DNA of 64,000 nt, taken from the NCBI GenBank assembly GCA_028279425.1, contig JANQNV010000198.1, positions 1 through 64,000 on the forward strand. Direction: 5' to 3'. Source of the stretch: Longimicrobiales bacterium. Lineage in GTDB: Bacteria > Gemmatimonadota > Gemmatimonadetes > Longimicrobiales > Gaopeijiaceae. Under the pieces are notes generated by a model, which saw only the letters and a list, made by a program, of their open reading frames with translations, made no database searches and was not told the origin of the DNA. Below are positions 1 through 64,000 of this stretch, piece after piece (the first letter of the stretch is position 1; each line of letters starts with the position of its first letter). Made by a program: the position numbers and the translations under genes.

Positions 1-72
1 CGTCGTTCCGCCTCGCCCCCGCGGCGCCTCCGCACCCTCGGCGGTCACCAGACTTTGGCGACACTACACTAG
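1..72 (+). repeat. Right end of a TIR-flanked repeat element (copy 1, cut by window edge)
   Basis: 71 of 72 bases match positions 50412-50483, the right end of the complete 168-bp copy; the only difference is at base 18 (C here, T there). Bases 51-72 are the 22-bp terminal inverted repeat, ending in CTAG. The TAG stop codon of the leftward upp gene (69-71) lies inside this CTAG. The left part of the copy is outside the window, so its full length cannot be seen. No transposase gene is visible. Confidence 0.85.
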
Positions 73-716
73 CGGGTCCCGAAGAGCCGGTCCCCCGCAT
101 CGCCCAGCCCCGGGAGGATGTAGCCCCGTTCGTCGAGTTCTCGGTCGAGGGCCGCTGCCAGGACGGGCACGTCGGGGTGGTCGCGCAGGAGCCGGCGCAC
201 CCCTTCCGGTGCCGCGACGAGACACAAGAAACGAATCGAAGCCGCCCCTCGGCGCTTGAGCCCCGAGATCGCCGCAGATGCCGACCCTCCGGTGGCGAGC
301 ATGGGGTCGAGCACGAGGAAGTCTCGCCCCTCCGCGTTCGGCGGCACCTTGAAGTAGTACTCGACCGGCTCGAGCGTCTCTTCGTTGCGGTAGAGCCCCA
401 CGTGGCCCACCCGCGCCCCCGGCATCAGGGACAGCACGCCCTCGACCATGCCGAGGCCCGCCCGCAGGATCGGGACCAGTACGAGCTTCTTGCCGCGGAT
501 CCGGCGCGCCACCGTCTTCTCCAGCGGGGTCGTCACGTCGACCTCTTCGGTCGGGAGCCCACGCGTCGCCTCGAAGGCCATCAGCATTGCGATCTCGTCG
601 ACGAGTTCCTTGAACTCCTTCTTGGGCGTGGTCCGCGCCCGCAGGAACGACAGTTTGTGGAGGATCAGCGGGTGATCCACGACGTGGAGATTGGGAAACT
701 GGGGTTCGTCGGTCAT
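69..716 (-). CDS. upp: Uracil phosphoribosyltransferase
   Basis: Cytoplasmic pyrimidine salvage enzyme that joins uracil to PRPP to give UMP. The 215-residue protein has the family's usual length. Residues 137-146 ([10 protein letters not shown]) form the PRPP-binding loop, and residues 198-210 ([13 protein letters not shown]) match the conserved uracil-binding C-terminus. The ATG at 716 has a purine-rich ribosome site (AAGAGGT) about 8 bases upstream, inside the end of the preceding Rossmann gene. The two genes are 4 bases apart and probably cotranscribed. The stop codon lies in the terminal inverted repeat of the element at 1-72. Confidence 0.96.
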
Positions 717-720
717 CGCT

Positions 721-2379
721 CTACCTCTTGATCCGTTCGCCCTGGTCTTCGTGCCTGAAGACCCAGGCGGCCAGCCGACCGGGCCGCAGCGCCCCTACCT
801 CGTCGCCGAACTCGTGGTCTCCTCGCGACCCCTGCTCGAGCGACGGGCGCACCTCGATTTCGCGGCGAAGGGCCGCGCACCGCCGACGCCAACGCGCCCA
901 GTTGCTCGCACGCAAGTCGACCCATCCGGCGTCGACCACCCGCGGGTGGTCGGCGGGAAGGCCGGGCTCCGGCGGCACCTTGACGATGCGCCCTCGGAGC
1001 ATCTCCGTCCCCGAGGGAAGAAGCACGGGAAGCCCGACCGAGAGAATCCTCTGCCGCAGGTCGTCGTCCTCCCGAACTAACTCCAGCGTGCGCCGCGCCG
1101 TGTCGTCCGGATCGAGCTCGGCGGCCGCGGCGACGGTCGCAAAAAGTCGACGCAGGAGATCACTCTCGTACAGCAGCTTCGACAACCGCGGCGGTCCCAG
1201 CATCTCGTAGGCGACCGACGCGTGCCCGTATTCGGCTTCGAGGGCGTCCATGTGCCGCAGCACCTGGCTCCGCAGGACGCCCGCCCGGTAGGTCGGGCCC
1301 ATGGTCGCCGCGTCGAGGGCGGCCACCACGTCCTTGCCCGTCGGATGTGAGCGGATCTCGCGCAGCACGTTCTCGGCGATCTCCTCCGGGGTGACGAACT
1401 CCATGAGGCCGAGTGCCGTGAGCGTCTCGAACTCCGCGGGGCTGAAGAGCCCGTTCTCACCCGCATCGAGGTAGACCCCCTCCAGAGGCCCGTCCACCTC
1501 CCGCCAACAGTCCGCGGCATCACCCACGAAGGCCGCGTCGAGCGCTACGGGCTCCACGGCATCCGCACGGGGGATTGGGCGCCCGCCCCGCAGCACCGGT
1601 CCCACCCCGATCGACTTCCACGAGATCGCCGCGGTGGGCTTGATCTCCTTGACCGCGGGAGCGCCGGGGGTCCGCGCCATGAGATACAAGAGCAGTGTGT
1701 GCGCCCCCGCGAGCGACGCCTTCGCCAGCAGGACGCGGCTGGGTCGCTCCTCGGAGTGCGTGAACGGAATGTTGAGTCCCATACCCCCCGTGCCGGCGGT
1801 CCCCACCTTCACGTAGATCGCCGTCCCGGCCCGCGTCATCGCATCGAGCGCGATCTGCACGTGCCGGATCAGCTGGGGGAGGTAGAGGGTGGCGAGGTGA
1901 CCTTCGACGTCGTGGCGATCCGCAACGCCCTCGACGGCGCGGTCTCTCAGCCGCTTCGCGGAGGCGAAGGCGTTCTGGTAGGCCAACGCGCCGGCCGTGT
2001 TGATGCAGTCGATGATGACCTCGGGCCGCTCGTCGAGCAGCAGGCGACCGAGCGCCGACCGTTCGACCACCTCATCGGTCAGCTCTCCGTACACCTCGTC
2101 GACCAGGTGGCTTCGGGCCTCCGCGTCGGCGAGCACCCGCCGACGAGAGCGGTCCTTGAGCGAGTCCGGCACGAACAAGTCGCCGGCCGTACCGACGATT
2201 CGGTCGGCGGCCTCGGGAAACTCGGACAACAACTCTTCGCGGGCGCGCTCCGCCTCGATCGGAAGCAGCGACGCCAACACGAGGCGGGCTGGATCGTGCC
2301 GAAGGATCCGGCGCGACACGGCCAGCCCGACCAGCCCGGCTCCGCCGAGCACGAGTACACGACGTCCCGTCAATTCCAT
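721..2379 (-). CDS. Rossmann-fold NAD(P)-binding protein of unknown function
   Basis: A 552-residue soluble protein. Its N-terminus ([19 protein letters not shown]) is a dinucleotide-binding GxxGxxG segment of the SDR/epimerase type. The rest is not an ordinary 250-350 residue short-chain dehydrogenase: a long second half (from about residue 230) is rich in acidic helices and I do not recognise it. The ATG at 2379 is chosen over an upstream start at 2802 because a strong AGGAGG ribosome site sits 8 bases before it and the upstream part overlaps rluB. It lies between rluB (34-base gap) and upp (4-base gap). Fold is fairly sure; substrate is unknown. Confidence 0.8.
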
Positions 2380-2413
2380 GGATCGACCTCCTCGGCCCGG
2401 AGGCCGCTCGCAA

Positions 2414-3139
2414 TCACTTCGGTTCGGTGGTTCCCGCCGCGCGCGACAGCGCCCGGACTTCGTCCGCCTCCAACTCGCGCCAACGCCCGACGCCCAGCCG
2501 TCCGAGGGCGATCGGGCCGAAGCGGACCCGATCGAGCCGGGTGACCGGAAAGCCGATCGCCTCGAACATCCGCCGCACCTCCCGGTTGCGCCCCTCCAGC
2601 AGGACGACGTGGAGCACAGCCCCGGGGCCGCCGTGGCGACGCACCTCCACGCGATGGGCTCGCGCGGGCCCGTCGTCGAGCTGCACCCCTTCCCGCAACC
2701 TCCGCAGGGCGTCTCGCGAGGGAGTCTCGGCCGTTCGGACCGCGTACTCGCGCTCCACCTCCGACGAAGGGTGCAGAAGCCGGTGCATCGACTCGCCGGC
2801 ATTCGACAGGAGGAGGAGCCCCCCGGTGTCCCGGTCCAGGCGTCCCACGTACTTGAGCGTCGCCCATTCGGGGGGGAGGCGGTCGTAGATGGTGGGCCGG
2901 CCTCCGGGATCCGACCGGGTCGTGAGCACGCCCCGCGGCTTGTGGAAGGCGATCCAACGCTCCGATTCCAGCTGCACCCGCCGCCCGTCGAATCGCACGA
3001 CGTCGGAGTCGGGATCGACCCGGCTCCCGAGTTCGGTCACGACGGCGCCGTTGACGCTGACGCGCCCCTCCTGCATCAGCCTCTCGGCCGCCCGTCGCGA
3101 CGCGACCCCTGCCCTCGACAGAAACTTCTGGAGCCGCAT
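2414..3139 (-). CDS. rluB: 23S rRNA pseudouridine synthase, RluB/RsuA family
   Basis: Converts a uridine in rRNA to pseudouridine. An S4 RNA-binding domain occupies residues 1-50 (starts MRLQKFLSRAGVASRR). The catalytic domain carries GRLDRDTGG at 99-107 with the nucleophile Asp102, and the family's late motif GRNREVRRMFEAIG. At 241 residues it is close to RluB size; RsuA/RluE-like substrate choice cannot be excluded. Its ATG overlaps the TGA of scpB by one base (TGATG), a pairing with scpAB common in many phyla. Confidence 0.92.
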   Translation of the reverse strand: MRLQKFLSRAGVASRRAAERLMQEGRVSVNGAVVTELGSRVDPDSDVVRFDGRRVQLESERWIAFHKPRGVLTTRSDPGGRPTIYDRLPPEWATLKYVGRLDRDTGGLLLLSNAGESMHRLLHPSSEVEREYAVRTAETPSRDALRRLREGVQLDDGPARAHRVEVRRHGGPGAVLHVVLLEGRNREVRRMFEAIGFPVTRLDRVRFGPIALGRLGVGRWRELEADEVRALSRAAGTTEPK

Positions 3140-3747
3140 CAGGCCTCGGGCACACCGGGCTCCGGCGTCGCGAAGATCTCCGGCTGCAGCTCGGGCTCGC
3201 CCTCTTCGTCGCCCAGCGGGATCCGCTCGCGGAGGACGATCGGGAGTTCCTCGGGGCGGGGCAGCTCCTCGAGTGTCGCGAAGCCGAAGTGCTCGAGGAA
3301 TCGACTCGTGGTCCCATACAGGAGGGGACGTCCGAGGCTCTCGGCGCGTCCGACCACCTCGATCAGCCCCCGGTCCTGTAGACTGCGGAGCACCCCCGAC
3401 GAGCTCACACCGCGGATGTACTCCACTTCCACACGCCCGATCGGTTGCCGGTACGCCACGATCGCCAGCGTTTCGAGCGCGGGGCCCGAGAGTCGGGACG
3501 GACGCGGCACCGTGTCGAAACGCTCGAGATAGGGGGCGAAGTCGGGCCGCGTCAGGAGCTGGTACCCCTCGGCCACCTCCGCCACCTGGAAGGCACGCTC
3601 GGCCTCGTCGTACTCCCGCCGGAGGGCGTCGATGGCCTCTTCCACCCGGTCCTCGTCGAGCTGCTCGTCGGCGCGGGCGATCTCGTCGGCTTTCAGCGGT
3701 GCGTCGCTGGCGAAGAGGATCGCCTCGACGATCTGACGGGTGTTCAT
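3139..3747 (-). CDS. scpB: Segregation and condensation protein B
   Basis: Winged-helix partner that binds ScpA and, through it, the SMC ATPase in the bacterial condensin complex. The 202-residue protein has the two ScpB winged-helix segments, including the conserved stretch LSGPALETLAIVAYRQPIGR and the following RGVSSSGVLRSLQDRGLIEV. The last 35 residues are acidic and low in complexity. The ATG at 3747 overlaps the TGA of scpA by four bases (ATGA), and its own stop overlaps the rluB start, so the three genes are translationally coupled. Confidence 0.95.
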   Translation of the reverse strand: MNTRQIVEAILFASDAPLKADEIARADEQLDEDRVEEAIDALRREYDEAERAFQVAEVAEGYQLLTRPDFAPYLERFDTVPRPSRLSGPALETLAIVAYRQPIGRVEVEYIRGVSSSGVLRSLQDRGLIEVVGRAESLGRPLLYGTTSRFLEHFGFATLEELPRPEELPIVLRERIPLGDEEGEPELQPEIFATPEPGVPEA

Positions 3748-4610
3748 GCCGGGACCTCGGCGTCGGGAGAAGAGGACGGGGCGCGGGCCGACCCCTCGGA
3801 CTCGTCGGCGTCGTCGCGACGGTAGAGCCACAGGTCGGTGAAGGGGGCCACCTGGCGCAGGAACAGCCACCGGCGACGGGTGAGTTCGAGCGAAGCCAGA
3901 AGGGTCATGACGCCGTGCATGCGGGCCTCGGCGTCGTCGACGTTGGTGAGGAGTCGGCTGAACTCGATCCTCGACGCCTGGCCGAGGCGCTCGAAGATCA
4001 TCTGCACCTTGTCTTCCATCGCAACGGGGCGAAGGGTCACGCGGTGACCGGAATCGTGGGGCTCCGGCAACTCGACGCCGAGCGCCGCCTGGAAGACGTC
4101 GTCCCACGTGGTTTCCAGGGGTGCCTCCACGAGGCGTGGCCGCGGTCGCGGTGGGGTGTAGCCTCGGGAGAAACGGCGACCCCGCTCCATCTCGGCCACC
4201 GACAGCCGGCTGGAGATCTCGCGGATCTGCTCGTACTCCAGCAGCCGCCGCACGAGTTCGGCGCGAGGGTCCTGATCCTCGTCGTCGGCGTGGCGCGGGA
4301 GCAGCATCTGCGCCTTGATGCGCACCAGCGTCGCCGCCATTTCGAGAAACTCGCCCGCGTGGTCCAGTTGGGCGACCTCGATGCTCTTCACGGCCGCGAG
4401 GAACTGACCGGTGATCCGAGCAATGGGAATGTCGAAGACATCGATGTCCTGCGTGCGGATCAGGTGGAGCAGCAGGTCGAGCGGCCCCTGGAACCGCTCG
4501 AGGTCGACGAGCAGGAACCCGTCTTTCGGGATGAAGAGGCTGCCGGCGCCCGCCTGCGGAGGGTTCAGCGCCACAGACGAATCCAGCTGTCGACCAGCCC
4601 CATCGTCCAA
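3744..4610 (-). CDS. scpA: Segregation and condensation protein A
   Basis: Kleisin subunit bridging SMC heads in chromosome condensation. Shows the ScpA N-terminal signature FQGPLDLLLHLIRTQDIDVFDIPI and the helical SMC-binding region EFLEMAATLVRIKAQMLLP, a variable middle and a C-terminal winged helix; 288 residues is slightly longer than usual. The assigned ATG at 4610 would overlap the upstream protease gene by 46 bases. The first recognisable family residues start about 35 codons later, so the true start may lie downstream at a non-ATG codon. Couples to scpB by an ATGA overlap. Confidence 0.93.
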   Translation of the reverse strand: MDDGAGRQLDSSVALNPPQAGAGSLFIPKDGFLLVDLERFQGPLDLLLHLIRTQDIDVFDIPIARITGQFLAAVKSIEVAQLDHAGEFLEMAATLVRIKAQMLLPRHADDEDQDPRAELVRRLLEYEQIREISSRLSVAEMERGRRFSRGYTPPRPRPRLVEAPLETTWDDVFQAALGVELPEPHDSGHRVTLRPVAMEDKVQMIFERLGQASRIEFSRLLTNVDDAEARMHGVMTLLASLELTRRRWLFLRQVAPFTDLWLYRRDDADESEGSARAPSSSPDAEVPA

Positions 4611-5206
4611 TCGACCGGCGCAAGGAGCGTCTGCAAGGCCCCGGGCAGAAAGAAGACGAGGCCCATGAGCGCCAGAATCCCGAAGCGCCCGAAGCGACGG
4701 TACGGGCCCGCGAGACCGGCGGGCAGCAGGTGGGCCACCACATGCGACCCATCGAGGGGAGGGATGGGCAGCAGGTTGAAGAAGGCCAGGATCAGATTCA
4801 GGTAGATCCCGTAGACGAGGCCCGTGGCGACCGCGGAGGCGAAGGGCGATCCTGCGCCGAGTCCCCCGACCAGAGGCCCCGCGAGCAGCGTCAGGGCGGC
4901 GGCCAGCCCGAGATTCGAGACGATTCCGGCGAGCGACACCCGAATGTCACTCCAGGGGTGCGACTTGAAGTAGCGCGGATCGATCGGCACCGGTTTCGCC
5001 CACCCGAAGATCACGCCCCCCGCGCTGTAGAGGAACGCGGGCACGAGAAACGACCCCATCAGGTCGAGGTGAGGGCGCGGGTCGAGGGTGATGCGACCGA
5101 GACGCTCGGCGGTGGGATCCCCCTCTCGACGCGCCTGCCACGCGTGAGCGACCTCGTGAAGGACGACCGAGGCGATGAGGATCGGAACGAAGAGGACGAG
5201 CATCAT
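4565..5206 (-). CDS. Site-2 protease family (M50) intramembrane metalloprotease
   Basis: A 213-residue membrane zinc protease that would cleave transmembrane segments; substrate unknown. HEVAH at residues 17-21 supplies two zinc ligands, and NLLPIPPLDG near residue 160 carries the third ligand and the family's LDG motif. Five to six hydrophobic segments are visible. It is the short M50B form without a PDZ domain, like those often found beside scpAB. An ATGATG pair gives two possible starts (5206 or 5203); a longer reading from 5632 runs antisense through rpsT and is rejected. First gene of the leftward scp-rlu-upp run. Confidence 0.92.
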   Translation of the reverse strand: MMLVLFVPILIASVVLHEVAHAWQARREGDPTAERLGRITLDPRPHLDLMGSFLVPAFLYSAGGVIFGWAKPVPIDPRYFKSHPWSDIRVSLAGIVSNLGLAAALTLLAGPLVGGLGAGSPFASAVATGLVYGIYLNLILAFFNLLPIPPLDGSHVVAHLLPAGLAGPYRRFGRFGILALMGLVFFLPGALQTLLAPVDWTMGLVDSWIRLWR

Positions 5207-5316
5207 AGCCCGCAAAGCTACCCTCGGGTCGCGGAGCCTGGCTACCCCTGGTCGCGTCCTGCGCAGGTGGCCGACCGCCGCTCGGCCGCCCGCGCCCGCA
5301 CAGCACCTGCTCCCCG

Positions 5317-5345
5317 TTGATCCCAGTTGACCGCGGAGGTATCTT
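5317..5345 (+). promoter_or_regulatory. Probable sigma-70 type promoter of rpsT
   Basis: TTGATC (5317-5322) and TATCTT (5340-5345) are separated by exactly 17 bases, giving a start near 5352 and a leader of about 50 bases before rpsT. It is the best promoter-like pair in the 196-base divergent spacer. It is read by eye only. Confidence 0.55.
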
Positions 5346-5402
5346 AGTCGGCTCATGCACGCCCACGAGGCGCAACGACACGGGACAGCTGGACGCGACG
5401 CG

Positions 5403-5660
5403 ATGCCGAACATCAAGAGTTCTACGAAGCGCATGGTCCTCGGCCGCCAGGCCAATGAGGCGAACCGCAAGAAGCGTTCGACGCTTCGCACCGCCATGAA
5501 GAAGGTGCGCAACGCCGAGACGGCCGACGAGGCGCGTCCCTTCCTGCAACGGTCCATCGCGCTCCTCGATCGGGCAGCCGGCAAGCGCCTGATCCATCCG
5601 AACAAGGCGGCGCGGCTCAAGAGCCAACTCACCCGCCACGTCGCCGGCCTCGAGGCCTGA
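5403..5660 (+). CDS. rpsT: 30S ribosomal protein S20
   Basis: Primary 16S rRNA-binding protein of the small subunit. 85 residues, very basic, starting MPNIKSSTKRM and ending in the typical HPNKAARLKSQLTRHV helix; family length is 85-90. An in-frame ATG at 5355 would add 16 unlikely residues, so the start at 5403 is used. It has no strong ribosome site, as in many S20 genes, which are often translationally autoregulated. It is a single-gene unit: promoter at 5317, terminator at 5711. Confidence 0.96.
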   Translation: MPNIKSSTKRMVLGRQANEANRKKRSTLRTAMKKVRNAETADEARPFLQRSIALLDRAAGKRLIHPNKAARLKSQLTRHVAGLEA

Positions 5661-5710
5661 CCGGACTCGACGTCGGAGACCGCGCTCGACGCTCGAGCGG
5701 AGCGATGTGA

Positions 5711-5746
5711 CGAAAGGGCCCCGGGGGATGACCCCGGGGCCCTTCG
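5711..5746. terminator. Strong bidirectional hairpin terminator between rpsT and pyrC
   Basis: A perfect 13-bp GC-rich stem (5714-5726 with 5732-5744) closes a five-base loop and is extended by CGA/TCG at its base. It sits 50 bases after rpsT and 64 bases after the convergent pyrC. AA and TT flank the stem but no long T-run follows, typical of GC-rich genomes. Confidence 0.8.
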
Positions 5747-5809
5747 TCGTGTCGTACGGAGCCGACCGAGGCGGACCCGAGCACGCGCCGCCGGCGTCGT
5801 CCCGGTGGG

Positions 5810-7096
5810 TCAGTCGCCGTGAACCACCCGCCCTCCGACGATGGTGTATACCGCCCGACCCTTCAGATCCCAACCGGCGAACGGCGTATTGCTGCTGCGC
5901 GACACGAAGGTCGTCGGGTCGACGGTCCACGCCGCGTCGAGGTCGAGCACCGTGACGTCGGCCGGTGAACCGACGGCCAGGCTTCCTCCCGGAAGTCGAA
6001 AGGCCCGCGCCGGCTGGGTGCTCATTCGCTCCACCATCGTCGACAGGTCGAGGATCCCCTCCCCGACGATGTGCGTGAGAATCAGTCCGACCGACGTCTC
6101 GAGTCCGACGACACCATTCGGGGCATCGTCGAAAGCCCGCTCCTTCTCGTCGTAGTGGTGCGGCGCATGATCCGTGGCGATCACGTCGAGTGTACCGTCG
6201 CGCAGCCCCTCCACGACGGCCTGGCGGTCCACCTCGGAGCGTAGGGGTGGATTCATCTTGGCGTCGGTTCGATAGCCCTCGACCGCCGCATCCGTGAGGA
6301 GCAGGTGGTGGGGAGACGCCTCGGCCGTCACATGCACCCCCCGCGCCTTCGCCTGACGAATCGACTCCACCCCGAAGGCGGTCGACACGTGCTGCAGATG
6401 GATGTGCCCGCCCGTGAACTCGGCCACCAACAGGTCGCGCACGATGTGCACGTCTTCGCTCGCATTCGGCTTGCCCCGAACCCCGAGCCGACTCGACACC
6501 AGCCCCTCGTTCATCTGGCCGCCCCGCGAAAGCCCCAGGTCTTCGGGGTGATCGGCCACCGGCACGTCGAAGCCGCGCGCATACTCCAGCGCGAGCCGCA
6601 TGAGGCCCGAGTCCATGACCGGGTGGCCGTCGTCGGTCACCGCCACGGCGCCCGCCTCGATCATCTCGCCCATCGGCGCCATGCGCTCGCCCGCGAGCCC
6701 GAGCGAGATCGCGCCGGTGGGATACACGCGCGCCCCGCCCGCCTTCGCGCCCTGCGAGGCGACGAACCCGACCAGCGCCGGGGAATCGATGACCGGATCC
6801 GTGTTGGGCATGGCCACCACGGCGGTGAATCCCCCGGCGGCGGCCGCCAGAGCCCCGCTCGCGATGGTTTCCTTGTGCTCCTGACCCGGCTCGCGGAGGT
6901 GCACGTGCACGTCGATCAGGCCCGGGGTCACCACCGTGCCGGCCACGTCGATCTCGCGTGCCGTATCCGGTGCCTCCAGCCCCGGACCGCGCGCGGCCAC
7001 CCGGCCGTCGACCAGCAAGACGTCGCCGACCTCGTCGAGGCCCTGCGACGGGTCCACGACGCGGCCGCCGCGCAACACGATCGGTCGCTCACTCAT
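5810..7096 (-). CDS. pyrC: Dihydroorotase
   Basis: Third step of de novo pyrimidine synthesis: cyclises carbamoyl-aspartate to dihydroorotate. 428 residues, type I (AtzA-like) length. The metal motif [10 protein letters not shown] (residues 62-71, His64 and His66) and the later ATDHAPHH segment are intact, as is MPNTDPV. The ATG at 7096 overlaps the pyrB stop by four bases (ATGA). Last gene of the leftward pyrR-pyrB-pyrC operon, ended by the hairpin at 5711. Confidence 0.96.
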
Positions 7097-8049
7097 GCGT
7101 CACTCCCTCGTTTGGCCGCCTCGGCCTTGTCGGGTGCGCCTCCGGCAAGCAGGTAGAGCACTGCCATGCGGACGGCGACACCGTTGGTCACCTGGTTCAG
7201 GATCACGGAATGGGGACCGTCGGCCACATCGGAGTCGATCTCGACCCCGCGGTTCATCGGTCCGGGGTGAAGGATCAGAATGTCGCGACCGGCCGCCTCG
7301 AGTCGCGCACGGGATACGCCGTAGATGCGGTTGTACTCGCGGAGCGACGGCACGAATCCGCCCTCCATCCGCTCGAGCTGGAGGCGCAGGACGTTCAACA
7401 CGTCGGCCCACTCCATGGCCGCCTCGACCCGGCCGAACACCCGGACGCCCATGTCTTCGATTCCCACCGGGAGCAAGGTGCGGGGCCCGCACACCGCCAC
7501 CTGCGCGCCCAGCGCACGCAGGCCGAAGATGTTGCTCCGCGCGACGCGCGAGTGGAGGACGTCGCCGACGATACACACCTTGAGCCCCTCGAGCCGGCCG
7601 AGGTGGTCGCGGATCGTCAGGAGATCGAGGAGGGCCTGGGTGGGGTGTTCGTGTCGGCCGTCCCCGGCGTTGACCACCATCGACGGAATCCTCTCCGCGA
7701 GGAAGCGCGCCGCGCCCGACGAGCCGTGTCGCATGACGACCATGTCGATCTTCATGGCCTCGAGATTCCGCGCCGTATCGACCAGCGTCTCACCCTTGGT
7801 GACCGACGATCCCGTCGACGAAATGTTCACCGTGTCGGCGCTCAGTCGCTTCTCGGCGAATTCGAACGATACCCGGGTGCGCGTCGACGGCTCGAAGAAG
7901 AGGTTCACGATGGTCTTGCCACGCAGGACCGGCACCTTCTTGATGCGACGCTCGCTGATCTCCTTGAACGGCTCGGCCGTGTCGAGGATCATGGTGATCT
8001 GCTGCGCGTCGAGACCCTCGAGGCCCACGAGGTCTTTGCCGAGAGGCAT
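7093..8049 (-). CDS. pyrB: Aspartate carbamoyltransferase catalytic chain
   Basis: Condenses carbamoyl phosphate with aspartate, the committed step of pyrimidine synthesis. 318 residues. The carbamoyl-phosphate loop FFEPSTRTR (STRTR at 55-59), the HPTQALLD segment and the HPGPMNRG C-terminal motif are all present. The ATG at 8049 matches the family N-terminus; a longer reading to 8220 overlaps pyrR and is not needed. No pyrI regulatory chain is visible in the window. It begins 11 bases after pyrR ends. Confidence 0.96.
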
Positions 8050-8060
8050 CGTCACCGGGT

Positions 8061-8618
8061 TCAATCGTCCTCCGAGGGGGTTACGAGGTCGACCCCGAGT
8101 CGCTGATCGACTCCCGGGACGAGGACTTCGACGCGCCGTCCCGCGGGCACGTCGATCCGGCGACCGACGACGTCGGCTTGCACCGGGATCTCGCGTCCAT
8201 CGCGGTCGGCGAGAACACACAGGAGCACCCGCGCCGGGCGCCCCCAGTCCATCAATTCGTTCAGCGCTGCGCGCACCGTACGTCCGGTGTAGAGCACATC
8301 GTCGACGAGGACGACGGTGCGGGAGTCGATGCCCTCCTGCGGCAACTCCGTTTCCCCGATGACCGGGCGAGGGCCGATCACCGCGAGGTCGTCTCGATAC
8401 AGGGTGATGTCGAGGGCGCCCACCGAGGGCGCCCGGCCTTCGGCGCGTTCGATCTCGTCGCGAAGGAGCGCCGCGATGAGGTCGCCTCGCCGCCGGATCC
8501 CCATGATCACGAGGCCGTCGGTGCCGCCGTTGATTTCGACGATCTCGCGGGCCATCCGGGCCAGCGCGCGGCGGACCGCGGCGTCGTCCATCACGGAGTT
8601 GCGGAGCGGTGACGACAT
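8061..8618 (-). CDS. pyrR: Bifunctional pyrimidine operon regulator / uracil phosphoribosyltransferase
   Basis: In Bacillus, PyrR binds pyr mRNA when UMP is high and causes attenuation; it also has weak UPRT activity. This 185-residue protein has the PRPP loop [13 protein letters not shown] (102-114) and the typical [13 protein letters not shown] segment. The ATG at 8618 gives a short extra N-terminus; ATG at codon 10 is an alternative. It heads pyrR-pyrB-pyrC, which suggests control of the operon. I could not find the classic PyrR-binding loop in the short leader, so the mode of regulation is open. Confidence 0.93.
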
Positions 8619-8674
8619 GGGCCGACGAGCCTGGTTGTGGAAATCCGAAGTCGCCGGCCGAGCACCGGCGCCGG

Positions 8675-8704
8675 AATGTGCCGCACGGCGCGCGCCGATG
8701 TCAA
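8675..8704 (-). promoter_or_regulatory. Possible promoter of the pyrRBC operon
   Basis: On the minus strand a consensus -35 TTGACA (8699-8704) is followed after 18 bases by CACATT (8675-8680), a poor -10. The transcript would begin near 8668 and have a leader of about 50 bases containing a 6-bp hairpin (8652-8657 with 8665-8670). Confidence 0.4.
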
Positions 8705-8724
8705 CGCGGGGCCCTCACCCCGTC

Positions 8725-8753
8725 TTTACATCTCTGGTACAGCCTCGCATTGT
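8725..8753 (+). promoter_or_regulatory. Possible promoter of the NhaC-type antiporter gene
   Basis: TTTACA (8725-8730), a 17-base spacer and CATTGT (8748-8753) would start transcription near 8760, about 40 bases before the ATG at 8802. It diverges from and lies just outside the pyrR promoter. Weak evidence by eye. Confidence 0.4.
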
Positions 8754-8801
8754 GACCCGTCCGCGCCCACAGACCGCCCCTCCCTCCAGGGTCCCCGCAG
8801 G

Positions 8802-10766
8802 ATGCCTCGACTGCTCCGTTCGCTCCTGGGCACGCTCGCCGTCGCCGTCCTCGCGGGCCCCACCCTCTCCCTGGTCGGGGCCGGCCAACTCGAGGCTCAG
8901 ACCGTCGTCGATCCCCCGTCGGTGATCCTCAAGGGTGTCCCCTTCTCGTTGACCATCGCGGGCGCCGACGAGGCATCTCCCCCGACGGCGTGGACGGTGT
9001 CCGACGTATCGGGTCGCGCGCTCGCGTCGGGAACGGTCGCGGCCTTCGAAGAGTCGATCGCCGCCGACCTCGTGATCCGGGAGAGCGCCTCTCTCCCGCT
9101 TCGCCTGACGCTGGGCGGCGCCCCGCAGGAGATCTCCCCCACGCTCGTGAGTGGGTGGTTCTCGTTGGCTCCTCCGCTGCTCGCCATCCTCCTCGCGCTG
9201 CTGTTCCGCGAGGTCGTCACGGCACTCGTCGCCGGAGTCTGGCTCGGAGCGCTGGCGGTCGCCGGCTTCAACCCGATCCAGGGCACCTGGCGGCTGATGG
9301 ACACCTTCGTCGTGCCGGCGGTGGCCGACGGCGACCATGCTTCGATCATCGTGTTTTCGATGCTCCTGGGGGGCATGGTGGGCATCGTCTCACGCAACGG
9401 GGGCACGATGGGCATCGTCGAGGCCCTCGCGCCGCTCGCCTCGTCGCGCCGTCGGGGCAAGCTCGCCACCTGGGCAGCCGGGCTGGCCATCTTCTTCGAC
9501 GACTACGCCAACACGCTGATCGTCGGCAACACGATGCGGCCCATCACCGACCGGCTGAGGATTTCGCGTGAGAAGCTCGCCTACCTCGTCGACTCGACGG
9601 CGGCTCCGGTCGCGGCCCTCGTGCCCGTGAGCACCTGGGTCGGCTATGAGATCAGCCTCATCGGCGACGGAATCGGGATCGCCCAGGCACAGAACCCCGC
9701 GACCACCGGCCTGGCGGCCGAGCTCGCGAGCACGAGCCCCTTCGCCATCTTCATCCACACCATCCCCTACCTGTTCTATCCGCTGCTCGCCCTCTCGTTC
9801 GTGTTCCTCACGTCGTTCATGGATCGGGACTGGGGCCCCATGGCCGCCGCGGAACGTCGGGCGGCTTCGGGCGGAGGGCTCTTCCGGCCGGGGGCGCAGC
9901 TGCCGATGGACACGTCCAGCGAAGAAATGGAGGCGAAGCCGGGCGTCGAACACCGCTGGTGGAACGCGGCGGTGCCCGTACTGACCGTGGTGCTCGTGGT
10001 CCTGCTCGGCCTCTACACCAGCGGCGTGTCGGCGGTCGGGAGCGACGCTTCGCTCATGGATATCTTCGGCGAGGCCGATCCCTTCGCGACGCTGCTGTGG
10101 GGCTCGCTGGCCGGCTGCCTGATGGCCTTCGGGCTTTCGGTCGGCCAGCGCATCCTGACCATGACCGAGACGATCGAAGCCTGGCTCGGCGGAATTCGGG
10201 CGATGATGATCGCCATGATCATCCTCACCCTGGCCTGGTCGTTGGGCGCCGTGACCGAGGCGCTGGGCACCGCTTCGTTCCTCGCCCAGCTGCTCGAAGG
10301 CAGCGTCCCCCTCCAGCTGTTGCCCTGGCTCGTCTTCATGACGGGCGCGGCAATGGCGTTCGCCACCGGCACCTCGTGGGGGACGATGGCGATCCTGATT
10401 CCCCTGGTGATCCCGCTCACGGTGTCGCTCGGAGGCGCCGCCGGCCTCGATTCGGCGACCCACTACTCGATCCTGCTCGGCTCGATCAGTTCGGTCCTGG
10501 CGGGGGCGATCTTCGGAGACCACTGTTCGCCCATCTCCGACACCACCGTGTTGTCGTCGACGGCCTCGGCCTGCGACCACGTCGACCATGTGCGCACGCA
10601 ACTGCCCTACGCCCTCCTCGTCGCCGTCGTGTCGATGGGGCTCGGTGACATCGGGACCGCCTACGGCCTGCCCAACTGGGCGGCGCTGGGCGGGGGCATC
10701 GCGCTCCTGTGGGCCTTCCTCCACTTCCGCGGGGAACGGGCGCAGGGCGAGGCGAGCCCCGCTTGA
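8802..10766 (+). CDS. Na+/H+ antiporter, NhaC family, with periplasmic N-terminal domain
   Basis: A 654-residue inner-membrane protein. Residues 1-32 look like a signal peptide or first helix. Residues 33-125 form a hydrophilic, beta-rich domain expected outside the cytoplasm. From about residue 126 a polytopic transporter follows with NhaC-type signatures: FFDDYANTLIVGNTMRPITD, PVSTWVGYEI and GDHCSPISDTTVLSSTA. Likely role is sodium or other cation/proton exchange, though some relatives move organic substrates. The start at 8802 is chosen because the upstream 55 codons lack protein character. Its stop overlaps the next gene's start. Confidence 0.85.
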   Translation: MPRLLRSLLGTLAVAVLAGPTLSLVGAGQLEAQTVVDPPSVILKGVPFSLTIAGADEASPPTAWTVSDVSGRALASGTVAAFEESIAADLVIRESASLPLRLTLGGAPQEISPTLVSGWFSLAPPLLAILLALLFREVVTALVAGVWLGALAVAGFNPIQGTWRLMDTFVVPAVADGDHASIIVFSMLLGGMVGIVSRNGGTMGIVEALAPLASSRRRGKLATWAAGLAIFFDDYANTLIVGNTMRPITDRLRISREKLAYLVDSTAAPVAALVPVSTWVGYEISLIGDGIGIAQAQNPATTGLAAELASTSPFAIFIHTIPYLFYPLLALSFVFLTSFMDRDWGPMAAAERRAASGGGLFRPGAQLPMDTSSEEMEAKPGVEHRWWNAAVPVLTVVLVVLLGLYTSGVSAVGSDASLMDIFGEADPFATLLWGSLAGCLMAFGLSVGQRILTMTETIEAWLGGIRAMMIAMIILTLAWSLGAVTEALGTASFLAQLLEGSVPLQLLPWLVFMTGAAMAFATGTSWGTMAILIPLVIPLTVSLGGAAGLDSATHYSILLGSISSVLAGAIFGDHCSPISDTTVLSSTASACDHVDHVRTQLPYALLVAVVSMGLGDIGTAYGLPNWAALGGGIALLWAFLHFRGERAQGEASPA

Positions 10767-11641
10767 CCCCGACTCGCCGCCTTCCGATCTCGGCGGCGGT
10801 GATTGCCCGCAATGCCACGCGCACCCTGGGGGCCACACTCGCTTCGCTCGACTTCCTCGACGACGTGGTCGTGGTCGACTCGGGGTCGTCGGACCACACG
10901 GTCGCCCTCGCACGGGAGAGCGGAGCGCGCGTGTCGTATCGCGCCTGGACCGGATTCCGCGACCAGAAGAACGCGGCTGCGGCCCTCGCGCGGCACGACT
11001 GGATTCTCAGCCTCGACGCCGACGAGGCCGTGACCGAGCGCCTTCGCGACGATATCGCTCGCCGCTTCGACCCGGCCCCGCCGTCGGTGGCCGGATTTCA
11101 GGTGTCGCGCCTGACCCGGTATCTCGGACGCGAAATCCGGGGCGCCGGCTGGTATCCGGACCGAGCGGTCCGGCTGTACGATCGCACGCGGGGGCGATGG
11201 GTCGGCGGCCAGGTCCACGAACGCATCGAGGTCGACGGCCCGGTCGACGCGCTCGTCGGCGACCTTCTGCACGATCCGTACGCCGACATCGTGCACCATC
11301 TGGCGAAGATGAACGAGTACACGACGCTCGGGGCCGAAACGCTGCACGCGAGGGGGCGCCGCCCGCGGTGGTCCGACCTCGCCGTGCGACCGCCGGCGAC
11401 CTTCCTCAAGAAGTACCTCGCGCAGCGAGGCATGCGCGACGGCATACCCGGATTCGTCGTCTCGGCGAGCGCGTCGATCGCCGTGTTCCTGAAGTACGCC
11501 AAACTCTGGGACCTCGCCCGGCGGGGAGCGCCGCGCACGGCCGAGGCGGCCGCCGACGAGAGCCCGCCCCACCATACGGCCGACGACCAACACCCTGGAC
11601 CCGACGCGCTAACGTCGCGCGCGAAAGAAGCTCCGGAGTAG
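10763..11641 (+). CDS. Glycosyltransferase family 2, LOS/LPS core type (WaaE/KdtX-like)
   Basis: A 292-residue GT-A glycosyltransferase. The N-terminus has the nucleotide-binding run ISAAVIARNATRTL, then VVVVDSGSSDHT and the metal motif SLDADEAV. The middle (WYPDRAVRLYDRTRGRW and VHERIEV) matches the short LOS glycosyltransferase family that adds a sugar to lipid A-core. The C-terminal 35 residues are disordered. The TTG at 10763 overlaps the antiporter's TGA (TTGA) and is preferred to an ATG at 10709 inside that gene. Its end overlaps the convergent tadA by 33 bases. Confidence 0.85.
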   Translation: MTPTRRLPISAAVIARNATRTLGATLASLDFLDDVVVVDSGSSDHTVALARESGARVSYRAWTGFRDQKNAAAALARHDWILSLDADEAVTERLRDDIARRFDPAPPSVAGFQVSRLTRYLGREIRGAGWYPDRAVRLYDRTRGRWVGGQVHERIEVDGPVDALVGDLLHDPYADIVHHLAKMNEYTTLGAETLHARGRRPRWSDLAVRPPATFLKKYLAQRGMRDGIPGFVVSASASIAVFLKYAKLWDLARRGAPRTAEAAADESPPHHTADDQHPGPDALTSRAKEAPE

Positions 11642-12088
11642 CTCCCCACACGGCTCGGCGAGCACACCCGAGGTCACCTCGGCACGGTGGTTGAGCCGTG
11701 GATCCTGGAGCAGATTCCCCAGCGATCCCGCCATGCCGGCCTTCGGATCGGTCGCACCGTAGACGACGCGGGGCACGCGAGCCAGGACGATCGCCCCCGA
11801 ACACATCGCGCAGGGCTCGAGCGTCACGTAGAGGGTGACCCCCTCGAGCCGGAAGTCACCCTGCCGGTGCGCGGCGGCGCGAAGCACCACGACCTCGGCG
11901 TGCGCCGTGGGGTCGGCATCGGTTCGGGTGCGGTTGTGACCCTCGGCGAGGATCCGTCCGTCTCGCTCGAGAACCGCGCCGACCGGCACCTCGCCATGGA
12001 GTCCCGCGAGGCGCGCCATTTCGAGGGCGCGGGCCATGAAGCGCGCGTGGCCACCCCAGACGTCGTCACCGAGAGGTGGCGGGGGCAC
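11609..12088 (-). CDS. tadA: tRNA-specific adenosine deaminase
   Basis: Deaminates A34 of tRNA-Arg(ACG) to inosine, an essential decoding step. 159 residues, family length. Zinc ligands and catalytic Glu are in HAEV (63-66) and PCAMC (92-96), followed by ARVPRVVYGATDPKAGMAGS, the TadA-specific segment that separates it from free-base deaminases. Twenty-five bases separate it from the lexA-like gene upstream, so cotranscription is likely. Confidence 0.94.
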   Translation of the reverse strand: MPPPPLGDDVWGGHARFMARALEMARLAGLHGEVPVGAVLERDGRILAEGHNRTRTDADPTAHAEVVVLRAAAHRQGDFRLEGVTLYVTLEPCAMCSGAIVLARVPRVVYGATDPKAGMAGSLGNLLQDPRLNHRAEVTSGVLAEPCGELLRSFFRARR

Positions 12089-12113
12089 GGCGGAGGACGG
12101 GACGGTCCCCTCC

Positions 12114-12770
12114 CTAGTGTGCGGTCAGACTCACCGTGGCGGCGGGACCGTCGAACCGACGCACGAAGCCGGCGACCCGGCCGAGGATGCGCACGGTCGC
12201 CGTCTGCTCGACCAGGGTGGGCGCATCGCCCTGCTTGAGGCCCTGGACGAAGACACCGCGGCCGTTGCGCGACACACGCTGATACGACGACGGCGCGCCC
12301 CCCACCTGCGCCGCCACGACCCCACCATCGGGCACGTCGTGCAGATCGGCGGGCTCCAGCAGGATCCAATCACCCGGCATGAGGCCGAGTACGGCGAGTT
12401 CGTCGTCCTGGGCACGCACGAAAAACGAGCCCTTCGCGCCCGCGAGCCGACGGTCGACCGTGAGCCGACTCTCGGCGCGGTCCGAGTGACTCGCCGCGCG
12501 ATCGTCGGGCAGCGCTTCGAAACAGGGCACCGTGACCGCGTCGGGGGTCAGATCGACGCCCAGGATGCGCACGCCGCGGGAACGCGACGGATCGCGCTCC
12601 AGGAAGCCCTTGTCGGCCAGCGCCTGAAGGTGTTCCGAAACGGTCTTCGTGCTCTTGATGCCGAATCGCTCACCGATCTCACGGATCGACGGCTGGTAGG
12701 TGTTCGACCTGAGGTAGGTCACCATGTAGTCCAGAATCCTGCGCTCGATGTCATTCATGGCCTGAGACAT
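12114..12770 (-). CDS. LexA-like repressor with a degenerate self-cleavage domain
   Basis: 218 residues with LexA architecture. An N-terminal winged helix (residues 6-70, including the LexA-typical PSIREIGERFGI and the recognition segment STKTVSEHLQALADKGFL) is followed by an S24/LexA-like C-terminal domain. Aligned by eye to E. coli LexA, the catalytic Ser position is Glu124, the catalytic Lys in the VTVKR strand becomes Tyr or Gln (PSSYQR), and no Ala-Gly cleavage pair occurs where expected. It therefore probably cannot be cleaved on RecA activation. A GGAG ribosome site supports the ATG at 12770; ATG at codon 5 is an alternative. Gene symbol withheld because the SOS role is doubtful. Confidence 0.82.
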   Translation of the reverse strand: MSQAMNDIERRILDYMVTYLRSNTYQPSIREIGERFGIKSTKTVSEHLQALADKGFLERDPSRSRGVRILGVDLTPDAVTVPCFEALPDDRAASHSDRAESRLTVDRRLAGAKGSFFVRAQDDELAVLGLMPGDWILLEPADLHDVPDGGVVAAQVGGAPSSYQRVSRNGRGVFVQGLKQGDAPTLVEQTATVRILGRVAGFVRRFDGPAATVSLTAH

Positions 12771-12816
12771 CCGGACTCCGTCGTCAGTGGGGACTGCGGG
12801 CGAAACGAAGAGGGCT

Positions 12817-12846
12817 AGACTAATCTTGCCCAGGAACAGATGTCAA
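12817..12846 (-). promoter_or_regulatory. Promoter and possible operator of the lexA-like gene
   Basis: Consensus -35 TTGACA (12841-12846), 18-base spacer and TAGTCT (12817-12822) on the minus strand. The -35 box overlaps the TGA of gltX. Inverted arms TCTTG and CAAGA bracket the -35 and most of the spacer, and could be a repressor site. No clear copy of the Gram-positive or E. coli SOS box was seen. Confidence 0.55.
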
Positions 12847-14303
12847 GAAAGGAAAACGTCTGGCGCCGCAAGTCGATCGAGGGCGTCCAGAACCCGACCT
12901 CTCGACCGCTCACGCCCGAGTACGACCAGGACGTCGAAGATGCCCGGGCTCCGTGCGGAACCGGTCAGCGCCACCCGGAGAGGGTGGATCAGGCGGCCTG
13001 CGCCGACCCCCTCGGCCTCGCCGTAGGCGCGCAGACGCGCCTCGAGAGCATCGATCTCCCACTCGCCGTCCTCGAGCGCCGCAAAGGTGCCCTGGAGCCG
13101 ATCGCGCACGGTCTGCGGGTCCTTGGCCCAGTGCTTGGCCACGGCCGCCGGGTCGAGGGTAGGCCGATCCACGAGATAGGGGTGCGCCTGCACCGCGATG
13201 TCGTCGACCGTGCGAGCGCGCACCTTCAGAAGGTCGACCAGAGCCCGAAAGCCCGCGGTGCCGGGCCCGGGAGCGTCCGAAGCCCATACCTCCGCCTCCA
13301 ACCCCTGGGCCTCCAGTCGGGCCACGACGAGGGGCCCGAGCTGTGACGCCGGCATCGCAGCGACGTACTGCCCGTTCATCCACCCGAGTTTCTCGGTGTC
13401 GAAGACGGCGCTCTTCTTCTGCACCCGCTCCATGCCGAACGACGCGATCAATTCGTCGCGCCCCATCTTCTCGCGCTCGTCTCCCGGATTCCAGCCCAGG
13501 AGCGCGAGGAAGTTCATCATCGCCTCGGGCAGGATACCCTGCGCTGCGTAGTCGGCCACCGCCGTGGCCCCGTGGCGCTTCGAGAGTCGCTTGCCGTCGG
13601 GCCCGAGGATCATGGGCACGTGGCCGAAAACGGGCACCGGGAGGCCGAGCGCCTCGTACAGGAGAATCTGCTTCGGGGTGTTGGAGAGGTGGTCGTCGCC
13701 CCGGACCACGTGGGTGATGGCCTGGAAGGCGTCGTCCGAGACCACCGCGAGGTTGTAGATCGGAGAGCCGTCCGACCGCAGGATCACGAGGTCGTCGATG
13801 TCGGCGTTGTCGAAGCGCATTCGACCGTGCACGAGGTCGTCCCACGCCGTCTCGCCCGGAGGCACGCGAAGTCGGAGGGCGTGGGGCTCGCCGGCCTCGG
13901 CGCGGCGGCCGGCCTCGTCGACACCCAGCGCATCGGCACGGGCGCGGGCCAGGGTGCTGGGGTGCCCGATCCCCCGCGCGACGGCCTCCGCCCGAAGCTC
14001 GGCGGGGTCGCTGAAATCGCGGTAGGCCTTCCCCTCGGCGAGGAGCCGGCGGGCATCGGCACGGTGTCGCTCCACACCGTCGCTCTGAAAGGTCGGGCCC
14101 TCGTCCCAGTCGAGCCCCAGCCACCGCATCCCGTCGAGAATGGCGCGGGTGTGCTCCTCACTCGAGCGCGCGCGGTCGGTATCCTCGATCCGGAGCACGA
14201 AGGTGCCCCCGCTGCGTCGCGCGAGGAGCCAGTTGAAGAGGGCGGTGCGAGCCCCTCCGACGTGGAGATATCCCGTCGGGGACGGTGGGAAGCGAACGCG
14301 CAT
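12843..14303 (-). CDS. gltX: Glutamate--tRNA ligase
   Basis: Charges tRNA-Glu. 486 residues. The class I signatures are PPSPTGYLHVGGART (HIGH-type HVGG, residues 14-17) and KRLSKRHG (KMSKS-type, 238-245), followed by a helical anticodon-binding domain. It lies 25 bases after glnS; because a dedicated GlnRS is present, this enzyme is probably the discriminating form. The last codons contain the -35 box of the downstream lexA-like gene. Confidence 0.97.
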   Translation of the reverse strand: MRVRFPPSPTGYLHVGGARTALFNWLLARRSGGTFVLRIEDTDRARSSEEHTRAILDGMRWLGLDWDEGPTFQSDGVERHRADARRLLAEGKAYRDFSDPAELRAEAVARGIGHPSTLARARADALGVDEAGRRAEAGEPHALRLRVPPGETAWDDLVHGRMRFDNADIDDLVILRSDGSPIYNLAVVSDDAFQAITHVVRGDDHLSNTPKQILLYEALGLPVPVFGHVPMILGPDGKRLSKRHGATAVADYAAQGILPEAMMNFLALLGWNPGDEREKMGRDELIASFGMERVQKKSAVFDTEKLGWMNGQYVAAMPASQLGPLVVARLEAQGLEAEVWASDAPGPGTAGFRALVDLLKVRARTVDDIAVQAHPYLVDRPTLDPAAVAKHWAKDPQTVRDRLQGTFAALEDGEWEIDALEARLRAYGEAEGVGAGRLIHPLRVALTGSARSPGIFDVLVVLGRERSRGRVLDALDRLAAPDVFLS

Positions 14304-14328
14304 GCAGGAGGCCGGGTCGTGAGGCAGG

Positions 14329-16704
14329 TCAGGTGTCGAGGACGTCGGCGAGCAGACGCCGTGCGGTCGCGGGGTCGGCTCGCCCCTGGGTGCGCTTCAT
14401 CACCTCGCCCATGAAGAGCCCCAACAAGTTGCGCTTGCCGTCGCGGTACGCCGCCACCTTGTCGGGCCACGCCGCCAGGACCTCCGACACGACGCTCTCC
14501 AGCGCCGCGGAGTCGGCCAGGACACCCCACCCCTCCCGCTCCACGATCACAGCCGGGTCGCCGCCCGACCGCACCAGCTCGGCCAGAACGTCCTTGGCGG
14601 CCCGTCGCGACACGGTGCCCTCGCCGACCATGCGCACGAGCCGCCCCAGCGCGTCTCCGGCGATGGGGAGCGCCGACACGCCCGCATCCGGGAGCAGGCC
14701 CTGCAGGTCGTTGACGATCCAGGCGGCCACGGCGCCGGCGTCACCGGCGACGTCGATCGCCGCTTCGAAGAAGTCCGTCGTGGCGACGTCGGCCGTGAGC
14801 AGATCCGCCTGCTTCACCGAGAGGCCGAGGGCCTCGCGGTAGTGCTCGAAACGCTCCGCGAGCCGAGGATCGGCCGCGCGTGCGTCTCGGCGATCGTCGG
14901 AGATCCGGTCTTCGTCGGTCTGCACGATTCGAGGCGACGGCGGCGCCTTCGGGGCCGCAGACCGAGAATCGGCGACCGCCCCGGCGGCGTCGGAGTCTCC
15001 CGCCGGGCTCCAGCCGTCCCGCAGGGGCACGATGCGGTTGAAGACGGGCCGAGCGCTCGTCGACTCCGTGTCCCTCGCGAAGTACCCGAGGCGCTCGAAC
15101 TGCATCCGGGCGTCCCACCCCTCCGCGTCGAGGGCATCGACCCCGACACCACCGCGCACGGCGGCCGGCTCGACCCACGCCGTCACGACCTCGCGGGACG
15201 CGGGGTTCAGTGCGTCCATCACATCCTCGCCCTCGGCGACGTCGAGCGGCTCGCGTCGCGTGAACAGGCGGTCGAAGAGCCGCACCTCGGCGGCCACCGC
15301 CGTCTCGGCGGCCACCCAGTGGATCGTTCCGCCGATCTGGCGGTCCGGCGTTCGACCGAGGGTGGCTCGATCATGGGTGCAGTGGAGCGTCATCGGGGAG
15401 CCGTCGGGGCCCTCGATCACGGCGTGACAGCGAATCACGTACCCATGGCGCAGCCGAACCTCGCGGCCGGGTGCGAGACGCTTCCACCCGGGTGGGGGAT
15501 CCATCCGGAAGTCGTCGGCCTCGATCCAGATCCCCTGCCCCATCGTGAGCGAGCGCGTGGGAGAGTCGTCGCGGCCCGGGAAGAAGGGGGCCGGGAGGCG
15601 TTCGCGATGCCCCTCCGGCCAGTCGGTGATCACGACCCTCAGCGGGCGCAGCACTCCCATCACCCTCGGCGCGATCGGATTCAGGACGTCGCGCACGTGG
15701 TAGTCGAGCTTCTGTGGGTCGAAGCTCGAATTGACCTTCGTGACCCCCGCCATGCGCGCGAGCCGTCGAATGGCCTCGGCAGGGACGCCGCGCCGCCGCA
15801 GGCCCGCGATCGTGGGCATGCGGGGGTCGTCCCAACCGGAGACGTGCCCCTCGGCGACCAGGCGGATCAACACCCGCTTCGACAAGACCGTGTAGTCGAG
15901 ATTGAGGCGCGCGAACTCGTACTGATGGGTGCGCGGCTCCTCGAATCGGGCGTGGTCGAGAATCCAGTCGTAGATCTCTCGATTGTTCTCGAACTCGAGC
16001 GTGCAGAGCGAGTGCGAAATCCCCTCGAAGGCGTCCTCGAGGCAGTGCGCGAAGTCGTAGAGCGGATAGATCGGCCAGCGATCCCCGGTGCGGTAGTGGT
16101 GCGCCTTGCGGATCCGATAGAACACCGGGTCGCGCATGATCATGTTGGGCGACGCCAGATCGATGCGGCCCCGGAGCACGTAGGCGCCGTCGGCGAATTC
16201 ACCCGCCCTCATCCGGCGGAACAGGTCGAGGCTCTCGTCGACCGGGCGGTCGCGGTCCGGGGTGGGGACACCCGGCTCCGTGACGGTGCCGCGGGCCGAC
16301 CGGATCTCCTCTTCGGAGGCGGAATCGACGTAGGCCAGGCCGTCGCGGATCAGCCCTTCCGCCACCTCGTACATGCGCTCGAAGTAGTCCGACGCGTAGT
16401 AGAGGTGCTCACCCCAGTCGTAGCCGAGCCACCGGATGTCGTCCTGCATGGAGTGGGTGAATTCCTCGTCCTCGGTCAGCGGGTTGGTGTCGTCGTAGCG
16501 CAGGTGACACCGCCCGCCGTACTCCTCGGCCAGCGAGAAGTTGAGCACGATCGACTTGGCGTGCCCCACGTGGAGGTAGCCGTTCGGCTCGGGTGGGAAA
16601 CGGGTGACGACCTCGTCGTAGCGCGATTCGGCTACGTGAGCGTCGATGATCTTGCGAATGAAATCCCGGCCGGTCGCCCGGTCGGTGGCTGGGCTGTCGT
16701 CCAC
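14329..16704 (-). CDS. glnS: Glutamine--tRNA ligase with C-terminal GatB/YqeY-like domain
   Basis: Charges tRNA-Gln directly. 791 residues, against about 555 for E. coli GlnRS. Class I motifs are PPEPNGYLHVGH (HVGH, 45-48) and VLSKR (273-277). After the two beta-barrel anticodon-binding domains comes a linker rich in Ala, Pro and charged residues (about 570-620). The C-terminal 150 residues (for example LTADVATTDFFEAAI, NLLGLFMGEVMKRTQGRADP) match the tail domain of GatB and YqeY. Deinococcus GlnRS has the same appended domain, where it helps tRNA binding. It follows the RND pump gene by 44 bases and precedes gltX by 25. Confidence 0.95.
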   Translation of the reverse strand: MDDSPATDRATGRDFIRKIIDAHVAESRYDEVVTRFPPEPNGYLHVGHAKSIVLNFSLAEEYGGRCHLRYDDTNPLTEDEEFTHSMQDDIRWLGYDWGEHLYYASDYFERMYEVAEGLIRDGLAYVDSASEEEIRSARGTVTEPGVPTPDRDRPVDESLDLFRRMRAGEFADGAYVLRGRIDLASPNMIMRDPVFYRIRKAHHYRTGDRWPIYPLYDFAHCLEDAFEGISHSLCTLEFENNREIYDWILDHARFEEPRTHQYEFARLNLDYTVLSKRVLIRLVAEGHVSGWDDPRMPTIAGLRRRGVPAEAIRRLARMAGVTKVNSSFDPQKLDYHVRDVLNPIAPRVMGVLRPLRVVITDWPEGHRERLPAPFFPGRDDSPTRSLTMGQGIWIEADDFRMDPPPGWKRLAPGREVRLRHGYVIRCHAVIEGPDGSPMTLHCTHDRATLGRTPDRQIGGTIHWVAAETAVAAEVRLFDRLFTRREPLDVAEGEDVMDALNPASREVVTAWVEPAAVRGGVGVDALDAEGWDARMQFERLGYFARDTESTSARPVFNRIVPLRDGWSPAGDSDAAGAVADSRSAAPKAPPSPRIVQTDEDRISDDRRDARAADPRLAERFEHYREALGLSVKQADLLTADVATTDFFEAAIDVAGDAGAVAAWIVNDLQGLLPDAGVSALPIAGDALGRLVRMVGEGTVSRRAAKDVLAELVRSGGDPAVIVEREGWGVLADSAALESVVSEVLAAWPDKVAAYRDGKRNLLGLFMGEVMKRTQGRADPATARRLLADVLDT

Positions 16705-16748
16705 GGAAGGGCTCGCGCGCGGAGGGGCCGAAAGGTCACCCCGTGAAG

Positions 16749-19700
16749 CTATCGCGTCGCCCCGGCCTCGTCACCGCCAGCCCCCGCCGCGCGCCACGCC
16801 GCCTCCGCCTCCGCTCGACGAGCAGGGCCCTTCTCGAAGAGGTAGTACAGGGCGGGCGTGGTGGTGAGCACGAACAGCGTCGACGACAGCAGGCCACCGA
16901 TCAGAGCGTAGCCGAGCGCATTCCAGATGTTGGCGTCGGCCGTCTCGCTGAACAGCACGAGCGGGAGCAGTCCCAGAACGGTCGTGGCCGTGGTCATCAG
17001 GATCGGGCGCACCCGTTCGAGGGTGCCCCTCAGGATCGCCTCCTTGAGGCTCAAATCCGGCGTTCTTCGAACGTTGTTGATGTGGTCGACGAGCAGGATG
17101 GCGTTGTTGACCACGATCCCGCCCATCATGATCACCCCGATGTAGGCCTCTCGCGTGAAGGTGGCTCGCGCGTAGAAGAAGATCAGGAACACGCCGATCA
17201 GCGCCATCGGCACCGTCAGCAAGACGGCCATCGGCTGGCGCAGGGACTCGAAGAGCGCCGCCGTGACCATGTAGACGAGCAGAATCGAGATCAGGAGCAC
17301 CGCGTAGATCTGATTGCGTTCGTCGACCCCCCACCCCCACCCCTGCGTGACCTGGATCGTGTATCCAGCCGGGAGTTCGGTGTTTTCGATCAGGGCGTCG
17401 CGGTACAGGTCGCCCAGCTTGCGGGGGCCACGGAACTCGTACGCCACGCTGCGCTCGTACTGCTGGTTCTCGCGGTGGATGGTCGACAACACGTCGCGCC
17501 GATCGATCTCTACGACGTCTCCGAGTCGCACCGTGCGCCCGTCGGGTGTCTGGATCAGCGTTTCGCGCAGGCCGAGCACGTCGACGTAGTCGGCGTCGCG
17601 CACCTTCACCTCGTAGAAGAGGTCCTCCCCGCCCACCTTGATGCTCTGTTGGCCACCGGTGCCGGCGATCGCGCGGGAGAGCTGGTTGACGAGATCGGAC
17701 ACACTCATGTCGAACCGCGCCAGGCGGGTGCGATCGACCGCCACGGTGAACTCGGTCGCCTTGTCGCGGGTGAAGCGTCCCGAGGCGTTGGTGTCGACCT
17801 CCTGGACGCGAGCCAACCGCTCCAGGCGCCGCCCCAGATCCTCCGCGATGTCCCGCACCTTGAGGAAGTTGTAGCCGAGTACCTGGATCCGGTACGTAGG
17901 CGGACTGCTCCCCCCTCCGTAGAACGACGGACCGTAGCCCCGCACGTAGACGTCGGCTCCCGTGAAGGTGTGGCTGTACGCCAGCATCTGCTCCTTGATG
18001 GCCGGCGGAATCGCCGTGAACTCCAGCGAATCCGGAAACGTCACCTCCATGTAGGCACTCGTCTGCTGTACCGACGCCGTGAACTGCTCGACCTCGGGCA
18101 GCTGGAGCAGCTTGCCCTCGAAGAACTCCACGAGCTGATTGGTCCGCTCGAGATTGGAGCCGCGAGGGAGCGAAATCTGGATCGAGATGAACGTGCGCTG
18201 GCTGCCCCCTCCGCCCCACCGCACCCCCCGGGTCACGTACTTGTCGAAGGTGAAGCTCGAGAAGCCGAAGACCGCGAGAGTCACGAAGATCGCCACCCAC
18301 GGGTGATTCAGCGTGAATCCCACGACCGAGCCGTAGAACCGCTGGTAGAGGGGCGGGCGACGCGACGACCCCGACGCCTCGGAGGCCGCGGGGCCGACCC
18401 CGAGCGAGAACTCGGGGCGCTTGCCCTTCAGGATGCGCCCTGCGATCGACGGGATGAAGGTGAAGGCCACGAACAACGAGGCGAGCAGGGTCAGTCCGAC
18501 CACGATCGCCAGTGGGACGTAGAAGACGCGCAACTCGCCCTGGAGGTAGACGAAGGGCACGAAAACGATGAGGGTCGTCGCGGTCGAGGCGAGGATCGGG
18601 AGCACCACTTCGCGGGCGCCGTGCTCCGCGGCCACGCTCGCGTCTTCGCCCTTCTGCCATCGCCGGTAGACGTTTTCGAGCACCACGATGGAGTTGTCGA
18701 CGATCAACCCGAAGCCCATCGCGAGCCCCATCAACGTCAGCAGGTTCAGCGTCAGGCCGCCGAAGTAGATGAGGTTGAGCGAGATCAGGACCGAAAAGGC
18801 GATCGTGGCGAAGACGAGTCCCGCCGAGCGCAGCGAGCCGAGGAATACCAGGAGCACCAGGAAGATGACGACCGCCGCGATCGCGGCCCGCGCCCGCAGG
18901 TCGGTGAGCTGCCGGCGTACGTCTTCGCTTTCGTCGTACTCCAGAATGAAGCGGCTGCCGTTGGGATTGAGGTCCTCCAGCTCCGCGAGGCGCGCTTTGA
19001 CGGCATCGGCGGTGCGCACCGTGTTGGCGCCCCGCGACTTCGTCAGCGACATCGTGACGGAGGGGCGCGCGTTGATGCGCTCGAGCCGGCGGGCCTCCTC
19101 GAAGGTGTCGTGCACCGTCGCCACGTCGCCGATGCGCACGACGGTGCCGTCGACCGCCCGAATCGGCGCGAGGCGAATATCGTCGGCGCTCTGCGGCCGA
19201 TTCACGATGGTGACGGTGCGCTCGTTTTCGTCCTCCCGGATGATCCCCGCCTCCTGGACGAGATCGAGCTCGTTGATGCGCTGATAGACGACGAAGGGGT
19301 TGAATCCCAGCGACCGCACCTTCTCCTCGTCGACCCGGATCTCGATTCGGCGTTCGCGCCCCCCGAAGACCCGTGTAACCGCCACGCCATCGATCTGGTT
19401 GAGCTCGGGCGCGACGACGTCTTCGAGATGCCGGTGCAGCGCCTCGAGGATGAACGGGCCGGTGAACGAGTAGCTGAGGAAGGGGCGCTGCGCGTCCTGG
19501 AATTCGCGCGGCACGTACGGCTCCACCACGAGTCCGCGCACGCCGGGCGGTAGATCCTCTTCGATCGCGGCGATCCGCTCCGAGAGCTCGAGCCGCACGA
19601 AGTCCATGTCGGCGTCGCGGTCGAAGGCGACCTCGATCGAGGCCCTTCCTTCGTAGGAGTCCGACTTGATGCTGTCGACCCCCTGCACCTGCTGGATGGC

Positions 19701-19901
19701 CGCCTCGAGCGGTGACGTCAGGAATGCCTCGACCGTCTCGGGACTCGACCCGGCCCAGCTGCCGCTGACCGTCAGCCGCGGCAACTGCGTGTCGGGCAGG
19801 AACTCGATCGGGATGTTCTGCCACGAGAAGAGACCGAGAAGCGCGACGGCGGTGTAGGTCATCGCCACGGCGACCGGGCGACGGATGCTGAGGCGGATCA
19901 T
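16749..19901 (-). CDS. Efflux RND transporter permease subunit (second of a tandem pair)
   Basis: Inner-membrane, proton-driven pump of the AcrB/HAE-1 superfamily, 1050 residues, with two repeats of six TM helices and large periplasmic loops. The TM4 motif is LIVDNSIVVLENV: the first proton-relay Asp is kept and the second is Asn, as in many HAE-family pumps. Its ATG overlaps the TGA of the preceding RND gene by one base (TGATG). With the membrane-fusion and TolC-like genes upstream it forms a four-gene efflux operon. A pair of unequal RND subunits suggests a heteromeric pump like MdtBC. Substrate cannot be inferred. Confidence 0.93.
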   Translation of the reverse strand: MIRLSIRRPVAVAMTYTAVALLGLFSWQNIPIEFLPDTQLPRLTVSGSWAGSSPETVEAFLTSPLEAAIQQVQGVDSIKSDSYEGRASIEVAFDRDADMDFVRLELSERIAAIEEDLPPGVRGLVVEPYVPREFQDAQRPFLSYSFTGPFILEALHRHLEDVVAPELNQIDGVAVTRVFGGRERRIEIRVDEEKVRSLGFNPFVVYQRINELDLVQEAGIIREDENERTVTIVNRPQSADDIRLAPIRAVDGTVVRIGDVATVHDTFEEARRLERINARPSVTMSLTKSRGANTVRTADAVKARLAELEDLNPNGSRFILEYDESEDVRRQLTDLRARAAIAAVVIFLVLLVFLGSLRSAGLVFATIAFSVLISLNLIYFGGLTLNLLTLMGLAMGFGLIVDNSIVVLENVYRRWQKGEDASVAAEHGAREVVLPILASTATTLIVFVPFVYLQGELRVFYVPLAIVVGLTLLASLFVAFTFIPSIAGRILKGKRPEFSLGVGPAASEASGSSRRPPLYQRFYGSVVGFTLNHPWVAIFVTLAVFGFSSFTFDKYVTRGVRWGGGGSQRTFISIQISLPRGSNLERTNQLVEFFEGKLLQLPEVEQFTASVQQTSAYMEVTFPDSLEFTAIPPAIKEQMLAYSHTFTGADVYVRGYGPSFYGGGSSPPTYRIQVLGYNFLKVRDIAEDLGRRLERLARVQEVDTNASGRFTRDKATEFTVAVDRTRLARFDMSVSDLVNQLSRAIAGTGGQQSIKVGGEDLFYEVKVRDADYVDVLGLRETLIQTPDGRTVRLGDVVEIDRRDVLSTIHRENQQYERSVAYEFRGPRKLGDLYRDALIENTELPAGYTIQVTQGWGWGVDERNQIYAVLLISILLVYMVTAALFESLRQPMAVLLTVPMALIGVFLIFFYARATFTREAYIGVIMMGGIVVNNAILLVDHINNVRRTPDLSLKEAILRGTLERVRPILMTTATTVLGLLPLVLFSETADANIWNALGYALIGGLLSSTLFVLTTTPALYYLFEKGPARRAEAEAAWRAAGAGGDEAGATR

Positions 19902-22900
19902 CAGTCGGCTCCCGAGGCGGGGATCGGCTCGAGTCGAGGTTCATCCCGGGGCGACCCCTGCGCCCGCAGGCGAAGATCTTCGACGGTCTGGTACACCACC
20001 GGGACGACGATCAGAGTGAGGAGGGTTGCGACGATGAGGCCACCGATCACGGCGATGGCCAGGGGCGCCCGGAGGTCGGCTCCACGCCCGATCCCGAGGG
20101 CCATCGGGAGGAGGCCGAGCACGGTCGTCACCGTCGTCATGAGGATGGGGCGAAGCCGCACCCGGCCGGCCTGCAGGATCGCCTCCCGCAGGACCATCCC
20201 CCGAGCTCGCGCCTGGTTGATGAAGTCGACCTTCACGATCGCGTCGTTGACTACGATTCCGACCAGGATGACCACACCGATCAGACTCATCGTATTGAAG
20301 CCCTGCCCGGAGACCCACAGCGCCAACACCGCGCCCACCAGGGCGAGAGGAACCGCCATCAGGATCGTGAGCGGGTGCACGAAGGATTCGAACTGCGCGG
20401 CCAGGATCATGTAGACGAGGATCAGCGCCAGCGCGAACGCGAAGGTGAGATCGCGGAAGGAGCGCCGCATCTCTTCGTTTTCGCCGCCGACCTCCATGCG
20501 CAACTCGCGTGAGCTCGTGTAGCCGCTGAGTTCGGCCTCGATCGCCGTGATGGCGCTGCCCAGACCGCCCCGGACGACGTCGGCGTACACCGGGATCACC
20601 CGCCCCTGCTCTTCCCGCCGCACCTCCGCCGGGCCGATTGCATCTCGAATCCGCACGAGCTCACGGATCGGAACCCCCTGCACTCGAAGCCCTTCGAGGG
20701 TAGAGCGCTCGTAGCGGAGATCTCTCGGATAGCTGACCACGACGGGAATCTTGCGATCGAAGTCGACGTACTCCGTCGCCCGATCCCCCCGCATCGCACG
20801 ATCGACCGTCGCCGAGACTTCGCCGGGCTCGATTCCGTACTGGGCCGCCTGCTCGGTGAGGATCTCGACGTCGATCTGCGGGGTGCCCTCTTCGGCGCCC
20901 ACCCGCACGTTGCCGAGCATGTCGAGCTGCGCCAGGCGGGCCCGCACCTCCTCGGCCCGCCCCATCAGGAGGCCCAGGTCGTCTCCGCGCACGCGCACCG
21001 ACACGTCGGCGTCGGACCCCCCCAGAATGGTGCCCAGCGCCGTGGCCTGCCCCGCCTGGAAGGACAGCGCCCCCGGCGGGAACGCGCCCTGGAGGGGTGC
21101 CAGGCGGTCGAGTACGTCGGCCGTGCGCACGCCCTCGAGCAGGCGCACCTGGAACTGCGCGGTGTTCAGGCCGGTCTCCTCCTGACCCTCGGCGTAGGCG
21201 CGCACGTCGCGCCCCACCCGGCCGAACACCGCCTCGACACCGGGATCCTCGAGCAACGCCGTTTCGATCTGTTCGGCCGCCTCGGCGGTGGTCTCGATGC
21301 CCACCCCCTCGTCGAGCTGGAGCCGGATGTCGAACGCCCCCTGATCGACGTTGGGCAACAGGTCGCGCTGCAACATCGCACCGAGCGCGAGTGTGCCGAG
21401 GAGCGCGAGGGTCGACAGCCCCAGGACACGTCCGGGATGCACGAGCGACCACTCCAGCGCGCCGTGGTAGCGCTCGGCGAAGCGGTCGAAGGCCCGATCG
21501 AAGGCGTCGAGGAACGGTCGAGTCACCCGCCCCACCGTCCGGCCGAAGCCCGACCACCAGAACTCCGCCAGCGACCGCGCGAGACGCACGACGAAGCCGA
21601 TCACCTTGAAGGGGGCGAACACGATGGCGAACCACCCCCACTGCACCCAGCCGAGCCCTTTGGGCCGCGCTCGCAGCTCCGGATCGGGATCGGGGGCCTT
21701 CGCTTCGCCCCCCGAGAAGCGCGCGGCCAGCGCAGGCAGCAGAGTGAGCGCGACGAGCAGAGAGGCGATGAGCGAAAAGGCCACCGCCAGAGACAGATCG
21801 CCGAACAGCTCCCCGGCGACCCCTTCGACGTAGATGATCGGGCCGAAGACGGAGATGGTCGTGAGGGTGGAAGCGGTGATCGCGCCCTGCACCTCTTCGG
21901 CTCCGATCGCGGCCGCCTCGAGCCCCGACTTCCCCTCCTCGCGGTGCCGGAAGACGTTTTCGAGTACGACGATGGAGTTGTCGACCAGCATGCCCACGCC
22001 GAGGGCGAGTCCACCGAGACTCATGATGTTGAGCGAGACGCCGGCCGCCTCCATGAGGGCGAAGGTGCCGACCACGGAGATGGGGATCGCGGTGGCGATG
22101 GCGAAGGGATAGCGCGAGTCGCGCAGGAAGAGGAAGAGGACGAGGAAGGCGAGAATGCCCCCGAAGACCAGCGCCTGGACCACATTGCTGATCGACGAGG
22201 CGATGAACCCCGCCTGCGAGTAGGCGACGTCGAGCTGGATCTCCGGGAACTCGAGGCGCAGCAACTCCAGAACGTCGTCGACGGCGCGGGCGACGGTGAC
22301 CGTATTCGCCCCCGACTCCTTGAAGATGAGGAGCCCCACCGACTCGACTCCGTCGTAGTACGCCATCGACTCGCGCTCGGCGAAGCCGTCGGTCACGGTG
22401 CCGATGTCCTGCACGCGCACCAGCCGGTAGCCCGGCTCCCCCTCCTCGTCGGTGTCGCCCGTGGCCTGCTGGGCCACCACCACGTCGGCGATCTCCTCGA
22501 CCGTCTGGAACTCGCCCATGGTGCGCAGCGGATAGCGGTACCGACCCTGCAGGATCGTCCCGCTGCCGCCGCTGACGTTGGACTGCGCCAACGCCTGGCT
22601 GACCTGCGCGATCGTGAGTCCGTACGCATCCATCCTACGGGGGTCGACCTCGACCTGGATCTCGCGGTCGAGTCCCCCCGACACCGCCGCCTGCGCGACG
22701 CCGTCGAGCTGCTCGAGCCGTCGCCGGAAGACCGTCTCGGCGAGCTCTTTGGTCGTCCACAGATCCTCCGGCCCTGCGACGCTGAGCGTCATGATGGGCT
22801 CGGACTCGGGGTCCACCCGCAGGATCCGGGGGCGGGTCGCCGTCTCGGGAAGCCCCTCGCGCAGGTTGTCCATCCGCTCCCGCACGTTGAGCATCGCGTA

Positions 22901-23206
22901 GTCCATGTCGGAGCCCCACGCGAACTGCAGCGTGACCAGGCTGACCCCCTCGCGCGACATCGACGACACCCGCTCGACCCCGGATACGGCTGCGGCCTCG
23001 GCTTCGACCCGCTCCGTGATCAGCCGCTCGACCTCGGCCGGCGCGACGTCGGGATACGAGGTGTAGACCACGAGCCTCGGGTAGCTGACGTCGGGCAGCA
23101 GGTCGATCGGCAGGCGGATGTAGCTGATCGCCCCGAGGAGGATGACCGCGAGGAACAACATCGCGACCGCAACCGGACGCCGGGTCGAGGTGCGGGGGAT
23201 CGACAC
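19901..23206 (-). CDS. Efflux RND transporter permease subunit (first of a tandem pair)
   Basis: 1101-residue AcrB-type pump. The N-terminus RRPVAVAMLFLAVILLGAISY is the first TM helix, and TM4 carries MLVDNSIVVLENVFRHREEG with a D-N pair. It is longer than its downstream partner mainly through a cytoplasmic segment between TM6 and TM7 (around residues 490-570). It begins 3 bases after the TolC-like gene ends and overlaps the second RND gene by one base, so stoichiometric expression is likely. Confidence 0.93.
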   Translation of the reverse strand: MSIPRTSTRRPVAVAMLFLAVILLGAISYIRLPIDLLPDVSYPRLVVYTSYPDVAPAEVERLITERVEAEAAAVSGVERVSSMSREGVSLVTLQFAWGSDMDYAMLNVRERMDNLREGLPETATRPRILRVDPESEPIMTLSVAGPEDLWTTKELAETVFRRRLEQLDGVAQAAVSGGLDREIQVEVDPRRMDAYGLTIAQVSQALAQSNVSGGSGTILQGRYRYPLRTMGEFQTVEEIADVVVAQQATGDTDEEGEPGYRLVRVQDIGTVTDGFAERESMAYYDGVESVGLLIFKESGANTVTVARAVDDVLELLRLEFPEIQLDVAYSQAGFIASSISNVVQALVFGGILAFLVLFLFLRDSRYPFAIATAIPISVVGTFALMEAAGVSLNIMSLGGLALGVGMLVDNSIVVLENVFRHREEGKSGLEAAAIGAEEVQGAITASTLTTISVFGPIIYVEGVAGELFGDLSLAVAFSLIASLLVALTLLPALAARFSGGEAKAPDPDPELRARPKGLGWVQWGWFAIVFAPFKVIGFVVRLARSLAEFWWSGFGRTVGRVTRPFLDAFDRAFDRFAERYHGALEWSLVHPGRVLGLSTLALLGTLALGAMLQRDLLPNVDQGAFDIRLQLDEGVGIETTAEAAEQIETALLEDPGVEAVFGRVGRDVRAYAEGQEETGLNTAQFQVRLLEGVRTADVLDRLAPLQGAFPPGALSFQAGQATALGTILGGSDADVSVRVRGDDLGLLMGRAEEVRARLAQLDMLGNVRVGAEEGTPQIDVEILTEQAAQYGIEPGEVSATVDRAMRGDRATEYVDFDRKIPVVVSYPRDLRYERSTLEGLRVQGVPIRELVRIRDAIGPAEVRREEQGRVIPVYADVVRGGLGSAITAIEAELSGYTSSRELRMEVGGENEEMRRSFRDLTFAFALALILVYMILAAQFESFVHPLTILMAVPLALVGAVLALWVSGQGFNTMSLIGVVILVGIVVNDAIVKVDFINQARARGMVLREAILQAGRVRLRPILMTTVTTVLGLLPMALGIGRGADLRAPLAIAVIGGLIVATLLTLIVVPVVYQTVEDLRLRAQGSPRDEPRLEPIPASGAD

Positions 23207-23209
23207 CGA

Positions 23210-24703
23210 TCAGCCTCCCGCCGCCGGGCGCACCGGCCCGCCGACCGCCGTCTCCAGCGCGATCAGCGCATCGACGAAGCCGTAGCGCGCCTGGATCACC
23301 TGACGGCGCCCGGTGGCCTCCTGCTCGACGGCGTCCTGGAGTTGCTCGAAGGTGCGCGTGCCGAGGCGGTACTCCTCGCGAGCGAGGCGGAGCGCGTCTT
23401 CGGCGATTTCGACCGAACGGGTCGCCAGCCGGAGCGTCTCGCCCTGGTCACGCAGGTTGATCAGCTGCGAGCGTACCTCCTGCTCGGTCTGGAGGCGCGT
23501 TTCGTCGAGCGTCTCCTGCTGGTTGTCGAGGGTGACTTTGGCCTGGGCCTCGGCAGCGGTACTGCCGAAGTAGTCGTTCAGGAAGGGGATCGAGAGCGAG
23601 GCGCTGAAGGAGCTCTGGACCCGATCCTCGAGACCGAACGAGAAGAATGCGTCGCTCTCGCGGGTCTGCAGGAACGGCCCCCAGTTGTAGCGCAGATTGA
23701 TGGTGGGCCACTTCCACTGACCCGCTGATGCGACGCCGACCCGCGCCTCATCGACACCCGCCACCGCCGTACGCACCTGCGGATTGTCGCCGAGCGCGCG
23801 GGCCACCAGTCCGTCGGCGTTGAGCGTGGCCGGGTCGAACACAGGGAGGGCTTCCGACTCGGGGCGGAGGGCCGGCAGTTCGGTATCACCCAACGTCGTC
23901 CGTAGCGTCAACAGCGCCTGCTCATATGAGGTGCGCTGCTGCTGAATCGCCAATAGCTGCTGCTCCACCGCGAGTTCCGCCTGCAACACGTCGACCTGGG
24001 TGTTTCGAGCGAGCCCAAAGAGACGCTCCGCCGTCTCGAGATCCCTTCGTCGGGCGTCGGCGATCGCCTCCTCGACCGACAGCAACTCCCGCTGCTCGAG
24101 AGCGTCGAAGTACTGCCGCTCCACATCTGCGCGAAGCGTGGCCTGCGCCCCGTCCAGGGTCAGCACACGGCCGCGGTTGACCTGCTCCTGGCGGCGGCGC
24201 TCGTTGAGGAAGCTGAGTCCCTGGATGCTCCAGTTGAGGGTGACGCTCTGCCCGCTGTTCGACGTGTAGATCCAGTTCGCCTCGGGGTTCTCCAGAGGAA
24301 AGCCGAGGGGGTCGAGGGCCACCCTCTGAAGATTCCCATTATAGGTGGTCGAGAAGAGGTTTCCTTGTACGTCCGGCAAGAGCGACCCGAACAAGCTACT
24401 CCGCGTCTCGACCCCGTTCAGCCCCAGCGAGTTTTCGGCTCGCCGCACGGCGGGGTTGGCTCCGAGCGCGATCCCGAGCGCGTCGTCGAGCGACAGCACC
24501 AGGGTGTCGGGTTGCTGGGCCTGAGCGGCGAGGGGCAGCACGCCCATCCCGAGCGCGGCACAGACGAGCCCCACCCCGACAGCGGTCGCCCCTCTCCCGG
24601 CGGCACCCCTCGAGCGATCGGACCTGCCCACACCGCATCCCCCACCACCACGCCCGGTCGGCGCCCGGCCCGTGGCGACCCGCGCGCTGCCGAAGGCCCT
24701 CAC
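23210..24703 (-). CDS. TolC-family outer-membrane efflux protein
   Basis: Outer-membrane channel of the tripartite pump. 497 residues from the GTG at 24703, which overlaps the TGA of the membrane-fusion gene (GTGA). A signal peptide (GLVCAALGMGVLPLAAQAQ) is preceded by a long Arg/Gly-rich stretch, so a later GTG nearer the signal peptide is also possible. The mature part has two long coiled-coil repeats with TolC-type patterns (LDDALGIALGANPAVRRAE, then REEYRLGTRTFEQLQDA). The longer ATG reading from 24883 is antisense-like and rejected. Confidence 0.88.
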   Translation of the reverse strand: MRAFGSARVATGRAPTGRGGGGCGVGRSDRSRGAAGRGATAVGVGLVCAALGMGVLPLAAQAQQPDTLVLSLDDALGIALGANPAVRRAENSLGLNGVETRSSLFGSLLPDVQGNLFSTTYNGNLQRVALDPLGFPLENPEANWIYTSNSGQSVTLNWSIQGLSFLNERRRQEQVNRGRVLTLDGAQATLRADVERQYFDALEQRELLSVEEAIADARRRDLETAERLFGLARNTQVDVLQAELAVEQQLLAIQQQRTSYEQALLTLRTTLGDTELPALRPESEALPVFDPATLNADGLVARALGDNPQVRTAVAGVDEARVGVASAGQWKWPTINLRYNWGPFLQTRESDAFFSFGLEDRVQSSFSASLSIPFLNDYFGSTAAEAQAKVTLDNQQETLDETRLQTEQEVRSQLINLRDQGETLRLATRSVEIAEDALRLAREEYRLGTRTFEQLQDAVEQEATGRRQVIQARYGFVDALIALETAVGGPVRPAAGG

Positions 24704-25905
24704 GACCCCGGCCTCCCCCCTGCCCGGCGCGGGTTGTCGACGAGTTGGATGCGCGTGTCGTGGGCGAGGTAGTGGTGCCCATCGATCAGCACGATGCTGC
24801 CGGGGTCGATCGGATCGGTGTCCTCGCTCGGCACGATCTCGATGAACTGCTCGTTTTCGCGCCCCGTCTGCACGTAGTTCCACTTCGCCAGCCCCTCGTC
24901 GTCTTCGCCCTCGAACAGATAGACCATCGTGCGCCGACGCCCCTCACCTCGCTCCAGGATGGCCGATCGAGGCACCAGGATCCGATCGGCGAAGCTACGG
25001 GCATTGATCGTCACATCGGCGTACATACCCGGTTTGATTCGACCCTGGGGGTTCGGAAGGTGGATGGTCACCCGCCCCGTCCGCTCTGCCGAGACCACCG
25101 GGTTGAGCGTCTGGATCCTGCCGGTGAAGGTCTCGCCGGGGAACGCCGCGAAGGTGACCTCGGCGGTGCGCCCCTCGGCCAGGTAGCCCAACTCGGCCTC
25201 GAGCACGTTGACCTCGACCTTGATCGGATCGAGATCTACCACGGTCATCAACTCGGTGCCTGCCCCCGCCTGCTGCCCCTCCACCACGAGCAGGTCGGCG
25301 ATGCGCCCCTCGAAGGGCGCCCGGACCGTCGCCCGCTCCAGGCGCAGTCGAGCCTGCGCGAGCGTCACCTCGGCGGCCCCGAGCCCACTCGAAGCCCGCG
25401 CCACCGTATCGCGCCGCGCCCGGATCCTCGGATCGTCGATCTCGTCGTCGAAGAGGATCGTGGCTTCGTACTGGGCCTGGGCGTTGGCCCGCTCGGCCTC
25501 GGCCCGCGCCACCTCCAGGGCGAGCTCCAGCGTGTCGATCTGCACGATGGTCGAGCCGACCGAGACGCGTGAGTTCTCCCGAACCGGGACCGCCTGGATC
25601 ACCCCCTCCACCTGGCTGGCCACCGTGGCGCGCCGGAAGGCCTCGGCCTGACCAGACGCCTGGACGGTTTCCCACAGCGTGTCGCGCACGACGGGTACAC
25701 CGCTGACCGGCTGCGGGAGGTCGGTGCTGAACTGATCGCCGGCCGCCCCCAGATCGACGCCGAGCGAGTCGGCGGTCGCCGTCGCGGCGCCGGGTCCCTC
25801 TTCATCGGTCGATTCGGGCCGCAGCCGCCACCAGGTGCCACCGGCGACGGCCGCGACGACGATGACGATGGTGAAGATCGAGAGCGTGCTTCGCGAGAAT
25901 GCCAT
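24700..25905 (-). CDS. Efflux RND periplasmic adaptor (membrane-fusion protein, HlyD-like)
   Basis: 401 residues. One N-terminal TM anchor (STLSIFTIVIVVAAVAGGTWW) is followed by a lipoyl-like half (GVIQAVPVRENSRVSVGSTI), an alpha-hairpin, the second lipoyl half (ATVRAPFEGRIADLLVVEGQ) and beta-barrel segments (GRIKPGMYADVTINA). It bridges the RND pumps to the TolC-like channel. The start at 25905 puts the anchor at the N-terminus; an ATG at 25986 adds 27 Arg/Ser-rich residues and is less likely. First gene of the efflux operon. Confidence 0.92.
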   Translation of the reverse strand: MAFSRSTLSIFTIVIVVAAVAGGTWWRLRPESTDEEGPGAATATADSLGVDLGAAGDQFSTDLPQPVSGVPVVRDTLWETVQASGQAEAFRRATVASQVEGVIQAVPVRENSRVSVGSTIVQIDTLELALEVARAEAERANAQAQYEATILFDDEIDDPRIRARRDTVARASSGLGAAEVTLAQARLRLERATVRAPFEGRIADLLVVEGQQAGAGTELMTVVDLDPIKVEVNVLEAELGYLAEGRTAEVTFAAFPGETFTGRIQTLNPVVSAERTGRVTIHLPNPQGRIKPGMYADVTINARSFADRILVPRSAILERGEGRRRTMVYLFEGEDDEGLAKWNYVQTGRENEQFIEIVPSEDTDPIDPGSIVLIDGHHYLAHDTRIQLVDNPRRAGGRPGS

Positions 25906-26031
25906 CGGCGCTTCGAGTCCGGGTGGGAGAGTACGTCTGCTCGGCCGTCTCGGCCTTCGAGAATGAGACGTAGAGCTCCGGTCCACCGTTGCCGCAACTC
26001 CGCCCGACCCTACGACCGACCTGACCCGCGC

Positions 26032-26061
26032 ATTCTATGCGAGCCCTCGGGGATCAGGCAA
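26032..26061 (-). promoter_or_regulatory. Probable promoter of the efflux operon
   Basis: TTGCCT (26056-26061), 18 bases, TAGAAT (26032-26037) on the minus strand, giving a leader of about 120 bases before the membrane-fusion gene. No regulator gene is adjacent. Confidence 0.45.
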
Positions 26062-26123
26062 TGAACCGATGCGACAGGGTGTACGGGTAAGCTACGCCCG
26101 CGCCTCGGGAGCGATACCTCACC

Positions 26124-26152
26124 GTGACAAGCGCGACGCGGCGCGATAGCGT
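26124..26152 (+). promoter_or_regulatory. Possible promoter producing a leaderless transcript
   Basis: GTGACA (26124-26129), 17 bases, TAGCGT (26147-26152). The expected start would fall at or next to the ATG at 26158, and no ribosome site precedes that ATG, which fits leaderless translation. The -10 is only a moderate match. Confidence 0.35.
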
Positions 26153-26157
26153 CGTCC

Positions 26158-27378
26158 ATGCTCCTTCTTCGACTCTCCACCGGCCTCGCCGCCCTGCTCG
26201 CTGCGGCCGCGTGCGATCCGGGAGTCGACATCGACCCGGCGTGGGCCGACGCACCCCTCCCCTCGCCCGGTGACCCCGTCGACGACGAGGTGGCCGACGC
26301 CGGAGCGTGGCTCTTTCGGCGGAATTGCGCCGCATGCCACCACATCGGTGACTCGTCGATGCTCGGACCCGACCTCGCCGGGGTGACCCGCCGCCGGAGC
26401 GCACCGTGGATCGCCGCGATGATCCGGAATCCGGATTCCATGCTGGTCGCCGACTCGATCGCGCAGCGCCTCCTCGCGGAATACCAGGTTCCGATGGCGA
26501 ATCGCCGACTCGACGGAGCTCGGGTCCGGGCGTTGCTCGAGTTCCTGCATCGCGCCGACGCGGGCGAGGGAGGCGGCGCCCTCCAACCCGCCGCAACCGC
26601 CGACACGAGCGGCGTGACACCGTCGGGACTCGCTTGGCGACGCTCCGGACGGGGCCCCCTGGTGGTTCTGGTCCACGGCACCAACCTCGACCGCGCTGTC
26701 TGGAGTCGTCTGCGCCCCGCTCTCGCCCGGTCGCGAACCGTCGTGGAGTACGACCTTCGCACCCACGGAGGCTCGAGCGACACCCTCGGGCCCTGGTCCG
26801 AGGTCGGTGACCTCGACGATGTCTTGAGTGCGGCGGGGGTGGCCAGTGACGATCCGATCACCCTCGTTGGCCTCTCCGCCGGTGCCGGCATCGCGCTCGA
26901 GTTCGCCCTCACTCGCTCGTCGCGCGTCGAGCGCCTCGTGCTCGTGTCGCCCTCCGTGCGTGGATTCGCTCCGCGGCCGGGCGAGGTCCCCGACGTCTTC
27001 GGAGGGGTGCGCGACGCCCTCGAGGGGGGCGATTCGACGGCAATCGGGGACGCCATGGTCGCCCTGCCCACCTTCGAGGTCGGCGACGCGGATCGGCCCG
27101 ACGTCGACGCCATGGTCCGACGCAACCTGCGCCTCTTCGCGATCGACCCGACGTGGGCCATCCCCGCCGTGCCCGCCCCCCTCGAGCGCCTCGGCGAGGT
27201 GGCAGCTCCCGCGATCGTGGTCGTCGGGACGCTCGACTTCCCTGCCACCCGCCGACTCGCCGACGAATTGGTCGCCGGGCTGCCCTCGGCACGCGCGCAG
27301 GTGGTCGACGGGGGGCGGCACCTGCTCCCCATCACGGACCACGCGGCCGTCCTCGAAGCGATTCTCGGGAGCGAATAG
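26158..27378 (+). CDS. Cytochrome c / alpha-beta hydrolase fusion lipoprotein
   Basis: 406 residues with an unusual domain order. Residues 1-19 are a lipoprotein signal ending in AAAC (Cys19). Residues 45-130 form a small class I cytochrome c: haem motif CAACH at 57-61 and probable axial Met113 in VPMANRRL. A short Ala-rich linker leads to an alpha/beta hydrolase (about 155-406) with VVLVHGTN, the nucleophile elbow GLSAGAG (Ser240), a late Asp in GTLDFPATR and His in GGRHLL, so the catalytic triad looks complete. The product should sit in the periplasm, anchored to a membrane. Substrate unknown. The TAG stop directly abuts the ATG of the next gene. Confidence 0.88.
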   Translation: MLLLRLSTGLAALLAAAACDPGVDIDPAWADAPLPSPGDPVDDEVADAGAWLFRRNCAACHHIGDSSMLGPDLAGVTRRRSAPWIAAMIRNPDSMLVADSIAQRLLAEYQVPMANRRLDGARVRALLEFLHRADAGEGGGALQPAATADTSGVTPSGLAWRRSGRGPLVVLVHGTNLDRAVWSRLRPALARSRTVVEYDLRTHGGSSDTLGPWSEVGDLDDVLSAAGVASDDPITLVGLSAGAGIALEFALTRSSRVERLVLVSPSVRGFAPRPGEVPDVFGGVRDALEGGDSTAIGDAMVALPTFEVGDADRPDVDAMVRRNLRLFAIDPTWAIPAVPAPLERLGEVAAPAIVVVGTLDFPATRRLADELVAGLPSARAQVVDGGRHLLPITDHAAVLEAILGSE

Positions 27379-28854
27379 ATGGAGCTCGACGGCCTCGACA
27401 TCTGCCTCCTGACCGACCAGGACCTCGAGGCCGGCCTACCTCTGCCGGCCGACGACTGGCCCTGCGACCCGCGCCCCTACCTCCCCGAAGCCGAGTGGGT
27501 GGTGCAGCCGCTCGAGAAGGAAGACGCGGTGGCGACCCTGCTCCAGGTGGCCCGCCAGGGCTTCGACGTCTACTTCAACCTGTGCGACGGCGCGTGGGAC
27601 GAATCCAGGCCGGGCATCGAGGTGGTGCATACCCTCGAGCGCCTCGACGTCGCCTTCACCGGCGGACACTCCGGCTTCTTCGAGCCCTCGCGCGAAGCGA
27701 TGAAGCGGGTCTGCGCGGCGACGGCGGTCGGGTACCCCGCCTACGTCGAAATCCGGTCGGACGAAGACATCGAGCGCGCCGCGGAGAGCCTGCGCTTTCC
27801 CCTGATCGTGAAGCACCCGTCGAGCTACGCAAGCGCGGGACTGACCCCGGCCTCCCGCGTCGAGACCGTCGACGAGCTGTACACGCAGGTGAGCCGGATG
27901 CGCGGACTGTTCCACGGTGCTCTCGTCGAGGAGTTCATCGAAGGCGACGAGTACACGGTGCTGGTGGCCGAAAATCCCGACGACCCCGACCGGCCGGTCA
28001 CCTACCAGCCGCTCGTGTACCGCTTTCCCGAGGGAGAGTGTTTCAAGCACGAGGACCTCAAGTGGGTCGACTACGACGGACTCGAAGCTCGCCCGGTCGA
28101 CGACCCGGCGCTCGACGCGCGCCTTCGCGACTGCTCGGCCCGCTTCTTCCGAGGGCTCGACGGATCGGGCTATGCGCGATGCGATATCCGCGTCGACCGG
28201 TCCGGGAAGGTGTTCATGCTCGAACTCAATCCCAATTGCGGTCTCTTCTACCCGCCGACGGACCCGTCCAGCGCCGATCTGATCCTCCAGTGGGATCCCG
28301 CCGGCCACGCGGGCTTCGCGCGCACCGTCGTACGCGCGGCTCTGGCGCGACATGAACGGGCGCGTCGAACGTGGCGCGTCGAGCACGTGCCGGGGCGAGG
28401 CTACCAGCTCGCGGCCGCGGTCGCGCTCGACGCCGGCGCCCTGATCCTGACCCGCGAAGAGGGCCAGCACCCCATCGTCGCGCGCAGCCACCTCGAAGCC
28501 ATGCCCGAGGCCGAACGCCGCGAGGTACTGCGGGGTGCGTGGCCGCTCGGCGGCGCCGCCTGGGCCGTCCCCGCGGACGATCCGATGCAATGGCGGCCGA
28601 TCAACCACAGCTGTGATCCGAACGCGTGGGTGTCGGGGCTGCAGCTCGTGGCTCGACGACCCCTGGCCCCCGGCGACGAGATCACGGTCGACTACGCCAC
28701 CCTCTTCGACGATATCCACCCGGAAACGGAATGCGACTGCGGCACGGTCGATTGCCGAGGCACGATCGGTGGAGCGGCCTGGCAGTGTGATGAATTGGAG
28801 AGGTACGGCAGTTTCGTCGCGGACTACATCCTGGAGCGCAGGCGCTATCTCTGA
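27379..28854 (+). CDS. ATP-grasp ligase / SET-domain methyltransferase fusion
   Basis: 491 residues, no signal peptide, so cytoplasmic. Residues 1-310 resemble D-Ala-D-Ala ligase-type ATP-grasp enzymes: VYFNLCDG near the N-terminus, ATP-binding Lys145 in LIVKHPSS, and the metal-binding run ELNPNCG (Glu282, Asn284). Residues 335-491 form a SET domain: GRGY (339-342), NHSCDPNAW (409-417) and GDEITVDYA (432-440). A post-SET zinc motif has Cys452, Cys454 and Cys459, to be completed by Cys412. SET proteins methylate lysine; ATP-grasp enzymes join an acid to an amine. Substrates are unknown. The start abuts the previous stop, with GGGAG just upstream, indicating coupling. The end overlaps a convergent gene by 10 bases. 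Confidence 0.9.
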   Translation: MELDGLDICLLTDQDLEAGLPLPADDWPCDPRPYLPEAEWVVQPLEKEDAVATLLQVARQGFDVYFNLCDGAWDESRPGIEVVHTLERLDVAFTGGHSGFFEPSREAMKRVCAATAVGYPAYVEIRSDEDIERAAESLRFPLIVKHPSSYASAGLTPASRVETVDELYTQVSRMRGLFHGALVEEFIEGDEYTVLVAENPDDPDRPVTYQPLVYRFPEGECFKHEDLKWVDYDGLEARPVDDPALDARLRDCSARFFRGLDGSGYARCDIRVDRSGKVFMLELNPNCGLFYPPTDPSSADLILQWDPAGHAGFARTVVRAALARHERARRTWRVEHVPGRGYQLAAAVALDAGALILTREEGQHPIVARSHLEAMPEAERREVLRGAWPLGGAAWAVPADDPMQWRPINHSCDPNAWVSGLQLVARRPLAPGDEITVDYATLFDDIHPETECDCGTVDCRGTIGGAAWQCDELERYGSFVADYILERRRYL

Positions 28855-29204
28855 GCCTCCAGAAGGGCCGTGCGCACCCGCTCCATCCGTCGAAGGCGGA
28901 CCGCCGACCCGAGCTCGATCCCGACCGCCAAGACGGTGAGTGCGACCGCGACCACCAGGAGCGGACCCTGCCCCTCGCCGAGGCCCCAGAAGAGCTGCAC
29001 CGCCCAACCCAGCGCCATGGCCAGTCGCGCCGTGAGCCGCTGATCGCGAACCGACTCGCCGCGCCGATCCAGCCGGTCGAGGGCGTCGGCCCGCGCGACG
29101 GCGCGCTCCCCCGCCTCGGCACCCGTGACGATCGGGAGGGGCGTCGGCCCGGTTGGCGGGAGGCTCGACGGTGGCACCGAGGTCGGCGTCGCGTCCGGCC
29201 TCAC
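28845..29204 (-). CDS. Small membrane protein of unknown function
   Basis: 119 residues from the GTG at 29204, which overlaps the upstream lipoprotein's TGA (GTGA). A Pro/Thr-rich N-terminus (about 40 residues) is followed by a charged segment, then two hydrophobic helices (ARLAMALGWAVQLFWGL and LLVVAVALTVLAVGIEL) and a basic tail. I do not recognise a family. The longer ATG reading from 29330 lies inside the lipoprotein gene and is rejected. It is probably expressed with the lipoprotein and ispG. Confidence 0.6.
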   Translation of the reverse strand: MRPDATPTSVPPSSLPPTGPTPLPIVTGAEAGERAVARADALDRLDRRGESVRDQRLTARLAMALGWAVQLFWGLGEGQGPLLVVAVALTVLAVGIELGSAVRLRRMERVRTALLEAQR

Positions 29205-30205
29205 CGGCGGTAGCTCCGATGCTCCCCGGCGGGGAAGACCGCGGGACACGCGCCGCCCCCGGCGACCACGTCGGCCGTCGACGACGACGTGGGTCGCAGG
29301 AACACGAAGCGCCCAGAGGCCTGATAGCACACCTCACCCACGACGTCCTGCGGGTCGATGGCGACGGCCGCATCGATGGAGCCGGCGATGCCCGCCACCC
29401 GAACGATCGTGCCCGAGAGGTCCAAGCCGACGGCGAATCGCTCCGAGTACGTAGCATCGGGGGGGTGCGACGTGAGGAACCACTCGCCCGCCACCCCTCC
29501 CCGCGCCACCACGTCGTCGATGGAGCGACACGGGGCGCCGGGTACCGGGACGCCGCCGATGGAAGCGAACCGGGCCGCATACGAGCCGCGGATCGAGGCC
29601 TCGAAGAGCTCGAAGCCACACACACTACCGAGCTTCGTGTAGTCGCTCGTCTGCCGGTAGCGCTCCGCATTGGGGCCGACCCCCTCGGCGTCGAGGTCGT
29701 AGACCCCGAAGTCGAAACCGAGCACCGGATCGGCCCCTCCCTGCTCCGCCCGTCCGATCGACTCTCCGGCACGCACCAGCACGGGACCGACCTCGACGAG
29801 GATCGACGACGGGTCGGTTCGGGGCACCAGGGCCGCAATGTCGGCTCGGGGCGCGTCGATGTGGCCGAGGCGAAGACGGAAGCGCGAATTGATCTCGAAC
29901 TCCAGCCCGTAGTCGTCCGACGCCCCGACCCACGTCGCGCGGGTCAGCGTCATGTCGACCGGCGCGACGACGTCGATCGAGGCCGGTGAAAACCGGACGA
30001 AGGCGTGCCCCTTGATCTCGTCACCGCTGATCGAGCCCGGAGGCACGATCTGGGCGACACCGGCAGGATCGACGAGCGCCACCTCGAAGGTCGGCCGGGA
30101 GGCCGGCGGAGGCTCGTCGGTACCCGTCGCGTCGGATCCGCAGGCCGCCCATACGAAGAGTGCGGACGCCACGGCCGCGGCGCGCCCTCTCGGCCCCGCC
30201 GTCAC
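29201..30205 (-). CDS. Hypothetical lipoprotein
   Basis: 334 residues starting at GTG 30205. The signal peptide ends in the lipobox WAAC with Cys22. The mature protein is beta-rich, with three to four further cysteines (VCGFE, APCRS, VCYQ, GACPA) that could form disulfides. One segment (RFRLRLGHIDA) recalls M23-type folds, but the zinc ligands of that family are not convincing, so no function is given. It begins 13 bases after ispG and overlaps the small membrane protein downstream. Confidence 0.75.
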   Translation of the reverse strand: MTAGPRGRAAAVASALFVWAACGSDATGTDEPPPASRPTFEVALVDPAGVAQIVPPGSISGDEIKGHAFVRFSPASIDVVAPVDMTLTRATWVGASDDYGLEFEINSRFRLRLGHIDAPRADIAALVPRTDPSSILVEVGPVLVRAGESIGRAEQGGADPVLGFDFGVYDLDAEGVGPNAERYRQTSDYTKLGSVCGFELFEASIRGSYAARFASIGGVPVPGAPCRSIDDVVARGGVAGEWFLTSHPPDATYSERFAVGLDLSGTIVRVAGIAGSIDAAVAIDPQDVVGEVCYQASGRFVFLRPTSSSTADVVAGGGACPAVFPAGEHRSYRR

Positions 30206-30218
30206 GCCGGCCGGCCCG

Positions 30219-31457
<1,239 letters not shown>

Positions 31458-31533
31458 GTACGGCTCCTGACGGTTTTTCGTATCGTGCCCGTAGACTCCG
31501 AAAACCCCTTGGCGGCCCTGGGGATCCCGCCGA

Positions 31534-32148
31534 CTACCTCAGTTTGCGCAACAGATGGAGAAGGCCCAGCGGCGTGTCACCGAGGTCGGCCGGCTGAAGC
31601 ACCTCGTGGTACCGATCCAGGTGATCGGCCACGTACTCGGCGATGTGCTTCATCGAGATCACCTCGTAGCCGGCCCGCTCGCCGGTCGCACCGCTACCGA
31701 AGGCGACGAGGCGGATGCGCGCAGGTATCCCCGCCTCCCGCGAGGTCAGCGACGCCTCGCCGGTGCGCGCCAACTCTTCGACGGTTCGGCTCAGCGCGGA
31801 CTCCGGGCAACACCCCACCCTTCGGAGGGCGGTCTCGAGGGCCGCCGCCGAACGAAGGGTGTCGTTCACCCTCGCCTTGCCCTCCTTCACCTCGGCGACG
31901 ATGACGTCCATGACATCGCGATCGTCGACGAGTACCGGATCGACGCGCATGTGCAGGTCGTCCGACCGCCCGGGCTCTCCGCGGGGGACGACGTATTCGG
32001 CGCGCGGGAAGCGCACCGCCAACAGGTCGAGGTCGGTCACCTCCACGAAGTCGCCCCGCCGCCTCTGCCGGATGACCGGCAGTTCCGATACCGTGAAGTA
32101 GCCGTTCAGGTGGAGATACGACTGGACCAGACGAACACCGGAGTTCAT
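31534..32148 (-). CDS. Hypothetical protein, possible PD-(D/E)XK nuclease-like fold
   Basis: 204 residues, soluble, no family recognised with confidence. After an N-terminal helix ([21 protein letters not shown]) comes [11 protein letters not shown] and, about 45 residues later, [12 protein letters not shown]. The D...ExK spacing and the beta-strand context resemble the restriction-endonuclease-like core, and the N-terminus looks like the helical part of such domains. Nuclease activity is an inference only. It lies 76 bases upstream of ispG. Confidence 0.7.
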
Positions 32149-32219
32149 GGCGGGTGTATGCGAGGGAGGGGTCGGGTTCCGTCCAGCGGGTGTTGGCGGA
32201 GAACCCGCCGATACTCAAC

Positions 32220-32249
32220 TTGACCACAGCGACGCACCGCGTCTAGCTA
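32220..32249 (+). promoter_or_regulatory. Probable promoter of the tlpA-like gene
   Basis: TTGACC (32220-32225), 18 bases, TAGCTA (32244-32249), with the ATG 24 bases further at 32273. The only good promoter pair in the 124-base divergent spacer. Confidence 0.5.
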
Positions 32250-32272
32250 GCCCTCAACCCGGACGACGGCAC

Positions 32273-32848
32273 ATGAGCGACCTCGATTCCGCCCCCCCCT
32301 CCGCGGGCCGAACGGTCCTGCGGTGGACCGAGCGAATCGTCTTCGTCGTGCTCGTGTTGTTCGTCGTCCACCGACTGGGGCCGCAGCTCTCGGCGCTGAC
32401 CGGGCTCGGACCGATCGAGGGATCGACCCCATCGTTCCAGGCCACCCTCTTCGACGGCACCGTCATGGGGTCGCACGAGCTGCGCGGCAAGGTGGTCGTG
32501 CTCAACGTGTGGGCCACGTGGTGTCCGCCGTGCCGGGTGGAGATTCCGGCGCTTCAGAAGCTGCACGAGGTGTACTCCGACGACGCCGACGTCGTGGTGC
32601 TGGGCCTGGCGACGGACGTACAGGGCTCCCGGGTGGTGGAGCCGTTCCTCCGCGAACGAGGCGTGACCTACGCCAACGGTCTCCTCGACCGCGACACCCG
32701 GCGTGCGCTCGGGGGCATCTCGCACACCCCCACCACACTCGTCATCGGGCCGGACGGGGTCGTGCGCCATCGTGTGCTCGGCTTCTTCGCCCCGCCGGCC
32801 ATGCGGGCGGCGGTGTCGCGGCTTCGACCCACGCCGGAGGGCGCGTGA
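32273..32848 (+). CDS. TlpA-like membrane-anchored thioredoxin
   Basis: 191 residues. One TM segment (IVFVVLVLFVVHRLG) anchors a thioredoxin domain outside the cytoplasm. The active site is WCPPC (83-87), the form typical of TlpA/ResA proteins that reduce apocytochrome c or other periplasmic disulfides. The cis-Pro motif TPTTLVIGPDG is present. The start at 32273 is chosen because the upstream 42 codons overlap the promoter. Its TGA overlaps the next gene's GTG (GTGA). Confidence 0.9.
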   Translation: MSDLDSAPPSAGRTVLRWTERIVFVVLVLFVVHRLGPQLSALTGLGPIEGSTPSFQATLFDGTVMGSHELRGKVVVLNVWATWCPPCRVEIPALQKLHEVYSDDADVVVLGLATDVQGSRVVEPFLRERGVTYANGLLDRDTRRALGGISHTPTTLVIGPDGVVRHRVLGFFAPPAMRAAVSRLRPTPEGA

Positions 32849-34092
32849 GCGCTCACCTCGCCCAGCGCCCCCCCGAGCGCCTCGCCCCCGATCGCCGTGT
32901 CGGGGTGTGCCTCGCCGGAGCGTTGATGGTCGCCGTGACCGCCTGCGGGGGCGACGGCCAGACCGAGCCGGTCACCCGCGCCACCGAGGTGGAGGTGCTC
33001 GCTGGGGCGGGCCAGATCGGGCTCCATGGGGTGCCGCTCCCCGACTCGCTGGTGGCCGTCTTCCGGGGGAGCGATGGCCCCGTGGCCGGGCTGTCGGTGA
33101 CCTGGACCGTTCTCGGCGGCGGGAGTCTCGACGTCGCCCGCTCCCGCACCGACGCGCGCGGTCGCGCGGCCGCTCTCTTCACCCCGGGCCGCGGTCCCGA
33201 CTCGGTGCGGGTGGAGGGCGATGGGCTCGAGGTGATCGTCCGTGCCCGCGGCGACAGCGCCGACGCCGGCACGGTGCACATCGGTCGGAACGCCTACGTC
33301 GACTACGAGGCGGGGGATCTGCCGATCATCGTTTCGGCGGGCCACGGCGGACGGCTCGAGCCGGGTGAGATTCCAGACCGCACCTTCGGCGTCGTCGGGA
33401 GCGACCGGAACACCGACCAGGTCGCCGAGGCTCTCGCCGACGCAATCGAGGCGCGCATGGGGGGCCGCCCCCACCTCGTCATCAGCCGGCTTCACCGACG
33501 GAAGCTCGACCCGAATCGCGAAATCGTCGAAGCGGCGCAGGGCAACCCGCGGGCCAAGCACGCCTGGTTGGAGTACCACACCCTGCTCGAGCACGCCAGC
33601 GAACGGGTCGCCGCACGCCACGGTCGCGGGCTCTACCTCGATCTCCACGGTCACGGGCATCCGATCCAGCGGCTCGAGCTCGGGTACCTGCTCAGCGCCA
33701 CCGACCTCGCCCGCACCGACGCCGAACTGGATGGAGGATCCTGGGCGGCCAGCAGCAGCATCCGCACGCTCGCGGCCGAGGCGGGCGTGCCGTTTTCGGT
33801 GGTCCTGCGGGGGCCCGAGTCGTTCGGCGGTCTGATGGAAGACGCCGGGTACGCCGCCACACCCAGCGACATCCAACCCGACCCCGGTCCCAACCCGTTT
33901 TTCAGCGGCGGCTACAACACGCGTCGACACGGATCGCTGTCGGGTGGCCCGATCAGCGGGATCCAGATCGAGGCCCAGTACACCGGACTGCGCGACACCT
34001 CGGCTTCGCGAGCGGCGTATGCCGCTGCGCTCGCCGCCTCGATCGAGGCCTACCTCGACCGGTGGTACGCCGAGCTCGACGGCAACCGATAG
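32845..34092 (+). CDS. Lipoprotein with Ig-like domain and N-formylglutamate amidohydrolase-like domain
   Basis: 415 residues from the GTG at 32845, overlapping the tlpA-like stop. Lipobox VTAC (Cys34). Residues about 50-130 resemble a bacterial Ig-like (Big_1-type) domain (GPVAGLSVTWTVLGGGSL, then TDARGRAAALFTPG). Residues 150-415 resemble the N-formylglutamate amidohydrolase superfamily: SAGHGG, the DxxT-like SDRNTDQVAEALADAI, ISRLHRRKLDPNREI (RxxxDxNR) and YLDLHGHGH. These residues bind zinc and substrate carboxylate in the family. A surface amidohydrolase is inferred; the substrate is unknown. Confidence 0.78.
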   Translation: MSAHLAQRPPERLAPDRRVGVCLAGALMVAVTACGGDGQTEPVTRATEVEVLAGAGQIGLHGVPLPDSLVAVFRGSDGPVAGLSVTWTVLGGGSLDVARSRTDARGRAAALFTPGRGPDSVRVEGDGLEVIVRARGDSADAGTVHIGRNAYVDYEAGDLPIIVSAGHGGRLEPGEIPDRTFGVVGSDRNTDQVAEALADAIEARMGGRPHLVISRLHRRKLDPNREIVEAAQGNPRAKHAWLEYHTLLEHASERVAARHGRGLYLDLHGHGHPIQRLELGYLLSATDLARTDAELDGGSWAASSSIRTLAAEAGVPFSVVLRGPESFGGLMEDAGYAATPSDIQPDPGPNPFFSGGYNTRRHGSLSGGPISGIQIEAQYTGLRDTSASRAAYAAALAASIEAYLDRWYAELDGNR

Positions 34093-34219
34093 CCTCCCCG
34101 TTCGCGTCGAACGCCCGAGCGAGCGCCGAGGGTCGCCGATTCAGGACCCCGGCTCTCCACCGACCCGCGGCAGTGGGCCGTGGGTCGAAGGTGTCTCCCG
34201 CGACGGAGCAGCGACCGTG

Positions 34220-35488
34220 ATGAAGACGTGTGGATGGTGGGGAGGAGTCGTGACGGCCGCGCTCGCGGCCACGCCCCTCGCAGGACAGGAGCTCCCGGAT
34301 CGGGACCGACCGATCGAACCGGATCTGGAGGAGGTCTACTCGGTCGGGGCGTTCGACGGCGAGCTCTGGGAAACCTTCGGCTCGATCCGGCAGGCAGCGT
34401 TCGACGGCGCCGGCAACCTGTACGTGCTCGATACCGACAACCACCGGGTCGTGGTGGTGAGCCCCGACGGCGACTTCGTGCGGGAATTCGGCGAAGAGGG
34501 GGAGGGGCCCGGAGAGTGGCGCTATCCCGGATCGATGGCGGTCATGCCCGACGGGACCGTGGCGATCGCCGACGCCGGGCATCGCGCCTTCCAGCTCTAC
34601 TCGCCCGAGGGAGAATACCAACGATCGATCCCGATGGACGCATCCGACGGCGGCGTCTCCGTGGGAAGCCTCTTGCCCCTCCCGGACGGCACCGGCTTCT
34701 ACGATGCCGCCGGCGGGCAGCTGCGCATCCGCATGTCGAGCGGGGGCTCCCCCGCCCTACCCCAAGGCCGCCCCATCAAGCGGACTCGACTGGCCGACGG
34801 GGTGTCGGAGGTGGTCTTCACGGCCTGGAAGCCGGAGGCCGATGCGGGCGAGCCGCGGCTTCGAACCGAGGGGGGCTCGATCAGCTTCAACCTCGGGGGC
34901 GCGGGGCCGAGGGTGTTCGAGCCCTCGCTCCACACCGGGGTCCTGCCCGACGGCGGTCTCGCGATCGTGGACTCGACGACCTACACCGTGAAACTCCTGG
35001 GGGCCGACGGACGTGGGCGCGGACGGATCACACGCCCGTCGCTCGGCCCCACCCCTGTCACCGACCGCATCGAGGCCCGAGAGCGGGAACGGCAGCTCGA
35101 GGCGCTCGACGCCGGCCAGGGCCCGCAGATGCGCGTGGTGATGCGCGGCGAGGGCGGCCGCGATCTTTCACCCTCGGCCGACCAGATTCGTGAGATGCAG
35201 CGCGATCGCGTTGAACAAGCGGTGTTCTACCCGGAGATCCCCGTCCTCTCGCGCTTCGGAGTAGCGCCTACCGGCACGATGTGGCTGCAGCGCTCGACCG
35301 TCGACCCGACCCGGGTGGGCCCGATCGATCTCGTGTCGGCCGAGGGCCGCTACCTCGGTACGGTGGCCGCCGGGGAACTGACGATCCCCGCAGCCTTCGG
35401 CCCCGATGGGCGCGTCGCGTTTCTCACCCGCGACGAGTTCGACGTACCTTCGGTCGTAGTCCGTCGACTTCCCGCCGATCTTCGCTGA
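34220..35488 (+). CDS. Secreted NHL/six-bladed beta-propeller protein
   Basis: 422 residues with a signal peptide (GVVTAALAATPLAGQ). The mature protein shows NHL-type blade repeats: FDGAGNLYVLDTDNHRVVVVSPDGDFVREFG, PDGTVAIADAGHRAFQLYSPEGEY and later FGVAPTGTMWLQRS (quoted in parts; the first is the clearest blade). Such propellers often bind ligands or proteins without catalysis. The start at 34220 is used; upstream codons lack protein character. Six bases separate its stop from the GTG of the next gene. Confidence 0.8.
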   Translation: MKTCGWWGGVVTAALAATPLAGQELPDRDRPIEPDLEEVYSVGAFDGELWETFGSIRQAAFDGAGNLYVLDTDNHRVVVVSPDGDFVREFGEEGEGPGEWRYPGSMAVMPDGTVAIADAGHRAFQLYSPEGEYQRSIPMDASDGGVSVGSLLPLPDGTGFYDAAGGQLRIRMSSGGSPALPQGRPIKRTRLADGVSEVVFTAWKPEADAGEPRLRTEGGSISFNLGGAGPRVFEPSLHTGVLPDGGLAIVDSTTYTVKLLGADGRGRGRITRPSLGPTPVTDRIEARERERQLEALDAGQGPQMRVVMRGEGGRDLSPSADQIREMQRDRVEQAVFYPEIPVLSRFGVAPTGTMWLQRSTVDPTRVGPIDLVSAEGRYLGTVAAGELTIPAAFGPDGRVAFLTRDEFDVPSVVVRRLPADLR

Positions 35489-35494
35489 CTCCGT

Positions 35495-36679
35495 GTGCGC
35501 CCCACCCTTCCCGTTGGACTCGTTCGTCATCCGCTCGAGCCCGATCCGTCGCTGCGGGCGTGGGACTCCGCCGACGCGCTCCTCCTCGATTGGCTCGCTG
35601 GCCGCGCCGAGACGGGGCCGACCTTCCCGGTCGGTCCCGCCGGCGCCTCTCTGGCGGAGACCGTCGTGGTCGGAGACCGTTTCGGCGCACTCGCGCTCGG
35701 ACTCGTTCTTGCGAGCCCGGAGGGACACCTGCGGGTCTTCGGCGACAACGTCCTGGCCGACGAGGCGATCGCGAGGAACGCGCGCCGCGTAGGTGTCGCC
35801 TCGACCCGATGGAGCTTCGCCGAGACCACGGAGCTGGACGCGCTGCCCGCCCACTCGGTGACGCGGGTCGTCTACAAGGTGCCCCGTGATCTCGGCACCC
35901 TGGAGCACACGCTTCATTCGCTGCGCCGGGTCATGCCCCCGGGCGCCGAACTCGTGGGCGGAGGCATGACCCGGCAGGTGCATACCTCGACGTTGAAGCA
36001 GCTGGAGTCGATCGTCGGGCCGACCCTCACCTCGCACGCCCGCAGACGGGCCCGGCTGATCCACACGCGCGTCGATCCGGCGCTCGAGCCGCCCGCCGAC
36101 CCGTGGCCGATCTGGTGGGAGTTCGAAGGGATCCGCACGTGCAACCACGCGGGAGTGTTTTCGGCATCGGGCCTCGACCAGGGAACGCGCGTGCTGCTCG
36201 AACACCTTCCTCGCCTGATCGAACGTCTCCCACCGGACGCCCGATCCGTGGTCGACCTCGGCTGCGGCAACGGCATACTCGGCACCTGGCTGGCGCGAGC
36301 CCGCCCGGGGGTCGACCTCGAGTTCCGCGACGTCTCCTTCACGGCCCTCCGCTCGGCGGAGGCCACCTTCCGGGCCACCTTGCCCGACGAGCGCGCCCGT
36401 TTCACGGCAGCCGACGGAATGCACGGACGAGACGCCGCCTCGGTCGACCTCGTCGTCTGCAATCCTCCGTTCCACGCGCAGGGCGCACGGGGCGACCGCA
36501 CGTCGGGCGTGATGTTCGCCGGAGCCCATCGAGCGTTGCGACCCGGAGGCCAGCTGTGGGTCGTCGGGAACCGCCACCTGGGGTATCTCAAACGGCTGCG
36601 GCGGCGCTTCGGCGAGGCCGACCTCGTGGCCGACCACCCCCGCTTCCAGGTGATCCGCGCCGCACGCCGGTCCGGCTGA
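35495..36679 (+). CDS. RlmG/RsmC-like rRNA guanine-N2 methyltransferase
   Basis: 394 residues beginning at a GTG. It has the two-domain plan of RlmG/RsmC: a degenerate N-terminal methyltransferase-like domain and an active C-terminal one with [16 protein letters not shown] (SAM loop, about 252-267) and catalytic NPPFH (323-327). Length is near E. coli RlmG (378), which methylates G1835 of 23S rRNA, so RlmG is the better guess over RsmC. Both are SAM-dependent. Confidence 0.85.
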
Positions 36680-36750
36680 AGCCGGGGGGCTTGCCGTTCC
36701 GGCGCAGGGGCCGGATTCTGAGCCGCCCGACCATCCTCCCGGAGACTGCG

Positions 36751-39700
36751 ATGCGCCGCACCCGCCCTGTTCGATCCCGCCTCCCCTTCGCGCTCCTCGT
36801 CGGGCTCGGCAGCGCCGTGCCGACCGCGCCCGCGGAGGCACAGACCGACGCCTCGCCGCCGGTCGACCCCGCGGCATTCCAGGCGATGCAATGGCGAGGC
36901 GTCGGCCCGTTCCGCGGCGGAAGATCGGTCGCCGTCTCCGGGGTAACGCGCGACCCCATGTCGTACTACATGGGCACCGTCGGGGGCGGTGTCTGGAAGA
37001 CCACCGATGCGGGCACCACCTGGCAGAACGTCACGGATGGTCAACTCGGCACCTCGTCGGTCGGGGCAATCGCGGTGTCGGAGTCCGACCCGAACGTGGT
37101 CTACGTCGGGATGGGCGAGCACGCCGTCCGGGGCGTAATGACGTCGCACGGAGACGGCGTGTACCGCTCCACCGACGCCGGCAAGACGTGGGTCCACCTC
37201 GGGCTGGACCGGTCCCGCGCGATCTCGCGCATCCGGGTCCATCCCGACGACCCCGACGTGGTCTACGTGGCGGCCCAGGGGGCTCCGTACGGGGCCAACG
37301 AGGAGCGGGGCGTCTACCGGTCGGCCGACGGCGGCGCGACGTGGGAGAAGATCCTGTACGTCGACGAAAACTCGGGAGCGTCCGACCTCGCCATGGACAT
37401 GACCAACCCGCGGATTCTGTACGCCTCCTTCTGGGAGCACCGTCGCCTCCCCTGGCAGGTGCAGTCGGGTGGTGAGGGGAGTGGCTTCTGGAAATCGACC
37501 GACGGCGGCGATACCTGGACGCCGATCGACGACGGACTGCCGGACATGATGGGGAAGACGGCCATCGACGTCTCGCGGGCGAACCCGGACCGGCTCTTCG
37601 CCATCGTCGAGGCCGACCCCGGTGGCGGCGTCTTCCGCTCCGACGACGCCGGGCGCAGCTGGCAGCGGGTGAACGAAGACTGGACGCTGCGCGCGCGGGC
37701 CTGGTACTACATCGAGATCTTCGCCGACCCGGTCGACCAGGAGACGGTCTACGTACTCAACGCCCCTATGATGAGGTCGATCGACGGCGGGCGTACCTTC
37801 TCCAACGTGCCGGTCCCGCACGGCGACAACCACGACCTCTGGATCAATCCGACCGACAACACGGCGATGATCAACGCCAACGACGGCGGCGCCAACGTGT
37901 CGTTCAACGCGGGCCGAAGCTGGTCGACCCAGCAGAACCAACCCACCGCCCAGTTCTACCGGGTCGCCGTCGACAACCAGTTTCCCTATCACATCTACGG
38001 CGGTCAGCAGGACAACTCCACCGTCGCCACGGCGAGCGCCGGGAGCGGCGGAATCGGATGGAAGGACTGGTACCCGGTGGGCGGCTGCGAGAGTGCCTAC
38101 ACGGCGTTCGACCCCGACGACCCTCGGTTCGTCTACGCCGGCTGCTACATGGGCATCATCAGCCGCTACGACCATGCCACCCGGGCGTCGCGCGACATCG
38201 GGATCTATCCCGTCTTGCCCGCGGCCCTGCAGGGGCGCGAGATGAAGTTCCGCTACAACTGGAACGCCCCGATCGTCGCCTCTCCGCACGACTGGTCGGA
38301 GATCTATCACGCCTCCAACCACCTCGCCCGCACGCGGGACGGAGGGATGACGTGGGAGGTGATCAGCCCCGACCTGACGCGCGACGAAGACGACAAGCAG
38401 GGCTACGGAGGCGGGCCGATCACGAACGAAGGCGCCGGCGGTGAGATCTACGGCACGATCAGCTACGTGGCGATCTCACCCCACGAGCGGGGCACGATCT
38501 GGACGGGAAGCGATGACGGACTCGTCCAGCTGACCCGCGACGACGGCGCGACGTGGGTCGATGTGACCCCCGACCTGGACCTCCCGCCCGGGCAGGTGCA
38601 CGCGATCGAGGTGTCGCCCCACGACCCCGCGACGGCTTACGTGGCCTACACGAGCTACAAGTTCAACGACTTCACGCCGTACGTGCTCATGACGACCGAC
38701 TACGGCGCCAGCTGGACGAACCGGGTCGCGGGGATCGACGACGAGGCGTGGACGAAGGTCGTGCGAGAGGATCCCGTGCGTGCGGGCCTGCTGTACCTCG
38801 GCACGGAAACCGGCGTGTACGTCTCGTGGGATCAGGGCGAGCGCTGGCAGTCCCTCCAGCTCAACCTTCCCAACACGCCCATCAACGACCTGGTCATTCA
38901 GGAGCGGGAGAATGATCTCGTCGCGGCGACGTCGGGACGGAGCTTCTGGGTGCTCGACGACCTCTCGCCCCTCCAGCAATTCGCCGAAACGACGGGTCCC
39001 GTGCAGCTCCTGCGTCCGCGTCACGCCTACCGCGCGGCCGGGGGCGGCTTCGGGGGCGGCGGTGGGGCGACGGCGGGCCGAAACCCGCCGCCGGGTGCGG
39101 TCATCCACCTCCGGCTCAACGAGCCGCCGCCCGAAGACGCGGTAGCCACGGTCGAGATCCTCACCTCGTCAGGTGACCTCGTGCGCACCTTCTCGACCGA
39201 ACCCGATGAGGACCTCAGCCCGAACGCCCGACCGCTTCAACTCCGCGAAGGGCTCAACCGCATCGTCTGGGACCTCCGCCATGAGCAGATCCCCAACATC
39301 CCGGGCGCCTACGTCTTCGGATCCCTCCGGGGCCGCCGCGTCGTGCCCGGTTCGTACGAGGTGCGATTCACCATGGGCGACATCGCCCAGAGCCAGCCGC
39401 TCGAGGTTCGCCTCGATCCCCGAATGGACGACGCCGATCTGGCCGAAATGGTCGAACAGGACGCCTTCGTCGCCGACGTCGCGCGCGAGTTGACCGCCAT
39501 CCACCGGGCGGCAACCGACGTGAACGGCGTGAACGCGCAGATCGACGCTCTCCTCGAGCGGGTCGACGGTCGTACCGGTGCCGACCGCGCCGCAGAGGCC
39601 GCAGAGGGCCTCACCACCGACCTGGAGACCGTGGCCGACTCGCTCTACCAGGCCCGCACCGTCGACGGGCAGACCGTCATCAACTTTCCGTCCCGGCTGA

Positions 39701-39921
39701 AGTTCCAGTACGTCTGGCTCCACGGGAACGCCGAGGGTGCCGAGACCGGCGTGTCGCAGGGTTCGAGAGACGTGCTCGGGGATCTGCGCGTGCGTTGGAC
39801 GCAACACCGGGACACCGTCGAAGAGCTGCTCGGGCCGCGACTGAACGAGTTCAATCAGCTGCTCGAGGAGCTCGGATTCGGACGGATCATTCCACCGATT
39901 CGATCGCGCCCGATCACGTAG
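36751..39921 (+). CDS. Large secreted BNR/sortilin-type beta-propeller protein
   Basis: 1056 residues. A signal peptide ends near residue 31 (APAEAQ). The first 750 residues hold repeated BNR (Asp-box) motifs such as [58 protein letters not shown] and [11 protein letters not shown], giving one or two large propellers. A Gly-rich linker (GGGFGGGGG) leads to a beta-sandwich region (about 775-900) and a helical C-terminus. Databases often call these glycosyl hydrolases, but no catalytic residues can be assigned here. GGAG 7 bases before ATG 36751 supports the start. Confidence 0.88.
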
Positions 39922-40003
39922 GGGACGCCCCGGAACGGCCGCACACGTTGGGCGCGGACGCGCTCGGCGTTGCGGTGTGGTGTCGCGGTCCGCCGATGTC
40001 GAT

Positions 40004-41506
40004 TCAGCCGTCGGCGGACAGCAGCGCCGACACGTCGTGGCCCCGCGTCTTGAGACCCTGCTCCATCCCCGACTTGTCGACGGAACGCAGGTAGGCCTCG
40101 CTCGGTTCGACCAGCCCGGTGTCGACCAGTTCGAACAGGGCATCGTTGAGCGTGACCATGCCCGACTTGCGACTCGTCTGCATGATCGACGGAAGCTGGA
40201 AGGTCTTTCCCTCTCGGATGAGGTTGCTCACCGCCGGGCTGGCGAGAAGCACCTCGCGGGCCGCGATGCGCCCTCCGCCGACCTTCTTGCAGAGCGTCTG
40301 CGAAATCACCCCTCGCAACGACTCGGAGAGCATCACCCGAATCTGAGACTGCTGGTCGGCCGGGAACTGGTCGATCAAGCGGTCCACCGTGGAGGCGGCG
40401 GTCGTGGTGTGCAGCGTGCCGAACACCAGGTGTCCGGTCTCGGCGGTCTCGATCGCGATCGCCACCGTCTCGAGATCGCGTAGCTCGCCGATCAGCACGA
40501 TGTCCGGGTCTTCGCGCAGGGCCGCCCGGAGGCCGACCTTGAACGACTCGGTGTGGAGTCCCACCTGGCGATGGGTCACGAGGCAACCGCGGCTTTCGTG
40601 CACGAACTCGATCGGGTCTTCGATGGTCAGGATGTGATCCTGTCGCTCCCGATTCATCAGGTCGACCATCGCCGCGAGCGTCGTCGACTTCCCCGATCCG
40701 GTGGGGCCCGTCACGAGCACGAGTCCCTTGTTCAGGTAGCACAGCTTTTGTAGCTCGGGGCCGATGCGCATCTGCTCGCACGAGGGGATCTCGCTCGGAA
40801 TGACCCGGAAGACGGCCATCGGCCCGCCGCGGTCCATCGCGGCGTTGGCGCGGAATCGCGCCAGGCCCGGGATCTCGTAGGCGTAGTCGGCGTCACCCGT
40901 CTCTTCGAACTTGGTGCGGTCGTCGTCCGACATCACACTCGCGTGCATCGCGTGGAGCGTGGCGGCGTCGAGTGGCGGCGCCTCTTCCCGCCGCAGGGCT
41001 CCGTCGCAGCGCACGATGGGCGGCTGACCCACACGCAGGTGCAGGTCGGATGCCCCGGCCTCGACCAACCCGCGCAAGAGCGCGTCGAGCGCCTGCCGCG
41101 CTCGGGCGGCGTCCAGCGAGTCCGCTCGGGCCGCGTCCGGCGTGTGTGCACGGGCCGGAGCGGTCGTCTGCGAAGCGCCGGGTCCCGCCGTCGACTCCGC
41201 CGCATTCCCCACCGGTCGGATCGTGACCGAGGTGTCTCCCGCCGCGGACCGGAACTCCACCCGGACGGCGCCGCTGGGAGCGTCGTACCCGAAGTCGGTC
41301 GCCCCCCCGTCGGCCACCTCGGTTGCGTGCTCAGGGCCGGCCATCTCGCGCACCAGGGCGAGGAGTTGAGGACCCGCCACCGGCTTGGGCGTCAGGGGCC
41401 GACGTCGCGATCCGGAGACGAGGGCGATCGGCTGCCCCGCCGCGGCATGGAGTGCGTCACAGTCCTTCTGGTGCAAGACGGCGATGAACTGATCCAGTCG
41501 AGCCAT
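40004..41506 (-). CDS. PilT-like type IV pilus retraction ATPase with extended N-terminus
   Basis: 500 residues, about 150 more than PilT. The C-terminal 360 residues are a full PilT: PAS-like domain (SDLHLRVGQPPIVRCDG), Walker A GPTGSGKST (about 264-272), Asp box, Walker B with DIVLIGELRD, and His box HLVFGTLHTTTA. The extra N-terminus (1-100) looks like a second, diverged copy of the PAS-like domain and is joined by an Ala/Thr-rich linker. It hydrolyses ATP to depolymerise pili in the family. Seven bases upstream lies the small gene at 41514. No other pilus genes are in the window. Confidence 0.88.
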   Translation of the reverse strand: MARLDQFIAVLHQKDCDALHAAAGQPIALVSGSRRRPLTPKPVAGPQLLALVREMAGPEHATEVADGGATDFGYDAPSGAVRVEFRSAAGDTSVTIRPVGNAAESTAGPGASQTTAPARAHTPDAARADSLDAARARQALDALLRGLVEAGASDLHLRVGQPPIVRCDGALRREEAPPLDAATLHAMHASVMSDDDRTKFEETGDADYAYEIPGLARFRANAAMDRGGPMAVFRVIPSEIPSCEQMRIGPELQKLCYLNKGLVLVTGPTGSGKSTTLAAMVDLMNRERQDHILTIEDPIEFVHESRGCLVTHRQVGLHTESFKVGLRAALREDPDIVLIGELRDLETVAIAIETAETGHLVFGTLHTTTAASTVDRLIDQFPADQQSQIRVMLSESLRGVISQTLCKKVGGGRIAAREVLLASPAVSNLIREGKTFQLPSIMQTSRKSGMVTLNDALFELVDTGLVEPSEAYLRSVDKSGMEQGLKTRGHDVSALLSADG

Positions 41507-41513
41507 GAGTCGA

Positions 41514-41966
41514 TCAATCCTGTGGACGGACGTGGCAGATGTGGCGGCGGTTCAGGCACCACAGGCCGTCGGCCGATACGAGTGCGAAGAAGGCCTCGGG
41601 CTGATTCAGGAAGTCGATGCTGCGCGTGGCCGGGGGAGGAAGGTCGATCTCGACGTCACCTGCGTAGTCCCGACCGTCGGCCATGTGCACGAAGAGGGCC
41701 TTGTGCTCCACCACCGCCGGGCTCGGATCGATGCGGAGGTCGCCGAGCGCGACAGCGGTCACCTGGGTCTTCGCTACCAGCCGCACGTCGCCGCTCTCGA
41801 GGGTGAGGGCGAAGAACGCCTCGGCCCGGTTCAGCATCTCGAGGGGACTCTCGGTGCTGCCGGGGGCGCCGCGCCGAAACTGGAGGTGCACGTCGCCCTG
41901 TAGCGACTCGCCCGAGGTGAAGACGACCTCGCCGCAGACCCGTTGGGTCGTGGCCCAGTCATTCAT
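41514..41966 (-). CDS. Hypothetical protein with two internal repeats, upstream of the pilT-like gene
   Basis: 150 residues from ATG 41966, no signal peptide. The protein looks like two copies of a 65-70 residue beta-rich unit: the first contains NRAEAFFALTLESGDVRLVAKTQ and the second NQPEAFFALVSADGLWCLNRRH (shared PEAFFAL-type core). No known family recognised. Tight spacing to the pilT-like gene suggests a shared role, perhaps in controlling the ATPase or surface behaviour. An ATG at 42065 is possible but adds 33 basic residues. Confidence 0.75.
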   Translation of the reverse strand: MNDWATTQRVCGEVVFTSGESLQGDVHLQFRRGAPGSTESPLEMLNRAEAFFALTLESGDVRLVAKTQVTAVALGDLRIDPSPAVVEHKALFVHMADGRDYAGDVEIDLPPPATRSIDFLNQPEAFFALVSADGLWCLNRRHICHVRPQD

Positions 41967-42131
41967 TGCGGGGATTCCTGGGGGGGGGACACGGAACACT
42001 CCGAGGTAGTCTCGACGGATGGGCCACCCGACCTGAGCAGTCCGTCGGGCCGACCGACTCGACACCGGCGAAGCCCCTCACTATCGTCGCGGGGTCCGCG
42101 CATACGCCGTCCCGCCGGGAGATCACACGCC

Positions 42132-42848
42132 ATGCCCGTATCTCCGCGCCTCGTCGGAGCCCCGCGCTCGATCCGCAGGACCGCGACTCGTCTCGCGACC
42201 ACCGTGCTGCCGACCGCGATCCTCCTGGCCGCGGCCGTACTCCCGGCCTCGGCACAACTCGACGCGACCATCGCCGGTGCGGAACGGGCCAGAGACGGCG
42301 AAGTCGTGGTGCTGATGCGAACCGACGTCGGCGACCTCGTGCTCGGGATCGACACCCTGCGGGCCCCGGTGACCGGGACGAACTTCCTCCGGTACGTCGA
42401 CGCGGGACTGTACGGCGGAGGAACCTTCTACCGGGCGGTGCGAGACGACAATCAGCCCGACGACTCGGTGCGGATCGACGTCGTCCAGGGGGGGATGGAC
42501 CGGGCGCGACGTCGGCAGGCCTTCGATCCGATCGCACTCGAGGGGACGGAGCAAACGGGCCTCCGCCACCTCGACGGTACCCTGTCGATGGCTCGGTCCG
42601 GGCCCCACTCCGCCCGGGCAGAGTTCTTCATCACGCTGGGCCCGCAGCCCTCACTCGACGCGGGCGGGAACCGCAACCCCGACGGACTCGGCTTCGCCGC
42701 GTTCGGGCGCGTCCTCGGTGGTATGGAGGTCGTCCACGACATTCACGGACGCCCGGCCGACGGTCAGTATCTGGTCACTCGCGTCGCGATCCAGTTCGCC
42801 GAACGCATCGGTCCCCGGACGCCCGGGGGGGCTCCACCCGAGCCGTGA
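42132..42848 (+). CDS. Secreted cyclophilin-type peptidyl-prolyl isomerase
   Basis: 238 residues with a signal peptide ending near residue 41 (PASAQ). Cyclophilin landmarks are visible: TNFLRYVDAGLYGGGTFYRAV, IDVVQGGMD, LSMARSGPHSARAEFFI and FGRVLGGMEVV. It would speed prolyl isomerisation during folding of exported proteins. The usual catalytic Arg of FHR is at FYR; the rest of the active site looks reasonable. The gene diverges from the pilT-like pair and converges on the amidohydrolase gene, from which a hairpin separates it. Confidence 0.9.
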   Translation: MPVSPRLVGAPRSIRRTATRLATTVLPTAILLAAAVLPASAQLDATIAGAERARDGEVVVLMRTDVGDLVLGIDTLRAPVTGTNFLRYVDAGLYGGGTFYRAVRDDNQPDDSVRIDVVQGGMDRARRRQAFDPIALEGTEQTGLRHLDGTLSMARSGPHSARAEFFITLGPQPSLDAGGNRNPDGLGFAAFGRVLGGMEVVHDIHGRPADGQYLVTRVAIQFAERIGPRTPGGAPPEP

Positions 42849-42881
42849 CGCCGGCCGGCCCACGACGAGGGCCGACCGGCG
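42849..42881. terminator. Hairpin terminator between convergent genes
   Basis: A 13-bp GC-rich inverted repeat (42849-42861 with 42869-42881, one mismatch) around a 7-base loop begins directly after the cyclophilin stop and lies 11 bases from the convergent amidohydrolase stop. No T-run is present on either side. Confidence 0.6.
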
Positions 42882-42891
42882 CGACGTGGAC

Positions 42892-44217
42892 CTACGAGAT
42901 CACCAGCTTCCGGAGCTGAGCGATCTTCTCCATGTACTTCTCGAAGAAGTGTCGGTGGATGTCGGTCATGTCGAGCTCTCGCCCCTGGATGTAGGCCTGC
43001 TCCACATCGCTCATGGTATCGAGCGGATTGCCTGTCGTGATCAGGAGCGTCGCATCCTTGCCGGGCTCGAGCGAGCCGACCCGATCGTCGATCCCCATCA
43101 TCTCGGCGGCATTCAGCGTCACCGCCTTCACGGCTTCATCCTCCGGTAGACCGAAGGCCACCGCGACACCCGCCTCCCACTGCAGACGGTTGGTGTAGGC
43201 CGCACCCGAGCCACCCGAGATGGCGAACTTCACACCCGCTTCGTGCAAGCGTGCGGGCGTGGTGTAGGCGCCGTCGTATCCCTCCCACTGACGCCCGGGA
43301 GGCGCCATCGTCGAGGTGAGGATCACGGGGATCTCGTTGGCCACGAGTCGGTCGGCGACGTGGATCGCATCGGAGCCCCCACGGATCACCAGACGAATGC
43401 CCTCGTCTTCCGCCCAGGTGATGGCGTCGTTCATCTGGGCGATGCCATCGGCGTTGACGACCACGGGAATCTCGCCGTCCAGCGCGGGAATCATGGCGTC
43501 GTACCGCGAGTCACTGCGCAGCTCCTCACCCGCCTGGAGCGCGTCGCGGTAGGCGCGCGCATCGGCAAAGAAGCCCTTCAGCATCTGCACCTGCTCTTCG
43601 TAGCTGGGTGGCGGCTCTCCGCCGCCACCGCGAAAGCCCCGGAAGCCGCGGGGGTTCGGGTTCGGCCAGTTGACGTTCAGGGCCGCAGCTCCCTTGAGCG
43701 ACATCTCTTCCCAGGTCCACCCCTCCATGTTCATCGCCGACGACAGGCCCGAGATGAGGCCACCGCCCGGCGTGGTGAGGGTGACCAGGACTCCCGCCGT
43801 GCGGGTGGTGCCGATGTGCCGGCTCTCGCCGTTGACCGCCACCTCGGCCCGGATGTTGGGGTTGAAAGTGCCGAGCTCGTTCGTGTCGTTCGACACGCCC
43901 ACGGCGCCGATCTCGGCGATGCCCACCGAACTGTAGCTGTCGATCAGGCCCGGGTAGATGTGCTTGCCCGCCACATCCACGACACGGGCCCCGGCCGGAA
44001 CGTCGACATCGGCACCGACTGCCGTGATCACGCCGTTCTCGAACACGATGGTGCCGTTTTCGATGACGCCGTCGGACACCGTATGGATCGTCGCTCCCTG
44101 GAGGGCGATTGGTTCCGACTGCCGCGGCACGGTCATACGCACCTGCCCCTCGACTTCGACCGGCGCTCCCGTCCAGAGTGCGCCGGCCAGAAGCGACACG
44201 CCCAGAAGACGCTTCAT
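42892..44217 (-). CDS. Secreted amidohydrolase-family protein with lost metal motif
   Basis: 441 residues. The start at 44217 puts the signal peptide (MKRLLGVSLLAGALWTGAP) at the N-terminus and has GAGAGGGG just upstream; ATG at 44241 is an alternative. The composite beta-sandwich and TIM barrel of the imidazolonepropionase-like group are seen (VDVAGKHIYPGLID, MGIDDRVGSLEPGKDATLL). But the HxH metal motif that should follow GLID is SYSS (IDSYSSVG), so zinc binding and hydrolysis are doubtful. It follows the larger paralogue by 27 bases and probably works with it. Confidence 0.85.
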   Translation of the reverse strand: MKRLLGVSLLAGALWTGAPVEVEGQVRMTVPRQSEPIALQGATIHTVSDGVIENGTIVFENGVITAVGADVDVPAGARVVDVAGKHIYPGLIDSYSSVGIAEIGAVGVSNDTNELGTFNPNIRAEVAVNGESRHIGTTRTAGVLVTLTTPGGGLISGLSSAMNMEGWTWEEMSLKGAAALNVNWPNPNPRGFRGFRGGGGEPPPSYEEQVQMLKGFFADARAYRDALQAGEELRSDSRYDAMIPALDGEIPVVVNADGIAQMNDAITWAEDEGIRLVIRGGSDAIHVADRLVANEIPVILTSTMAPPGRQWEGYDGAYTTPARLHEAGVKFAISGGSGAAYTNRLQWEAGVAVAFGLPEDEAVKAVTLNAAEMMGIDDRVGSLEPGKDATLLITTGNPLDTMSDVEQAYIQGRELDMTDIHRHFFEKYMEKIAQLRKLVIS

Positions 44218-44244
44218 GGGTCCCCTCTCCGTGTGAGTCATGCC

Positions 44245-47184
44245 TCAGCTCCCCCCGTTCGACTGCAAAACCGCCTGGATCAATTGCGACCGCTCACGCT
44301 CGACCTGTTCGCGCAGAGCCGCGTCTTCATCCAGCGAAAAGTAGCGCCGTCCATCCACCCACGTCTCCTCGGCCTTCGTGAACTGCGAGAGCGGATGCCC
44401 GTTCCAGACCACGAAGTCTGCGTCCTTGCCGGGCTCCAGTGAACCCACCCGGTCGTCGATCGCCATGACCTGAGCCGACTGGTTCGTGACCGTCGAGAGG
44501 GCCTGCTCCTCGGTCAGGCCGGTCCGCAGGAGCTTGCCGGCCTCCCAGTTCATTCGACTCGAAATCGCACTGTTGTCGGAATGCAGCGAGGTGACGACCC
44601 CCGCCTCCATCAGGATACGCGCGTTGTAGATCGTGGCGTCGTAGGCTTCGAGCTTGAACGACGACCAGTCGCTCCAGACCACGGCTCCGACGCCAGAGGC
44701 CGCGAGTTCGGTCGCGATCTTGTAGGCCTCGACCCCGTGCTGCAGGGTCTGGACCCGGAAGCCGAACTCTTCGGCCAGGCGAATGAGGGCGAGGAACTCG
44801 TCCTGGCGGTATCCGTGTGACGAGATCAACAGCTCCTGCTCGAGGATGTCGATGATCGCTTCCATCCTCTGATCTCGACGCGGCGGGATGCCTTCGCCGG
44901 TCTCTTCCCACCGGGCCCATTCGGCCTGATAGTCGCGGGCCGCCTTGAAGTGGTCGCGAATGATCTCCATGGTGCCCATACGGGTGTCCGGATACCGGTT
45001 CGCCGACCGCTTGGGGTTCTCACCCAGCGCGAACTTCACCGTGCGCGGTGCGCCCTCCAGCTTGAGGTCTTCGGGCAGGAGTCCCCAGCGCATCTTCACG
45101 AAGACGTTTTCGCCACCGATCGGATTCGCCGATCCGTGCTTGATGTGCGCGGTCGTCAGCCCGCCGGCGAGCTGCCGGTACATCCAGATGTTGTTGTGGG
45201 TGACCACGTCGCCCATCTGGACCTCGGGCACGATCGCGAATCCGCTCTCGTTGACCCCCGAAGTACCCGAGTGGATGTGGGGGTCGATCAGACCCGGCGT
45301 CACGTGCTTTCCAGTCCCGTCGATCTCGACGGCGCCCGACGGCGCATCGAGTCCGCGCCCCACCTCGGCCACCCTCCCGGCCTCGAAGAGTACGTCGGCC
45401 TCCTCGAGACGGCCCTGCGGCCCCTGGGTCCAGACCGTCGCGTTCCGCACGATCACGGCTGCGGGCTGCTCCGGAATCGAAGACACCCCGAATTCCATCA
45501 TGGGACGGATGAACGGGAGGTCGATCTCGGGCACGCTCGACGCCACGACGCCGATCTGGTCACCCTCGAACGCCTCGGTCCGCGTGCCGCGGAACGCCGG
45601 ATTGGCGTAGTTGGGCATGGTGCTCCAGCCGTAGAAGTCGTCGCCGTCGATCGAGCCGGCGAGGAGAACCACCCCTTCGTAGCCGATGTCGTACCCGTCG
45701 AACTGCATCTCGATGCGGCCCGTCTCGGCAACGACCGACACGTTCTGGAGCGGGTACTGGTTCCCATTGATGTCGATGGTGCCCCGGAGGCGGCCGAGGG
45801 TGCCCTCGAGTCGGAGTTCGCCCCCGAAGCCGAAGGGATCGTCGGAGGCGATCTGCCAGGTCCCCCGCGGATCGATCTCCGCGGCGCGGGACACCTCGTA
45901 GGGCATCCCCTCGACCCACACGTTCCGCACGGTCGCTTCTTCGGTGAACAGGTCCCCCTCCGACACGACGAGGTTGGCGACCTTGCCCTCCGCGATCGTC
46001 CCGTGCGTCCGTTCGAGCCCCAACCAACCGGCCGGCGTGGTCGTCAGCGCGGCGAGGGCGTCGGCCGGAGACAGCCCGCGCGCCACAGCCGTGCGCAGGT
46101 TCGGCAAGAAGTCGTTGAGCGAGGGCGCCCCATCGGTCGTGATGGCGAAGGGCACGCCCGCGTCGGCGAGCTGGGCGGGGCTGGTCGGCGCGAGGTACCA
46201 GTGACGCAGCTCGGCGAGCGACACGTTCATCGCGGCCTCGGGGTCGCTGACGTCGGGGGCGTCGGGAAAGCCGAGCGGGATGATGAGCGGATCCGTTCGA
46301 CCGCGGAGCACGTCGATGATGCGATACTCCGTGCCGCTCCCGCGGAACCAGGGCGTCACCCCGTGTTCGCTCGCGATGCGGTGGGCGCGCAGATACTCCT
46401 CTTCGCTCCGCGCCTCGAACAACACGGGTTGCTCACCCTGGATGGCCCCCTCGAGCGCTTCGAGAGCGGCGCTCGTCTCGGGCGGGAGGAAGGCGCGCCC
46501 ACTCTCTTCGTAGGCGGCCCAGGCGCGCATGTACCAGTCGGTGTCCATGAGCGTTTGCTCCATGAGCGCCACCGTACCCATCGGCGAGTTCGGGTAACGG
46601 CCCGGCAGCTCGAAGCTGCGCTGGAAGCCGACCGAATGGACGAGATCGGGCCGAAGGACGCGGTCTCGCACATTCCCCTCGCCGAGGTCGACTACCGTGG
46701 CCTGACCGCGGAAGATTCCCTCGCGGGGCACCACCAGGGCCGTGCCGAAGCCTTGCGACCGTAGTGAAGCGCGGCGGTCCGCATCGTCCGTGAGGTTCAT
46801 CGTGGTGCTGAACCAGGCCCGCACCTGAGCGTTCCAGTGCGTCGGTCCCACGTCACCGCCCTCCGGGACGTCGTCCATCCCCAGATCGGCGTGGGCGTCG
46901 ATGAAGCCCGGATAGACGGTGTGACCGCTCAGGTCCCAGACGCGAGCCCCCGCCGGGGGACTCACGTTCGAGCCGACCGCCTGGATGATCCCGTCGCGGA
47001 CGACCACGGTGGCACCGTCGACCACCTCGCCCGGGCCGGTCACGACGCGCGCCCCGGTCAGCGCGTGATAGGTAGCCGTATTGTCTCGAATGCCCTCGAT
47101 GGGCTGTGTACGAGTCGCCTGCTGCGCTTCCGCCATTCCAGGGAGCAGAAGAACCAGGCCGAACAGAAGGGAACGGGACCTCAC
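44245..47184 (-). CDS. Secreted tandem double amidohydrolase
   Basis: 979 residues with signal peptide (LLFGLVLLLPGMAEAQ). Two amidohydrolase modules are joined by a beta domain (about 450-560). In module 1 the metal motif is altered to IDAHADLG (one His kept). In module 2 it is intact: GLIDPHIHSG, with later QHGVEAYKIA and SLHSDNSAI carrying further ligands. Module 2 ends in the typical MAIDDRVGSLEPGKDADFVVW. Substrate unknown; relatives are often annotated as imidazolonepropionase-like. It is upstream of the shorter paralogue. Confidence 0.88.
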   Translation of the reverse strand: MRSRSLLFGLVLLLPGMAEAQQATRTQPIEGIRDNTATYHALTGARVVTGPGEVVDGATVVVRDGIIQAVGSNVSPPAGARVWDLSGHTVYPGFIDAHADLGMDDVPEGGDVGPTHWNAQVRAWFSTTMNLTDDADRRASLRSQGFGTALVVPREGIFRGQATVVDLGEGNVRDRVLRPDLVHSVGFQRSFELPGRYPNSPMGTVALMEQTLMDTDWYMRAWAAYEESGRAFLPPETSAALEALEGAIQGEQPVLFEARSEEEYLRAHRIASEHGVTPWFRGSGTEYRIIDVLRGRTDPLIIPLGFPDAPDVSDPEAAMNVSLAELRHWYLAPTSPAQLADAGVPFAITTDGAPSLNDFLPNLRTAVARGLSPADALAALTTTPAGWLGLERTHGTIAEGKVANLVVSEGDLFTEEATVRNVWVEGMPYEVSRAAEIDPRGTWQIASDDPFGFGGELRLEGTLGRLRGTIDINGNQYPLQNVSVVAETGRIEMQFDGYDIGYEGVVLLAGSIDGDDFYGWSTMPNYANPAFRGTRTEAFEGDQIGVVASSVPEIDLPFIRPMMEFGVSSIPEQPAAVIVRNATVWTQGPQGRLEEADVLFEAGRVAEVGRGLDAPSGAVEIDGTGKHVTPGLIDPHIHSGTSGVNESGFAIVPEVQMGDVVTHNNIWMYRQLAGGLTTAHIKHGSANPIGGENVFVKMRWGLLPEDLKLEGAPRTVKFALGENPKRSANRYPDTRMGTMEIIRDHFKAARDYQAEWARWEETGEGIPPRRDQRMEAIIDILEQELLISSHGYRQDEFLALIRLAEEFGFRVQTLQHGVEAYKIATELAASGVGAVVWSDWSSFKLEAYDATIYNARILMEAGVVTSLHSDNSAISSRMNWEAGKLLRTGLTEEQALSTVTNQSAQVMAIDDRVGSLEPGKDADFVVWNGHPLSQFTKAEETWVDGRRYFSLDEDAALREQVERERSQLIQAVLQSNGGS

Positions 47185-47352
47185 GATGAGCCTCGATACG
47201 AAAGGGTGAATCTGCCGTTAGACGTACTCCCACGGAGGCCACCCGTCAAACGGAATCTCCACCCTCCACGGCCCTCGACACGGCAGCTACCCGCGGCAAG
47301 AGAGGCGGGTACCACGGATGCCCGGCCGCCCAGCAGCGGGTGCGCGCAAAAA

Positions 47353-47436
47353 CGGAGGGGGTGGGATTCGAACCCACGAGGGCTTGCGCCCGCCGGTTTT
47401 CAAGACCGGTGCATTGAACCGCTCTGCCACCCCTCC
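47353..47436 (-). tRNA. tRNA-Ser(UGA)
   Basis: 84 bases on the minus strand. Acceptor stem GGAGGGG pairs with CCCCTCC, with discriminator G. The anticodon stem CCGGT/ACCGG encloses loop CTTGAAA with anticodon TGA. A long variable arm (GCGGGCGCAAGCCCTC region) marks a class II tRNA, and the T arm is GTGGG-TTCGAAT-CCCAC. CCA is not encoded. Five T residues (47348-47352) follow at once and can act as the terminator. A promoter lies at 47476-47504. Confidence 0.97.
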
Positions 47437-47475
47437 AAGTCGGGCGTCCACGACCGCCGAACGCCCTCGGCGAGA

Positions 47476-47504
47476 AGCCTACCGGCTCGAGCGGTGGATG
47501 TCAC
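47476..47504 (-). promoter_or_regulatory. Probable promoter of tRNA-Ser(UGA)
   Basis: GTGACA (47499-47504), 17 bases, TAGGCT (47476-47481) on the minus strand. The start would be about 33 bases before the mature tRNA. Confidence 0.5.
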
Positions 47505-47634
47505 CCCACCCACGAACGCTTTCTCAAGCCCCTCTCACCCGTCGTCGATACTGAATGGGGATTCCTTCGCCCTTCCGGCCCGGCCCCCGACACTCCGTTC
47601 TGGACGTGTCCGTGCCGCCCACGCCCCGCAGCCG

Positions 47635-50319
47635 ATGAACGACCCCATCCGGCCCCGCGCCTGCCACGCCGTCGTATCCACCGATGCCGAGGGGCGGGTG
47701 ACCGCGGTCAGCGCCGATGCCGACGACGTGTTCGGGCGAGCGCCCGAAGGCCTCATTGGACGGTTCGTGACCGATCTGGTCGACCCGGATGACGTCGGGG
47801 TCCTCGCCGAGGCCTACCGCAGCACACTGGAGACGGGGGCGTCGACCACCCTGCGCGTCCACATTCCCCCGAAGAGCGGTCCCGCCCTCGCCTTCGAAGC
47901 GACCACCTTCGCCATCCGCGACGCAGTCGGACGGGCACCGGCGCTCACCCTCTCCCTGCGCCGCACGGCCGAACCCCCGGTCCACGCGCCCGGCACCGAT
48001 GCTCCCAACGAGGAGGCGGTACGACTCCAGACGGTGATCGACGGGGCCCGGATGGGCACGTGGGAGTGGCACGCGCCGTCCGGGATCGTTCGCCACAACG
48101 AACGTTGGGCGCAGATGCTGGGCTACACGCTCGACGAGATTCCTCTCGACGACGAGGTGTGGGGTCGGTACGTCCACGAAGACGACCTGCCGGGCGTGAT
48201 CGAGAGTTTCCAGGCGCACGTGCAGGGTCGCGCCGAGCTGTATTCGGCCCTCTATCGGCTGCTTCATCGCGACGGTCACCACGTCTGGGTCCAGGACGTG
48301 GGTCGCGTGCTGGAGCGCGACGACGAAGGTCACCCGATTCGCGCCGCCGGGATCAGTATGGACGTCACGGCCAGAGTGGAGGCCGAGGCCGCCGCCCGGC
48401 AGCACCTCGCGAAATTCCAGTCGCTGTTCGAGAGCCAACCGATGGGGGTCGCGGTCACCGACCCGGAAGGCAACCTGCGCGAGGTGAACCGTACGGCCGA
48501 GTCGATTCTCGGGCTCGATCAGGAGCAGCAGACCCCGCGGGCAATCGACGGCGACCCGGGGGCGATCCTGAGACCCGACGGGTCGCCCATGCCGCCCGAG
48601 GAATTCACATGGGTCCGCGCACTTCAGGAGAATCGCCGAATCGAGGGCTGCGAGATGGCGGTGCGACGTCCGGACGGATCCTGGCGTTGGCTATCGGTGA
48701 GCGCGGCGCCCGTCGATCACCCGGACTACGGCGTGCTGGTAAGCTACACCGACGTGACCGAGATCAAGGCGGCGGAGGCGCGCTACCGGACCATCTTCGA
48801 TTCGATCGACGACGTGATCTTCACCCTCGATCCGGAGCATCGATTCACCGAGATCTTCGTCTCGGAGAGCGATCCTCGTTGGAGGGAGGTGCTCGGTGCG
48901 CCCGTTGCCGACCTGATCGGACAGGACATGCGTCAGCACCTCGCCGACCAGCCGGAGCACGCCGACGCGGTCGATCGTGCACTCGCCGGCGAGAGCGTCG
49001 TGTACGAGTGGAGCCCCGCGGGGCAGCCCGAGACGCGCCGTATCCAGACGGCCATGTCGCGCATCGTCGACAACGCGGGCCAGGTGATCGGGGTGGTGGG
49101 TGTGGGACGCGACGTCACGGCGCGCGTCGAGCTCGAGGAGGCTCGGGTCGAGATGGAGAAGCGCACCATGGCCCTGCAGAAGGCCGAGAGCCTGGCCGCC
49201 CTCGCGGGGGGCATCGCGCACGACTTCAACAACCTCCTGAGCGGGGTACTGCTCAACGCGGAACTCGCCTCACGCGAGGTGGGAACCGCTTCGCGCGCAC
49301 ACGACCTGCTCGAAGACATCGTCGACGCCGCCGAGAGTGCTTCCGCGCTCTCGCGGCAGATGCTGGCCTACTCGGGCCGGGGGCGCTTCCTCGTCGAGAG
49401 GATCGATCCCGGCGACCTGCTGCGTTCGATGCGTTCGCCACTCGCGGCCCGCCTCGGCACCGACCGCCCGCTGGAGCTGTCGCTCGACCCCGCGGTTCCG
49501 GAGATCCACGCCGACGCCGCGCAGGTCTGGCAAGCCGTGTACAACCTCATCGTGAATGCTGCCGACGCCGTCGGAGACGACGGCGGCCGTATCGCGGTCC
49601 ATGCTCGCCCTGTGAATCGCCACGACATTCCGTCCCATCTGCGCGGCGATCGATCTCACCTCTCTGGCGAAGACTTCGTTCAGATCTCGGTCGACGACAG
49701 CGGCGGCGGCGTCGCCGACGAGGTGGTGGAACGCCTGTTCGAGCCGTTCATCACCACCAAGGTCTCGGGTCGGGGCCTTGGGCTCTCGGCCGTGTTCGGG
49801 ATCACGCGCGCGCACGGGGGAGCCGTCTTGTTCGACCCGCACACCGACGATGGCGCGACCTTCCACCTCTTCTTCCCCGCCCTCGCCGACCGGACGCCGA
49901 CCGAGGAAGCGCCTCCGCTCGAACCGGTGGAGCCGGAGCGGCGAACGGTCCTGATCGTCGACGATGAAGACATCGTGCGACGCGCGGGGCGTCGACTGTT
50001 GGAGGCGCTGGGTTGTGAGGTGCTCGAAGCAGACGACGGCGATGTGGCGCTGGAGGTATGGCGAGCCCACCGATCCGAGATCGATCTCGTGGTCCTCGAC
50101 ATGATGATGCCTCGCCTCGACGGCTGCGACACCCTCGCGGAACTGCGGCGGCACGCGCCCGACCTGAAGGTGCTCATGACGAGCGGCTACAGCGAGCGGG
50201 AGGTGCTGGCGCGATCGCAGGAGCATCGCCCGGACGGCTTCATTCCGAAGCCGTTCCGACTCAGGCAAGTCGAGGCCGCGATCGACGAGTTGCTCCCCCC
50301 GGTGGTAGCCGCGACCTAG
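47635..50319 (+). CDS. Multi-PAS hybrid histidine kinase with receiver domain
   Basis: 894 residues, no TM helices, so a cytoplasmic sensor. Four PAS domains span about 10-500; the second to fourth each end in a PAC-like DVTARVEAE, YTDVTEIKAAE or RDVTARVELEE. A dimerisation/phospho-acceptor domain has AGGIAHDFNNLLSG with His529. The HATPase domain has NLIVNAADAV, DDSGGGV, FEPFITTK and GRGLGLSAV. The C-terminal receiver has phospho-acceptor Asp822 in VVLDMMMPRLDG and the late Lys in FIPKPF. The start at 47635 is used; a longer reading crosses the tRNA. The stop TAG is the first TAG of the repeat element at 50316. Confidence 0.93.
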   Translation: MNDPIRPRACHAVVSTDAEGRVTAVSADADDVFGRAPEGLIGRFVTDLVDPDDVGVLAEAYRSTLETGASTTLRVHIPPKSGPALAFEATTFAIRDAVGRAPALTLSLRRTAEPPVHAPGTDAPNEEAVRLQTVIDGARMGTWEWHAPSGIVRHNERWAQMLGYTLDEIPLDDEVWGRYVHEDDLPGVIESFQAHVQGRAELYSALYRLLHRDGHHVWVQDVGRVLERDDEGHPIRAAGISMDVTARVEAEAAARQHLAKFQSLFESQPMGVAVTDPEGNLREVNRTAESILGLDQEQQTPRAIDGDPGAILRPDGSPMPPEEFTWVRALQENRRIEGCEMAVRRPDGSWRWLSVSAAPVDHPDYGVLVSYTDVTEIKAAEARYRTIFDSIDDVIFTLDPEHRFTEIFVSESDPRWREVLGAPVADLIGQDMRQHLADQPEHADAVDRALAGESVVYEWSPAGQPETRRIQTAMSRIVDNAGQVIGVVGVGRDVTARVELEEARVEMEKRTMALQKAESLAALAGGIAHDFNNLLSGVLLNAELASREVGTASRAHDLLEDIVDAAESASALSRQMLAYSGRGRFLVERIDPGDLLRSMRSPLAARLGTDRPLELSLDPAVPEIHADAAQVWQAVYNLIVNAADAVGDDGGRIAVHARPVNRHDIPSHLRGDRSHLSGEDFVQISVDDSGGGVADEVVERLFEPFITTKVSGRGLGLSAVFGITRAHGGAVLFDPHTDDGATFHLFFPALADRTPTEEAPPLEPVEPERRTVLIVDDEDIVRRAGRRLLEALGCEVLEADDGDVALEVWRAHRSEIDLVVLDMMMPRLDGCDTLAELRRHAPDLKVLMTSGYSEREVLARSQEHRPDGFIPKPFRLRQVEAAIDELLPPVVAAT

Positions 50320-50483
50320 TGTAGTGTCGCCAAAGTCCTGATGCCGTTCGCGCGCGGGGGCATCCACGGGATGCGTCGTTGGAACTCCTTGCCGTAGCTA
50401 TCGCTACGCCGCGTCGTTCCGCCTCGCCTCCGCGGCGCCTCCGCACCCTCGGCGGTCACCAGACTTTGGCGACACTACACTAG
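50316..50483 (+). mobile_element. 168-bp MITE-like element with perfect 22-bp terminal inverted repeats
   Basis: The left 22 bases (50316-50337, starting CTAGTGTAGTGTCGCC) are the exact reverse complement of the right 22 (50462-50483). The interior is non-coding and folds well: hairpin 50360-50374 (GCATCC/GGATGC), hairpin 50393-50408 (CGTAGC/GCTACG, loop TATC), and an outer GGAAC/GTTCC pairing (50381-50385 with 50416-50420). The right 72 bases recur at 1-72. Both copies start or end in CTAG that supplies the TAG stop of the adjacent gene. CTAG could be a target-site duplication. No transposase is seen. Confidence 0.85.
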
Positions 50484-50523
50484 GAGGCGGTCCGAGCAAT
50501 GGGGTGAGGCCACGCGGAGGTCC

Positions 50524-50545
50524 CCCCCGACCTTCGGGTTGGGGG
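50524..50545 (+). other. UUCG-capped hairpin in the leader of the metalloprotease gene
   Basis: A 9-bp stem (50524-50532 with 50537-50545, one G-U pair) closed by a TTCG tetraloop. It is followed at once by GCAAGG...CCTTGC arms that could form a second stem. It lies in the 171-base spacer between the repeat element and the metalloprotease start. No T-run follows, so an RNA structure in the leader is more likely than a simple terminator. Confidence 0.45.
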
Positions 50546-50654
50546 TAGCAAGGACAGGTTCCCGGCACCCTTGCCAGCGCACACCCGTAGGAGGACTTTT
50601 CGTCGATCCGCTCGCGCGACGGGCGATACCTTCGACTCCACGGGATCCCTCCAG

Positions 50655-53075
50655 ATGCGCCGTTCGTACCTTTCCGTCCTGATCCTCTCCAGCTTCTTCA
50701 TGGGCGCCTGCGCCTCGGGCCATGCGGCATCGCCGTCCCCGGGCCAGAGCACGGCAGGTCCGGCCGGTTCACGCGGCTCGTCGTCCGACGACGGCCCGAA
50801 GCCGTATGCGGAGGTGATCACCGCCGACGCCGAGTCCGACGAGGGTCTCTTCACGGTGCACCGCATCGACGACGAGTTGTTCTACGAGATCCCTCTCGCC
50901 CGTATGGACGAGGAATTCCTGCTGCTCTCGCGGGTGTCGAAGACGCCGGACGGCGCCGGCTACGGAGGGTCGAAATCGAATACCTCGGTGGTGCGCTGGC
51001 AGCATCGCGGCGACCGCGTCCTGTTGCGGCTCGTGAACCACGACAACGTGGCCGAAGAGGGGCTCCCGGTGGCCGGCGCCGTCGCGAACTCCAACTTCGA
51101 ACCGGTGATCATGGCCTTCGACGTCGAGGCGTTGTCACCCGATTCCACGGCGGCGGTGATCGAGGTGACGCCCCTCTTCACCTCCGACGTGCCCCTTCTG
51201 GGTCTACCGTCCTTCCGCCGGACGCAGTTCGGAGTACGTCGGGTCGACGGGGACCGCACCTTCGTCGAGTGGGCTCGTTCCTTCCCGACCAACATCGAAG
51301 TGCGCCGCGTCCTCACCTACGAGGCCACGCAGGCCCCCTCCAACGGGGCGGCCAATACCGTGTCGCTCGAGATGAACCACTCCATGCTCGAGCTTCCGTC
51401 CGACCCGATGGAGCCGCGCCTCTGCGATCCCCGCGTCGGATACTTCAGCGTCAACATGACCGACTTCGGGCTCGACACGCAGAAGGCGACCTCCCGATGC
51501 TACGTCACCCGTTGGCGGTTGGAGCCGAGCGAGCCCGAGGCGTTCGCGCGGGGAGAGTTGGTCGATCCGGTCAAGCCGATCGTCTACTACATCGACCCGG
51601 CCACCCCCGCGAAGTGGCGTCCCTATCTCAAGCAGGGCGTGGACGACTGGCAGAAGGCCTTCGAGGCCGCCGGCTTCTCGAACGCGATCTACGCCGTCGA
51701 CGCACCCACGCCCGAAGAGGATCCGGAGTGGAGCCCGGAGGACGCCCGCTACAGCGTGATCCGGTATCTCGCTTCCGACGTGCAGAATGCATCCGGGCCC
51801 CATGTGCACGACCCGCGCACCGGCGAGATCCTCGAGTCGGACATCCAGTGGTACCACAACGTGATGAACCTCCTGCGCAACTGGTTCTTCATCCAGACGG
51901 CCGCCGTCAATCCCGACGCGCGCGGGATCGAGTTCCCCGACGAGGTCATGGGTGAGCTCATCCGGTTCGTTTCGGCGCACGAGGTCGGCCACACGCTGGG
52001 CCTCCCCCACAACATGCAGTCCTCCGCCTATTACCCCGTGGAGCAGTTGCGCACTCGGTTCACCTGCGAGTACGGGGTGGCGCCGTCGATCATGGACTAC
52101 GCGCGTTTCAACTACGTCGCGCAGCCGGGTGACGATACCTGTCTTCTGCCGCTCATCGGTCCCTACGACGTCTTCTCGATCGAGTGGGGCTATCGCCACG
52201 TCGAGGGCGGCGCCGACGAGGAGCGCGCCGAGCTGAACACGATGGTGTCCGAGAGGCAGGAAGATCCCATGTACCGGTTCGCCAGTGGTAACGGCGAAGA
52301 CCCCACCGCCTTGACCGAGGCGATCGGTGACGACGCGATGCTGGCGTCCGAGTACGGGATCGAAAACCTCAAGCGCATCGTCGACAACCTCATGGACTGG
52401 GTCTACCAGGAGGGCGAAGACTACGACCAGCTCGAGGAGCTGTACGACAACGTGGCCGGCCAGTGGAATCGCTACACCGGTCACGTCCTCACCAACGTCG
52501 GGGGGGTGGTCGAGACGCGGAAGCGGCAGGGTCAGGAGGGCCCGGTCTACGAGGCGGTGCCCGCCGACAAGCAGTCGCGCGCGGTCGAATACCTCAACCG
52601 CCACGTCTTCGCGACGCCGGAATGGATGCTCGACACCGACATCCTCGGCCGGATCACGAGTTCAGGGGTGCCCGACCAGCTCCGTGGCCGCCAGGTCTTC
52701 GCCCTCAACGGCCTCTTCAACGTGGACCGCATGAAGCGGTTGATCGAACAGGAAGCGCTCCACGGCGACGCGGCGTATGGACTCGGACAGATGATGGACG
52801 ACGTACGAGCCGGCATCTGGTCGGAGGCCCCGGCGGGGCGGGCCACCGACGCCTTCCGGAGGAACCTGCAGCGGGCTTATCTCGACCGACTCGGAGAGCT
52901 GATGTCCGACGAAGAGGCGACCCAGACCGACATCGCGCCCTTCGCGCGGGGTCAGCTGACCACCCTCCGCTCCGAGCTGACCGGGGCCGTGGGTCGGACG
53001 TCGCATCCGCCGACGCGCCTGCACTACCGCGACGTGCTCGCCCGCATCGACGCGGTTCTCGATCCGCCACGCTGA
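50655..53075 (+). CDS. Zinc-dependent metalloprotease lipoprotein (DUF5117/DUF4953 type)
   Basis: 806 residues. Signal with lipobox MGAC (SVLILSSFFMGACASG). The N-terminal beta-rich region has the DUF5117 pattern (FTVHRIDDELFYEIPLARMD, RVLLRLVNHDN). The gluzincin/metzincin motif HEVGHTLGLPH is at 442-452 with the following IMDYARFNYVAQPGD, resembling a Met-turn. It should act in the periplasm or on the cell surface. The start at 50655 puts the signal first; an ATG at 50571 adds 28 basic residues. Roles of this family are largely uncharacterised. Confidence 0.9.
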   Translation: MRRSYLSVLILSSFFMGACASGHAASPSPGQSTAGPAGSRGSSSDDGPKPYAEVITADAESDEGLFTVHRIDDELFYEIPLARMDEEFLLLSRVSKTPDGAGYGGSKSNTSVVRWQHRGDRVLLRLVNHDNVAEEGLPVAGAVANSNFEPVIMAFDVEALSPDSTAAVIEVTPLFTSDVPLLGLPSFRRTQFGVRRVDGDRTFVEWARSFPTNIEVRRVLTYEATQAPSNGAANTVSLEMNHSMLELPSDPMEPRLCDPRVGYFSVNMTDFGLDTQKATSRCYVTRWRLEPSEPEAFARGELVDPVKPIVYYIDPATPAKWRPYLKQGVDDWQKAFEAAGFSNAIYAVDAPTPEEDPEWSPEDARYSVIRYLASDVQNASGPHVHDPRTGEILESDIQWYHNVMNLLRNWFFIQTAAVNPDARGIEFPDEVMGELIRFVSAHEVGHTLGLPHNMQSSAYYPVEQLRTRFTCEYGVAPSIMDYARFNYVAQPGDDTCLLPLIGPYDVFSIEWGYRHVEGGADEERAELNTMVSERQEDPMYRFASGNGEDPTALTEAIGDDAMLASEYGIENLKRIVDNLMDWVYQEGEDYDQLEELYDNVAGQWNRYTGHVLTNVGGVVETRKRQGQEGPVYEAVPADKQSRAVEYLNRHVFATPEWMLDTDILGRITSSGVPDQLRGRQVFALNGLFNVDRMKRLIEQEALHGDAAYGLGQMMDDVRAGIWSEAPAGRATDAFRRNLQRAYLDRLGELMSDEEATQTDIAPFARGQLTTLRSELTGAVGRTSHPPTRLHYRDVLARIDAVLDPPR

Positions 53076-53200
53076 TTCGAGCTGCGCGCGTGAAGCGAGG
53101 CGCCGGCGCCGGGACCGGCACGAGTCCTGCCTCTTTGGGTGTCCTTCCACGACGCCCCTGCATTCGCCATCGACGATCGTCGGTGGCGAGGAGACCCGAG

Positions 53201-53488
53201 ATGCGCAGGATTCCTGATGATCTGCGGCTGTCCCGACCCGAGCGGTCCGCATCCTCGCAGACCCCTCGATCGCAGCCCGAGCGCAACGACCTGTTGCGCG
53301 GGTACCACGGACGCCCATCGTCGCGAGCGCGCCCCTTCCGCTTCTTCGAAACCCTTCTCGCTCGGCACCCAGCCCTCGACCGGGTCCTGGACGAGGCCAG
53401 CTACGGTGCCCCTGGAGAAGCGAGTGGGCCCGCCGATCCTGCACAGGGGGAATCCCCCCCGCCGCCAGCCCCTCCGCACCGCGTGTGA
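53201..53488 (+). CDS. Small hypothetical protein coupled to the UGM-like gene
   Basis: 95 residues, basic, Pro/Arg/Ser-rich, with one likely helix (FRFFETLLARHPALDRVLDEAS). No family recognised. Support comes from context: GAGGAG lies 7 bases before the ATG, and the TGA overlaps the next ATG by one base (TGATG). It fills most of the otherwise empty 412-base gap 53076-53487. It could instead be a leader that only couples translation, or chance; codon content is not decisive by eye. Confidence 0.45.
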   Translation: MRRIPDDLRLSRPERSASSQTPRSQPERNDLLRGYHGRPSSRARPFRFFETLLARHPALDRVLDEASYGAPGEASGPADPAQGESPPPPAPPHRV

Positions 53489-55044
53489 TGGATCACCAGG
53501 ACCCGCAGCCAGCCCCGTATTCCGACGCCTCACCGCGTACGGTCAAGCAGCTGCAGGACGGTGACCACATCGTGGTCGTCGGGGGCGGCCCCGCCGGCCT
53601 CACGGCAGCCTATCTGCTGGCCCAAAAGGGCTATCGGGTGACGGTCTTCGAGGGTGAGGACATTCTCGGCGGCATCTCGCAGACGGCGCAGTATCGAGGG
53701 TTTCGGTTCGATATCGGTGGGCACCGCTTCTTCACCAAGATCGAACCCGTCGAGGCCCTCTGGCACGAGATCCTCGGCGACGAATTCATCTCGGTTCCTC
53801 GGCTATCGCGGATTCACTACCGCGGCAAGTTCTTCAACTATCCGCTGAAGCCCGCCAACGCCCTCTTCGGCCTCGGGATCTTCCGGTCGGTCGGGATCAT
53901 CCTGAGCTACCTGTGGTGGCATTTCAGGCCCTACCCCGAAGAGGTGAACTTCGAGCAGTGGGTAACCAACCGATTCGGGAAGCGCCTCTACGAAATCTTC
54001 TTCAAGACCTACACCGAGAAGGTGTGGGGCATCCCGTGCTCCGAGATCCGAGCGGAGTGGGCCGCCCAGCGGATCAAGGGGCTGTCGCTCGCGCGCGCCA
54101 TCCTGTCGGCGGCCTCGGTCAACCGGCGTCCCACCAAGATCAAGACGCTCATCAACGAGTTCCAGTATCCGCGACTCGGACCCGGCCAGATGTGGGAGAC
54201 CTGTGCCGACAAGATTCGAGAGATGGGGGGGGAGGTACATCTCGAGCATCATGTCGACGGGCTGATCCTGAACGACGGGGAGGTGGCGAGCGTGCGGGTG
54301 CGCACGGCCAACGGAGAGCACTCCATCGACTGCGACCACGTCGTATCCACCATGCCCTTGCGAGCGCTGGCCCGTTCTTTCGAACCACCTGCTCCCGCAG
54401 GGGTGCTCGAGGCGGCGGATGGACTGCGGTACCGGGACTTCCTGGTCGTCGCCCTCATCCTCGAGGGAGACGCCCTGTTCCCCGACAACTGGATCTACGT
54501 CCACACGCCCGGCGTGAAGGTCGGGAGGATCCAGAACTTCAACAATTGGAGCCAGGCCATGGTCCCGGAGGCGGGCAAGACCTGCCTCGGGCTCGAGTAC
54601 TTCTGCTTCGAGGGAGACGGCCTCTGGAGCGCCGACGACGACGAATTGATCGATCGGGCGCGCCGCGAACTGGGGGAACTGGGGGTGGCGGGAGACGCGC
54701 CCGTCATCGACGGCACCGTGATCCGCATGCCCAAGGCCTACCCCATCTACGACGCGGTCTACAGCGACTGCGTCGACGGCATCCGAGCCTTCATCGACCC
54801 GATCCCGAACCTTCACACGGTCGGTCGAAACGGCATGCACAAGTACAACAACGCGGACCACTCGATGCTCACCGCGATGATGGCGCTCTGGAACATGCAG
54901 GGAGCCGGCCACGACCTGTGGGCGGTGAACACCGATTTCGAGTACCACGAAGAACAGCGCCTCGAGCCGGAGCCGGCGAAGCTCTCGGATGCTCTACCTC
55001 GGGTCGATCCTCGCCCGGCAGCACGTACCGATGCGTCCGCCTGA
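53488..55044 (+). CDS. FAD-dependent UDP-galactopyranose mutase-like protein
   Basis: 518 residues. FAD/NAD-binding Rossmann motif VVVGGGPAGLTAAYLLAQKG (GGGPAG from residue 32), followed by the family block FDIGGHRFFTKIEPVEALW and YPLKPANALFGLGI, typical of UDP-galactopyranose mutase-like flavoproteins. A C-terminal NLHTVGRNGMHKYNNADHSMLTAM closes the FAD site. It may interconvert UDP-sugar ring forms or act as a related oxidoreductase. ATG 53488 is used; GTG 53485 is equally placed. It overlaps the GT2 gene by 14 bases. Confidence 0.85.
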   Translation: MDHQDPQPAPYSDASPRTVKQLQDGDHIVVVGGGPAGLTAAYLLAQKGYRVTVFEGEDILGGISQTAQYRGFRFDIGGHRFFTKIEPVEALWHEILGDEFISVPRLSRIHYRGKFFNYPLKPANALFGLGIFRSVGIILSYLWWHFRPYPEEVNFEQWVTNRFGKRLYEIFFKTYTEKVWGIPCSEIRAEWAAQRIKGLSLARAILSAASVNRRPTKIKTLINEFQYPRLGPGQMWETCADKIREMGGEVHLEHHVDGLILNDGEVASVRVRTANGEHSIDCDHVVSTMPLRALARSFEPPAPAGVLEAADGLRYRDFLVVALILEGDALFPDNWIYVHTPGVKVGRIQNFNNWSQAMVPEAGKTCLGLEYFCFEGDGLWSADDDELIDRARRELGELGVAGDAPVIDGTVIRMPKAYPIYDAVYSDCVDGIRAFIDPIPNLHTVGRNGMHKYNNADHSMLTAMMALWNMQGAGHDLWAVNTDFEYHEEQRLEPEPAKLSDALPRVDPRPAARTDASA

Positions 55045-56170
55045 CCCTTCCGAGTCCGGAGCCGCCCCGAACCCACCGGGGCCGGAGCCGGCGCTGTCGG
55101 TGATCATGCCCGTCCTGAACGGTCGGGGGGTGATCGAGCAGAGCATCGCCGCCCTCGACGCCTCGACGCTCGCCCCCGAACGCTGGGAGCTGCTGATCGT
55201 CGACGACGGTAGCACCGACGACACCGGAGACTACGTCCGGGGCACTCGGCACAGGCTGCTGTCGGTCGACGATGGCCCTCTCGGCCCCGCCGCGGCGCGG
55301 AATCGTGGTTCGACTCTGGCCCGCGCCGGTGTCCTCGTGTTCGTCGACGCCGACGTCCGGGTGCATTCCGATGCCCTGGAGCGGTTTCTCCGGCTCTTCG
55401 ATGCGGACCCCGAACTGGGTGCCGCGTTCGGTGCCTACGACGACGAGCCGGATGATCCGGCGTTCCTGTCTCAATACCGCAACCTCTACCACCGGTACGT
55501 CCATCTCCGCGGAGCGGGGGAAGCGGAGACCTTCTGGGCGGGGTGCGGAGCCGTGCGGAGCGCGGCCTTTCGCCAGATCGGCGGCTTCGACGCCGCCCGG
55601 TTCCCCCGCCCGCAGATCGAGGACATCGAGTTGGGATACCGGCTGCGCGACGCGGGATGGAGCATCACCCTCGACCCGCACATCCAGGCGTCGCACATGA
55701 AGCGGTGGGGCCTCCGGGGCATGCTGAGGACCGACCTCTTCGATCGAGGGGTCCCGTGGATGCGCCTGCTTCTGGCCCGCCCCCGCGCCGACCGCCTGAA
55801 CGTCCGCACCGCGGAACGAGCGCGGACGGCCCTCGTCGGACTCGCCTGCCTCTGCGCGGCCGCGGGTGCCGCCACCCTGCGTCCTGGGATCGCGCTGGCC
55901 GCCCTGCTCCCGCTCACCCTGCTCGTCGTCTCGAACGTCGCTCTCTACCGCTGGTTCGCCGAAACGCGGGGGGCGTGGTTCGCAATCCGCGTGATTCCGT
56001 TGAACATTCTCTTGTACCTCGTGTCGGGGTTGGCGGTGGTGATCGCATCGACCGCCCACCTCGTGTCCGGGCCTGAGGCATGGTCGGCCTCGACCGTTGC
56101 CGGACCGTCGGCGCACGCGCCGGTCGCACCGAAGCCCGGCCCGGCGACATCCAACCGGGAGGCGGGATGA
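55031..56170 (+). CDS. Membrane-associated family 2 glycosyltransferase
   Basis: 379 residues. GT-A domain: LSVIMPVLNGRGVIEQ, IVDDGSTDDT (57-64 core), metal DAD motif in VFVDADVR, and FWAGCGAVRSAAFRQIGGFD. The acceptor-side motif IEDIELGYRLRDAGW is present. Two or three TM helices follow (about 265-345). It probably adds a sugar to a lipid-linked glycan. It overlaps the UGM-like gene by 14 bases and the next gene by four (ATGA), so this is one operon. Confidence 0.88.
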   Translation: MRPPDPSESGAAPNPPGPEPALSVIMPVLNGRGVIEQSIAALDASTLAPERWELLIVDDGSTDDTGDYVRGTRHRLLSVDDGPLGPAAARNRGSTLARAGVLVFVDADVRVHSDALERFLRLFDADPELGAAFGAYDDEPDDPAFLSQYRNLYHRYVHLRGAGEAETFWAGCGAVRSAAFRQIGGFDAARFPRPQIEDIELGYRLRDAGWSITLDPHIQASHMKRWGLRGMLRTDLFDRGVPWMRLLLARPRADRLNVRTAERARTALVGLACLCAAAGAATLRPGIALAALLPLTLLVVSNVALYRWFAETRGAWFAIRVIPLNILLYLVSGLAVVIASTAHLVSGPEAWSASTVAGPSAHAPVAPKPGPATSNREAG

Positions 56171-56535
56171 GCACCCACGACCCTACCACACCTGAGCTGC
56201 CGGACGATCTCGTCCTGGCCTTCGCGCCCATCCACAAGCGCGCCCTCGGGATGGCGGTCGGCCTCGTGATGGCCAGCACCGTCTTCGTCGTGACCGCGAT
56301 CGGTGTGCTCGTGCCCCAGCCACCCGACGTGCTCTATCTGCTCGGCTACTTCTTTCCAGGGCACGACGTGTCGTGGGGGGGCGCGCTGAGAGGTGCGGCG
56401 GGGGCCGGCTTCGCCTTCTTCGTGGCGGCGTGGTTTCTTGCGTTTTGCCGGAATTTCGTCCTGGCGGCGAGCGTCTGGGTCGCGCGTACCCGTGCCGAAC
56501 TCGCACAGACCCACGACTTCCTCGACCACATATAG
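56167..56535 (+). CDS. Small two-helix membrane protein (a)
   Basis: 122 residues with TM helices MAVGLVMASTVFVVTAIGVLV and a second AAGAGFAFFVAAWFLAFCRNF. Between them is YFFPGHDVSWGGALRGA. The next gene (56571) has the same plan and a matching YFLPGYSVTFVGSVIG, so the two are probably paralogues. No known family recognised. Start overlaps the GT2 stop (ATGA). Confidence 0.75.
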   Translation: MSTHDPTTPELPDDLVLAFAPIHKRALGMAVGLVMASTVFVVTAIGVLVPQPPDVLYLLGYFFPGHDVSWGGALRGAAGAGFAFFVAAWFLAFCRNFVLAASVWVARTRAELAQTHDFLDHI

Positions 56536-56570
56536 CCGTCAGGCTTCACAACCTCGTCGGATGGAATACG

Positions 56571-56879
56571 ATGACCACGCAAGAGAACGATCTTCGCCGC
56601 GCCGTCGCTCGACTGAACGCCCGGGCATGGGGGCTGGCCGGAGCACTGGTTCTGGGGCTTGGGCTGTTTGCGGCAACCAACATCCTGATCCTCTCCGGGC
56701 CCGCGCCGGGGGCCGAGGTAGGTGAGACGCTGGGCCAGCTCCGCTACTTCCTTCCCGGCTACTCGGTCACCTTCGTCGGTAGCGTCATCGGCTTCGTCTA
56801 CGCCTTCGTCATCGGCTACATCCTCGGACGAGCGGTCGGGTCGCTCTACAACCTGATGGTCCGGAGTTTCCCGGGCTGA
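56571..56879 (+). CDS. Small two-helix membrane protein (b)
   Basis: 102 residues. First helix GLAGALVLGLGLFAATNILIL, then YFLPGYSVTFVGSVIG and a second helix FVYAFVIGYILGRAVGSL. It resembles its neighbour at 56167 in length, topology and the YFxPG segment. It starts 35 bases after that gene. Function unknown; membership of the glycan operon suggests a role at the membrane step. Confidence 0.7.
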   Translation: MTTQENDLRRAVARLNARAWGLAGALVLGLGLFAATNILILSGPAPGAEVGETLGQLRYFLPGYSVTFVGSVIGFVYAFVIGYILGRAVGSLYNLMVRSFPG

Positions 56880-56883
56880 GCGT

Positions 56884-58704
56884 TCAGTTTCCGAAAAGAA
56901 TCACGACGGGGTCGATGCTCTCCGGCCGATCGTGGTCGGGACCCACCTCGAGATGAAACAGGTCGATGTACTCCAGGTCTTCGAGCTGGTCGAGGGGACC
57001 GGCGCCTTCCAGGAAGATCAGAGCGTCGTAGTCGCGGTCGGCGATGTCTTCGACCTCTCGGTAGCGGAAACCGCTTCCGACCAGGAGCCCGCTGGCGCCC
57101 ATACTGCCGATCATCGCCCCGTCGGGATACCGCTCCTCCAGCACCGCGACGATTTCACTTCTCACTTCGGGCCGCACCTGGTGTCGCGCCAACCCCTGCG
57201 CCGTCCAGAACACCGCAAGGAACAGGGCATACCCGGCCACCCAAGCTGAGGCGGACCATGGGGCCGCGCGACGGCCGTATCCGACGGCGCCGGCGACACC
57301 CACGCCGAGAATCAGCGTCCAGGGAGCGAGAACCTGACCTGGGTCCAGCGTCCAGAAGCGAATCGGAACGAGGTCCACCCACTCGGCGAAGATCCACAGC
57401 CCCGCCGACACCGAAGGAAAGACCAACGCGCCCCCCACCACTGCCCGTGGGGCCGCACGGCGCAGCAGGATCGCCCCGAGCGTGACCGCCAAAACCGCGA
57501 GAAGCGGAAGCCGGAACCGTAGACTCTCGAACTCTACGCCAGAGACCGCGAGCAGGGAGATGAACCACGGGGTGATCAGTGCGGCGCCCGGCAGGGCGAG
57601 CACGGCCCCGAAGACCAGGCGATCCCACGAGGTGAGGCCGGCGAAGGCTTCGCCCAGACTCCTCGGCGCCTCGCTCTCGAGGAGTTCGAGCCCGGAGGCC
57701 AGCGCTACGACGAGGGGCACGTATACGTGGACGACATATCGCTCGGGGAAGTAGTCGAGCGTCGCCCACGCGACGATCCATCCGACGGCCCAGATCATCG
57801 ACGCCACGAATACCCCGGCCACCGGCCGATCCGGGAGTCCCCTCATGCGGGCGACCAGCGACAACCCCAACAGGACCACGAGCATCAGGTTCACGCGCGT
57901 GGCCCATCCCCCCTCGATGAGCGTCGTGGCGAAGTCGTAGGGATCTTCGAGCCCGATGAAGCCGACGAGCGTCCCGAAGCCGATCCCCCCCGACGATCCC
58001 GTCAGCGCGATGGTCAGGAACAGGGCGCCGGGCACGACGATACCGGCCACGAACGCGCCCAGGCGCGGCCCCCACCCGACGAGGTCCGCGGGCCTTCGCA
58101 GCGCCCAGATGATCAGGCCGAAGAAGGGTACGATCGGAGCCACCGTGCCCTTCGCCCCGAGCGCCGCGGCCATACAGAGGCCCGCTGCGAACGACCAGCT
58201 CCGCGTCCGTGGCCCGACCACGAGGATCGCGAAGGTGGCTGTCTTCAGCGCGAGAGCCAGCGCCTCGGGGATCGCGACTCGGCTGAAATAGACGAGATCG
58301 GGTTGGACGGCGAGCAGAGCGAGAGCGATGGCGACCGTGCGCGTTCTCGCCCGCCCGCGGAGCACCGCTCCAACCACCCCGATCGCGAGGAGCCCCGAGA
58401 CGGCGCTGACGCTGCGAGCGGTGCCCTGCGCCACGCCGAAGACGGCGAAGGCCAGGGCCGTGACGGTCTGGTAGAGAGGGCTGAGAATGAGGTGAATGCG
58501 CGCCAAACCCGAATCGACGTGCACCCCCTCGAACAGGACCACGTTCCGCGCGGTGCCCGTCCAGCGGCCCTCGTCGGTGACCCAGCCCATCCAGTAGGGG
58601 TAGGTGGGATCTGCTTCGAGAAACGTGACCCTGAGGAAGACTCCGACGCCGACGATCGCCGTGGCCAACAACACCACGACGTCGACCTTCGGACTCGACT
58701 TCAA
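56884..58704 (-). CDS. Polytopic GT39-like glycosyltransferase
   Basis: About 606 residues with a dozen hydrophobic segments (for example VVVLLATAIVGVGVFLRV, IALALLAVQPDLVYFSRVAIPEALAL). The first periplasmic loop carries acidic residues after TM1, as in PMT/ArnT enzymes that move sugars from polyprenyl phosphate. The C-terminal soluble part (REVEDIADRDYDALIFLEGAG) is unassigned. The start is uncertain: no ATG fits; TTG 58704 is the best in-frame choice before TM1. Longer readings run antisense through the next gene and are rejected. It ends 4 bases from the small membrane gene. Confidence 0.75.
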   Translation of the reverse strand: MKSSPKVDVVVLLATAIVGVGVFLRVTFLEADPTYPYWMGWVTDEGRWTGTARNVVLFEGVHVDSGLARIHLILSPLYQTVTALAFAVFGVAQGTARSVSAVSGLLAIGVVGAVLRGRARTRTVAIALALLAVQPDLVYFSRVAIPEALALALKTATFAILVVGPRTRSWSFAAGLCMAAALGAKGTVAPIVPFFGLIIWALRRPADLVGWGPRLGAFVAGIVVPGALFLTIALTGSSGGIGFGTLVGFIGLEDPYDFATTLIEGGWATRVNLMLVVLLGLSLVARMRGLPDRPVAGVFVASMIWAVGWIVAWATLDYFPERYVVHVYVPLVVALASGLELLESEAPRSLGEAFAGLTSWDRLVFGAVLALPGAALITPWFISLLAVSGVEFESLRFRLPLLAVLAVTLGAILLRRAAPRAVVGGALVFPSVSAGLWIFAEWVDLVPIRFWTLDPGQVLAPWTLILGVGVAGAVGYGRRAAPWSASAWVAGYALFLAVFWTAQGLARHQVRPEVRSEIVAVLEERYPDGAMIGSMGASGLLVGSGFRYREVEDIADRDYDALIFLEGAGPLDQLEDLEYIDLFHLEVGPDHDRPESIDPVVILFGN

Positions 58705-58875
58705 GGCGGCATGGGCGTGCGAGGTAGCGGATCGGCGCGAGGTGCGGCGGAAGGAGTATACGAACCCACCCGACCCCGACGATAGTGTGCCGACGGACCG
58801 ATCTGGTCTCGCGGATTCCGCGCCGGTACCTTTGCGAGTCTCCGCATCTGGCACCCATCCCCCGGCGCGCCCGGA

Positions 58876-59556
58876 ATGAAGATCACGAGTCCTCTCGCCA
58901 AGCTCTTCGGGTCGTCTCCCTTTCGCCCACTCCAGCAGCACATGCACCTGGCCCAGGGATGTGTGGAGGGTTTGGTCGACCTCTTCGTGGCGCTTGCCGA
59001 GGAGCGATCCGAAGCCGTCGAGGGGATCGCCGCGCGGATTTCCGGCCTCGAGGGCGAGGCCGACGACGTCAAGCACTCCATCCGGTCGGCGCTGCCCAGC
59101 GCTCTTTTCCTGCCGGTGCCGCGGCAGGACCTGCTCGCGCTGCTCTCCACCCAGGACGCGATCGCCGACCAGGCCGAGGAGGTCGCCTCCCTGATCCACC
59201 TCGCGCGGCAGCCGCTCCCCCTCGTCCTCCGCGATCCGTTCACGAGCCTCGTGGAGCGGTCGCTCGAAAGTGTGAAGAAGGCCCGGGTGCTCGTCGATCG
59301 TCTCGACGAGCTCATCGAAGTCGGCTTCCGCGGGCGCGAGGTCGACCACCTGCTCGAGGGCATCGAAGAACTGTCTCGCACCGAGTCGGCAGCCGACCGC
59401 ACCGAAAAACGCCTGGTCGGTCTCCTCTTCGAACGCGAGGCCGAACTCGGTCCTCTCGCCGTGATCTTCTGGTACGACGTGTCCAGGATCCTCGGACGGA
59501 TCGCCGACGAGGGCGAAAACGTAGGCGACCGCCTCCGCCTCCTCGTGGCGAGCTGA
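58876..59556 (+). CDS. DUF47/PhoU-like phosphate transport regulator
   Basis: 226 residues, all-helical, with the TIGR00153/DUF47 plan (HMHLAQGCVEGLVDLFVALAEE, then EGEADDVKHSIRSALPSALFLPVPRQDLLALLSTQD as the conserved core, quoted in two parts). These proteins control low-affinity phosphate transporters. Gene order DUF47 then PiT, with a 34-base gap, is widespread and supports the call. Confidence 0.93.
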   Translation: MKITSPLAKLFGSSPFRPLQQHMHLAQGCVEGLVDLFVALAEERSEAVEGIAARISGLEGEADDVKHSIRSALPSALFLPVPRQDLLALLSTQDAIADQAEEVASLIHLARQPLPLVLRDPFTSLVERSLESVKKARVLVDRLDELIEVGFRGREVDHLLEGIEELSRTESAADRTEKRLVGLLFEREAELGPLAVIFWYDVSRILGRIADEGENVGDRLRLLVAS

Positions 59557-59590
59557 GCTCGGGCCGTCCCCCCCTCCTGCCCTTCCGCAC

Positions 59591-60838
59591 ATGGAATTCG
59601 CCGTAGTTCTCGTCGTCCTCGCCATCGTCCTGGGGCTCTTCATGACCTGGGGTGTAGGCGCGAACGACGTCGCCAACGCGATGGGCACCTCCGTCGGATC
59701 GGGGGCGATCACCGTTCGGAAGGCCATCGTCATCGCGGCCATCTTCGAGTTCGCCGGCGCGGTCCTGGCCGGCGGTCACGTGACCAGCACCATCCGGAAG
59801 GGCATCATCGACGCGTCGTTCGTACCGGCGCCCGAGATTCTGGTCTTCGGAATGCTCTCGGCGCTGCTCGCCGCGGGGTTGTGGCTCATGGTGGCCAGCC
59901 TCTTCGGCTGGCCGGTGTCGACCACACACACGATCGTGGGGGCGCTGATCGGGTTCGGCGTCGCCGGCCTCGGTACGCAGGCCGTGGAGTGGGGAGAGGT
60001 CGGCGGGATCGTCGCGAGCTGGTTGGTGTCGCCCGTGCTCGGGGCACTTTTCGCCTTCCTTCTGGCCCTGAGCGTCCAGCGCTTCATTCTTGACTCCGAA
60101 TCCCCCATGCGTGCGGCTCGCAAGCTGGGACCCGTGTACGTCTTCATCATGGGGGCCCTGATCGCCCTCGTGACCCTCTTCAAAGGGCTGACGCACCTCG
60201 ATCTCGAGCTGACCACCGGACAGACGATGGGCATCGCCCTCGTCGTGGGTACCATCGTGTCGCTGGTCGGACGATCGCTGCTGCAGAAGGTCGACGTGGA
60301 TCCCACCGCAGATCGGGAGTTCCACTACGCCGGGGTAGAGCGGATCTTCGCTCCGCTGTGTGTCTTCACCGCATGTGCGATGGCCTTCGCGCACGGCTCC
60401 AACGATGTCGCCAACGGAATCGGCCCTCTGGCCGCCGTCGTGAGCATCGTGTCGACGGGCGAAGTGAGTCAGGAGTCACCCCTCCCGTTCTGGATTCTCC
60501 TGTTGGGCGGGGGCGGGATCATCCTCGGGCTGTCGACGATGGGCTACCGGGTCATGAAGACCATCGGGACCAAGATCACCGAACTGACGCCGAGCCGTGG
60601 ATTCTGCGCCGAACTTGCGGCGGCCTCGACGGTCGTGCTCGCGTCTCGCCTGGGGCTTCCGGTGTCGACGACCCACATCATCGTCGGAGCGGTCCTCGGG
60701 GTCGGGCTCGCACGGGGCGTGGCGTCGATCGATCTCCGAGTCGTGTTCGGCATCGTCACGTCGTGGATCGTGACGCTCCCGATCGGTGCGGCCCTCTCCG
60801 CGGCGTTCTTCTTCATGTTCCGGGCGATCTTCACCTGA
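59591..60838 (+). CDS. Inorganic phosphate transporter, PiT family
   Basis: 415 residues with 10-12 TM helices. The duplicated PiT signature is clear: GANDVANAMGTSVGSGA near residue 23 and GSNDVANGIGPLAAVV about 250 residues later. Each is followed by a second copy of the motif GLPVSTTHTIVGA type (WPVSTTHTIVGALIGFGVAG; LPVSTTHIIVGAVLGVG). It moves phosphate with H+ or Na+. The DUF47 gene upstream is its likely regulator. Converges on the sugar transferase gene. Confidence 0.96.
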   Translation: MEFAVVLVVLAIVLGLFMTWGVGANDVANAMGTSVGSGAITVRKAIVIAAIFEFAGAVLAGGHVTSTIRKGIIDASFVPAPEILVFGMLSALLAAGLWLMVASLFGWPVSTTHTIVGALIGFGVAGLGTQAVEWGEVGGIVASWLVSPVLGALFAFLLALSVQRFILDSESPMRAARKLGPVYVFIMGALIALVTLFKGLTHLDLELTTGQTMGIALVVGTIVSLVGRSLLQKVDVDPTADREFHYAGVERIFAPLCVFTACAMAFAHGSNDVANGIGPLAAVVSIVSTGEVSQESPLPFWILLLGGGGIILGLSTMGYRVMKTIGTKITELTPSRGFCAELAAASTVVLASRLGLPVSTTHIIVGAVLGVGLARGVASIDLRVVFGIVTSWIVTLPIGAALSAAFFFMFRAIFT

Positions 60839-60855
60839 TCGCAGCCGGATCCGGC

Positions 60856-61620
60856 CTACATCGACCCCTTCTTGCCGATCATGACGGGGATCGTGCGGGC
60901 CATGATCTTGAGATCTTCCGACAGGGACCGCCGCGAGATGTACTCGAGGTCGTATTCGACCTTCTTGCGCACGTCGTCGATCGACTGATCGTAGGCGTGG
61001 TTGATCTGGGCCCAACCGGTGATGCCCGGGAGCACGCGTTGCCGCTTCTGGTACGACTCGACCTGCGTGCGAAGATCCTGGAAGATCCGGGGCTGCTCGG
61101 GTCGCGGGCCCACGATGTTCATCTCACCGCGCAGCACGTTCCAGAGCTGAGGTAGCTCGTCGAGTCGGTACTTCCGCAAGATGCGGCCGATCCGGGTGAT
61201 CCGGGGGTCTTCGTTCGAGGCCCACACCTGGCCTGCCCGGTCCGAATCGGCCGACATCGTACGGAACTTGTATATCTTGAACACCCGACCGCCCAAATCG
61301 GTCTTGCGACGCGCACGTTGCTCCGGCGTCGCGCGGCCATCTCGGCGGTCCAGACCCACACGGGGCTGGGTGTAGAACACCGGTCCAGGCGACGACAGCT
61401 TCACCAGCGCCGCGACGATCAGCATGATCGGCGCGGTCACGATCAGGCCGACGGCCGCCACGACGACGTTGAGCATGCGGCAGGCCCGGCTTTCGGTGTA
61501 CGTGGGTCGATCGGCGGGCCCGGTTGCACGAGTACGCGATTGGGGGGTCGTCACGGTCTCTGCGAAGGTCTGGGTGAGTGTGGTCACGATCGGGGCCGGT
61601 GCAGGAGGTGGGCGATTCAT
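60856..61620 (-). CDS. Bacterial sugar transferase (polyprenyl-phosphate glycosyl-1-P transferase)
   Basis: 254 residues. One membrane hairpin (VVVAAVGLIVTAPIMLIVAAL, 52-72) leads to the catalytic domain: KLSSPGPVFYTQPRVG, KIYKFRTM (115-122), RKYRLDELPQLWNVL and GPRPEQP. It has the short WbaP/PglC-type form without the N-terminal CoA-like domain. It loads the first sugar-phosphate onto undecaprenyl phosphate for exopolysaccharide or O-antigen. GAGAGGG lies 5-7 bases before the ATG at 61620; the longer reading to 61836 is not supported. Confidence 0.92.
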   Translation of the reverse strand: MNRPPPAPAPIVTTLTQTFAETVTTPQSRTRATGPADRPTYTESRACRMLNVVVAAVGLIVTAPIMLIVAALVKLSSPGPVFYTQPRVGLDRRDGRATPEQRARRKTDLGGRVFKIYKFRTMSADSDRAGQVWASNEDPRITRIGRILRKYRLDELPQLWNVLRGEMNIVGPRPEQPRIFQDLRTQVESYQKRQRVLPGITGWAQINHAYDQSIDDVRKKVEYDLEYISRRSLSEDLKIMARTIPVMIGKKGSM

Positions 61621-61847
61621 CTGCCCTCTCCATGGGCAAGCCGCGGTCCACTCCGTGCCAGAAACACTCAAGCCGTTCTCTAGCAGACCTTTACGCGCCC
61701 TGAGGGCGATCTGCAGCCCCCCCGATCTTGTGGCCACCCGACCACGTTTGTTGCGCCGATACCACATCGGACCTCTGGTCGACGCCGTCCCCGATCGGCT
61801 AGAGTGAGTGGGCCCGGCCCACATCGCCCTCGTCACTCGGGATCGGC

Positions 61848-62927
61848 ATGGAGCGCGCAGTACAGATTTTCGATGGCCACAACGACACGCTGACCCGCAT
61901 TCTCGGGGCGGGGCATGCCGATCTCTCGCCGCTCGTCGGTCGCCACGAGGGGGGCCAGATCGATGTCGAGCGGGCGAGACGGGGCGGGCTGGTCGGGGGC
62001 TTCTTCGCCGTCTTCACACCCTCGGCAGAGTGGACGAAGGAGTTGCGACCGCTGCTCGACCCCGACGGGCGGATCGTGCCCGGTGGCTTCGCCGTCCCCC
62101 CACCCTCCCGCCTCGATCGGCGCACGGCGCTACGCCACGTGATCGCCGTCTACGCCGCCGTCCGGCGCCTCGAGGAAGCCTTTCCGACCACGGTCACGAT
62201 GGCTCGGACCACGAGTGAACTCCGCCGGTGCCGGCGCGACGGGCGCCTCTCGATGGTGTTCCACATCGAGGGTGCAGAGTGCATCGACACACGGCTCGAG
62301 GCCCTCGAGTTGCTGGCCTCGGCCGGCCTACGGTCGCTCGGACTCGTGTGGAGCCGCGACAACGCCTTCGGCCACGGGGTCCCGTTCGATTTTCCGCGGC
62401 TCCCCGACACGGGCCCCGGGCTCACGGCGGCGGGCAAACGGCTCGTCGCCCGCTGCAACCGACTGGGAATCCTCATCGACGTGTCCCACCTCAACGAGGC
62501 GGGGTTCTGGGATGTGGCCCGGATGTCGGACGCCCCCCTGGTCGCGACGCACTCCTCCGCGCACGCCCTGTCCCCCTCGCCGCGCAACCTCACCGATCGT
62601 CAGTTGGACGCCGTGGCAGCCAGCGGCGGTGTCGTCGGGATCAACTTCCACAAGGGGTTCCTGCGGGCCGATGGAGACTGGTCGGCCCCCGTGACCGTCC
62701 ACGACATCGCGCGCCACGCCCGCTACGTAGCCGACCGCATCGGGGTCGACCACGTGGCTCTCGGATCGGATTTCGATGGCGCGACCATGCCGGACGATCT
62801 TCCCGACGCGGGGGCGCTGCCCCACCTCGTCGGCGCGCTGCGCGCCGTCGGCTTCGACGAGGATCAGCTTGATCGCATCGGCCACCTGAACTGGGAGCGC
62901 GTCCTCGAAGCCACCTGGCGCGCCTGA
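61848..62927 (+). CDS. Membrane dipeptidase-like protein (peptidase M19)
   Basis: 359 residues, no signal peptide. Metal ligands of the renal dipeptidase fold are present: FDGHNDTL (His11, Asp13), FHIEGAE, DVSHLN, THSSAHAL and GSDFDGAT. M19 enzymes cleave dipeptides including those with D-residues. A rightward single gene, converging on the MATE gene. The start ATG 61848 gives the motif near the N-terminus. Confidence 0.93.
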   Translation: MERAVQIFDGHNDTLTRILGAGHADLSPLVGRHEGGQIDVERARRGGLVGGFFAVFTPSAEWTKELRPLLDPDGRIVPGGFAVPPPSRLDRRTALRHVIAVYAAVRRLEEAFPTTVTMARTTSELRRCRRDGRLSMVFHIEGAECIDTRLEALELLASAGLRSLGLVWSRDNAFGHGVPFDFPRLPDTGPGLTAAGKRLVARCNRLGILIDVSHLNEAGFWDVARMSDAPLVATHSSAHALSPSPRNLTDRQLDAVAASGGVVGINFHKGFLRADGDWSAPVTVHDIARHARYVADRIGVDHVALGSDFDGATMPDDLPDAGALPHLVGALRAVGFDEDQLDRIGHLNWERVLEATWRA

Positions 62928-62948
62928 AGCACCTCGACGCCCCCGCCG

Positions 62949-64000
62949 CTAACCGCCCACTCGGAGCTCGATCTCGCGCCAGCGACCCCGGCGAAACACG
63001 ACCACGCTGAGGGTGGCGCGGGTGAAGTGACCGATCACGATGGCTAGCCAGATGTCGCCCGGATCCAGGGTCGAAAAGGTCTGGATCAACCAGCAGAGGC
63101 CGAGCGGGATCACGAGCTGAGACACGATGGAGATATAGAGCGGGCTCCTCGTATCACCGGTACCCTGGAGCCCCCCCGTGTAGGTCAGCGCCACGGTGAT
63201 GAACAACCCTGACAAGCTGAGATACCGCAGGAGCTCGACGCCGAGTCCGAGCACCACGGGGTCGTCCATCCCGAACACACCGAACATGGGTTCCGGCACC
63301 AGCAGGAAGAGGACGCCGATCACGGCCGCGACCGCGAGCCCGATCCGGGCAGCGACCCGCACCCCCTGTTCGGACCGCTCCGGCTTCCCCGCCCCGAGGT
63401 TCTGACCGGCCACCGCCGCCGTCGCCCCCAGCAGGCCCACCGATGTCCACGTGATCAATGAGAAGAGTTGGCCGTACCCGACCGCGTAGACGGCCTGCGC
63501 CTCCGCACTGAGTTCGAGAGAGCCGACGAACCGCAGAAGAAGGACGCCGGCCACATTCATCGCGACCCCCTGGACCCCCGTCGGGAGGCCGAAGCGGAAC
63601 AGCTCCCGGATGACCGCCAGGTCGGGACGCCACCCCATGGCCCGATCGAACACGACCACCCAGCCACCTCCGAAGAGGCGGCCCAGCGCGTAGAGGCTCA
63701 CCACGCCGCCGGCGATCACGGTTCCCATGGCCGCCCCCGTCGTGCCGAACGCAGGAATCGGCCCGATACCGGCGATCAAGACGACGTTCAGGACGATGTT
63801 GAGGATCGTCATCGCAATGCCGAGCCGCAGCGGAGTCTTCGCGTCTCCCGCGGCCCGCAACGCTCCGCCGAGCATGAAGAACATCATCATGCCGAAGCTG
63901 AAGACGAACATCGTGCGGAGGTACGGAAGCGCCTCGCCCTGCACCGACGGCTCCGCGTTGATCAACTCCAGCAGGCCCGGCGCCAGGAACCAGCCCACCG
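62949..64000 (-). CDS. MATE-family efflux transporter (N-terminus cut by window edge)
   Basis: About 350 residues of the C-terminal part. It has the MATE pattern of 6+6 helices, with LGGALRAAGDAKTPLRLG, LPTGVQGVAMNVAGVLLLRFVGS, ATAAVAGQNLGAGKPERSEQ and GGLQGTGDTRSPLYISI. Expected full length is about 450 residues, so roughly 100 residues lie beyond 64000; an internal ATG at 63998 is not the real start. It exports drugs or metabolites in exchange for Na+ or H+. Confidence 0.92.
   Translation of the reverse strand, partial: VGWFLAPGLLELINAEPSVQGEALPYLRTMFVFSFGMMMFFMLGGALRAAGDAKTPLRLGIAMTILNIVLNVVLIAGIGPIPAFGTTGAAMGTVIAGGVVSLYALGRLFGGGWVVVFDRAMGWRPDLAVIRELFRFGLPTGVQGVAMNVAGVLLLRFVGSLELSAEAQAVYAVGYGQLFSLITWTSVGLLGATAAVAGQNLGAGKPERSEQGVRVAARIGLAVAAVIGVLFLLVPEPMFGVFGMDDPVVLGLGVELLRYLSLSGLFITVALTYTGGLQGTGDTRSPLYISIVSQLVIPLGLCWLIQTFSTLDPGDIWLAIVIGHFTRATLSVVVFRRGRWREIELRVGG

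Follow-up and report, generated by a model that had tools for sequence, protein, structure and literature searches.

The window, a 64,000-nucleotide stretch of DNA from a Longimicrobiales bacterium (genome G000), carries on its forward strand at positions 26158–27378 a gene for a predicted 406-residue lipoprotein in which a cytochrome c domain is fused to an alpha/beta hydrolase domain, as assigned from the open reading frame, Pfam matches, a codon model and a full-length relative in genome G002. On the reverse strand (16749–25905) lies a set of RND efflux genes, assigned by Pfam and the codon model and comprising two RND pumps (named by sequence reading), an outer-membrane factor and a membrane-fusion protein. 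The divergent intergenic region shared by the fusion gene and the membrane-fusion gene (25906–26157) contains an inverted repeat, CGCATtctATGCG, at 26029–26041, which overlaps a reverse-strand, promoter-like site of the efflux gene and is also present in G001; it may be merely the efflux promoter.

Immediately downstream, a Pfam-assigned forward-strand gene for a 491-residue protein (27379–28854) abuts the fusion gene, the stop codon TAG being followed directly by ATG, and is probably co-transcribed with it. Its product combines an ATP-grasp domain resembling that of D-Ala-D-Ala ligases with a SET domain of the lysine methyltransferase type. Matches to this protein were found in 8 of the 58 genomes searched, including G000, G001 and G002 and excluding G003 and G005, and in G048 (locus L085) its parts are separate, an ABC transporter there being surrounded by three genes for ATP-grasp proteins and one for SET alone.

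Domain architecture of the fusion protein

The frame around the gene measures only 416 residues from stop to stop, so the ATG at 26158 is nearly forced as the start. A codon model fitted to the window scored the gene as coding and preferred its strand, and a Pfam search of the antisense open reading frame (26010–27401) gave no match. The N-terminus (26158–26214) was read by eye as a signal peptide with a lipobox-like AAAC motif at residues 16–19, making Cys19 the probable lipidated residue; the relative in G002 has LTAC in frame, downstream of a start position that is not settled.

The cytochrome c domain spans residues 41–135 (26278–26562) and matches Pfam Cytochrom_C over residues 47–131 (32.4 bits against a curated cut-off of 21.3). 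The CAACH motif at residues 57–61 (26326–26340) is a predicted haem c attachment site, which would carry haem covalently, and CxxCH is present in all 11 cytochromes compared. Met113 (26494–26496), the probable axial ligand of the iron, is invariant in all 12 rows of an alignment of the window protein with 11 of the 23 cytochrome loci from a contig scan; the other 12 loci were partial, split or weak matches, or were not chosen. By our own count on the alignment, Met113 lies opposite Met100 of the Rhodothermus marinus cytochrome c (Protein Data Bank (PDB) entry 3CP5), which we take to be the axial ligand of that protein.

Entry 3CP5 (also 6CUK) belongs to the same family (E 5e-13), agrees in its CxxCH and Met positions, and matches the fold of the cytochrome half in an AlphaFold model with a TM-score of 0.81 on target length. 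Unlike the fusion, it is a lone cytochrome. The cytochrome domain in PDB entry 2L4D, presumably from Pseudomonas putida, is of the same family (E 1e-13) and resembles the fusion in that a cytochrome of similar type is joined to a non-cytochrome domain; however, the entry names SCO1/SenC, not a hydrolase, as its partner.

The linker (residues 136–163; 26563–26646) is poorly conserved with respect to G002. The hydrolase domain that follows (residues 164–403; 26647–27366) matches Pfam Abhydrolase_6 over residues 169–400 (71.9 bits, cut-off 26.3) and Abhydrolase_1 (49.7 bits, cut-off 25.8). It has a complete Ser-Asp-His triad in the standard order for alpha/beta hydrolases: Ser240 (26875–26877), the nucleophile in a GLSAG motif, and Asp360 (27235–27237), the acid, are invariant in all six rows of the hydrolase alignment, and His388 (27319–27321), the base, is His in the five rows that reach it, the row from G158 stopping short. 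The three residues follow strands 234–239, 352–357 and 381–384, as the fold requires, in a part of the AlphaFold model that is of low confidence. The hydrolase half would be expected to be catalytic.

The nearest PDB hydrolases by sequence, 2XUA, 3R0V and 4UHC, are ordinary esterases and lactonases. The 3-oxoadipate enol-lactonase PcaD (2XUA, E 1.8e-10) and a Thermogutta esterase (4UHC, E 1e-9) share the alpha/beta hydrolase family and the triad by sequence, and neither entry is described with a haem domain. Membership of the PcaD family was rejected at 56.4 bits against an NCBIfam equivalog cut-off of 255.85, as was that of the BioH pimeloyl-ACP esterases at 49.8 against 206.95; matches to macrolide esterases were also far below the cut-off. 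No family of known function passed its cut-off for the hydrolase half.

The AlphaFold model of the whole protein has a mean pLDDT of 58.1 and a pTM of 0.42; its alignment rows cover the cytochrome only, and the model is good for the cytochrome half and of low confidence for the hydrolase half. Viral contigs searched for hydrolase relatives to serve as alignment rows yielded none. The best Foldseek match of the hydrolase half of this low-confidence model is 3R0V (TM-score 0.51 on target length). Both Cytochrom_C and Abhydrolase exceed their Pfam cut-offs in the window protein, and the anatomy given in the original prediction, with a predicted lipid anchor, a haem site, a probable Met ligand and a full triad in a single protein, is right by sequence.

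Conservation and distribution of the fusion

The protein in G002, a single-contig genome of the same genus, is 64% identical to the window protein over residues 12–403, and both of its domains also exceed the Pfam cut-offs. The cytochrome domains are 75.8% identical (72/95) and the hydrolase domains 61.9% identical (148/239 aligned). The linker varies in both sequence and length, with 33.3% identity (7/21 aligned) and gaps at 7 of its 28 positions. Codon differences at positions 1/2/3 number 18/14/47 in the 95 codons of the cytochrome and 63/58/125 in the 239 codons of the hydrolase, against 11/10/12 in the 21 aligned codons of the linker. Third-position differences dominate in the domains and not in the linker, a pattern by which both domains are judged to be kept as protein. 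Taken together, the gene encodes what its sequence identifies as a real two-domain periplasmic lipoprotein, predicted to be lipidated.

Searches with the full-length protein gave matches across both domains in 2 of the 58 relatives searched (51 of which had some match), in 2 of 154 genomes of the order (21 matched at 1e-20), in 2 of 394 genomes of the class (10 matched at 1e-28) and in 2 of 298 genomes of the phylum (89 matched at 1e-10); the two are always G000 and G002. The class and phylum sets are samples, and up to 12, 4 and 6 candidates were scored per genome for order, class and phylum, respectively, so that distant fusions could be missed. Among loci L001–L063, both domains share a frame only in L001 and L004 (the same as L054). 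At 1e-15, hydrolase relatives were found in 7 of 121 genomes of the family. The contig scan, which used two peptide patterns both taken from the cytochrome, returned 23 loci, all of them cytochromes without this hydrolase in frame, and none of 161 matching plasmid records covered 80% of the query. The fusion is kept in a second species, but the rule across the family is two separate proteins, to which the fusion is the exception.

No report of a cytochrome–hydrolase fusion was found in a non-exhaustive search of the open-access literature. Each half belongs to a known family and, to the extent of that search, the pairing is apparently a new combination.

The locus in related genomes

The RND efflux neighbourhood recurs in G001, G003, G005, G021 and G022, with the efflux set on one side and ispG further along on the other (no ispG lies in the stretch seen of G003). 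In G004, a genome of 78% completeness, no match for the efflux gene was found. Homologues with one half only, which the original prediction had counted against its reading, occur at this same locus within the genus: G003 and G005 have the cytochrome lipoprotein alone, 59–63% identical over the matched part and with no hydrolase, and G001 has the hydrolase without a CxxCH. The cytochrome lipoprotein also stands alone in three further genomes of the family, G021, G022 and G031 (the last with an unsettled gene start). At the RND–IspG locus, the standalone proteins of G003, G005, G021 and G022 end soon after the cytochrome. Those of G003 and G005 end just past the residues RAD, where the linker of the fused proteins begins, which places the fusion junction at the natural end of the cytochrome. 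In G003, the lone cytochrome is directly followed by a gene for a 940-residue protein that combines glycosyl hydrolase family 20 and an S41 peptidase (L057, 8967–11789).

In G001 the locus holds a hydrolase gene with its own lipobox, then genes for an S9 peptidase, for the ATP-grasp/SET protein and for a cytochrome c of a different type; in G000 the fusion is followed by the ATP-grasp/SET gene. The parts are scattered in G002, with the efflux set at 0.86 Mb, the fusion at 1.55 Mb and the ATP-grasp/SET gene at 3.0 Mb. The fusion gene, about 0.7 Mb from the efflux locus, lies near genes labelled transposase-like by sequence reading, and the efflux–IspG locus holds a different, di-haem-like cytochrome gene instead. 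In G001 and G002, the interval from ispG to the efflux genes encodes a lipoprotein-like protein of 435–440 residues with two CxxCH motifs (L055, 3230–4537; L079, 4901–6223), and the L055 protein has a weak C-terminal match to DUF3471.

Relatives of the cytochrome adjoin nosZ in G194 and G201 and genes resembling those for cytochrome c maturation (a label from sequence reading) in G034, contexts that suit the role of an electron shuttle. In loci L088 (8655–11005) and L089 (6231–8596), the nosZ-like gene directly follows the cytochrome relative; its identity comes from the Pfam nos_propeller match in G194 and from gene order in G201. A cytochrome relative in this position is a possible electron donor to N2O reductase.

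Fifteen standalone relatives of the hydrolase were inspected by eye: 11 have a lipobox-like N-terminus, three another Sec-type signal and one none. Standalone exported hydrolases of the class, unlike the fusion, have no cytochrome domain in frame; four of them (L008/L058, L033, L034 and L035), judged by eye to be exported, are 34–41% identical in the domain.

The history of the fusion was approached through trees. A tree of four proteins of the locus (IspG, MFP, OMF and RND, with no IspG row for G003) groups G001 with G002 (UFBoot 97) and leaves G000 outside, which would suggest an ancestral fusion followed by loss of the cytochrome in G001; a search for a cytochrome remnant in the upstream region of G001 found none. 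The hydrolase tree instead places the two fused proteins together (UFBoot 89), yet in an AU test on the hydrolase the species-tree grouping was not rejected (p 0.08; third grouping, 0.41). Given this conflict, the sequences may be accounted for by a single fusion with a single loss, by two separate fusions or by transfer of the fused gene.

A probable pair of uncoupled modules on one membrane anchor

The fusion is probably best explained as two working domains that share one anchor and a flexible linker and are not directly coupled in their chemistry. The front half would be a class I cytochrome c whose family members at this locus are, as a rule, small lipid-anchored electron shuttles that stand alone, and the back half an alpha/beta hydrolase from a normally exported group whose members are often separate lipoproteins. 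A hydrolase that was already periplasmic would have been gained at the C-terminus of the cytochrome, a few residues past its natural end, with the hydrolase's own signal peptide and lipobox left out. The cytochrome would then carry single electrons from one periplasmic redox partner to another, the hydrolase would use the usual Ser-His-Asp route to cleave a small substrate (an ester, a lactone or a thioester), and the flexible linker and shared anchor would hold both domains at the membrane. The two domains, their active-site residues, their conservation in two species and their separate occurrence elsewhere were computed directly; from these we infer the lack of coupling and the kind of substrate. 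Neither G000 nor G002 yielded any close member of this cytochrome subfamily other than the fused copy, so its role may have changed once it was fused.

The cytochrome might alternatively have become mostly a folded anchor or spacer for the hydrolase as the working part, with the haem domain dropped in G001. This would fit the lipobox-bearing hydrolase that stands in the place of the fusion in G001, behind a similar divergent intergenic region, and the lack of any member of this cytochrome subfamily found in that genome. We nonetheless consider it unlikely, as between the fused species the cytochrome is better conserved than the hydrolase (75.8% against 61.9%) and keeps its CxxCH and Met.

It is improbable that the protein is a redox-coupled enzyme, in which the haem senses the respiratory chain and gates the hydrolase, or oxidizes the product of the hydrolase, such as a quinol released from an ester. 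Both active sites look intact and both domains constrained in the two fused species, and the domains are held at one membrane site. However, cytochrome-only and hydrolase-only versions are both found at this locus within the genus and the linker varies, two observations that argue against tight coupling, and the nearest hydrolases of known structure are of ordinary esterase and lactonase type. The functional tie advanced in the original prediction, a hydrolase linked to respiration or sensing redox state, is unsupported; exported hydrolase relatives across the class also lack such a haem domain. In a more specific form, the respiratory chain would set the redox state of the cytochrome, and this state would turn a periplasmic esterase or lactonase on and off, which appears quite improbable. 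We know of no direct electron-to-hydrolysis control of this kind, and the cell would gain just that if it were true.

Read-through from one lipoprotein gene into its neighbour, nearly neutral and with a hydrolase tail that adds little, would account for a fusion seen in only two of the 154 genomes of the order, but is very improbable: the triad is kept, the third-codon-position bias extends across the whole hydrolase, and the gene in G002 is intact although it lies far from the ancestral locus, near the transposase-like genes. Although the source genome is fragmented (339 contigs, 89.8% complete, 5.8% contamination), the fusion is almost certainly no artefact of assembly or gene calling, since the single-contig genome G002 of the same genus carries the identical architecture at 64% identity.

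Two genomes with the fusion are too few to demonstrate selection for the fused state itself. It is unusual for a haem electron carrier to be paired with an enzyme that does no redox chemistry, and the genus supplies its own domain experiment, having the cytochrome alone, the hydrolase alone and both fused. This set makes the question of coupling between redox state and hydrolysis directly testable with natural proteins, and if there is no coupling, the fusion would clearly exemplify two exported modules on a shared membrane anchor.

Follow-up and report, generated by a model that had tools for sequence, protein, structure and literature searches.

A conserved bacterial fusion of an ATP-grasp and a SET domain suggests a pathway for an exported small molecule

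ATP-grasp enzymes of the Ddl (D-alanine--D-alanine ligase) type convert a carboxylate to an acyl phosphate, which is then passed to an amine. SET enzymes methylate N or S nucleophiles with SAM as the donor, and where a SET domain carries a post-SET zinc site, its classical activity is the methylation of protein lysines. The SET enzyme BurB S-methylates free methionine to give S-methylmethionine and binds the methionine via main-chain contacts (PMC12542666). Its Y124A mutant was almost devoid of activity; its Y124F mutant kept more than 60% (PMC12542666). SET-like and ATP-grasp-type domains are found in one chain in the eukaryotic TTLL12, in which critical residues of both domains are lost and which showed neither methylation nor tyrosination in vitro (PMC3520985).

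The window analyzed here is a stretch of 64,000 nucleotides from a Longimicrobiales bacterium, and it carries a gene for a protein of 491 residues, translated with zero internal stops (Table 1). Pfam matched Dala_Dala_lig_C at residues 128-289 (E 4e-14, 53 bits versus a cut-off of 24) and SET at residues 396-439 (E 7.6e-7, 30 bits versus a cut-off of 22.4), with SET and post-SET together covering residues 331-466. An AlphaFold2 model of the whole chain, with the window sequence and 61 relatives as input, reached a pLDDT of 93.6 and a pTM of 0.89, every residue being at 70 or above. Its top Foldseek matches were Ddl structures, over the N-terminal half (E 7.8e-19, TM by target about 0.75). The SET part was also modelled separately (pLDDT 90.6) and matched MLL4, BurB and SETD2 with E values of 2e-8 to 4e-8. 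That a Ddl-like ATP-grasp and a SET domain are joined in one chain had been proposed in the initial annotation, and Pfam, the AlphaFold2 model and Foldseek agree on it. Model and alignment show that the N-terminal half has the predicted fold of an ATP-dependent carboxylate-amine ligase together with its conserved catalytic residues, and that the C-terminal half has the predicted fold and the signature residues of a post-SET SAM-dependent methyltransferase. All 39 full-length family sequences match both Pfam families. The window protein is a genuine two-module enzyme architecture, conserved, and both modules are known.

Table 1. Features of the fusion gene and of its upstream flank, in window positions.
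Feature	Coordinates	Strand	Evidence
ATP-grasp-SET fusion, single ORF, 491 aa	27379..28854	+	Translation, Pfam, AlphaFold2, 39-member family
Ddl-type ATP-grasp domain, residues about 6-310	27394..28308	+	Pfam; Foldseek against Ddl structures
Linker helix joining the domains, residues 309-328	28303..28362	+	DSSP on AlphaFold2 model
SET domain, residues about 331-440	28369..28698	+	Pfam; model; Foldseek
Lys145, ATP-grasp nucleotide-binding lysine	27811..27813	+	39/39 in family alignment
Asp269, first of the D/E/N metal-binding triad	28183..28185	+	39/39; role by alignment to Ddl
Glu282 and Asn284, metal-binding triad	28222..28230	+	E282 38/39 (one D), N284 39/39
Gln343 (CAG), replacing second Gly of SAM-binding GxG	28405..28407	+	G in 37/39; Q unique to window copy
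NHSC, SET signature, residues 409-412	28603..28614	+	H410 and C412 39/39, N409 37/39
Tyr439, SET active-site tyrosine (DY)	28693..28695	+	33 Y, 6 F in family alignment
Post-SET region, putative zinc site Cys452, Cys454, Cys459	28699..28776	+	39/39 each
Upstream gene, cytochrome c and alpha/beta-hydrolase protein, zero spacing	26158..27378	+	Pfam; neighbour tables
GGGAG, possible ribosome-binding site, 7 nt 5' of ATG	27367..27371	+	Sequence reading; function inferred

Residue conservation was counted in the alignment of the 39 full-length family members. Lys145, Glu282, Asn284, the NHSC motif, the active-site tyrosine and the post-SET cysteines had been named correctly in the initial annotation: K145, N284, H410, C412 and the three post-SET cysteines are invariant in the 39 sequences, E282 is present in 38 and N409 in 37, and position 439 is Tyr in 33 and Phe in 6. 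Cys412 is presumed to be the fourth zinc ligand. The SET domain had also been described as complete; the NHxC motif, the active-site tyrosine and the post-SET cysteines are indeed present, but the second glycine of GxG is missing in the window copy, where the motif reads G-Y-Q.

The same fusion was sought in other genomes. The 39 full-length sequences could be aligned end to end and share 32-69% identity with the window protein. Among 395 genomes of the phylum, close relatives (50-69% identity) were present in about a dozen and a second type (about 35% identity) in about 30. A GTDB scan with one genome per species gave at least 414 relatives, of which the best 80 were kept. The fusions among the matches listed were labelled as belonging to about 12 phyla, namely Gemmatimonadota, Planctomycetota, Chloroflexota, Chlorobiota, Actinomycetota, Myxococcota, Pseudomonadota, Thermodesulfobacteriota, Bacteroidota, Cyanobacteriota, Verrucomicrobiota and Acidobacteriota; most fusion-bearing genomes are metagenome bins, whose taxon labels can err. 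One contig labelled Streptomyces griseus (L138) has a Chitinophagaceae-like cassette, groups with Bacteroidota in the tree and probably comes from a mislabelled bin. Two isolates, Chlorobium ferrooxidans DSM 13031 (L079) and Lacibacter cauensis CGMCC 1.7271 (L121), also carry the fusion. The initial annotation had considered a frameshift or a misassembly where the two halves meet; this was ruled out because the same join is common to many homologues, including all 39 aligned sequences and the isolates. SET domains had been called uncommon in bacteria, which did not hold for this phylum: 87 of 200 genomes carry at least one.

The family has two branches, group A, which includes the window protein, and group B, whose C-terminus is shorter. 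A split in the ATP-grasp tree, for which a quick search with SH-aLRT support only was used, separates the A from the B fusions; the solo ATP-grasps, which lack a fused SET, are placed mostly among the A fusions, giving four changes between fusion and solo forms. The simple, though unproven, reading of this tree is that the SET half was gained once and then lost several times. The SET tree separates a clade of the fused SETs (SH-aLRT 97) from a group made up of the free SETs and BurB. Separate genes for the two halves had been raised earlier as a sign of a false join. Stand-alone ATP-grasps do exist, but their placement mostly among the fusions is more in keeping with several losses of the SET half than with a false join. 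Their existence also indicates that the ligase and methyltransferase activities are separable. Moreover, no SET was detectable in 5 of the 20 genomes that carry a SET-less ATP-grasp, which makes it probable that the ligase can act in the absence of a SET. The SET-less ATP-grasps of Anaerolineae (L106, L108, L116-L119, L125-L130) are 42-46% identical to the window N-terminal half and share a conserved neighbourhood of ABC-transporter genes together with genes for a GH4-like and a galactokinase-like enzyme, both of these assigned from sequence reading only.

The SET domains of the fusions and of the free genes beside them were compared with known enzymes. The window SET alone found BurB first in a PDB sequence search (1.5e-7), narrowly before ASH1L (2e-7), and the profile of the fused-SET family scored MLL1 at 59.2 bits and BurB at 57.3 bits. 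The profile of the stand-alone cassette SETs scored BurB at 90.9 bits over nearly the full length, versus 47.3 for the best histone enzyme. By these scores, the free cassette SET clearly belongs to the BurB type, and the fused SET shows no clear preference for BurB.

Neighbouring genes were counted only at loci with at least 2.5 kb of flank on each side. In group B, the same strand carried, no more than 5 kb away, a second, Ddl-type ATP-grasp at 46 of 47 loci, a SET-only gene of the BurB type at 26/47 and a gene for an ABC_membrane_3 transporter membrane protein at 22/47; all three were found together at 17/47. ABC_membrane_3 recurs as a single orthologous family. For group A, a SET-only gene was nearby at 5/20 loci, and the partner ligase and the ABC_membrane_3 gene were each found at 0/20. 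No shared neighbour hinting at function was found across the group A fusions, a genome search gave no second SET in the window's genome, and among 14 genomes of group A relatives searched, a clear BurB-type SET elsewhere was found only in G197. Other transporters lie next to some members (a full ABC exporter in Chlorobium, MatE at L043 and L105, MFS at L080), and their recurrence is suggestive only. In the Chlorobium ferrooxidans isolate, one SET-only gene lies upstream of the fusion, and downstream come the ABC exporter and another SET-only gene, which is more divergent (L079, 9942-12084). The myxococcal locus L090 (Myxococcales) encodes ATP-grasp, SET and BurB-type SET all in one chain, and in Brasilonema (L109) the SET-only gene is separated from the partner ATP-grasp by a gene for a FemAB-like aminoacyltransferase. 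Neighbour clustering gave no recurrent small precursor ORF (at least 50 aa) beside the cassettes.

Several single loci showed further arrangements. In an Akkermansiaceae bin, a 629-aa protein with a C-terminal BurB-type SET (L084, 11591-13477, minus strand) is encoded 2.6 kb from a SET-less ATP-grasp, and its first 500 residues gave zero Pfam matches. Three ATP-grasp ORFs lie close together at L052 (G287:C160, 4029-9941): a SET-less relative of the window protein, one of the partner type on the opposite strand, and a third with SET as a separate downstream ORF. A radical SAM gene (L040, 7548-8462, minus strand) shares 4 bases with the 3' end of a group A fusion, at this one locus only. A role in anti-phage defence was considered and dropped, as the PADLOC defence models gave zero matches for the fusion protein or the four proteins of the L104 cassette.

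In the window, the TAG stop of the upstream gene (27376-27378) abuts the start of the fusion (27379), making co-transcription of the two genes probable. The upstream protein contains cytochrome c at residues 47-131 and an alpha/beta hydrolase at residues 167-400 by Pfam. The upstream gene does not recur as a neighbour across the family, and because group A neighbours are not conserved, this adjacency says little about function. The related hydrolase of the sister species L032 (12051-12932) has no cytochrome c part. Divergent from the fusion operon lies an RND efflux set on the minus strand (16749-25905), with two AcrB-like pumps, an outer-membrane factor and a membrane-fusion protein identified from translations and clustering; similar genes are found at L032 (13230-19000).

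Given these contexts, our leading reading, which we rate at even chances, is that the fusion ligates amino-acid-like substrates and methylates the substrate or the product, which in many relatives would be an exported small molecule. The ATP-grasp half would convert an amino-acid-like carboxylate to an acyl phosphate and join it to an amine, giving a dipeptide or an amino-acid amide, and the SET half would methylate either the ligated compound or one of the components joined in it. In group B, the second ATP-grasp and the BurB-type methyltransferase would add steps, and the membrane protein would export the product. In the window's genome, the fusion would act without the second ligase, the BurB-type SET and the exporter, and its SET half may be shifted or weakened in function. 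That the protein builds and then modifies a small molecule had been proposed before; the gene context supports this, but the proposal and the substrates are still what we infer.

The small-molecule reading is based on several observations. The ATP-grasp half is nearest to Ddl enzymes, which act on free amino acids; the group B partner is almost always another Ddl-type ATP-grasp; and the cassette SET groups with BurB, a methyltransferase of free methionine. Six members have Phe at the active-site Tyr, a change that BurB tolerates in Y124F. Transporters recur nearby, as ABC_membrane_3 in group B, the Chlorobium exporter, MatE and MFS, and the one-chain protein of L090 and the FemAB-like gene of L109 point the same way. 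Counting against it, the fused SETs form a clade apart from the BurB types, with MLL1 level with BurB in the profile comparison, and the group A loci have neither partner ligase nor ABC_membrane_3 and the window's genome no second SET. The SET-less relatives, by which the two activities are separable, and the possible effect of Q343 on SAM binding in the window copy also count against it. A wider proposal, to which we give somewhat less than even weight, is a widespread small-molecule pathway in which tandem ATP-grasps and SETs, fused and free, build and methylate an exported amino-acid-derived metabolite. If this were true, SET domains would play a main part in the metabolism of bacteria rather than in chromatin.

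Whether the SET half of the window copy itself is active was considered separately. It deviates at four columns that are at least 90% conserved: Q343, P376 (W), P398 (W) and T450 (F). W376 is also altered in both closest relatives, and W398 in one of these two. Branch dN was obtained by three-point arithmetic on the pairwise dN of the window and the sister species L032 and L033. For the SET half, it was about 0.34 for the window versus about 0.12 and 0.09 for the sisters, and for the ATP-grasp half about 0.09 versus 0.07 and 0.09, without excess. The window SET half thus appears to have evolved about three times faster than those of its sisters, a rough estimate with dS near saturation. Q343 may weaken SAM binding, and because of this residue and the accelerated SET half, methyltransferase activity is less certain for the window copy than for the family and should not be assumed. 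Decay of the SET half in the window's genome, leaving a functional ATP-grasp beside a methyltransferase that is weakened or a mere binding domain, would account for the altered SAM motif, the three other substitutions and the excess dN, and the SET-less ATP-grasps among the fusions are consistent with repeated SET loss. We regard it as unlikely, though deserving some weight: H410, C412, Y439 and every post-SET cysteine are retained, the reading frame is uninterrupted, the SET part is modelled with confidence, and dN (0.46) is still below dS (1.14).

Slightly less probable again is that the fusion modifies proteins, the ATP-grasp half adding an amino acid to a protein, like RimK or tubulin tyrosine ligase, and the SET half methylating a lysine of that protein or of a different one. 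This agrees with the classical role of SET domains with a post-SET zinc site, with the near-equal profile scores of MLL1 and BurB, and with the Foldseek result, which places MLL4, BurB and SETD2 together. TTLL12 is moreover a natural pairing of SET-like and ATP-grasp domains tied to protein modification (PMC3520985). However, the ATP-grasp half is of the Ddl type and not of the RimK or TTL type, six members have Phe at the active-site Tyr, and beside the fusion BurB-type SET and transporter genes recur, with zero conserved partner-protein genes. Far less probable than either is that the protein is a housekeeping D-alanine--D-alanine ligase whose C-terminal extension is accidental or an artefact. 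Although the top matches of the ATP-grasp half are Ddl, the protein scores far below the curated cut-offs (NF002378, 59.7 versus 243 bits; TIGR01205, 49.6 versus 245.65 bits), and this identity was rejected on these scores. The fused SETs also group in a single clade that is conserved in many phyla and in two isolates, and other Ddl-like stretches occur in the window's genome.

The fusion family is widespread, and no description of it was found in the open-licence literature. Its members often lie next to another methyltransferase gene and a gene for export, which suggests a so far unexplored route by which a small molecule would be made and leave the cell. If the small-molecule reading is right, these genes would represent an unexplored biosynthetic module in many environmental bacteria, across about 12 labelled phyla among the matches listed, and the two isolates would allow a direct search for the product. 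It would also extend the free-amino-acid methylation known from BurB to a larger group of bacterial SET domains otherwise presumed to methylate protein lysines.

With regard to known systems, the fusion loci resemble graspetide and other ATP-grasp peptide pathways in having an ATP-grasp enzyme next to a transporter, but the ATP-grasp is of the Ddl type, and among ORFs of at least 50 aa no recurrent precursor gene was found. No described pairing of SET-like and ATP-grasp domains was found besides TTLL12 (PMC3520985). The initial annotation knew of no precedent for the pairing, which stands for the bacterial fusion (an ATP-grasp or D-alanine ligase plus a SET domain), undescribed in the open-licence full-text literature, but not for the pairing in general, since TTLL12 precedes it in reversed and inactive form. 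In TTLL12 the SET-like domain is N-terminal and the TTL domain C-terminal, whereas the N-terminal half of the fusion is of the Ddl type. Ddl enzymes (e.g., the DdlB structures 8evy and 8evz) share with the fusion the fold over the N-terminal 300 residues, the lysine and the D/E/N triad. However, identity is about 20%, the N-terminal Ddl substrate motif GGxSxEHEVS is absent, the fusion N-terminus reading MELDGLDICLLTDQDLEAG, and the fusion has its own conserved Cys287 and Arg271 in addition to the SET domain. The histone lysine methyltransferases with post-SET (MLL, ASH1L and SETD2) have the SET fold, NHSC, GEExxxDY and the CxC...C post-SET in common with it, but they carry longer inserts, act on peptide substrates and are about 20-24% identical. 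BurB (PDB 9l4t and 9l4v; PMC12542666) is, like the fused SET, a compact bacterial SET with post-SET zinc cysteines; it consists of SET only, whereas the fused SETs form a separate clade with a different central (SET-I) segment.
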